Source of the DNA: Bdellovibrionales bacterium GWB1_55_8
Lineage (GTDB): Bacteria; Bdellovibrionota; UBA1018
Direction of reading: 5' to 3'
Length of the DNA: 32,342 bases
NCBI GenBank assembly: GCA_001769835.1
Contig: MEPR01000085.1
Span: 1 to 32,342 of the forward strand
Part shown: positions 1 through 32,342 of the stretch, piece after piece
Numbering within the stretch: position 1 is the first letter of the stretch
Layout of the letters: each line of letters opens with the position of its first letter
Notes under the pieces: generated by a model
Database searches by the model: none
Told to the model about the DNA's origin: nothing
Seen by the model: only the letters and a program-made list of their open reading frames with translations
Translations under genes and position numbers: made by a program

Positions 1-2
1 AG

Positions 3-35
3 TCCATCCGGTTCGTTTACGACATCAAATTTTAA
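3..35 (+). CDS. Possible C-terminal tail of a plus-strand gene cut by the window edge
   Basis: One plus-strand frame is open from the first base and ends in TAA at 33-35, giving the tail SIRFVYDIKF. A terminal Phe preceded by alternating hydrophobic residues resembles the last strand of an outer-membrane barrel, but ten residues cannot establish this. If real, the gene is convergent with mutS2, whose stop lies 13 bases further on. It could also be chance. Confidence 0.25.
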   Translation, partial: SIRFVYDIKF

Positions 36-48
36 ACTCTTGTGAGGA

Positions 49-2484
49 TCAGTCTCGATCGAACTCAACGATCGTGGCGCCGGCGCCGCCTGCTCCGACC
101 CCGCCGTCGCGAAACTTCAATATATAAGGAAGATTCCCCAGCAGCTTTCTGGTGCCCTCGCGGAGCGCTCCTGTTCCGAGGCCGTGGACAATGGTGACTT
201 CCGCGGGGCCGCCGGATCGGTAAGCTACGTCGAGATAAATCTCAAGCTCCCTCATCGCATCGTCCAGGCGCATCCCGCGCAAATCAATCTGAGAGGGAGG
301 CGCTGGTGGGCGGGAGTCCGGCGATACCCCGCGTTTCGGTCTCGATGCGGACAGCTGCGCCAACTCTGATTTCAAAAGCGGTTCAAGTTCCGCGACTGCC
401 ATCTGGACCTGAAGGCTTCCCATCGCCACTTTGGCTTTTTGACCGGAGATTTCCAGAATAGTTCCGGTTGTCTTCCATTTCGGAACCCGCACTGTCGTGC
501 CGACCGCGAATTCCCGTTCGACAGATTCCATCGGCCCCGTAGTCCTTGCTTGCTCCAGGGCTGACGCGATTTCAGGAGCCTCTTCGCGCAATGCTGATTC
601 CAGACGGGAGGCAGTGATGTTCGCTGCGGAATCCAGTTCCGTCCGAACCCGATCCACCTCACGGCGTGTCTTCACCTCGGTCACTCTCCGGACAGCCGAA
701 CGGACTTCATCCTGAGCTTGTTCGAGAGTGCGCTTGAGACGATGTCTGGCGCGATCAAGCATTTCTTCAACCGCGGTCTGGGTCTTCTCCGTCCATTCCT
801 TCTTCAGTTTTTCCGCCTCATTCCGGAAGTGAACGGCTTGCCTTCGCGCGTGATCGGCCTCGTGCACGTCATGCTCGAGTTTCGTCAGAAGATTTTCAAA
901 TTCGAGATGTTCGCGCGACAGGTACTGACGCGCGAGTTCAAGAACTGAAAGAGGGATGCCGAGGCGCTCGGCCGTTTCCAGCGCCCGTGAACGCCCGGGC
1001 GTGCCAGGAACAAGTCTGAACGTCGGAAGCCGGGAGCCTTCATCGAATTCCATGCTGGCGCTGAGAATCCTCTCGTCCGAAACGGAGGCGGCCTTCAACC
1101 TCGGATCGTGCGTCGTTGAGACGATGACCGCCCCGCGATTCATCACTGTTTCGAGAAATGCGCGTCCGAGCGCCGCGCCCTCTTCGGGGTCCGTTGCGGT
1201 ATTCAGCTCATCGAGGAGGACCAGACTTTGGTCCGTCACCCGCTCGATGATCTCCTTGAAGCGCAGAATGTGACCTGAGAAGCTCGAGATGTGCTCTTCA
1301 ATGGATTGTGCATCGCCCACGTCCGCAAAGAACGAATCGAAAAAAGGCAACGAGGGTCGCTCTGTTGCGGGGAATGGAAAGCCGGTCCTCGCACAGATCC
1401 CGGCGAGTCCGAGCGTTTTCAGGAGAACGGTTTTTCCTCCTGTGTTCGGTCCTGTTATCAAAAGCGTTTTGACGGGATCGCCGAAACCTATGTCGTTTCG
1501 GATGATCTGTTCGGGTGGAAGTGAATGCCAGAGCAGGGGGTGGGCCGTTTGACGAAGGAAGATCTGGCGATCCTCGGTTACGTGGAGCGGTTTTCCAGCA
1601 TAATGCAGTCCGGCCCGGGCGCGCGCATGAACCGCGTCCCAGTGTGCAAGAACCTGCACGTTCGTTCGGATTTCTGGGGCATAGGGACGCAGCCGATCCG
1701 ACGTCTCACTGAGGATTCGGAATACCTCCTGAAGCAGGTCGTTCTGCCGCTGGCGTAAGCGGTTGTTGAGAGGCGATACTTCCGCGGGTTCCACGAAAAC
1801 GGTCTGGCGGCTGGCGGAAGCGCCATAAATGATGCCGTTAACCTCGTTTTGCGCCGACATTCTCACGGGAATGACATATCGCCCGTCGCGCACGTCCGTG
1901 AAGCTTTCCTGAAGCAATCCCTTTGCTGAGAGAGTTTTCAATATTCGATCGAGAAGCGAATCGATCTCGCGACGCAATCCCCGGATTTCATGGTGCAGTG
2001 TTCCGAGTTTGGGCGATGCCCGTTCTGAAAGGTCGCCCTCTGGGGTCAGGACCCGGTCAAGCACTCGGAGAATATCAAAAGGATCGCTGAGCGCTTGAAT
2101 CGATTTCTTCAGGTGTTCACCCGAGATTTCGTCGCGTGGCATCTGAGTCCAGGCTTCGGTTACAAAAAGCCACTTTCTCAGGAACGCGAGTTCGCTGACC
2201 TCAAGTACGGCCCCTTTTTGCAGGCGTTCCAGGACGTCTTCCGGATCAGCAAGGCCATCCAGTGGTCCCCACAGGGAGTCGCGCACAAGCAAGGGGGTGA
2301 CTTCCTGGGTCTCCTGTTGCCGAAGATTGGCGGCCGCGCAATTCGATGCCCAGTTTGAGGGTTCCGAAAGCGAGCGAACGAGCGCCCGTCCGGGTTCGCT
2401 TCGTCCTTCGCGTTCCGCGAGTTCCAGGAAACGATTCCAATCGAGGGCTTCCGCGACTTTCTGCTCCCAATCCTTCGAGCTCAT
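49..2484 (-). CDS. mutS2: Endonuclease/ATPase MutS2
   Basis: This 811-residue protein has the full MutS2 architecture. An N-terminal core and clamp region comes first, then the MutS-type ATPase with Walker A GPNTGGKT at about 345-352, an SSFSGH motif near 400, and Walker B LVLLDEL near 421-427. A long charged coiled coil follows at about 515-650. A C-terminal Smr nuclease domain (about 727-811) carries IDLRG and HGLGTGALR. Length is normal for the family. MutS2 proteins bind branched DNA and limit recombination or, in some bacteria, act on collided ribosomes; which role applies here cannot be read from the sequence. The residues after the Walker B Glu read NTATDP, where GSGTDP is usual. The start has AGAGG seven bases upstream. 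The gene is divergent from the SprT-like gene across 96 bp. Confidence 0.95.
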   Translation of the reverse strand: MSSKDWEQKVAEALDWNRFLELAEREGRSEPGRALVRSLSEPSNWASNCAAANLRQQETQEVTPLLVRDSLWGPLDGLADPEDVLERLQKGAVLEVSELAFLRKWLFVTEAWTQMPRDEISGEHLKKSIQALSDPFDILRVLDRVLTPEGDLSERASPKLGTLHHEIRGLRREIDSLLDRILKTLSAKGLLQESFTDVRDGRYVIPVRMSAQNEVNGIIYGASASRQTVFVEPAEVSPLNNRLRQRQNDLLQEVFRILSETSDRLRPYAPEIRTNVQVLAHWDAVHARARAGLHYAGKPLHVTEDRQIFLRQTAHPLLWHSLPPEQIIRNDIGFGDPVKTLLITGPNTGGKTVLLKTLGLAGICARTGFPFPATERPSLPFFDSFFADVGDAQSIEEHISSFSGHILRFKEIIERVTDQSLVLLDELNTATDPEEGAALGRAFLETVMNRGAVIVSTTHDPRLKAASVSDERILSASMEFDEGSRLPTFRLVPGTPGRSRALETAERLGIPLSVLELARQYLSREHLEFENLLTKLEHDVHEADHARRQAVHFRNEAEKLKKEWTEKTQTAVEEMLDRARHRLKRTLEQAQDEVRSAVRRVTEVKTRREVDRVRTELDSAANITASRLESALREEAPEIASALEQARTTGPMESVEREFAVGTTVRVPKWKTTGTILEISGQKAKVAMGSLQVQMAVAELEPLLKSELAQLSASRPKRGVSPDSRPPAPPSQIDLRGMRLDDAMRELEIYLDVAYRSGGPAEVTIVHGLGTGALREGTRKLLGNLPYILKFRDGGVGAGGAGATIVEFDRD

Positions 2485-2545
2485 TCAATTACCTCTATTA
2501 GCACAGAAGCCGTTCGCTGGCCGCGTCATTTGCTTTTTCGCTCCG

Positions 2546-2580
2546 TTGACACAATCGCGAATCTGACGCATCTTTGCGCC
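2546..2580 (+). promoter_or_regulatory. Candidate promoter of the SprT-like gene
   Basis: A perfect -35 hexamer TTGACA (2546-2551) is followed after 17 bp by a weak -10, CATCTT (2569-2574). The -10 ends six bases before the ATG at 2581, so transcription would begin at or next to the start codon. No Shine-Dalgarno is visible. The -35 is strong, but the -10 matches consensus at only three of six positions. Confidence 0.45.
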
Positions 2581-3126
2581 ATGTCCGGCACCCTATTCGA
2601 CCTGCAGCAGTATTTTGAGCAGGTGAACCAGACCCATTTTGATGGGTTTCTCGAAGCACCCGTACTGCGGTGGAATTCACGCCTCCGCTCGAGCGCCGGC
2701 CGTTTCATTCCCGGCAGCCGAAAGTTCTGGAAAGAGCTGCCGCCAGTGATTGAAATCGCGACCTATTTGCAGCGGGAAGAGCGGGCGCATGAGCTGATTC
2801 TCGACACGATGGCGCATGAAATGATCCATTATTGGCTCTGGGTCAGACGAAAACCCTTCGGACACACGGGCGATTTTCTGAAAAAGATGCGCGAGATGGG
2901 CGTGAGCCGTTACAACCCGGTTCCTCGGCTGCGTCCCTTTCGCTACGTTTACGGTTGTTCCTGTTGTCAGAAGGAGTTTCCGGCCAAGCGGGAGCTCGGA
3001 GTTCTGGCCTGCGCGCATTGCTGCAAGGCGCACGCGAATGGACGCTTTGATTCCCGTTTCCGCTTACAGCTTCTCCGGCATCTCACCCGTGAGGAAGGTT
3101 TGAAGCTCATTCACGAGCGCGTCTGA
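2581..3126 (+). CDS. SprT-like zinc metalloprotease domain protein
   Basis: The protein is 181 residues from the ATG at 2581. It has the SprT-like catalytic helix with HEMIH (preceded by DTMA), then a C-terminal zinc-ribbon region with a CSCC cluster and a second Cys pair in ACAHCC. SprT/Spartan-like proteins are zinc peptidases; in eukaryotes they act on DNA-protein crosslinks, while the bacterial role is poorly defined. The reading frame is open upstream to an ATG at 2530, but those 17 codons overlap a TTGACA promoter element and do not resemble the family, so I prefer 2581. The last 63 bp overlap the convergent Nudix gene. Confidence 0.85.
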   Translation: MSGTLFDLQQYFEQVNQTHFDGFLEAPVLRWNSRLRSSAGRFIPGSRKFWKELPPVIEIATYLQREERAHELILDTMAHEMIHYWLWVRRKPFGHTGDFLKKMREMGVSRYNPVPRLRPFRYVYGCSCCQKEFPAKRELGVLACAHCCKAHANGRFDSRFRLQLLRHLTREEGLKLIHERV

Positions 3127-3684
3127 ACAGCGCTCATTTCTGAGCGCCAGGAACAGGAACGTATTCAACATCAAGGCGTGCCGGATTTTTCCACTCCGCA
3201 TCAGCTCAGGAATGTCTTTGATGGGAACCTCCTCGACACCGATTGCTTCAGATGAATCAAGTTGCTGGGCCTTATGCTTCACGACCGGGCCGACAATGAA
3301 CGTGTGCACCTTGTTGTCGAGGATCGCGGGGTTGGAGTAGGACCAGCCCAGGTCCTCGGATCGGGCGCCGGGGATCGGGACATACCCCGTTTCCTCCGTC
3401 ATTTCGCGAATGGCGGCCGTGCGAGCGTCGGGATCGGAAGTGTCCCAGACGCCTCCCGGAATCTCCAGTGTGAACTCATCAACGCCCACCCGGTACTGGC
3501 GCACGAAGACCACATTCCCGTCAACGGTGACCGGAATGATGTTGCACCAATCCCGCGAGCGGAGAACGTAAAAATCATGGGCTTTATGACCTGGGTTCAT
3601 TCGGCATTTACGCCGGATCAGGGACATGATCGGCGTGGTGAAAATGTTCGCCTCACTCTCGCAAAGCCAGCCTGCGATCGACAT
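3064..3684 (-). CDS. Nudix hydrolase, ADP-ribose pyrophosphatase-like
   Basis: With the ATG at 3684 the product is 206 residues. The start MSIAGWLCESE, then HDFYVL and VRQYR leading into EIPGG, match the layout of ADP-sugar pyrophosphatases. The Nudix box lies at about 77-100: it begins GGVWD and ends REMTEETG, so the catalytic REx2EE residues are kept. The spacing from the Gly to the box Arg is one residue longer than in the classical pattern, and the usual box Glu is replaced by Asp or Pro. AAAGGAG lies 11 bases before this ATG. The frame continues upstream to 3882, but that extension runs through the divergent gene at 3728 and lacks family similarity. The likely role is housekeeping hydrolysis of ADP-ribose or a related nucleoside diphosphate. 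Confidence 0.85.
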   Translation of the reverse strand: MSIAGWLCESEANIFTTPIMSLIRRKCRMNPGHKAHDFYVLRSRDWCNIIPVTVDGNVVFVRQYRVGVDEFTLEIPGGVWDTSDPDARTAAIREMTEETGYVPIPGARSEDLGWSYSNPAILDNKVHTFIVGPVVKHKAQQLDSSEAIGVEEVPIKDIPELMRSGKIRHALMLNTFLFLALRNERCSDALVNELQTFLTGEMPEKL

Positions 3685-3727
3685 AGGTCTGGATACTCCT
3701 TTCGAGCTCGAATATGATGATCGCACG

Positions 3728-4087
3728 ATGATTAAATCCGCGCTCCAACTCATTCTGATCGGCACCTTTTTTTGCGGAAACGCATTGGGGTTTTCGGGAA
3801 AGGCCGCCTCATCCTCATCTGCTGAACGCGCCTGGGTCATGATACCGGATGGTTCCAAGCAGTGCGGATTTGAGTCCGGCATAGAAATTAAAAGCTCAGA
3901 GGTGATTCTGAAAAAGGCTGGAATTCGCGTGGAGAAAACTCAGAAATCCACGGACGGCATGATGCACATACAGATGTGTGGTGCGCCCACCGGAGCGGTC
4001 CATGGATTTTTGATCGATAAATCCCAGGTCGCAGAGGCGGAGAAACTCGGTTTTACACCGGCGCCGGACGGGTTTCCTTTTCAATAG
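3728..4087 (+). CDS. Small exported protein of unknown function
   Basis: This 119-residue product starts with a likely signal peptide (MIKSALQLILIGTFFCGNAL). The mature part is short and mixed alpha/beta in character, with two cysteines (KQCGF and QMCGAP) that could form a disulfide, and it ends in GFPFQ. I do not recognise the family. The frame is open upstream to 3626, but that would put 34 hydrophilic residues before the signal peptide and cross the Nudix start, so 3728 is chosen. A TATGAT hexamer lies nine bases before the ATG and no Shine-Dalgarno is visible. The 3' end overlaps the convergent AAA+ regulator gene by 35 bp. Confidence 0.65.
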   Translation: MIKSALQLILIGTFFCGNALGFSGKAASSSSAERAWVMIPDGSKQCGFESGIEIKSSEVILKKAGIRVEKTQKSTDGMMHIQMCGAPTGAVHGFLIDKSQVAEAEKLGFTPAPDGFPFQ

Positions 4088-4925
4088 GACGAAGTCCGTA
4101 AAGCCTGATCTTCTCGAGCAACGTGGTTTTGTCCATGCGGCTCATTTCGCAGGTTCGGTCAATCTCCCAGTCAAACGTTCGCAGAAGTTCGAGGATGTAG
4201 ACCTTTTCAAACTGTTCGCGAGTGGAGCGGAAATCCATACGGTTATGACCGAAATCAGGGAGCTCGCGAACCTCAATATGATCGCCATTAGCCGCCGATA
4301 CAGCCAGCCTGAGCACATTTCTCAATTCACGAATATTGCCAGGCCAGTCATAACCCCGGAGCGCTTCCCAGGCCTCAGCGGTGAAACCGCGAAGGTGCTC
4401 TTTGTGAAACTCGCGGGAAAGCTCGCCCAGAATCCCGAGTGAAATGTCCTCGAATTCCTCGGCACGTTTCGCCAGCGGGGGCATTTCAATTCTAAAAACG
4501 TTCAGCTTCTGGAGGAGTTCTTCGTTGAAAAGGCCGCCTTGCGCGCGACCTTCAAGGGCCTGGCTTGTTGTGGCGACAACCCGCGCATTGACGATCATTC
4601 GGACGCCGTCGCGCCCGGAAGCCGAAATGGACTTCGTTTTCAGAAATTCCAGGAGGATCATCTGCTGCGAAAGGGTGAACCGGCCGACCTCATGAAGCAC
4701 CAATGTGCCGCCCTGCGCGAGCGGGATCTGTTCATTGAGCTGCGTGCCATCTGATGTTTCGCGGAGGACGCCACCGGCGCGCGGACCGTTTGAATGGATC
4801 CATCGTGCAATGGCGCTTTTCCCGGTTCCGCTTGCCCCATAAATCAGCGCTGGGGCGTTGTCGGCCTGTGCGGCGAGCATCGCAAGTCTGCGCTGATGAG
4901 GAGGAACGAAAAATACCATCTTCAT
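4053..4925 (-). CDS. AAA+ regulator of the NtrC type lacking the GAFTGA loop
   Basis: This 290-residue protein has no N-terminal sensor domain. It is an AAA+ domain of the sigma-54-activator type: Walker A GASGTGKS at 30-37, sensor I around ARVVATT at 114-120, and a sensor II region with WPGNIRELRN at 194-203. A Fis-type helix-turn-helix follows at about 250-278. Three features are abnormal. The segment between Walker A and Walker B is about 24 residues short and contains no GAFTGA motif, the loop that contacts sigma-54. The Walker B Asp is replaced by His (LVLHEV, residue 78). The arginine-finger position before LNV is Lys (LLQKLNV). It is probably a DNA-binding regulator that does not activate sigma-54, by analogy to TyrR. 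It is divergent from the nucleoside importer and may regulate it; that is inference. Confidence 0.8.
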   Translation of the reverse strand: MKMVFFVPPHQRRLAMLAAQADNAPALIYGASGTGKSAIARWIHSNGPRAGGVLRETSDGTQLNEQIPLAQGGTLVLHEVGRFTLSQQMILLEFLKTKSISASGRDGVRMIVNARVVATTSQALEGRAQGGLFNEELLQKLNVFRIEMPPLAKRAEEFEDISLGILGELSREFHKEHLRGFTAEAWEALRGYDWPGNIRELRNVLRLAVSAANGDHIEVRELPDFGHNRMDFRSTREQFEKVYILELLRTFDWEIDRTCEMSRMDKTTLLEKIRLYGLRPIEKETRPAPV

Positions 4926-4944
4926 AAGGTCATCCCGGGGGATG

Positions 4945-4972
4945 ATATAACGCTCGGCGTCAAACGTGTCAA
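4945..4972 (-). promoter_or_regulatory. Candidate promoter of the AAA+ regulator gene
   Basis: Read on the minus strand, TTGACA (4972-4967) is followed after 16 bp by TTATAT (4950-4945). The expected start of transcription is near 4938, giving a leader of only about 13 nt before the ATG at 4925, with at most a GGGA as ribosome binding site. Confidence 0.5.
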
Positions 4973-5007
4973 ATCTATTCTCATGGGTGGGAATCCGGTC
5001 AATAGAT

Positions 5008-5026
5008 CTAAATTACTAAAATTTAG
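5008..5026. repeat. Inverted repeat in the divergent regulator/importer region
   Basis: CTAAATT and AATTTAG (7 bp each, perfect) are separated by five bases. The AT-rich palindrome sits between two divergent transcription units. A related half, CCTAA, recurs at 5042-5046 opposite TTAGG at 5024-5028. It could be an operator for the adjacent regulator, but nothing here proves binding. Confidence 0.4.
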
Positions 5027-5067
5027 GAACTTTTTGCGGTACCTAAGAGCTTTTGGCTGTCCGGTAT

Positions 5068-5096
5068 TTGTCCCGGTTCCCGTTTTAGTTTAGAGT
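5068..5096 (+). promoter_or_regulatory. Candidate promoter of the nucleoside importer operon
   Basis: TTGTCC (5068-5073), 17 bp spacer, TAGAGT (5091-5096), then six bases to the ATG at 5103. Each hexamer matches consensus at four of six positions. No Shine-Dalgarno is present, so the first gene may be translated from a leaderless mRNA. Confidence 0.4.
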
Positions 5097-5102
5097 TTTT
5101 CA

Positions 5103-6104
5103 ATGATCTTAAGAAGACTCGGTTGGATCGGGGCATCTTGCTCGCTCGTTTTTGCGCTCGCCGCTCCCAGCTGCTTTGCAGCTGGGCTGAAAGTGGCGCT
5201 CGTCCTGGATAAAGGAGGCAAAGATGATAAATCCTTCAACTCCGCCGCGTTCAGGGGCGTGACCCAGGCCAAAGAGGAGCTGGGCATTTCGCTGAAATAC
5301 GTCGAGGCGACTGACGATAATGCGTTTGAGTCGCTTCTTCGCGCATTTGCACAAAAGAAATTCGATTTGATCATTGCCGTCGGGGTGTCGCAGGCCGATG
5401 CGGTTAAGAAAGTTGCCCCGAAATTTCCCGAGCAGAAGTTCGCGATCGTGGATGCGGAGGTGGACCTTCCCAACGTGCGTTCGCTCATCTTCGAAGAGCA
5501 TGAGGGATCCTTTCTCGTTGGCGCGATTGCGGGGCTGACCAGCAAGACCGGCACAATCGGATTCATCGGAGGAATGGACATACCGTTGATTCGGCGTTTT
5601 GAAATGGGTTATGTCGCCGGAGCCAAACAGGTGAACCCGAAAATCAAATTGAAATCCAATTTCATCGGGATAACGGGGGATGCCTGGCATAACCCTGCGA
5701 AAGCCAAGGAGCTTGCGATTGCGCAATACAGTGGCGGAGCGGACGTTATTTTCGCCGCCGCTGGAGCCTCAAATGGAGGACTGTTTGATGCCGCTGAGGA
5801 ATTAAAGAAGCTGGCGATCGGCGTGGACTCGAACCAGAACTGGATCAAGCCCGGCTACATTCTGACAAGCATGCTCAAGCGTGTGGACACCGCTGTTTAC
5901 GATGTGTGCAAGGACACGCAGAGCGGAAAATTCAGCTCAGGCATCAAACGATTCGGTCTTGCGAGCACCGGTGTGGATTATGCCGTCGATGAGTTCAATG
6001 AAAAACTTCTGCCACCCGCGGTTCGCGAAAAGGTGGAGAAACTCAAAGCTGATATCATCGCCGGCAAGATCAAAGTTCCGGATTATTACCAGAAAAAGAA
6101 ATGA
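5103..6104 (+). CDS. BMP-family nucleoside-binding protein of an ABC importer
   Basis: This 333-residue protein starts with a signal peptide ending near CFAAG. The mature protein begins LKVALVLDKGGKDDKSFN, the hallmark opening of the Bmp/PnrA/Med family, in which Asp and Phe/Asn residues of this segment line the nucleoside pocket. The later segments GFIGGMD and VDSNQNW are also family features. These proteins bind purine or pyrimidine nucleosides and deliver them to an ABC transporter. There is no lipobox, so the protein is probably free in the periplasm. Its stop overlaps the next start in ATGA, and three transporter genes follow without gaps, so substrate delivery to that transporter is nearly certain. 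Confidence 0.92.
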   Translation: MILRRLGWIGASCSLVFALAAPSCFAAGLKVALVLDKGGKDDKSFNSAAFRGVTQAKEELGISLKYVEATDDNAFESLLRAFAQKKFDLIIAVGVSQADAVKKVAPKFPEQKFAIVDAEVDLPNVRSLIFEEHEGSFLVGAIAGLTSKTGTIGFIGGMDIPLIRRFEMGYVAGAKQVNPKIKLKSNFIGITGDAWHNPAKAKELAIAQYSGGADVIFAAAGASNGGLFDAAEELKKLAIGVDSNQNWIKPGYILTSMLKRVDTAVYDVCKDTQSGKFSSGIKRFGLASTGVDYAVDEFNEKLLPPAVREKVEKLKADIIAGKIKVPDYYQKKK

Positions 6105-7738
6105 ACCTTCCTGGAGCAGCGGTTCCGGCAGTTGAGCTGCGTGGTCTGAGCAAGCGCTTTGGTGCGGTTGCCGCGAATCATCACATCGACCTCAAGGCAT
6201 ACGCGGGGTCCATTCACGCTGTCATCGGTGAAAACGGCGCGGGCAAGTCTACGGCAATGAAGCTGCTCTACGGTATGTATGCCCCGGACTCGGGCGAGAT
6301 CCTGATTCGGGGGGAACTCAAGCGATGGGCTACGACCGCTCAGGCGATCGCAAACGGCATTGGAATGGTGCATCAGCATTTCATGTTGGCCGAGCCCTAT
6401 TCCGCGCTCGAGAATGTGATTCTGGGAGCGGAGCCACTCGAGCTTGAATTTGAGGGCTTTACCGCGGGACGGAAGCTCCCGCTTCCGCGGTGGGCGCATC
6501 CGATCAACCGCAAGTCAGCTCGAATCAGGCTCAATCAGCTGTCCGAGCAGTATGGGCTGAAGGGCATTCGCTGGGAAGATCGCATTGAGGATCTGTCTGT
6601 CGGAGTGCAACAGCGCATAGAGATTCTGAAACTTCTTTATCGAAATGCATCCATTCTTATTCTGGACGAACCAACAGCCGTGCTTACTCCACAGGAAACG
6701 TCTGAGTTGTTTGTCAACCTCCGGAGACTCGCTGCGGAAGGAAAGACGATTCTGATCATCACGCACAAACTGAAAGAAGTGATGGAGATCGCGGATGACA
6801 TTACCGTCTTTCGTGCCGGTCAGGTTGTCGGCCAGACGACGAAAGCGAAGACGAATCCCGAGGAGCTGGCCTCCATGATGGTCGGGCGAAAGGTGAGTTT
6901 GACGGCAACCCCGCCTCCGGAGCCGAAGGTGGGTTCGCCGGTTCTGGACGTTCAAGGGCTCAGTCTAGGATCCGTTTCCATGTCTGGCTTGCACCGATTA
7001 TGCGGCGTCAGCTTCAGTGTTCGTGCTGGTGAAGTCGTTGGAATCGCAGGAATCGAAGGCAATGGGCAAAGCGAGTTGCTTCAAATCCTGCAGCACCCGC
7101 GAGATTATCGGAGCCACTGCGGAGGATCCGTTCGTCTGATGGGGACCGAGGTTCTTGCGTCAAAAAACGCCTGTACGGCGCGTGAAGTGAAAGCCATGGG
7201 CGTCGGAGTGATCCCTGAAGACAGGCACAAGGAAGGGCTTCTTCTTGAACGCCCTGTGCTTGAGAATTTTCTTCTGGGGCAGCAGCGACGGGACGTTTTC
7301 AAGAAAGCAGGCTTCATTCTATATCGAAAATTGAAAGAAGCTGCCGCGAACGCACTGAAAAGATACGACGTCAGACCGCCGAATCTGAAGCTGGCATCGA
7401 GCGCGCTCTCGGGAGGTAATCAGCAAAAGCTGATCGTCGCCCGCGAATTCGAGCGTGAGCCGGTATTCCTGATCGCGGCACAGCCAACGAGGGGCGTCGA
7501 TGTCGGTGCCATCGAGGCGATTCATGGAAGAATTCTGGAAGCACGTACGGCCGGCGCCGGAGTGCTCCTTGTTTCGTCTGAATTGGATGAGATTCTTGCC
7601 CTCTCTGATCGTATTCTCGTCATCTACGGAGGGCGTATAGTCGCGGAATTTCCGAGAGGCGGAGCTGACGAGCAGACCATCGGCATGCATATGGCCGGCG
7701 CAAGTTCAGACGTGAAGCCGGGAGGCGCGGCAACATGA
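6101..7738 (+). CDS. Nucleoside ABC importer ATPase (two fused ATP-binding domains)
   Basis: This 545-residue protein contains two ABC domains in tandem, as in NupA/YufO and sugar importers of the RbsA type. Domain 1 has Walker A GENGAGKS at 43-50, signature LSVGVQQR near 165, and Walker B LILDEP near 186. Domain 2 has the family's degenerate Walker A (GIEGNGQSE), signature LSGGNQQK, and Walker B FLIAAQPTRG, so domain 1 is the canonical site. A stretch of about 20 residues after AEPLELEFEG in domain 1 looks longer than in relatives. The gene overlaps its neighbours by four bases at both ends (ATGA), pointing to translational coupling. Confidence 0.93.
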   Translation: MNLPGAAVPAVELRGLSKRFGAVAANHHIDLKAYAGSIHAVIGENGAGKSTAMKLLYGMYAPDSGEILIRGELKRWATTAQAIANGIGMVHQHFMLAEPYSALENVILGAEPLELEFEGFTAGRKLPLPRWAHPINRKSARIRLNQLSEQYGLKGIRWEDRIEDLSVGVQQRIEILKLLYRNASILILDEPTAVLTPQETSELFVNLRRLAAEGKTILIITHKLKEVMEIADDITVFRAGQVVGQTTKAKTNPEELASMMVGRKVSLTATPPPEPKVGSPVLDVQGLSLGSVSMSGLHRLCGVSFSVRAGEVVGIAGIEGNGQSELLQILQHPRDYRSHCGGSVRLMGTEVLASKNACTAREVKAMGVGVIPEDRHKEGLLLERPVLENFLLGQQRRDVFKKAGFILYRKLKEAAANALKRYDVRPPNLKLASSALSGGNQQKLIVAREFEREPVFLIAAQPTRGVDVGAIEAIHGRILEARTAGAGVLLVSSELDEILALSDRILVIYGGRIVAEFPRGGADEQTIGMHMAGASSDVKPGGAAT

Positions 7739-8799
7739 GCGCGTTTTTTTCGATTCTCAGAAAATTGCAACCGCTGATCGCGGTTTTGCTCGGGCTCTCC
7801 CTGGGGCTGGCCGTGACTATGTTGGCTGGAGAAGACCCGTTTAACGTGCTCATGATTTTGGGAAGAAGCGCCTTCGGGTCTCCTTATGATTTCGGGATGA
7901 CTCTCTTCTATGCGACGCCCTTGATTTTCACCGGGTTGGCCGTCGCGGTTCCTTTCCACGCGGGGCTGTTCAACATCGGAGCCGAAGGCCAGCTCACCAT
8001 GGGTGCCTTGGCGGCCGCAACCGTCGGGATCATGTTTCCATCGGTTTCCTGGCCGTTAGCGCCGTTGCTTGGGGTGCTCGCCGCGTTTTCTGGAGGGGCG
8101 CTCTGGGGCTTTATTCCGGGATGGTTGCGCGCGAAAAGAGGAAGCCACGAGGTGATCAACACGATCATGCTGAATTTCGTCGCAGCGGGGCTGGCCAGCT
8201 GGGTGACGCTCTACCTATTAAAGAATCCTGATTCGCAAAACCCGGAAACCAGCGCGGTCGGCCCGGGATATCTCTTGCGGCACTTTGAATTTTTCGGAGA
8301 TGCGCCGTTAAGTACGGCATTGCTGCTGGCGATCGCCGCGGCACTGGCGATCTGGGTATTCCTCTTCAAAACAGTGAAAGGTTTTGAGCTCCGGGCCGTC
8401 GGTCAGAGTGAGCGCGCCGCCGAGACCGGTGGAATCAGCGCTGCTCGGGAGCGAATCCTCGCAATGGCGCTGGGTGGTGGGCTTGCTGGGCTCGTCGGTA
8501 TCGGTGAGGTTCTCGGAAACGCGGGACGCTTCAAGCTCGGTTTCTCGCCGGAGTTTGGTTTTATCGGGATCGCGGTCGCGCTTCTTGCCCGCAATCGTCC
8601 TATCGGGATCCTGCTTTCCGCCCTCCTCTTCGGAGCGCTTCACAAAGGTGCCTCGGATCTGGATTTGGAAACTGAGAACGTCACGCGCGATCTGTCCTTG
8701 ATTCTTCAGTCTCTCATCATTGTTTCAGTCACCGCCGAAGGGCTTTGGGACTGGATGCGGAAAAGGAATGTTCAACCGCGGATAGGAGGCGATGTGTGA
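7735..8799 (+). CDS. Nucleoside ABC importer permease 1
   Basis: This 354-residue membrane protein has about nine to ten hydrophobic segments. It contains the BPD_transp_2 (LivHM-type) permease signatures NIGAEGQLTMGALAA and RAVGQSERAAETGGI, the latter near the cytoplasmic coupling helix. It pairs with the next gene as the NupB/YufP-like half of the channel. It starts inside the ATPase stop codon (ATGA). Length is normal for the larger permease of this transporter type. Confidence 0.92.
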   Translation: MSAFFSILRKLQPLIAVLLGLSLGLAVTMLAGEDPFNVLMILGRSAFGSPYDFGMTLFYATPLIFTGLAVAVPFHAGLFNIGAEGQLTMGALAAATVGIMFPSVSWPLAPLLGVLAAFSGGALWGFIPGWLRAKRGSHEVINTIMLNFVAAGLASWVTLYLLKNPDSQNPETSAVGPGYLLRHFEFFGDAPLSTALLLAIAAALAIWVFLFKTVKGFELRAVGQSERAAETGGISAARERILAMALGGGLAGLVGIGEVLGNAGRFKLGFSPEFGFIGIAVALLARNRPIGILLSALLFGALHKGASDLDLETENVTRDLSLILQSLIIVSVTAEGLWDWMRKRNVQPRIGGDV

Positions 8800-9689
8800 T
8801 GGATGGCTATTTTGGTATCGCACTCGCATTGATAGCCTCCACTCTTCGCGTCTCAACTCCGTTACTATTCGCTTCACTGGGCGGCCTGGTTAGCGAGCGC
8901 TCAGGCGTGGTCAATATCGCGCTCGAGGGCATGATGCTCGTGGGAGCTTTTGGAGCGGCAGTCGTCGCCTTGTCTTCTGGGTCGCCCTGGCTCGGTGCTG
9001 CAGCTGGAGCGGCCGCGGGCCTGGTGTTTGCTGTATTTTACGCCTTGATTGTGATCCAGCTTCGGGCGGATCAGATCGTTGCGGGGACCGCCATGAACAT
9101 GCTGGCGGCGGGAGCCACCCCGTTTTTATCCAAAATTCTGTATGACTCCACCGGGTCCACCCCGGGCTTGCCAATCGACGCGAGATTTCAGTTTGCACCC
9201 GTGGTCCTGGCCTGGGCTTTCGTCTTGCTAGTCTGGCTCTGGATTGCCTATACCCCGTCTGGAATGTGGCTCCGCTTTGCGGGAGAAAAGCCAGAGGCAC
9301 TTGAGGCTGCGGGCGTTCGCGTCAACCGGGTTCGCTGGACGTCAGTCATGCTGAGTGGTGCTCTAGCAGGGATCGGTGGGGCGTCGCTCTCCATCTTCCT
9401 GGCGTCCTCTTTTTCCAGGAATATGACCGCAGGCCGCGGTTTCATGGCACTTGCCGCCCTGATTTTCGGAAAATGGAAGCCTTTCCCGACAGCGGTGGCT
9501 TGTCTTTTGTTTGGATTTGCCGACGCTCTTCAGATCCGGCTTCAGGGCGTGATTTTATGGGGGACGGAACCCGTTCCTGTCCAGTTTATTCAGATCCTCC
9601 CATATCTCGCCACAATTCTAGTACTTGCCGGTTTGGTCGGCCGCTCCCGGGCGCCCCGTGCACTTGGCTTGCCGTTCCGCAAACCCTGA
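8799..9689 (+). CDS. Nucleoside ABC importer permease 2
   Basis: This 296-residue membrane protein is the NupC/YufQ-like partner. It has SGVVNIALEGMMLVGAF near the N terminus and RFAGEKPEALEAAGV at the coupling region. The frame is open upstream to 8745, but the preceding 18 codons are hydrophilic and lie inside permease 1. AGGAGG lies nine bases before the ATG at 8799, which shares its A with the TGA of permease 1 (TGATG). This is the last gene of the importer operon; the next gene follows after 38 bp with its own ribosome binding site. No hairpin terminator is apparent between them. Confidence 0.92.
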   Translation: MDGYFGIALALIASTLRVSTPLLFASLGGLVSERSGVVNIALEGMMLVGAFGAAVVALSSGSPWLGAAAGAAAGLVFAVFYALIVIQLRADQIVAGTAMNMLAAGATPFLSKILYDSTGSTPGLPIDARFQFAPVVLAWAFVLLVWLWIAYTPSGMWLRFAGEKPEALEAAGVRVNRVRWTSVMLSGALAGIGGASLSIFLASSFSRNMTAGRGFMALAALIFGKWKPFPTAVACLLFGFADALQIRLQGVILWGTEPVPVQFIQILPYLATILVLAGLVGRSRAPRALGLPFRKP

Positions 9690-9727
9690 CCTACAATTAG
9701 ATTTCTGAACAAACACAAGGAGTGTGT

Positions 9728-10481
9728 ATGCGTAATCGAGTCGGATTGCTTGCTGTTGCTTTGACTTTCACTATCGGAACTCAGGCGTTCGCGCTGGATG
9801 AGTTCAATCTCACGAATTCTGCACTTCCAGATGAACAAGTCAGTGATCTGCTGCGAACGGTTGCTATCGGCGCTGATCATCGTGCCTATATGCCCGCCAG
9901 TTCCATCGGTTTGCTGGGGTTTGATCTTGGCTTGGACGTAACCGCGATTTCCGTCCCGACGGACTTCGTCACTGCCATGTCCGCAGCATCCGGATCGGAC
10001 GCGAGCGCCATTCCTGGTACGATTCCTGTTCCGAAACTGAGCTTCCACAAGGGGCTTCCCGGCGGCGTGGATTTTGGTTTCTCCTATGCGACTTCAAAGC
10101 TCGCCGGCGCCGCGGATGGTTTATTCAGCATGTGGGGCTTGGACCTCAAATACTCGATTTTAAGCGGTCTCGGGCCTTTACCTGCCGTCGCCGTACGTTT
10201 CAACATGAGCTCGAGCGACCTCTGGTTCCTCTCGACCAATACTTATGCTCTTGACGCGATCGTCTCCAAGAACCTTTATCTGATCGACCCGTACGCGGGC
10301 GCGGGCCTCAAATACTGGTCTGGCGAACTGAAGGTTCCGGTGGAGCTTGCGGGCGCCTCAACCACCCTCTCTTCAAGTCATTCCTCCATGAACCCTCATA
10401 TTTTCGTCGGTATTCCGCTGAAACTCATGTTCCTGCGAATCACTGCTGAAGCGGATTACAACCTGGCTGGCATCACGACTT

Positions 10482-10510
<29 letters not shown>
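9728..10510 (+). CDS. Outer-membrane barrel candidate of unknown function
   Basis: This 260-residue product has a signal peptide ending near AFALDE. The mature part has alternating hydrophobic strands rich in Gly, Ser and aromatic residues (DFGFSYATS, LDLKYSIL, AGAGLKYWS), a conserved-looking KGLPGGVDFGF segment, and a C-terminal Phe, all typical of an outer-membrane beta barrel. No specific family is recognised. The start is fixed by AAGGAG six bases upstream of the ATG. The next gene begins 29 bases before its stop, so the two are probably co-expressed. Confidence 0.75.
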
Positions 10511-12213
<1,703 letters not shown>

Positions 12214-12230
<17 letters not shown>

Positions 12231-14715
12231 GGAACTTCTCGATCGCGACCGGTCCCCAGTGGATACGATCGGTATTCGTCGCCAAACTTGCTGCGTAAAT
12301 GTTTCCGTTCACCAGTTCTTTTGCCAGCGGATACCAGGGGCTCGCGGTGTCGGTTCGATCCAGGACGATCTTGTTTTCGCCTTTTTTGAAGTTGCCCAGA
12401 TTAGGAACCAGCAGTGAGCAACGGTTATCATCCCTGAAGGGCCACCACCAATTGTCGATCCGAAGCTGGAGAAAGAGTGCCACGGGTGTTTCCGCGAGTT
12501 CGAAGGCGAGTTCCACGCTGTCATAGCTCAGTACGTTGGCGGTCAAATTTGAAATCGTGGATAGCGGGTTCCCATCCTGGGTGCGGCTGCCTTCGTGATC
12601 GAAGTCGATTTCCCGACGCACTTTCGTCGCGATGTTATCGAAGCGAAGCTGTGATCCGCCCTGGTCCACGATCCTTCCAAACGAGTTGTTATAACCGGAA
12701 GCGTAATAAGAGATCGTTTCGCCATCCAGTGCGCTGCGCACGAGCCGCATGAGTTCGTAGCCGTAGATACGGTCAAAAAACATTTTGCCGAGAGCTTCGG
12801 CACGTTTTTTCGGATCTTCCACCAGGCGCAGGCGTTTCCAGCGCTTGTAGATCTTGTTGGCGTGGCGGAGGTTGGATCCGCGTTCGATATTGAATCCGGT
12901 GACATAAAGCGGCACGTTCAAAGCCGTCAGTGCGCTCATTTTCATTCTATAGATCCGGCGGGCTTTTTTGGTCGCCCAGCTTCCCTCGGGAACCTCAAAG
13001 GCTTTCTCCAGGAGGCGCCACATCTGATTTTCCGGAGTCTCGATCAGCTTTCGAATCAGGGCGTTATCAAGCGCGATCTGGTAATAAAAATGCGATCGGC
13101 CCAATCCTCCGATGTTGGGGATGAGCGGAAAAATCTTAGGCTTGCCGACCGAGTTTTCGACCTCGAGCGTATAGGCGGTCATTTCCTTTTCGCTGGTGTC
13201 GGTATCCTGGATTCGGCCTTCCATCATGAGATGAAACGCGTCTTCCTTCTCCGGATTCTTCGCGAACTCGTTCAGGTCCATGCTGACCGTGAAATTGTGC
13301 TCCAGTTTCTCGCGAGTGCCCCAGAGCAGGCGCCAGTCAGTACTGGTCAGGACCTCAGAGGTGAAGACGTGATGCTTGCCGTCCGGGAAAGTGATGATGG
13401 CATCGATGGCGTTGACTGAGGCGCGGGCGTTACGTTTCCAGATGAAGCCAATCCGCAGCGTCGCGGCCTGAGAGGAATTGGATGCTTTGGCGTGTCTCGT
13501 GAACACCTTTTCGACACCGGTTTTTGCGAAATCGGTCGGATTGCCGGCGCTATCGACAGCCAGCTCGTCGGATAAGCCCAGGCGGCCGATGACCGCGAGT
13601 TCGTAAGCCTTGCGCGCTTCGGGAACAGAAAGGTCATAGCGGTAGCCGACGTCGAAAATCTTCGAGAGTGAATCGCCCGCGACCAGGTTGAAGGGAATGA
13701 TTCTCAGGTTTTTTTGAATATTCTTGATGATGATGATGCCATCGAGCGGCGCTGGCTTGAAGTCGGCGCCCGCAGTCATCGAATGGCCGACTGTAGCGAC
13801 GCGCGAAGCTTTTACTCGTACGAATCGTGCTGTTTCTCTCATGACCGAAATGCGATGCGCGCCGCTGACATAGGTCTGATAGGAGAGTCCTGCCTGAGCG
13901 GAGCTTGTAAGATTCGTCAGGTCGGGATTCCAGCCAACGCTCGCTCCGAGTTCCAGGGAGCCTTCTCCGCGATATGAAACAATTTCGCCGTCCTGAAGTC
14001 TTGCGATCGAACTCGCTTTCATCGGAAAGCGGAACGGGAATACGAGAAGCTTCCAGAGTTTTGAATAGCGAGCATGATCCTCGGGGTCGGACAGGCGAAA
14101 CTTGAATTTTCCCTTCTCCCCTTCACTTTTGACCCATTCTCCGTCCGGTTCCGGAGTCATTTCCGAGCTGAGCGGACTCTCTTTTTCAGCGGCCTGGGCG
14201 GCAAGGTATTCACGGTACCATTCGGCGGTTTGAACTTCGTTTTTCAGCGCCTCAGGTGGCGGGAGATTCGGATATTCCGATGGTAAAACCTGTCGAATGT
14301 TCACGAAGTCGAGTCTGCTGTTCGCGCTGATCCAGAATCCCATGTTCGAGAAAGCTGAACCTGCGACCGAGAGTGCATCGTTCGCAAGCGGGATTCCCCC
14401 GCTCATTTCGAACCGATCCACGACCGTCCAACTGTTCAAGATATCGGCGTTGTCAAAAACACGCCTTTTCACCCTCAAGTTGAGGCTGAAGTTGTCATTG
14501 CTTTCGCTGAAGAGGCGCGAGTCATCCAGGCCGTCGAAAATGATGTCGCCGAGCTTGTCTCCTGCGCGATCGAGCTTCCGCATCTGGTCGCCACTCAGGT
14601 TCTCCCCCCATTGTTCCGGGGAGGGCAGGGTCTCAGACGCCAGCGCGGATGATGTAGCTAAGGCCGTAACCAGGACGAGCTGGCGCAAATACACTGAGCA
14701 AAACCGACAGAGCAT
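12214..14715 (-). CDS. Large exported protein of unknown function (833 aa)
   Basis: I do not recognise this protein. It begins with a signal peptide that follows a short Cys-containing N region and ends near SALASE. The mature part of about 805 residues contains beta-rich stretches with repeated strand-like segments (GEGSLELGASVGW, AQAGLSYQTYVSG), an acidic Glu/Lys linker near 190-220, and a Trp-rich C-terminal region (DNWWWPFRDDN). No transmembrane helix is obvious after the signal, and there is no C-terminal aromatic barrel signature (it ends LPKK), so it may be periplasmic, surface-attached or secreted. AAGGGG lies close before the ATG. A TTGACT/TATTAC promoter precedes it. The upstream cpaF gene runs the same way but is separated by 83 bp and this promoter. 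Confidence 0.8.
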
Positions 14716-14746
14716 AGGGTCCCCTTCATCGCGAACGACGCCGTGC

Positions 14747-14774
14747 GTAATATCAAGAGGGCGCGAAAAGTCAA
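14747..14774 (-). promoter_or_regulatory. Candidate promoter of the 833-aa protein gene
   Basis: Read on the minus strand, TTGACT (14774-14769) and TATTAC (14752-14747) are separated by 16 bp. They lie just after the cpaF stop and about 30 bp before the ATG, leaving a short leader that includes an AAGGGG ribosome binding site. Confidence 0.5.
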
Positions 14775-14798
14775 GAAAACGAGCGTTATTTTCGAGGG

Positions 14799-16040
14799 TT
14801 AACCAAAATAGTTGGGAGGGAAGTCGAGTCCGATTTCTCGCAACCTGTCCACAAATGTAGGTACCAGTCCTGTAGCAGGAAATGATGCGTTCATTGCGTC
14901 ACCCGGCGCTGCCTTTGCGCCGACTTCAAACCCGAAGATATCCTGAAGCGTGAAGGTCTCCGCCTCCATGCCGGTGACCTCTGAAATCTGAACCACATGC
15001 CTTCGGCCATTCCGGAGCCGTTTCAACTGAATAATCACATCAATTGCGCTGGCGATCTGTTTCCGCACAGCGATCAGTGGCAGGTCTACTCCTCCCATGA
15101 GGCAGAGCGTCTCGAGACGAGCTAATGCATCCCGCGGCGAATTGGCGTGGACGGTCGTCATCGAACCCGAGTGGCCGGTGTTCATGGCCTGAAGCATGTC
15201 AAAGGCTTCCCCGCGGCGGCCCTCGCCCACGATGATCCGGTCGGGTCTCATTCGTAGCGCATTCGCAACAAGATCGCGGGCCAAGACAGGGGGCAGTGTT
15301 GGAGTCTGAGGTTTGGTCTGAAGTTGAACGCTATTGGCATGGCCGACCACCAGTTCGGGAGTATCTTCAATGGTAACGAGCCTTTCATTCTTCGGAACGA
15401 AACCAATGAGCGCGTTCATCAGGGTGGTTTTTCCGCTTCCCGTCCCGCCAGAGATCAGCACGTTCAATCTGCCCACCACACAGAAGCTCAAAAAATGTGC
15501 AACCCTGCGGTCGACCATGTGATGGCCGATCAAATCTTCCATCATGAAGCGCTTGGAGGGGAATTTCCGGATTGTCAGACAAGGCCCATGCAGTGTCAGC
15601 GGGGGGCCAATGATGTTGACGCGTGAACCATCCGCGAGGATGACGTCCACGTAGGGGCTATCAGGGCTTAAAATCCGGCCGGTTACGTCCAATATGTTCC
15701 GCGTCAGGCGGTTAAGTTCGTCTATCGATCTAAAGGCGAATCCGGAAAAGCTCATCTTTCCGTCTTTTTCGACCATGACATTCCGAATATCGTTCACCAT
15801 GATTTCGGTGATTGAAGGGTCTTTCATCAGGGCATCGAGGGCGGCCATATCGGGCATTCGTCCGACCAGTGGCGGCTTTGGCATCGCGGGGGCGGGGGTC
15901 GGGATAACCGGTGGCCGCTTCTGTGAGGGTTTCATCGGAGGCAGCGTAATACCCGGATCGGTCGGTTCTTCCCTGTCAAAACCTGAATCGTCGCCGGTGT
16001 TCAGGCTGGGTATCTTGGTCAGCGTTCGCTCATCGGCCAT
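14799..16040 (-). CDS. CpaF/TadA-type secretion ATPase
   Basis: This 413-residue protein has a Pro-rich N-terminal linker (about 1-60) followed by a type II/IV secretion ATPase domain. Visible motifs are Walker [10 protein letters not shown], the Asp box region TIEDTPEL, a Walker B region [20 protein letters not shown], and the His box TTVHANS. In most CpaF proteins the Walker B region reads VGEVRG; here it is VGEGRRG, a small change next to the essential Glu. CpaF drives Tad/Flp pilus assembly or related machines together with TadB/TadC-type membrane proteins, none of which lie in this window, so the gene looks orphaned locally. It is divergent from the RluA-family gene across 46 bp and appears to be leaderless. 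Confidence 0.9.
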
Positions 16041-16047
16041 ATGCGAG

Positions 16048-16056
16048 ATTGTAGCA
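16048..16056 (-). promoter_or_regulatory. Extended -10 promoter of the cpaF-like gene
   Basis: Read on the minus strand, TGCTACAAT is a near-perfect extended -10 element. It ends seven bases before the ATG at 16040. There is no Shine-Dalgarno and no room for one, so the mRNA probably starts at or within a base of the start codon. No good -35 is visible, as is common with extended -10 promoters. Confidence 0.55.
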
Positions 16057-16086
16057 CAGGCCTGTTTAGATTAAATATCAGGACCT

Positions 16087-17043
16087 ATGCCCATTAAAAA
16101 GTTGGCCCTCGCGGTGAAATCTGAGCACCGCGGACTGAGACTCGACCAGGTACTTGCGCTCTGGCTTCCCGAAGCCCTTGCGCGGCCCATTTCCAAGGCA
16201 ATGGCCCGGAAGCTTGTGCTTGCCGGGGCGGTATACCTGAACGGGCGGCGAGTCAGAATCGCGTCCAAGCCTGTTTTGCCAGGCGCCCGCATTGAGGCGT
16301 TTGTGGATCTGGAAAAACTGCTTAAAGGCGGTGCGACGGACGAGCGCTTTGAAATGGGTCCCGATCGGATCCTTTACGAGGATGACGATCTGATCATCGT
16401 AAACAAACCAGCGAAACTTCCAACCCAACCCACCCTGGATGAATCGCGCGACAATCTCTTTGCCGCCGTCAAAAGATTTCTGGCTCAGAGGGATAAAGTG
16501 GCGCAGCCCTATGTCGGTCTTCATCACCGGCTTGACCGGGATACATCGGGGGTTGTCCTTTTCACGAAATCGTCCCGCGCGAATGTGGGCATCGCCAATG
16601 CGTTCTCCTCTCATCAAGCGGTGAAGGTTTATCTCGCACTTTCGGAACGGGCGCCTGGACGACCGATGCCGCTGCAATGGAAGGTTCAAAATCATCTCGG
16701 GCGGGCGAAAGTGTCTGGGAAGAAAGCCAGATTCACGGCCGTTCATTCAGGCGGGGATTTCGCGCATACCGATTTCAAACTTCTTGAAGAGTTTCCCGGC
16801 GCCTTCCTCGTCGAGGCACGGCCCAAGACCGGACGTACGCATCAGATCCGTGTACATCTGGCCGAGGCGGGGTATCCGATTCTCGGCGACTTGCATTACG
16901 GAGCAAAAGCCGGTCGCAGCAAGCGAATCATGCTTCATGCCGCTTCATTGACTTTGCCCCATCCCATACATCAGACTGAAATATCAATTCACAGCCCCCT
17001 TCCCGAGGATTTCCAGGAATGTCTTCAGGCGTCGAGAACCTGA
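16087..17043 (+). CDS. RluA-family pseudouridine synthase
   Basis: This 318-residue protein has an N-terminal S4 RNA-binding domain (about 10-75) and a pseudouridine synthase domain. The domain contains the catalytic-Asp motif HHRLDRDTSGVVLF and the later RPKTGRTHQIRVHL motif of the RluA/RluC/RluD group. It isomerises uridines in rRNA or tRNA; the exact site cannot be told from sequence. CAGGA lies a few bases before the ATG. The 3' end overlaps the first ABC exporter gene by 25 bp, so the three genes probably form one transcription unit, though the functional link is not obvious. Confidence 0.92.
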   Translation: MPIKKLALAVKSEHRGLRLDQVLALWLPEALARPISKAMARKLVLAGAVYLNGRRVRIASKPVLPGARIEAFVDLEKLLKGGATDERFEMGPDRILYEDDDLIIVNKPAKLPTQPTLDESRDNLFAAVKRFLAQRDKVAQPYVGLHHRLDRDTSGVVLFTKSSRANVGIANAFSSHQAVKVYLALSERAPGRPMPLQWKVQNHLGRAKVSGKKARFTAVHSGGDFAHTDFKLLEEFPGAFLVEARPKTGRTHQIRVHLAEAGYPILGDLHYGAKAGRSKRIMLHAASLTLPHPIHQTEISIHSPLPEDFQECLQASRT

Positions 17044-18926
17044 AATCAAAACCAGCAAATTCGTTCGCGCTTGGCCGATTTCTGCGCTTGCGATGGGAGC
17101 GTTTTCTCGAGGAGAGCTCGTTCATCCGGCATTACCTCTGGAAATATCGCGCATCGGTCGGCCTGGGTCTGCTCGCGTTGGTTCTGGTCGATCTGATGGA
17201 GGTGGTTCCGCCCATTCTGTTGAAGGAATCCCTTGATATCGCGATTGAAGGAAAGCCCCTTTCGCAATTAGCCTGGATCGCGCTCGTTTACCTGGGGGTC
17301 GCCCTTGCGCAGGCCGTGGGACGGTATGGCTGGCGGATTTATCTCATACGCACGGGGATACTCTCCGGCCGGGATCTGAGGGCTCGTTTTTCGCGCCACC
17401 TTTTCGGGCTCGGAGCCAGTTTTTATGATCGTCATCGTGTAGGAAACCTCATGTCGCTCGCGACGAGTGATACGGATGCGGTTCGGATGGAAATCGGCGC
17501 GGGTTTGCTTGTTCTGGCGGACGCCATTTTCTATTTCGCCACGGTGCCGGTCGCAATGTACCTGCTTTCCCCGCAACTGATGCTTCTGGCCTTCATTCCT
17601 CTTCCGATCATCCCATGGCTCGTCATTCGAAATGAGCGCGAGGTCCACAATAGGTCTGAAAAGGTGCAGGAGGCGCTGGGACAGCTCTCGGCGATGGCCC
17701 AGGAGGCATTGGCCGGAATCCGCGTGATCAAAGGATTCGCGAAGGAAGACGTTCAGCTGGGCAGGTTCCGGGCAAAGGGCGAAGAGCTTGCCGGCCTCAG
17801 CTTGCGGCTTGCCAGGGTGCAGACCTCGTTCGGGCCCACTCTCGATTTCACGATGAGTCTTGGCCTCGTCCTCCTCCTTTTTGTAGGTGGTAAACAGCTC
17901 ATTGACCAGCCGGTGGACGCGGCTGGCGCGGCCGTGACCCTCGGAACTTTCGTGGCGTTCCAGCGATATATCCAGAAGATGGTCTGGCCGATGGCGGCAA
18001 TAGGCGTGGCGCTCAGCTTTTACCAGCGCGCGGTCTCGAGCTCTAAGCGACTGAAAGCTGTCTTGAACGAATCAAGCGATGTCTCGGACAGATCCGAGGT
18101 CATGGCTGTCATGCCCAAGGGGGCCTGGAAAACCCCAGGAGGAGTGGAATTCAGGAATCTCGGATTTCGATTTCCAGGGAATTCGATCGAAGTTTTGAAA
18201 GATGTTTCCCTGCGGATCGAGCCGGGCGAGAGGGTGGCTTTCATCGGGGCCATCGGTGCTGGAAAATCCGCACTGCTTTCGCTTTTACCCAGAATTTACG
18301 CCGTGTCCGACGGGATGCTTTTCATTGACGGAATCGATGTGAATCGCTGGCCGGTCGAGGAACTCCGGAGACAGGTGGGATTCGTCAGCCAGGACGTGTT
18401 TCTTTTCAGTGAAACCGTTTCGGAGAACGTGGCTTTCGGTCTTTGCGAGTGGATGGAACGTGATTCAGAAAAAGCCGTCGTTGAAAAGGCCACCCAACTT
18501 GCCGCGGTTCATGATGACGTGGTCGGTCTGATTTCTTCTTATCGCACGCGTCTCGGCGAAAGAGGCATCAACCTTTCCGGAGGGCAGAAACAGCGCTTAA
18601 GCATCGCGCGGGCGCTGGTGAAGCAACCTTCGATCCTTGTTCTCGATGATGTCCTGTCCTCTGTGGACGTTCAGACGGAGGAAAAAATTCTTCAGGGTCT
18701 CCGTTCTCGCCCGGGACGAAACACGGAGATCGTGGCAGCTCATAGAATTTCGACTGTTCGCGATGCGGACCGCATCGTGGTGCTGGAAAACGGGACGATA
18801 CGACAGCAGGGAACGCACCAGCAGCTGCTGGCGGATGCCCGCGGCGCTTACCGAATTTTTTATGAACAGCAACAGCTGAAGGAAGATCTCGAGCACTATG
18901 CCGAAGCCGTGGAGCTTCAGACATGA
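17019..18926 (+). CDS. ABC exporter half, heterodimer subunit 1 (degenerate catalytic site)
   Basis: This 635-residue protein has an N-terminal six-helix exporter membrane domain (about 35-340) and a C-terminal ATP-binding domain. Walker A is GAIGAGKS at 410-417, the Q-loop Gln is 458, the signature LSGGQ is 519-523, and the H-loop His is 575. Walker B ends LDD, so residue 544 is Asp where the catalytic Glu is expected. This is a recurrent mark of the weak-site member of heterodimeric exporters such as TM287/288 or BmrCD. The substrate is unknown; lipids, peptides or drugs are all possible. Its stop overlaps the partner's start by four bases. Its start lies inside the RluA-family gene, with GAGG and AGGA nearby. 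Confidence 0.9.
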   Translation: MSSGVENLKSKPANSFALGRFLRLRWERFLEESSFIRHYLWKYRASVGLGLLALVLVDLMEVVPPILLKESLDIAIEGKPLSQLAWIALVYLGVALAQAVGRYGWRIYLIRTGILSGRDLRARFSRHLFGLGASFYDRHRVGNLMSLATSDTDAVRMEIGAGLLVLADAIFYFATVPVAMYLLSPQLMLLAFIPLPIIPWLVIRNEREVHNRSEKVQEALGQLSAMAQEALAGIRVIKGFAKEDVQLGRFRAKGEELAGLSLRLARVQTSFGPTLDFTMSLGLVLLLFVGGKQLIDQPVDAAGAAVTLGTFVAFQRYIQKMVWPMAAIGVALSFYQRAVSSSKRLKAVLNESSDVSDRSEVMAVMPKGAWKTPGGVEFRNLGFRFPGNSIEVLKDVSLRIEPGERVAFIGAIGAGKSALLSLLPRIYAVSDGMLFIDGIDVNRWPVEELRRQVGFVSQDVFLFSETVSENVAFGLCEWMERDSEKAVVEKATQLAAVHDDVVGLISSYRTRLGERGINLSGGQKQRLSIARALVKQPSILVLDDVLSSVDVQTEEKILQGLRSRPGRNTEIVAAHRISTVRDADRIVVLENGTIRQQGTHQQLLADARGAYRIFYEQQQLKEDLEHYAEAVELQT

Positions 18927-20668
18927 CGGCCGAGAATATCATGGAGCAGGAAGAGGGAGAGATCGGGGCGATTCGGTCCAATCATCTGCGAAAGCTGATT
19001 GGCTGTATGCTTTGCCACCCGGCGCCGCTCGCAATTGGCCTGGTTCTGATGGTGGCAACCACCGCTGCCGCGCTCCTTGAGCCGCGCCTTTTCGGTTTTG
19101 CGATAGACGAGGCCATTGTTCCACGTGATTGGTCGAAACTCAGGAGTTTGAGTGCGATCTATTTCGGGGTGATTCTTATCCGAGTGGTTTCGGTCATAGG
19201 GCAGACCTACTATTTTGAAAAGCTCGGGCAAAGGGTCGCTCAGGACCTTCGCTGTCGGCTTTTCTCCCATTTGCAGAGACTTCCTGTGTCGGCGTTTGAC
19301 CGAAATCCGGCAGGACGCCTGATGACCCGGGTAACGAATGACATTTCATCGTTGTCCGAAATGTTTTCGGCCGGATTCGTGGCATTGGCCGGTAATGCGC
19401 TGCTGCTTGTCGGCATCCTGGTATGGCTGCTGGTCCTTGATCTCAGATTGGGATTGATTGCGGGCACCGTGTTCCCAGTGATGGCGATTCTAACGGTATA
19501 CTTCAGTGCGCGTCTCAAGGTGGCGTATCGAGAGGCTCGCACCCGGCTGTCCGCGCTGAACGCATTTCTGGCCGAGAATCTGCTTGGAATGAAAATCATT
19601 CACCTATTCAATCGCCAGTCCGCGCAGCTCGGACGGTTCAACGAAGTCAACGAACGTTTCACTGATTCTCAGTTTGCCACGGTCCGGATTTTTGCTCTCT
19701 TTCATCCGGTCATCACCATCTGCTCCGGGATCGCCGTTTCACTGGTCATCTGGTATGGCGTTGGCTCAGTCCACGATGCGTCATTGGCTCCCGGCGTGCT
19801 GGTCGCATTTCTGGCCTATGTACTCGCGCTATTTCAACCGCTTCGGGAAATGGCGGACAAGTGGAACATCTTTCTGTCCGGGATGGCTTCCGCTGAACGC
19901 GTTTTCTCCATTCTGGAGTGGCCCGTGGAGCTTCCCGCTGGCGAAGGCGGTGAGCTTGCGCCGGCGGTTCCGATCGCGAGCCTGCGGGGGCATATTATTT
20001 TTGAGAACGTCTGGTTCGCTTATGAGGGAGATCACTGGATTCTGAAAGATTTCAGTCTCGAGATTTCTCCGGGTTCGCAAGTGGGCGTGGTCGGCCATAC
20101 GGGGGCTGGCAAGACCACGCTCATCAGCCTTTTGATGCGGTTCTATGAGCCTCAGCGAGGCCGTATTCTTCTGGATGGCAAAGACCTGCGCGATTACGAT
20201 AAACGTGCTTTGCGCGCAAGCATCGGAATCGTCCAGCAGGATGTCTTCCTTTTCTCCGGCTCGCGTGCGGACAATGTCGATTTCTGGGCCGGCACGGGAA
20301 AATCGGGTGCGGAACTGGGCGAACGGGGCGGGTCGTTATCCGCCGGGGAACGACAGGTACTTGCGTTTGAGCGTGCACGCGCCGCCAATCCGTCGATCTG
20401 GATCCTGGATGAAGCCACGGCAAACGTGGACTCCGGCACGGAGGCCCGTCTGCAGCAGGAGCTGGAATCTTCGAGTCAGGGGCGAACGGCGGTTCTTATC
20501 GCGCATCGGCTCGCGACTGTTCGAAACGCATCGAATATCATTGTTCTTCACAAGGGGCAGATACTGGAGCAGGGGTCACACGGGCAGCTGATTGATCTTG
20601 ATGGATTGTACGCGCGTCTCTACCGCTATCAACGCGCACGGGAGCTTCACGGCAACCAGAACGTGTAA
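18923..20668 (+). CDS. ABC exporter half, heterodimer subunit 2 (shortened helical subdomain)
   Basis: This 581-residue protein has an exporter membrane domain (about 25-330) and an ATP-binding domain. Walker A is GHTGAGKT at 391-398, the Q-loop Gln is 439, the signature is the variant LSAGE at 472-476, Walker B LDEA has the catalytic Glu at 497, and the H-loop His is 528. From the Q-loop Gln to the signature there are 33 residues, against 61 in its partner, so about 28 residues of the alpha-helical subdomain are missing while the frame stays intact. That subdomain couples to the membrane domain, so the change is striking; it could be an in-frame deletion or a lineage feature. The last 22 bp overlap the convergent epmA gene. 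Confidence 0.9.
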   Translation: MTAENIMEQEEGEIGAIRSNHLRKLIGCMLCHPAPLAIGLVLMVATTAAALLEPRLFGFAIDEAIVPRDWSKLRSLSAIYFGVILIRVVSVIGQTYYFEKLGQRVAQDLRCRLFSHLQRLPVSAFDRNPAGRLMTRVTNDISSLSEMFSAGFVALAGNALLLVGILVWLLVLDLRLGLIAGTVFPVMAILTVYFSARLKVAYREARTRLSALNAFLAENLLGMKIIHLFNRQSAQLGRFNEVNERFTDSQFATVRIFALFHPVITICSGIAVSLVIWYGVGSVHDASLAPGVLVAFLAYVLALFQPLREMADKWNIFLSGMASAERVFSILEWPVELPAGEGGELAPAVPIASLRGHIIFENVWFAYEGDHWILKDFSLEISPGSQVGVVGHTGAGKTTLISLLMRFYEPQRGRILLDGKDLRDYDKRALRASIGIVQQDVFLFSGSRADNVDFWAGTGKSGAELGERGGSLSAGERQVLAFERARAANPSIWILDEATANVDSGTEARLQQELESSSQGRTAVLIAHRLATVRNASNIIVLHKGQILEQGSHGQLIDLDGLYARLYRYQRARELHGNQNV

Positions 20669-21873
20669 TCGATCTGTGGTTCGTCCGCGAACAGCATCAC
20701 GAGGCGATCAAAGCCCACGGCAATTCCTCCGGACGGAGGGAGTCCTTCTTCCAGTGCGCCGAGAAACTCTTCATCCATGGGCGTCGCCGGAAAATCGTTC
20801 CCATAGACGCGGGCTCGCAGTTCCATGTCTTCGGCGAACCGCGTCCGCTGCTCCACGGGATCCGTCAGCTCTTCAAAGGCGTTGCCGAGCTCCAGCCCTC
20901 CGGCGTAGACTTCAAAGCGCCTGGCCCAGTGGCTTCCGTCCGGATCCGCCGCGACCACGGCGAGCGCTGATTGCGACGCCGGGTAATCCACTACGAAGAC
21001 CGCACGATCGGCCGGAAGCGCGGGCTCGACGATGTTGAGCCAGATCCTGAAATAGAGATCATCCCAGGTATCCGTCGGCGCCGGTTTGAGTCCGAGCCGC
21101 AGGCACTCCTGAGCCAGATCCTCCGTCTGCGAAGACTTCACAAGATCAACGCCAGCCAGTGACGTGAAAAGATCCCGAACTTTTAATCTCGGCCAGGGCG
21201 TCGCAACCGAAATGTTTTGTCCTTGAAATTTCAACCTGGCTTCCCCGAAGAGCCGGAGCGCGAGCGTCGAAAACAGCTCTTCCGTATCCTTCATGATGTC
21301 GGTGTAGCCGGCATACGCACGATACCACTCCAACATGGTGAATTCGCGATGGTGAGTGGTGGAGCGGGGTTCGTGGCGAAAAGCCGGAGAGAGCTGATAG
21401 ACACGTTCGAGGCCTCCGACAAGGAGGCGTTTCATGGCGAATTCGGGAGAGGTGGGAAGGAAACCCGCCAGCTCCGGTTCCGGGCCCGTCGCAGTGGTCA
21501 CGCGGAAAGGACGGATATGCGGTTCCATACCTGGTGAAGGGACGACAAGCGGGGTTCGTGTCGCGAGAAATCCCCGCGAGTTGAAAAAGGAGTGTGTTTC
21601 GGCCTCGAGCTTTGCCCGCGTTTTCATAGCCTGAATGCGTCTCGGGTCAAGTACCTGCTGCATCCATTTCATCGTGCCGGACCGGTTTCTGGTAAGTACC
21701 CGAGCGCGCGACGCCGTGATTTCGACGATATCGCCGACTCGAACGTCGTGGGCATCCGAGACTTCAAAATCTTTAAGCCCCTCGGCTGTCGCAACGCGAA
21801 GCCGAGTTGTTTTGTAATCAGTGTCATCAGGCGTGGTCAGGGCGACGCAGCGCCCGTGAAAAGGGTGAGGCAT
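20647..21873 (-). CDS. epmA: Elongation factor P lysyltransferase (EpmA/GenX)
   Basis: This 408-residue protein is a class II lysyl-tRNA-synthetase catalytic core without a full anticodon-binding domain. The segments TSPEFAMKRLL, FRHEPRSTTHHREFTMLEWYR, VDYPASQSALA, FEVYAGGLELGNAFEELTD and GGIAVGFDRLVML align by eye with EpmA, which attaches beta-lysine to EF-P. The usual length is about 325. The extra N-terminal 65-70 residues, with a strand-rich stretch around VRVGDIVEITASRARVL, look like a remnant OB fold. EpmB and EF-P are not in the window. The start has no Shine-Dalgarno, and a palindrome lies just upstream in the intergenic space shared with the divergent Nudix gene. Confidence 0.88.
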   Translation of the reverse strand: MPHPFHGRCVALTTPDDTDYKTTRLRVATAEGLKDFEVSDAHDVRVGDIVEITASRARVLTRNRSGTMKWMQQVLDPRRIQAMKTRAKLEAETHSFFNSRGFLATRTPLVVPSPGMEPHIRPFRVTTATGPEPELAGFLPTSPEFAMKRLLVGGLERVYQLSPAFRHEPRSTTHHREFTMLEWYRAYAGYTDIMKDTEELFSTLALRLFGEARLKFQGQNISVATPWPRLKVRDLFTSLAGVDLVKSSQTEDLAQECLRLGLKPAPTDTWDDLYFRIWLNIVEPALPADRAVFVVDYPASQSALAVVAADPDGSHWARRFEVYAGGLELGNAFEELTDPVEQRTRFAEDMELRARVYGNDFPATPMDEEFLGALEEGLPPSGGIAVGFDRLVMLFADEPQIDYTFWLP

Positions 21874-21875
21874 GG

Positions 21876-21897
21876 GCTTTCAGTGATACCTGAAAGC
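21876..21897. repeat. Palindrome between epmA and the CoA-Nudix gene
   Basis: GCTTTCAG and CTGAAAGC form a perfect 8-bp inverted repeat with a six-base centre (TGATAC). It lies within the 45-bp space between two divergent starts, immediately upstream of the epmA ATG and before a TAAAAT hexamer (21901-21906) that may be the -10 of the rightward gene. It could be an operator shared by both genes or an RNA hairpin. Confidence 0.4.
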
Positions 21898-21918
21898 GGG
21901 TAAAATGAAACCCTCCCT

Positions 21919-22548
21919 ATGTCAGACACTGAACCGCAACACGAAAATTCTCGCGAGTCCTTTGAAGATAAGCTCAGGACCGCACTTGCACTCGATTTGC
22001 CTTATTCCGAGCGGCTATTGCACCCCGAAGGCCGAGCGGCCGCTGTACTGATCCTTTTCGGATGGAATCGTTCGTCTCCGCAGTCCGGTCCTTCGATCTT
22101 GCTGACGCGAAGAACTGAACTCGTCGAGACCCACAAGGGTCAAATTGCTTTCCCGGGCGGAGTGGTCGATCCGGAGGACGCTGACTCAGTCGCTGCCGCG
22201 CTGCGCGAGACCGAGGAAGAGGTGGGAATTTCGCCTGCTTCCGTGCGAGTGCTGGGTGAGCTTCCAAAGCTTTGGACGGTGACCGGATTCTGGATCACGC
22301 CCATTGTCGGTATTCTTCACCCTTCGATTGGCGATACGACCATTCGCATCAGTCCAGCTGAAATTGCCGAGGTTTTCTGGGCTCCATTGGTTCAGCTCCA
22401 GGCATCGGATACCTATCGTGAAGAGCAGTTCGTCATTGGGAGGTCCTCTTACCCGATTCATGTTTATCAGTTGCAGGGGCACCGCGTCTGGGGCGCCACG
22501 GGAGCCATGCTGAAAAACCTGCTCGATCGAATCGAGCGATTGAGATAG
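21919..22548 (+). CDS. Nudix hydrolase, CoA pyrophosphatase type (NudL-like)
   Basis: This 209-residue protein carries the NudL/CoAse signature LLTRRTELVETHKGQIAFPG, directly followed by the Nudix box GGVVDPEDAD...RETEEEVG. The family cleaves coenzyme A and derivatives to phosphopantetheine and 3',5'-ADP. Length fits (about 190-210). A TAAAAT hexamer lies 12 bases before the ATG and no Shine-Dalgarno is visible. The gene after it starts nine bases past its stop, so the two may be co-transcribed. Confidence 0.88.
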   Translation: MSDTEPQHENSRESFEDKLRTALALDLPYSERLLHPEGRAAAVLILFGWNRSSPQSGPSILLTRRTELVETHKGQIAFPGGVVDPEDADSVAAALRETEEEVGISPASVRVLGELPKLWTVTGFWITPIVGILHPSIGDTTIRISPAEIAEVFWAPLVQLQASDTYREEQFVIGRSSYPIHVYQLQGHRVWGATGAMLKNLLDRIERLR

Positions 22549-22557
22549 TCTCGCCGA

Positions 22558-23079
22558 ATGAGAAAATTCATCGCTCAAATTGCAGGCGGGCTCTTCCTTT
22601 CAATCGCACTGTCAGCGAATTTTGCGTCGGCGGAGGAAGCCGAGGAAAACTGGAAGGGGGCATCCGATCCAGCTCAGTTTCACCTGGGCGCATTGACGGG
22701 ACTCGGAATTCTCGATTCGAGCGCCGGGTTTGAAGTTCTTGGAACCTTGAGCAGAAAAATCGTGCCTCAGGGCTTTGTGCCGGATATCAGCAATTCCGTA
22801 TCAATCGAGATCCAGGCCGGCCCGATCTTTATTCACTCAACCACAGCTTTCTCCTACAGCGCGCATCTGAGATGGGATTTCCGAAAAGACGCGGCTTGGA
22901 CCTTTTATTCGGTGGCGGGTCTCGGGGGCAGCATTACCGGAGAGTCGCTCGATAACCGCTTTTTGCTTTTTCCGCGTTTCGGCGCCGGGGTTATCCGGAC
23001 TTTCAATGAGAATGCCCCTTCCATCCGCTTTGAAGTGAGTCACGAAAGGCTGTCGCTCGGCGCTATCTGGGGTTTCTGA
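22558..23079 (+). CDS. Small outer-membrane barrel candidate
   Basis: This 173-residue product has a signal peptide ending near NFASAEE. The rest is strand-rich (FHLGALTGLGILDS, VSIEIQAGPIFIH, FYSVAGLGGSITG) and ends in LGAIWGF with a terminal Phe, suggesting an eight-strand barrel. No named family is recognised. There is no Shine-Dalgarno; a weak TAGTCT lies six bases before the ATG. It faces the next envelope gene tail to tail with a 10-bp gap. Confidence 0.65.
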   Translation: MRKFIAQIAGGLFLSIALSANFASAEEAEENWKGASDPAQFHLGALTGLGILDSSAGFEVLGTLSRKIVPQGFVPDISNSVSIEIQAGPIFIHSTTAFSYSAHLRWDFRKDAAWTFYSVAGLGGSITGESLDNRFLLFPRFGAGVIRTFNENAPSIRFEVSHERLSLGAIWGF

Positions 23080-23089
23080 TCAGCGGCGC

Positions 23090-24154
23090 TTACCAGCGAA
23101 AGGTCACGTTGGCGGCGGTGAAGAATCCATTGGTCAGGTCAATGCTTTGGGTATCCAGCGAATCGGGCTGCTCGGAACCATTGTCCGGCAGATTTTTTCC
23201 AAGGGCCCATTCCAAGGAGACCTTGTCGTTCGCAAGGCGAAGACCGATTCTGCCTGTCGTATTGTCAGCTGAGCTGAGCCCGTCCAATCGATCCAGCAAG
23301 CGATAGCTCACTCCGCCAAGGAGTGTGGCCCATTCATTCAACGCCCCTTCAAACGAGAGATCCAGGGGCAGAATCTTCCGCTCACCTTGAGCTGGACCGC
23401 CGGAATCCGCGATTTTGTAATAACTCAGGCCGTAATTCATCTTAACGCCTTCAACGACACGGGTGCTCCGAGTGAAACCGAAGCCATAAGTAATTTCCTT
23501 AAGCGCCGACAAGGCATTGGGATCCGTGGATCGATCACCCGCAGTTACCGCGACAAAATAAGGGACCCATTCGCCCCAGCGATAGCGAAGGCCTGCCCGG
23601 TAAAAATAATGTTCGCGATTCGGCTCGTTTCCCGAGGGTTTTATTGTGAAAAAGGGTTCGTAGTCCCCGATTACAGCACCTGCGTGAACGCTCAGGTCGG
23701 ATGAGTTTCCGGATGAGGCCCGGGCGCCGGCGTAGCTGAGGCCCAGACCCCATTTGAATCCGAAATCTCCGCCAACGAAAAACTCAAAAGGCCGCACTGG
23801 GGCCACCGCATAAGGAAGCGTTGTTCCACCGGCGATTCCGGGCACGGTGACGATGGCGCTCCCACGATTCAGGAACACGCCGTAACTGATCAGAAAAAGA
23901 CTGTCAAAAATGCCGCCCTGAGCTGTACCGCCGGGCGCATTGGACTTCTCTATGGTACCCCAGTGATTGAAATCGTTGATGTAAGCGGGGTTGTAAAAAA
24001 TATTATAACCGTGATCGAACAGGAAGCTGCCACCATTGAGCGCCACGCCGCCATCACCCGTTCCGAGGATGAGTTCCCTTGCTCGCGAAGCATGGACCTC
24101 GGTTGATACCAGCGACCCCAAAAGCAAAAGCCCGGAGGCAATAGGCAGTTTCAT
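23090..24154 (-). CDS. Outer-membrane barrel candidate, PorV/FadL-like start
   Basis: This 354-residue product has a signal peptide ending at about VHASRA. The mature N terminus, with RELILGTGDGGVALNGGSF followed soon by NIFYNPAYI, resembles the start of PorV- and FadL-like outer-membrane proteins, in which an aligned Gly-rich hatch segment is followed by an 'NPA' motif. The remainder is a run of amphipathic strands, ending VTFRW with an aromatic last residue. It may be a channel for hydrophobic compounds or a secretion-associated barrel. No Shine-Dalgarno is visible; a TGATAA hexamer lies about ten bases before the ATG. Confidence 0.7.
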   Translation of the reverse strand: MKLPIASGLLLLGSLVSTEVHASRARELILGTGDGGVALNGGSFLFDHGYNIFYNPAYINDFNHWGTIEKSNAPGGTAQGGIFDSLFLISYGVFLNRGSAIVTVPGIAGGTTLPYAVAPVRPFEFFVGGDFGFKWGLGLSYAGARASSGNSSDLSVHAGAVIGDYEPFFTIKPSGNEPNREHYFYRAGLRYRWGEWVPYFVAVTAGDRSTDPNALSALKEITYGFGFTRSTRVVEGVKMNYGLSYYKIADSGGPAQGERKILPLDLSFEGALNEWATLLGGVSYRLLDRLDGLSSADNTTGRIGLRLANDKVSLEWALGKNLPDNGSEQPDSLDTQSIDLTNGFFTAANVTFRW

Positions 24155-24192
24155 GGCTGCGCGTTTATCACACGCTCCGAGTTCGGGCCAGA

Positions 24193-24693
24193 TCAGTTCC
24201 GCGCGCCCCAGAGTCTGAGGCGGAGGTTTCGCAAAGGTCGCGAGACAGACGGCTCGAGAATGACTCCCCAGCTCTGCCCGGGAAAAAGGGAACGCCCTGC
24301 ACCCGAACAGTCGTCCGACCAGTCAATCAAACGGGTGCCGGTCAGGGACCCGTCATCCCAAACGACCTCGATCTTCTGAAAAGAAAAAGGGATCCCGTAT
24401 GGGAGCGGATCCGGAAAGGAAAAAGTCGCGCGCACACCGCCGAGGGATTCCCACTCAAGAAGAAGACGGGCTTCGGTTAAAATTTCGGGGTGCCGCGGCG
24501 AAAGCGGAATCCTCCAGACGCCAAGGAGGCCGTTTTCCGGCATCGTTCCGTTCCAGGAGGCAGTCAAAAGGGGCCCTTCCAACTGACAGCCGGAGTCATC
24601 GTTCTCCGGTGCGAGCGCGTGAGTTGGCGCGGTCCATAAGATGACAGCGAAAATGGTTCCGACAAGAGTGAGCCGGAGCTGACGGAAAGCCAT
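24193..24693 (-). CDS. Exported protein of unknown function
   Basis: This 166-residue product has a signal peptide ending near PTHALAP. The mature part has two Cys (SGCQLEG and DDCSGAG) that may form a disulfide, several Trp, and strand-like segments, consistent with a small beta-sandwich periplasmic protein. The family is unknown. It lies 38 bp upstream of, and in the same direction as, the PorV/FadL-like gene, so they may share a transcript. There is no Shine-Dalgarno. An AAAGCCAT/ATGGCTTT palindrome is centred one base upstream of the ATG. Confidence 0.6.
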   Translation of the reverse strand: MAFRQLRLTLVGTIFAVILWTAPTHALAPENDDSGCQLEGPLLTASWNGTMPENGLLGVWRIPLSPRHPEILTEARLLLEWESLGGVRATFSFPDPLPYGIPFSFQKIEVVWDDGSLTGTRLIDWSDDCSGAGRSLFPGQSWGVILEPSVSRPLRNLRLRLWGARN

Positions 24694-24777
24694 GATGGCT
24701 TTTCGGCAAAGTCGTTCTGTTTCTAAAGGGGCTGTTTACGGGAGGAGTTTTTTAAAGGGGGCAGCGGGAAAAGGAGG

Positions 24778-24828
24778 AAAAAAAGAGCGGAGCTTTCCCG
24801 GACGCCCTATGGAGGGGCGCCCGGGAAA
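24778..24828 (-). terminator. Strong hairpin after the basic-peptide gene
   Basis: Read on the minus strand, a 14-bp stem (24828-24815 with 24807-24794, one G-T pair) closes a seven-base loop just six bases after the stop of the basic-peptide gene. A run of seven T (24784-24778) follows, but nine bases lie between stem and T-run, so this is a slightly atypical Rho-independent terminator. Confidence 0.65.
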
Positions 24829-24833
24829 TAAAA

Positions 24834-24908
24834 TTACTTCTTCTTGGTCTTGGTGGTCTTCTTGGCTTTGGTTTTCGCGGCGGTTTTTGTTTTCTTCTTG
24901 GTGGCCAT
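24834..24908 (-). CDS. 24-residue lysine-rich basic peptide (histone H1-tail-like)
   Basis: A 25-codon frame starts with ATG at 24908 and stops with TAA at 24836-24834. The product has 24 residues: Met, 12 Lys, 7 Thr and 4 Ala, with no acidic or large hydrophobic residue. It begins MATKKKTKTAA and ends in three Lys. GGAG lies six bases before the ATG, a TTGTCA/TATGTT promoter lies upstream, and a strong hairpin follows six bases after the stop, so it looks like a complete one-gene unit. The composition resembles H1/Hc-type nucleoid-binding tails. Such a peptide could bind DNA, RNA or polyphosphate; this is inference from composition alone. It is too short for most gene finders. Confidence 0.7.
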   Translation of the reverse strand: MATKKKTKTAAKTKAKKTTKTKKK

Positions 24909-24952
24909 GGATATCTCCAGTGTTATTGGTTGTTGATCGTACTGCTTAAGTC

Positions 24953-24981
24953 AACATACCTGTCGTTTGTCATATGACAAA
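24953..24981 (-). promoter_or_regulatory. Promoter with perfect 16-bp palindromic operator candidate
   Basis: Read on the minus strand, TTGTCA (24980-24975) is followed after 16 bp by TATGTT (24958-24953), with an expected transcription start near 24946 and a leader of about 38 nt to the basic-peptide ATG. The -35 hexamer lies inside the perfect palindrome TTTGTCATATGACAAA (24966-24981), the layout expected for a dimeric repressor that blocks polymerase. Confidence 0.55.
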
Positions 24982-24994
24982 ACTTTTTTTTCAA

Positions 24995-25441
24995 TCACTC
25001 ACTCTCTTTTGGATTCACCGGATCCCGCGCGAGCGCTGATTGAATTTCTTCGGCAGCGTACAATCGCGCACGATGGGTTGCCTCGCTTGCTCCTCGGCAG
25101 AATGACAAAACCTGTGATCGCCATGCACGAGCGTTCATGTTCTCAGGCCAGAAAGGCCATGTTCGGCACTGTTCCGGTCGCGCTTCGTAAACTTCACAGC
25201 CGTTGTTTTTGAAAAAGCCACAGTCCAACCGGGGATTTTTAAGATGTGTCCAGCCATCTGTTTCCTCGCAATATTTCCGGCGAAACTCTTTTTCGGAAAG
25301 CTGGAGGTGAAGAGCGAGACGTTGGCGGTCCTTTTTGGTGAGATAAACGAATCCGTAGGTATCACGGGCCTGACAACACTTGCCGCAACCCAGACACTTG
25401 AACCGGACCCCCTTTTTCCAGAACGCAGGCCTCGGACTCAC
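24995..25441 (-). CDS. YkgJ-family cysteine-cluster protein
   Basis: This 148-residue protein belongs to the YkgJ/CxxCxxCC family: CLGCGKCCQ at the N terminus, then CGFFKNNGCEVYEARPEQCRTWPFWP, and a late SFCRG. The conserved cysteines probably bind zinc or an iron-sulfur cluster; the biochemical role of the family is not settled. It starts with GTG inside the TGA of the copper chaperone gene (GTGA), so translation is coupled to copZ. That placement suggests, but does not prove, a part in metal handling. Confidence 0.85.
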   Translation of the reverse strand: MSPRPAFWKKGVRFKCLGCGKCCQARDTYGFVYLTKKDRQRLALHLQLSEKEFRRKYCEETDGWTHLKNPRLDCGFFKNNGCEVYEARPEQCRTWPFWPENMNARAWRSQVLSFCRGASEATHRARLYAAEEIQSALARDPVNPKESE

Positions 25442-25647
25442 GACAGTACGTCGAAACCCGCATCTTCGATGGCGGACTTGAAATCCTCTTTCGTGGCGGA
25501 TTTGTCATCGTATTCAATGGCAACCTGCCCCTGATCGAGCGAGACGTTCACGTTCTTGACCCCTGAGATGGGTTCCAGGACTTTCTTCACGCTGCGTACG
25601 CAGCCATCGCATGTCATTCCCTGTACTTTCAGAGTGATGTTAGCCAT
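25438..25647 (-). CDS. copZ: CopZ-like copper chaperone (HMA domain)
   Basis: This 69-residue protein is a single heavy-metal-associated domain with the metal site GMTCDGC, beginning MANITLKVQ. It would carry Cu(I) to the CopA pump encoded just upstream. The frame is open further upstream, into copA, but AGGAAGG five bases before this ATG, together with family length, fixes the start at 25647. The copA stop and this ATG are separated by a single base, and its stop overlaps the YkgJ gene start, so the three genes form a compact operon. Confidence 0.92.
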   Translation of the reverse strand: MANITLKVQGMTCDGCVRSVKKVLEPISGVKNVNVSLDQGQVAIEYDDKSATKEDFKSAIEDAGFDVLS

Positions 25648-25648
25648 T

Positions 25649-27844
25649 TCAGCCTTCCTTTCGTTTACCAATCGTGTTTGGGCGCCAGCGACGTAAAAGC
25701 AGTGAATTGCTGACAACGGAAACCGAACTCATTGCCATTGCCGCGCCTGCGATCACGGGATTCAGCATCCCCGCGGCAGCAAGCGGGATCCCCAAGACGT
25801 TGTAGATGAAAGCGAAGAAAAGATTCTGGCGAATTTTGCCAAGAGTCGCGCGAGAAAGGCTGATCGCATCGGATACGCTCGTCAGGTCGTTTCGGACGAG
25901 CGTGATATCGGCAGCCTCGATGGCCACGTCCGCTCCCGCTCCTATCGCAAATCCGACATCGGCCGCGGCCAAAGCGGGGGCATCATTGATTCCATCCCCC
26001 ACCATTCCGACCACATTTCCTGCGCCTCGGGCCTGGCTTACCTGTGCCGCTTTCCCTTCGGGGAGAACTCCCGAAAAATAGCGCGGGATCCCGGCCTGTT
26101 CCGCGATTACAGCGGCGGTACGCGCGTTATCACCCGTCATCATGATGACTTCGACACCCTGCTTTTTAAGAAGGGTGATCGCGTGAAGTGAGCTGGCGCG
26201 AATGGGATCGGATAGGATCAGGAAGCCCAGGGTCTTTTCGGTGGAGGCAATTGCAACGATGGTTCCAGGTCGTCTGGACAGTTCTTCAGCCAATGCGTCC
26301 GGTGCTTGGTGGCCCAGCTCAGATACGAAATCAAGGGAACCAAGCCTGTAGCGAGTGCCGGCAACCTCGCCTTCGACGCCCTTGCCAGGAACCGCGGCAA
26401 AATTCCTCAATTCGCCAGGAACAGTGGCGTTCATTGCCGCGCGGTCCAGAATCGCTCGTGCAAGCGGATGGGTGGAACCCTGCTCCAGGCTGGCAGCTAT
26501 GCGGAAGAGTTCCTTTTCGGTCGTATCGCTGAGTGGGATGGCAGCGGTGATCGAAGGACGCCCTTCGGTTAAAGTTCCTGTTTTGTCCACAATCAGTGTT
26601 TTTATCTTCTCGGCTCTCTCAAGCGCCGCCGCGTTCCTGACCAGAATTCCAGCACGGGCGCCGCTTCCGGTGCCCACCATGATTGCGGTAGGCGTCGCAA
26701 GTCCGAGGGCGCACGGACAGGCAATGACCATCACTGCGACAGCATTGATCAAGGCAGTCGTGAAATCACCTCCGAGCCACCACCAACCGATGAAGGTGAA
26801 CAGGCTGATGGCTGTGACCACGGGCACGAAAATTCCGGATATGCGATCCGCAAGACGCTGGATTGGCGCCTTGGATCCCTGGGCCTCTTCAACGAGGCGC
26901 ACGATTCGGGCGAGCGCCGTCTGGTCACCAACGCCCGTTGCCCGGCAGCGAAGCAAGCCATTGGAATTTTGAGTGGCGGCAAAGATCTTCATCCCGACGG
27001 CCTTATCCACCGGCAGGCTCTCGCCCGTCAGCATGGATTCATTCACGGAGGAGAGTCCTTCGAGGACTTCGCCGTCGACAGGAACGCTTTCACCTGCTCG
27101 AACAAGAAAAATGTCGCCGCGTCTGATCTCGTCAGTGGGTAGCTCCACCACCTTGCCATCGCGCTCGACATGAGCTGTTTTCGGTTGAAGCTTCAAGAGC
27201 TCCTCGATCGCTGCGGAAGTTTTTCCCTTGGCGCGCGCTTCCAGCAGTTTTCCCATGAGCACCAACGTGACGATTGCCGCGCTTGCCTCGAAATAGACGT
27301 GAAGCGGCAAGTCGAAAACTGTCACCACAGCGCTGAAGAAGTACGCCATGCTTGTCCCGAGTGCGACCAGTACGTCCATGTTCGCACCGCCTCCGCGAAG
27401 CGCGTGCCAGGCGCCGATATAGAAACGGCGACCGATCCAGAATTGCACGGGCGTGGCCAGGGCCAGCTGCGCCCATCGTGGGATGAACTCGTGGTGCGCG
27501 GCTCCTGTGAACATTGCGCCCATTTCGAACAGAAAGGGAGCCGTCAGCGCGAGAGAGAAAAGAAACACACGTCGATCATGTTCGTAGGCTTCGGCTCGCC
27601 GTTTCTTGTCCTCTGAGGGTGAAATTTCGTGAATTTCACGGGCACCGTAGCCGGCTTTTTTGACGACTTCCATCAGTCGTTCGGCGGTGACTTGTGAACC
27701 GTCGAACTCGATTCTCGCCTTTTCGGCGGGCAGGTTAACGGTCGCCTTTACACCCGGCTGACGATTCAACGCCTTTTCAACGCGCGTTGAACACGCGGCA
27801 CAGGTCATTCCGTCAATGAAGAGCTCTAATTTTTGGCGCGGCAC
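25649..27844 (-). CDS. copA: Copper-exporting P1B-type ATPase CopA
   Basis: This 731-residue pump has one N-terminal metal-binding domain (GMTCAACS), membrane helices, the CPC ion site in [13 protein letters not shown], the phosphorylation motif DKTGTLTEG, the HP motif in STHPLARAI, and the hinge [10 protein letters not shown]. The last helices carry [11 protein letters not shown] and [10 protein letters not shown], the pattern of Cu(I) pumps. It exports Cu(I) from the cytoplasm using ATP. The start is GTG, six bases after a -10 element and without a Shine-Dalgarno. The first gene of the copper operon, it is followed by copZ and a YkgJ-type gene. Confidence 0.95.
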
Positions 27845-27850
27845 CGGGGG

Positions 27851-27879
27851 AACATAGTCCTCGGAACGGGGAGCGTCAA
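27851..27879 (-). promoter_or_regulatory. Promoter of the copper operon, leaderless start
   Basis: Read on the minus strand, TTGACG (27879-27874), a 17-bp spacer and TATGTT (27856-27851) form a good promoter. Six bases then lead to the GTG at 27844, so the transcript probably begins at the start codon. The 17-bp spacing differs from the 19-bp spacing of CueR/MerR-controlled copA promoters, and no CueR-like dyad is visible between the hexamers. Confidence 0.6.
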
Positions 27880-27895
27880 GCCGTGCCAGGTTTCT

Positions 27896-28108
27896 TTATG
27901 CCGCCGCTTGTCTCTTCTCGCGTTCGTACTGCGATCGCAATGAGGCAATCACGCTATCGGCACAGGCGTCCAGACTGACAAAATTTTCGCCCGGGTTCAC
28001 GCCGGCGATAACGGCCGCGAGTTCACATTGTTCGCCCGATAATTTAACGAGGTTTCCGGATGTAAGTATTCGTTTGATAGCGAAGTGCAGGAAGTCGCGT
28101 TGAGCCAT
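27896..28108 (-). CDS. Small 70-aa protein of unknown function
   Basis: The product is short and mostly helical, beginning MAQRDFLHFAIKRILTSGNL and ending in basic and Ala residues. It has no signal peptide or membrane segment and I recognise no family. GAGG lies a few bases before the ATG, which is seven bases after the CBS-gene stop. The two are therefore almost certainly co-translated, suggesting a related function. Confidence 0.65.
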   Translation of the reverse strand: MAQRDFLHFAIKRILTSGNLVKLSGEQCELAAVIAGVNPGENFVSLDACADSVIASLRSQYEREKRQAAA

Positions 28109-28115
28109 GGTGACC

Positions 28116-28553
28116 TCACGCTGCCTGTTTGTGAGACGGTTCAGAGACTTTCTCGATCACCTCGCCCGCAAGTTTCTGGTCTTTCACATGGACGGCCAGA
28201 TCCCCCAATGAGACCATTCCGACCATCCGTTTCTTGCGGTTCATGATGGGAAGCCTGCGCACTTGTTTCTTTTCCATCAGTTCCGCCGCCCCCTCGACCT
28301 GGTCGTCTTCAAAGGCGTAAATGATCGAGGACGTGGTCATGACATCGCGGACAAAAGTCTGTTTCGGATCCTGGCCTACGGAAATGGACCGCACGACAAT
28401 GTCGCGGTCCGTGATAATTCCGACCAGCCGATCATTATCGCAAACGGGCAGCGCGCCTACATCAGTGTCGTCCATTTTCTTGGCCGCTGCTTCCACAGTC
28501 GCATCGGGTGTAATGATTTCTACTTGGGTGGTCATGATATCTTTCAGTTGCAT
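28116..28553 (-). CDS. CBS-pair domain protein
   Basis: This 145-residue protein consists of two CBS motifs: IMTTQVEIITPDATVEAA...VGIITDRDI (about 6-65) and DVMTTSSIIYAFEDDQVEGA...VGMVSLGDLAV (about 74-130). It closely matches stand-alone CBS-pair proteins of the HRP1 type, which bind adenosine nucleotides and act as energy or stress sensors; the partner is unknown. The frame is open upstream to 28754, but GAAGGAG five bases before the ATG at 28553 and family alignment fix the start. It is divergent from an alpha/beta hydrolase gene and followed by a 70-codon gene. Confidence 0.88.
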   Translation of the reverse strand: MQLKDIMTTQVEIITPDATVEAAAKKMDDTDVGALPVCDNDRLVGIITDRDIVVRSISVGQDPKQTFVRDVMTTSSIIYAFEDDQVEGAAELMEKKQVRRLPIMNRKKRMVGMVSLGDLAVHVKDQKLAGEVIEKVSEPSHKQAA

Positions 28554-28646
28554 GGGGTCTCCTTCAAAAATAGTTCCGCGGTGCGCAAGGTGCTTTCTGA
28601 CCAGTAGGCAGCTGCAATCCCCATTCCCCTCTGGTATGCATCTCGT

Positions 28647-29402
28647 ATGATTTTCGATACGGGCGAGCGAAATCTGCCGCCGGTTTTTCTTCTGCACGCT
28701 TTTCCGCTGGATCATCAGATGTGGTTTTCTCAGGTGGAGGCCCTTCGTGGACAATGTCGCGTGATCGCGCCGGATTTTCAGTCAACAGGCGGCGTTCTTC
28801 TCGAACATCTGGTGGACGATGTTTTTACTCTTCAGGACGAGCTGGGGACCGGACCCGCGGTCTTCGTCGGACTGTCCATGGGCGGGTATGTGGCCTTGCG
28901 TGCGATCGAGCGGGACGCATCGCGTTTCAAAGGCCTGATCCTTTGTGATACCCGCGCTGAAGCGGATTCAAATGCGGCTAAAATCAAGCGTGCTGATTCC
29001 ATCCGCTTCATTCGAACCGCCGGCGTCGAACGGTATATCGACGACTTCCTGAAGAATGTGCTCGCTCCCGGCACGTTCACAAAATTTCCAGAACTCGTGG
29101 GCCGGATTCGGGAGATCGCCCGATCGCGTTCCGCTGATTCGGTTTGTTCGGTGCTGATAGCCTTGGCGGCTAGAACGGACACCTCTGCCGTACTTCCGCA
29201 AATTCGAGTCCCCACGCTGTTGCTGGGGGGGGAGCAGGACGCACTCACGCCGCCCCCGGTGCTTCAAAAGATACAGGCCCAAATACCCCGATCAGAAATG
29301 CGCCTCATTCCGGATGCGGGACATTTTCCGAATATGGAGAACCCCTCCGCCTTCAACCGCGAAATAACTAGGTTTATTTCGCAGGTAATCGCCTACTCTT
29401 GA
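28647..29402 (+). CDS. Alpha/beta-hydrolase fold protein
   Basis: This 251-residue protein has the fold's landmarks: the oxyanion-hole region LLHAFPLDHQMW, the nucleophile elbow GLSMGGY with the catalytic Ser, the acid in GGEQDALTP, and the catalytic His in DAGHFPNMENP. This pattern is shared by esterases, 3-oxoadipate enol-lactone hydrolases and related enzymes, so the substrate is not predictable. No Shine-Dalgarno is present; an extended -10-like TGGTATGCA ends six bases before the ATG. An upstream ATG at 28636 runs into a stop at once. Confidence 0.85.
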   Translation: MIFDTGERNLPPVFLLHAFPLDHQMWFSQVEALRGQCRVIAPDFQSTGGVLLEHLVDDVFTLQDELGTGPAVFVGLSMGGYVALRAIERDASRFKGLILCDTRAEADSNAAKIKRADSIRFIRTAGVERYIDDFLKNVLAPGTFTKFPELVGRIREIARSRSADSVCSVLIALAARTDTSAVLPQIRVPTLLLGGEQDALTPPPVLQKIQAQIPRSEMRLIPDAGHFPNMENPSAFNREITRFISQVIAYS

Positions 29403-29438
29403 TCCGGCGAACGAAGCCTGGCTAAGTGTTTTATAGAA

Positions 29439-30716
29439 TTGAAAAAAACGTTCTTTGCGGCGATAGTCTGCGCCGTGTTGAAATCAGTGTACGGGCAAAT
29501 AGTTTTGGGTCTTCTGCTGGCGGGCGCGTCGCTTCCCTGGGCCGCTCTTGCGGAGGTTCAGGGGCTGGTCGCTCCTGGAATCGATGTGCTGACCGAAGAC
29601 GGCTTTCGGTCGCTTGCCGGGCTTCGTGTCGGGCTGATTACAAATCACACTGGCCGCACGCGATCCGGCGAAAGTACGATTGACCGGTTATTTGATTCCT
29701 CGAAGGCTGCGGGATTTCGCCTGGTTTCGCTTTTCTCTCCTGAGCATGGCATTCGCGGGGACCTCGATGAGGCGGTTGATTCCGGCGTCGATGCGAAAAC
29801 AGGCCTCCCCATCCACAGCCTTTACGGAAAGACGCAGAAGCCAACGCGCGCGATGCTCAAGGATCTGGACGTACTGGTGTTCGATATCCAAGATATCGGA
29901 ACGCGATTTTATACTTATATCGGTACGATGGCGCTGGCCATGCAAGCCGCGGCAGAGTCCGGGAAGAAGTTCATCGTACTGGATCGACCGAACCCGATCG
30001 GTGGCGCGGTCGAAGGTGCTGTTCCAGACGCTTCTGTTTGCGGCGGGATCACATGCATTTATCCAATTCCCACTCGACATGGGATGACAGTGGGCGAACT
30101 TGCAAAGTACTTTAATGAGCAGTTTGGAATAAAGGTCGGCCTCGAGATCATCGCGATGCGCGGGTGGCGGAGATCCATGTATTTTGACCAGACAGGGCTG
30201 ACCTGGGTGAACCCTTCTCCTAATATGAAAACGCTTGAGGGCGCCATTCTTTACCCGGGAATGGGTACGGCTGAGACAACGGATCTCTCGGTCGGCCGCG
30301 GAACGGAGCGTCCTTTTGAGCTTTACGGAGCCCCTTACTTCAACGCGAGCAAGATCGTCGCGAATCTGAATCGAAGAGGCATTCCCGGTGTCAGTTTCGA
30401 AGAGACGTCCTTTGTGCCTACTGCGCCTTATCATCCTTATCGCGGAAAGCGTTGTCCCGGAGTGTCCGTGACCATCACGGATCGCGACAACCTGAATTCG
30501 GTATTGGCCGGATTGCATCTGGTTCAGGCGATCTATGAGGTCCATCCTTCGCGCTACACCGCGACAACGGGCTTTCAGACCGAGGTCGGCGATTCCGACG
30601 CCTGGCGGCTTCTGACCCGGGAGCGGCGCACACCTGAGCAGGTCATGCAGCGCTGGGATTCAGGGCTCTCTCGGTTCATTGAGATGCGGCGTCCATTTCT
30701 ACTTTATGGGGAATAG
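29439..30716 (+). CDS. NamZ-like exo-beta-N-acetylmuramidase (GH171, DUF1343)
   Basis: This exported protein is up to 425 residues and matches the DUF1343/NamZ family: GLITNHTGRTRSG, then SLFSPEHGIRGDLDEAVDSG (with the Glu-His pair at the putative active site), VFDIQDIGTRFYTY, DRPNPIGG and GTAETTDLSVGRGTERPFE. Known NamZ enzymes release MurNAc from the non-reducing ends of peptidoglycan fragments during cell-wall turnover. The start is uncertain. TTG at 29439 gives an N region with a double hydrophobic stretch, while GTG or TTG near 29474-29477 gives a conventional signal peptide ending AALAEV. Neither has a Shine-Dalgarno site. Confidence 0.88.
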   Translation: MKKTFFAAIVCAVLKSVYGQIVLGLLLAGASLPWAALAEVQGLVAPGIDVLTEDGFRSLAGLRVGLITNHTGRTRSGESTIDRLFDSSKAAGFRLVSLFSPEHGIRGDLDEAVDSGVDAKTGLPIHSLYGKTQKPTRAMLKDLDVLVFDIQDIGTRFYTYIGTMALAMQAAAESGKKFIVLDRPNPIGGAVEGAVPDASVCGGITCIYPIPTRHGMTVGELAKYFNEQFGIKVGLEIIAMRGWRRSMYFDQTGLTWVNPSPNMKTLEGAILYPGMGTAETTDLSVGRGTERPFELYGAPYFNASKIVANLNRRGIPGVSFEETSFVPTAPYHPYRGKRCPGVSVTITDRDNLNSVLAGLHLVQAIYEVHPSRYTATTGFQTEVGDSDAWRLLTRERRTPEQVMQRWDSGLSRFIEMRRPFLLYGE

Positions 30717-30884
30717 GGCATAACGGCTCCTTGTCGGACGTTGACACCCGATATAAACCTTAGTAGTGAACCTTGTTTCCTGACTCAATCAGAGGTTTAA
30801 ATCCATTGTGGAAGTCGCCGAATTAAGGTTCAAGGGCGACGGTCCACAGGCTCCGTCGCGTAGTACCGGCTTCAAGGAAAGAAC
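30717..30884 (+). promoter_or_regulatory. mgtE upstream region with promoter and alternative leader hairpins
   Basis: A perfect TTGACA (30741-30746) with a weak -10 TAGTGA 17 bp on (30764-30769) predicts a leader of about 109 nt. Within it GTCGCC (30814-30819) can pair with GGCGAC (30835-30840), while GCGACGG (30836-30842) can instead pair with CCGTCGC (30853-30859); the two stems exclude each other. An open frame from GTG 30808 ends in the TGA that overlaps the mgtE ATG. No match to the known M-box magnesium riboswitch is apparent by eye. Confidence 0.4.
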
Positions 30885-32228
30885 ATGAAAGAGAGCGAAG
30901 ACAACGAATCCGAGATCGTCGACGAAAAGTCGGAGCTCGATCGCGTTCAGGAGCACTGGCCGAGCCTCTCTCATGACGACAGACTTGAAGCGTTCAAATC
31001 CTTGCCTCGTGCGGACGCCGAAGAGCTTTTTATCAGCCTGGGTCCGTCTGACCAGCGCGGTCTGCTCGAGGAACGCCCTTGGCCGGAAAAGCGCTCGTGG
31101 GTTCGTCTGCTTGCTCCTGACGACGCCGCGGACTTGATTCAGGAATTTCCGAGCGACGAGCGCGGCAGGGTGATTTCACTGCTCGATCCCGTCACGGCAA
31201 AAGAGATCACCGCTCTTCTGGCATACGCAGAGGATGAAGCCGGCGGTCTCATGAATCCTCGTTTTATCCGCTTACGACCTGATGTCACGGTTGACGTGGC
31301 CATTCGGTATTTGCGGGCGCAAGCGCGTGGCACCGCTGAAACGATTCACTACGGCTACGTGCTTGATCCAGATCAGCGTCTGCTTGGCACGGTGTCTTTC
31401 CGCGAGCTGCTTTTGGAATCTCCGGAAAAGCTCGTTTCGGACATCATGACGACCGATCTCGTGACTTTGCCGGAGCAGATGGACCAGGAGCAGGTCAGCC
31501 GCGAATTCGCGAAGTATGACCTGGCCTCCCTGCCCGTCGTCGATGACCACGGCAGGATGAAGGGTATCGTTACGGTCGACGACGTCGTGGACGTAGTTGA
31601 AGAAGAAGCGACCGAAGACATTCAGAAACTCGGTGGTTCTGAAGCACTTGACGAACCTTACATGCAGATCTCCCTGCTCCGGATGATTCGGAAACGCGCG
31701 ATCTGGCTCGTGGTTCTTTTCTTTGGCGAAATGCTCACGACGATTGCCATGGGGCACTATGAACTCGATATTCAACGAGCGGTGGTGCTTGCGCTTTTCA
31801 TTCCGCTCATCATCAGCAGTGGAGGCAACTCGGGATCGCAGGCCACCAGTATGATCATTCGAGCCATCGCGCTTCAGGAAATCCGTTTACGCGACTGGTG
31901 GCGGGTTCTGATGCGCGAGTTACTTACTGGCTTATCTCTCGGGGCCATATTGGGTACCATCGGATTCTTGAGGATCATGTTGACTCCCGCACGTGAGGAC
32001 GCTTTCGGCGCACATTATATGCAGCTCGGGCTGACTGTTTCAGCCAGTTTGGTGGGTGTCGTCCTGTTAGGGAGTGTCACGGGAGCCATGCTGCCGTTCC
32101 TGTTGCGCCGAATCGGTCTTGACCCTGCAGCCGCTTCAGCACCCCTGGTCGCGACGCTCGTTGACGTGACCGGGCTGATCCTCTATTTCACATTTGCCAG
32201 CTTGATCCTGGGTGGCGCACTTTTCTGA
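30885..32228 (+). CDS. mgtE: Magnesium transporter MgtE
   Basis: This 447-residue protein has the MgtE layout: an acidic N-terminal helical domain (about 1-125), a CBS pair (about 130-255, with IMTTDLVTLPEQM and GIVTVDDVVDVVEEE), a plug helix, and five transmembrane helices. SSGGNSGSQATSMIIRAIAL in helix 2 is the family signature. It is a Mg2+ channel of the inner membrane, gated by Mg2+ binding to the cytoplasmic domains; the many Asp/Glu residues in the N and CBS domains fit that role. AAGGAAAG lies a few bases before the ATG. The stop abuts the stop of the next, opposite gene within TGATCA. Confidence 0.94.
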   Translation: MKESEDNESEIVDEKSELDRVQEHWPSLSHDDRLEAFKSLPRADAEELFISLGPSDQRGLLEERPWPEKRSWVRLLAPDDAADLIQEFPSDERGRVISLLDPVTAKEITALLAYAEDEAGGLMNPRFIRLRPDVTVDVAIRYLRAQARGTAETIHYGYVLDPDQRLLGTVSFRELLLESPEKLVSDIMTTDLVTLPEQMDQEQVSREFAKYDLASLPVVDDHGRMKGIVTVDDVVDVVEEEATEDIQKLGGSEALDEPYMQISLLRMIRKRAIWLVVLFFGEMLTTIAMGHYELDIQRAVVLALFIPLIISSGGNSGSQATSMIIRAIALQEIRLRDWWRVLMRELLTGLSLGAILGTIGFLRIMLTPAREDAFGAHYMQLGLTVSASLVGVVLLGSVTGAMLPFLLRRIGLDPAAASAPLVATLVDVTGLILYFTFASLILGGALF

Positions 32229-32342
32229 TCAGCGTTTTTCTCCGCAGCGGAGCATCTGCTTTCCGTAGTACGGATTGGCGACGGGTCCCGATTTCTGAAG
32301 CCAGGAGCCCGGGGCCATCGAGCAGTACACTTCGTCCGTGCC
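32229..32342 (-). CDS. C-terminal end of a minus-strand gene cut by the window edge
   Basis: One minus-strand frame is open from the window edge and ends in TGA at 32231-32229, giving the last 37 residues, including VYCSMAPGSW, VANPYYGKQM and RCGEKR. Two Cys, two Met and the 'NPYYG..M..CG' ending recall the C-terminal tails of some periplasmic metal-efflux adaptors or copper-binding proteins, but I cannot confirm this. The stop codon is immediately adjacent to the mgtE stop (TGATCA), so the two genes meet tail to tail with no space. Confidence 0.6.
   Translation of the reverse strand, partial: GTDEVYCSMAPGSWLQKSGPVANPYYGKQMLRCGEKR

Follow-up and report, generated by a model that had tools for sequence, protein, structure and literature searches.

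One question raised by this locus is whether a reading frame of only 24 codons plus a stop encodes a functional peptide and, if so, what such a peptide would do. The frame lies on the minus strand of a 32,342-nucleotide contig stretch (the window, meaning the whole stretch that was analyzed) from Bdellovibrionales bacterium GWB1_55_8. The initial annotation had described it as a self-contained gene for a free peptide resembling a histone H1 tail, with its own promoter, a ribosome-binding site, a hairpin after the stop codon and a palindromic operator. The features concerned are as follows.

24834..24908, minus strand: ORF of 24 codons plus stop, translated as MATKKKTKTAAKTKAKKTTKTKKK; a divergent second copy of the peptide family described below
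24915..24918, minus strand: Shine-Dalgarno-like GGAG, 6 nt before the ATG (family consensus GGAGG(A))
24953..24980, minus strand: promoter-like TTGTCA-16-TATGTT, with 9 of 12 sigma-70-type matches, in the context GGTATGTT
24984..24991, minus strand: A8 tract directly upstream of the −35, resembling the A-tracts of the canonical copies (possible UP element, from sequence)
24966..24981, no strand: perfect 16-bp palindrome TTTGTCATATGACAAA, overlapping the −35 (TTGTCA lies inside it); putative operator
24794..24828, minus strand: 3′ hairpin with 14-bp arms and a 7-nt loop, from folding; probable terminator

The translated product comprises 12 Lys, 7 Thr, 4 Ala and one Met; it is half lysine and has no acidic residue, as had been claimed. 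Among the window's ORFs of 15–44 amino acids, it alone reaches 40% Lys while lacking acidic residues. Sixty dinucleotide shuffles of the whole window produced no such ORF, the maximum being 29% Lys, and its occurrence is not due to chance. An in-frame stop 14 codons upstream of the ATG shows that the frame is not the tail end of a longer ORF. The GGAG, the promoter-like site with its −35 inside the palindrome and the 14-bp hairpin were likewise all found. The promoter-like site is situated 72 nt upstream of the ATG, was seen once against 0.2 times expected in shuffles, and has a weak −10 (TATGTT). The 3′ hairpin (−28.2 kcal/mol; z −5.3) begins 5 nt past the stop; it is not a textbook terminator, since the T7 run at 24778–24784 is separated from the stem by 9 nt, and a search for such terminators listed none. 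The leader of this copy is unstructured (z +0.58).

The palindromic operator found no comparable support. Its sequence has one exact site in the whole genome, near matches with up to three mismatches are no commoner across the genome than those of the reversed-pattern control, with no sign of an operator regulon, and no such palindrome was found in the canonical copies examined. By chance, a stretch as long as the window should hold about 0.5 perfect palindromes of at least 16 bp, or roughly one in every two windows. An operator role is possible but, for a palindrome that is unconserved and has a single genomic site, unproven. The window contains another perfect palindrome of 16 bp, TTCAACGCGCGTTGAA at 27776–27791 within an ATPase gene, which illustrates the chance rate.

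When 40 related genomes were searched at the DNA level, the matches were weak and every one of them fell on the coding part; when translated, several proved to be free Lys/Ala/Thr micro-ORFs such as MATKKKATKKKTAKKKTAKKAKKK. The relatives include Bdellovibrionales bacterium GWA1_52_35 (G003), an Oligoflexia bacterium (LF-bin-469; G015) and a Deltaproteobacteria bacterium (NC_groundwater_501; G024). The family was defined as free ORFs of 15–28 codons that start with MA(K/T)KK, have a Lys content of 40% or more, lack acidic residues and end in a Lys run. The window ORF matches the strict pattern and passes the composition filter. The strict start-to-stop pattern was present in 22 of the 40 relatives and in 31 of the 55 genomes of the order, with zero matches for the reversed-pattern control; the relaxed pattern brought the latter count to 44 of 55. 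Four further genomes were recovered by other routes (G044, G026 with 15 residues, G033 and G005), and the seven remaining ones are mostly incomplete assemblies. Nearly every genome of the order, which comprises the relatives of the predator Bdellovibrio, encodes a tiny basic peptide of this family. The canonical copies measure 20–28 residues and the family as a whole 15–28, with a variable number of repeats. Across the phylum the relaxed pattern matched 140 of 369 genomes, a figure that should not be read as the number of free peptides, as many of the matches outside the order are out-of-frame in longer H1-like proteins or lie in unrelated ORFs.

The canonical copy is defined by its surroundings. 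It is convergent with a gene that, from its sequence, we take to be dihydroorotate dehydrogenase (pyrD): the peptide lies immediately convergent to pyrD in 25 of the 30 pyrD loci and about 1.1 kb away in 2 more, while two of the other three loci end at a contig edge. In many genomes it is also divergent from a sensor-kinase-like gene. The window's own genome carries its canonical copy beside pyrD (MATKKKATKKKAAKKTATKKKKK; G000:C68:45321-45392), and this other copy (L062/L206) has the pyrD convergence together with the canonical promoter and 5′ stem-loop.

Codon usage argues for translation. Compared pairwise, 37 family members show 0.179, 0.152 and 0.523 differences per site at the first, second and third codon positions, respectively. 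The 513 Lys codons consist of 299 AAG and 214 AAA, which alternate freely, and none of the 193 KKK triplets is written AAA-AAA-AAA, where about 14 would be expected; no formal probability is attached to these statistics because the sequences are related. Such an absence is the pattern that would be expected of a translated gene avoiding slippery A9 runs. Checked in the relatives, as the initial annotation had proposed, the family proved to be conserved, with synonymous changes in the Lys codons and with a promoter, ribosome-binding site and terminator of its own, and this conservation supports the original view of a real, self-contained gene for a free peptide. Judged by these comparisons, the family is under coding selection and forms a separate transcription unit, and 24834–24908 is evidently a genuine protein-coding micro-gene, an extra copy of the order-wide family of free Lys/Ala/Thr(Val) peptides. 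The same data bear on whether the locus is instead a non-coding RNA or the leader peptide of an attenuator. Its layout, namely a structured 5′ leader, a Lys-rich frame and a terminator, does resemble that of a leader peptide. For the canonical copy this explanation is contradicted by the convergent pyrD, which, being on the opposite strand, leaves no downstream gene to control; furthermore, third positions change while amino acids are kept, and no match at the Rfam gathering score was obtained for 14 loci. We regard it as hardly tenable.

The canonical unit runs in the order A-run, promoter, leader of about 40–80 nt with a stem-loop, GGAGG, peptide and terminator. Its promoter reads CTTGAT-N16-GTAACATC, also written CTTGAT-N16-GGTAACATC, and appears strong, having an A-tract, a near-consensus −35 and a conserved −10. 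Runs of six or more A precede 31 of the 35 canonical copies, where 6.5 would be expected. In a blind search of 24 genomes for the promoter, 9 of 11 matches were located upstream of the peptide, which makes it a property of the peptide gene and not of a regulon; no wider regulon was found in that scan. The match in G005 exposed a divergent member, MKKKTSKRKTTTKKKRTRKCCKH, which the peptide patterns had overlooked. The leaders fold more stably than their shuffled versions (mean z −2.7 for 36 leaders vs −0.01 for a 40-nt control stretch), and their stem sequences differ between genera while the hairpin persists. A comparison of G019 and G047 reveals compensatory double changes in two adjacent stem pairs (A-U to G-C and G-C to A-U). 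The 5′ stem-loop probably protects the mRNA. The canonical 3′ hairpins are also strong (mean z −3.8).

The window copy differs from the canonical one in sequence (a KTKT alternation), place and promoter: pyrD convergence, the CTTGAT-N16 promoter and the 5′ stem-loop are all absent from it. It is unique to its own genome among the genomes compared, and the relatives' ykgJ-like loci, when searched for an adjoining peptide, had none. In the window the peptide gene comes after a ykgJ-like gene, which itself comes after genes for an HMA chaperone and a copper-type ATPase. Immediately upstream is a tight minus-strand cluster, 25438–27844 and 24995–25441, whose content is a copper-type P-ATPase with an HMA domain, a small HMA chaperone and a CxxCxxCC (YkgJ-like) protein. 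Read-through from this cluster could reach the peptide gene.

These features might be taken to mean that this duplicate is silent or in decay and that only the copy beside pyrD matters, the conserved promoter sequence and leader hairpin being missing and no orthologue standing at the same neighbor in relatives. Against this, the frame, composition, GGAG, promoter-like site, A-tract and 3′ hairpin are intact, the avoidance of A homopolymers typical of the family is retained, and intact extra copies exist elsewhere: three besides the canonical one in G010 and one in G018. Silence or decay is, in our estimation, improbable. The window copy is a lineage-specific duplicate; its different promoter and missing 5′ stem-loop suggest that it yields the same kind of polycation, probably with a different expression.

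The three extra copies of G010 (L056, L074 and L076) are nearly identical and have a common promoter region unlike the canonical one; two of them adjoin the same 408-residue unknown protein, which suggests a duplicated or mobile cassette.

The peptides fall into no known protein family. Four family members had no Pfam match at E ≤ 1 and the window peptide had none at E ≤ 0.001; NCBIfam gave nothing at E ≤ 10, and PHROGs left the family unmatched. A phmmer search of a canonical member against 177,635 PDB sequences returned none at E ≤ 10, a test weakened by low-complexity bias; empty profile and PDB searches are indeed expected of sequences of low complexity. In the open-licence papers searched, no report was found of a free tail gene of 20–28 residues conserved across an order. 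H1-like tails within larger proteins are already known; a free one as its own order-wide gene would appear to be new. Annotation rarely keeps ORFs of fewer than 30 codons, and a strongly selected gene present throughout an order can therefore stay invisible.

What, then, might such a peptide do? The reading that we favor, with a probability of about 0.52, is that it is a free polycation which acts by charge-based, H1-tail-like binding of nucleic acid, most probably nucleoid DNA, and that the window copy is a duplicate of it. The peptide would be abundant and disordered, its net charge lying between about +12 and +15, and would bind without sequence specificity, through charge neutralization. 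By analogy, it would represent the C-terminal tail of histone H1 freed as a gene of its own, and most probably would help to condense or shield nucleoid DNA. The low-complexity KKKxA repeats, variable in number as in H1-like tails, speak for nucleic-acid binding. The family has no conserved Arg, His or aromatic positions; this lack of any other conserved residue, together with the variable repeat number, favors non-specific binding over one fitted site. Lys/Ala-rich peptides derived from AlgP bind DNA in vitro (PMC9239181). Also on the side of nucleic-acid binding are two other settings of such repeats, as the N-terminal tail of SWIB-domain proteins in the sister group and, in Opitutae, at the end of an ORF with a weak ribbon-helix-helix match. 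Of the potential partners we consider nucleoid DNA the most probable, followed by the ribosome and then by polyphosphate.

Several known proteins resemble the family. Hc1/Hc2 of Chlamydia and AlgP/PhaF of Pseudomonas share with it low-complexity Lys/Ala(/Thr/Val) repeats of 4–5 residues in variable number, the lack of acidic residues and presumed disorder. Their tails belong to long proteins or domains, whereas the family consists of a 20–28-residue tail alone under its own promoter. Protamines and small acid-soluble spore proteins are small, abundant and DNA-neutralizing, and in this are like the family peptides; protamines, however, are Arg-rich, the spore proteins have 60–70 residues with defined helices, and neither is related to the family in sequence. 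As regards the longer proteins, AlgP has 352 residues, with a KPAA region of 154 (PMC9239181), and Hc2 has 165–237 (PMC2848022). SWIB-domain proteins from other families of the same phylum (L241, L243, L245, L255 and L258) start with MAKKK and contain (K)KKxA repeats as the family does; in them a long Lys-rich N-terminal tail is fused to the SWIB domain (E 6e-31), whereas the family peptides are free. The domain (PF02201) is absent from the window genome and was found in 4 of the 55 genomes of the order. Bdellovibrio is said to owe the tight packing of its chromosome to proteins of which some are still to be identified (PMC11318664). Should the peptide be abundant on DNA or in the ribosome, it would supply a missing basic factor in the relatives of this bacterium.

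The AlgP analogy also raises the idea that the peptide binds polyphosphate or another polyanion, as a granule organizer or counter-ion, since the H1-like, Lys/Ala-rich AlgP organizes polyphosphate granules and requires its repeat domain to do so (PMC9239181). AlgP, however, is a protein with two domains, and ppk, ppx and granule genes were absent from the loci examined. Polyphosphate as the partner would seem quite improbable.

A wider search brought in evidence for the ribosome. When 84,980 species genomes were scanned with a pattern, at least 115 loci were obtained, of which at least 63 are free peptides that pass the composition filter (at least 40% Lys; no acidic, aromatic or several other residues). 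Sources of free peptides among the matches listed are Acidobacteria, Bacteroidetes, Phycisphaerae, Nitrospirae, Omnitrophota, Elusimicrobia, Proteobacteria and Bdellovibrionales; their low complexity does not allow a claim of common descent across these phyla. In three loci from Chitinophagaceae/Sphingobacteriales (L118, L126 and L160) the order is rplU-rpmA-peptide-polX-like, and a Lys/Ala peptide of 22–29 residues follows the presumed genes for ribosomal proteins L21 and L27, so named by sequence. This context points to the ribosome and not to DNA, and a ribosome-linked micro-protein is possible there.

By extension, the peptide of the order could be a ribosome-associated micro-protein of the bS22/bTHX kind, which fills an rRNA pocket or neutralizes rRNA during assembly. 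bTHX is a short, very basic ribosomal protein that is often unannotated. The size, the charge and the strong single-gene promoter agree with this proposal, as does the peptide of Chitinophagales/Sphingobacteriales located 115 nt after rpmA in the three loci. The family and bS22/bTHX are alike in their length of about 20–33 residues, strong basicity and missing annotation (for bS22, PMC10618245); the Borrelia ribosome contained both bS22, which is 61% Lys/Arg, and bL38, neither of them annotated (PMC10618245). However, bS22 has abundant Arg besides Lys and sits in a defined rRNA pocket, whereas a family that conserves no Arg, His or aromatic residue and varies in repeat number is unlike a peptide fitted to one site. 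In addition, no PDB chain matched, ribosomal proteins included, the pyrD neighborhood has no link to translation, and the Chitinophagales peptides may not share an ancestor with the family. A ribosomal role is accordingly unlikely, though it is the main rival to the reading that we favor.

Beyond the order, it is conceivable, at rather less than even odds, that a hidden class of encoded micro-polycations of 20–28 residues exists in several phyla, missed because of their length, which would be an abundant component of the nucleoid or ribosome and have one of the most conserved promoters of the order. The peptide pattern and the promoter together provide a ready search key for the same class in other phyla.

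Two sets of pattern matches were set aside. The sequence MAKKKHRKLLKKTRIQRRNKKK of L114 and L167 (Catenulispora-like Actinobacteria), although caught by the pattern, was not counted in the free-peptide family; it resembles actinobacterial bS22. Matches in Opitutae (L086, L107, L116, L125, L189 and L190) were removed from the free peptides because the frame continues from an upstream ORF. There, the ORF that leads into the Lys/Ala-rich end is weakly ribbon-helix-helix-like, and an isocitrate-dehydrogenase-like gene lies downstream.
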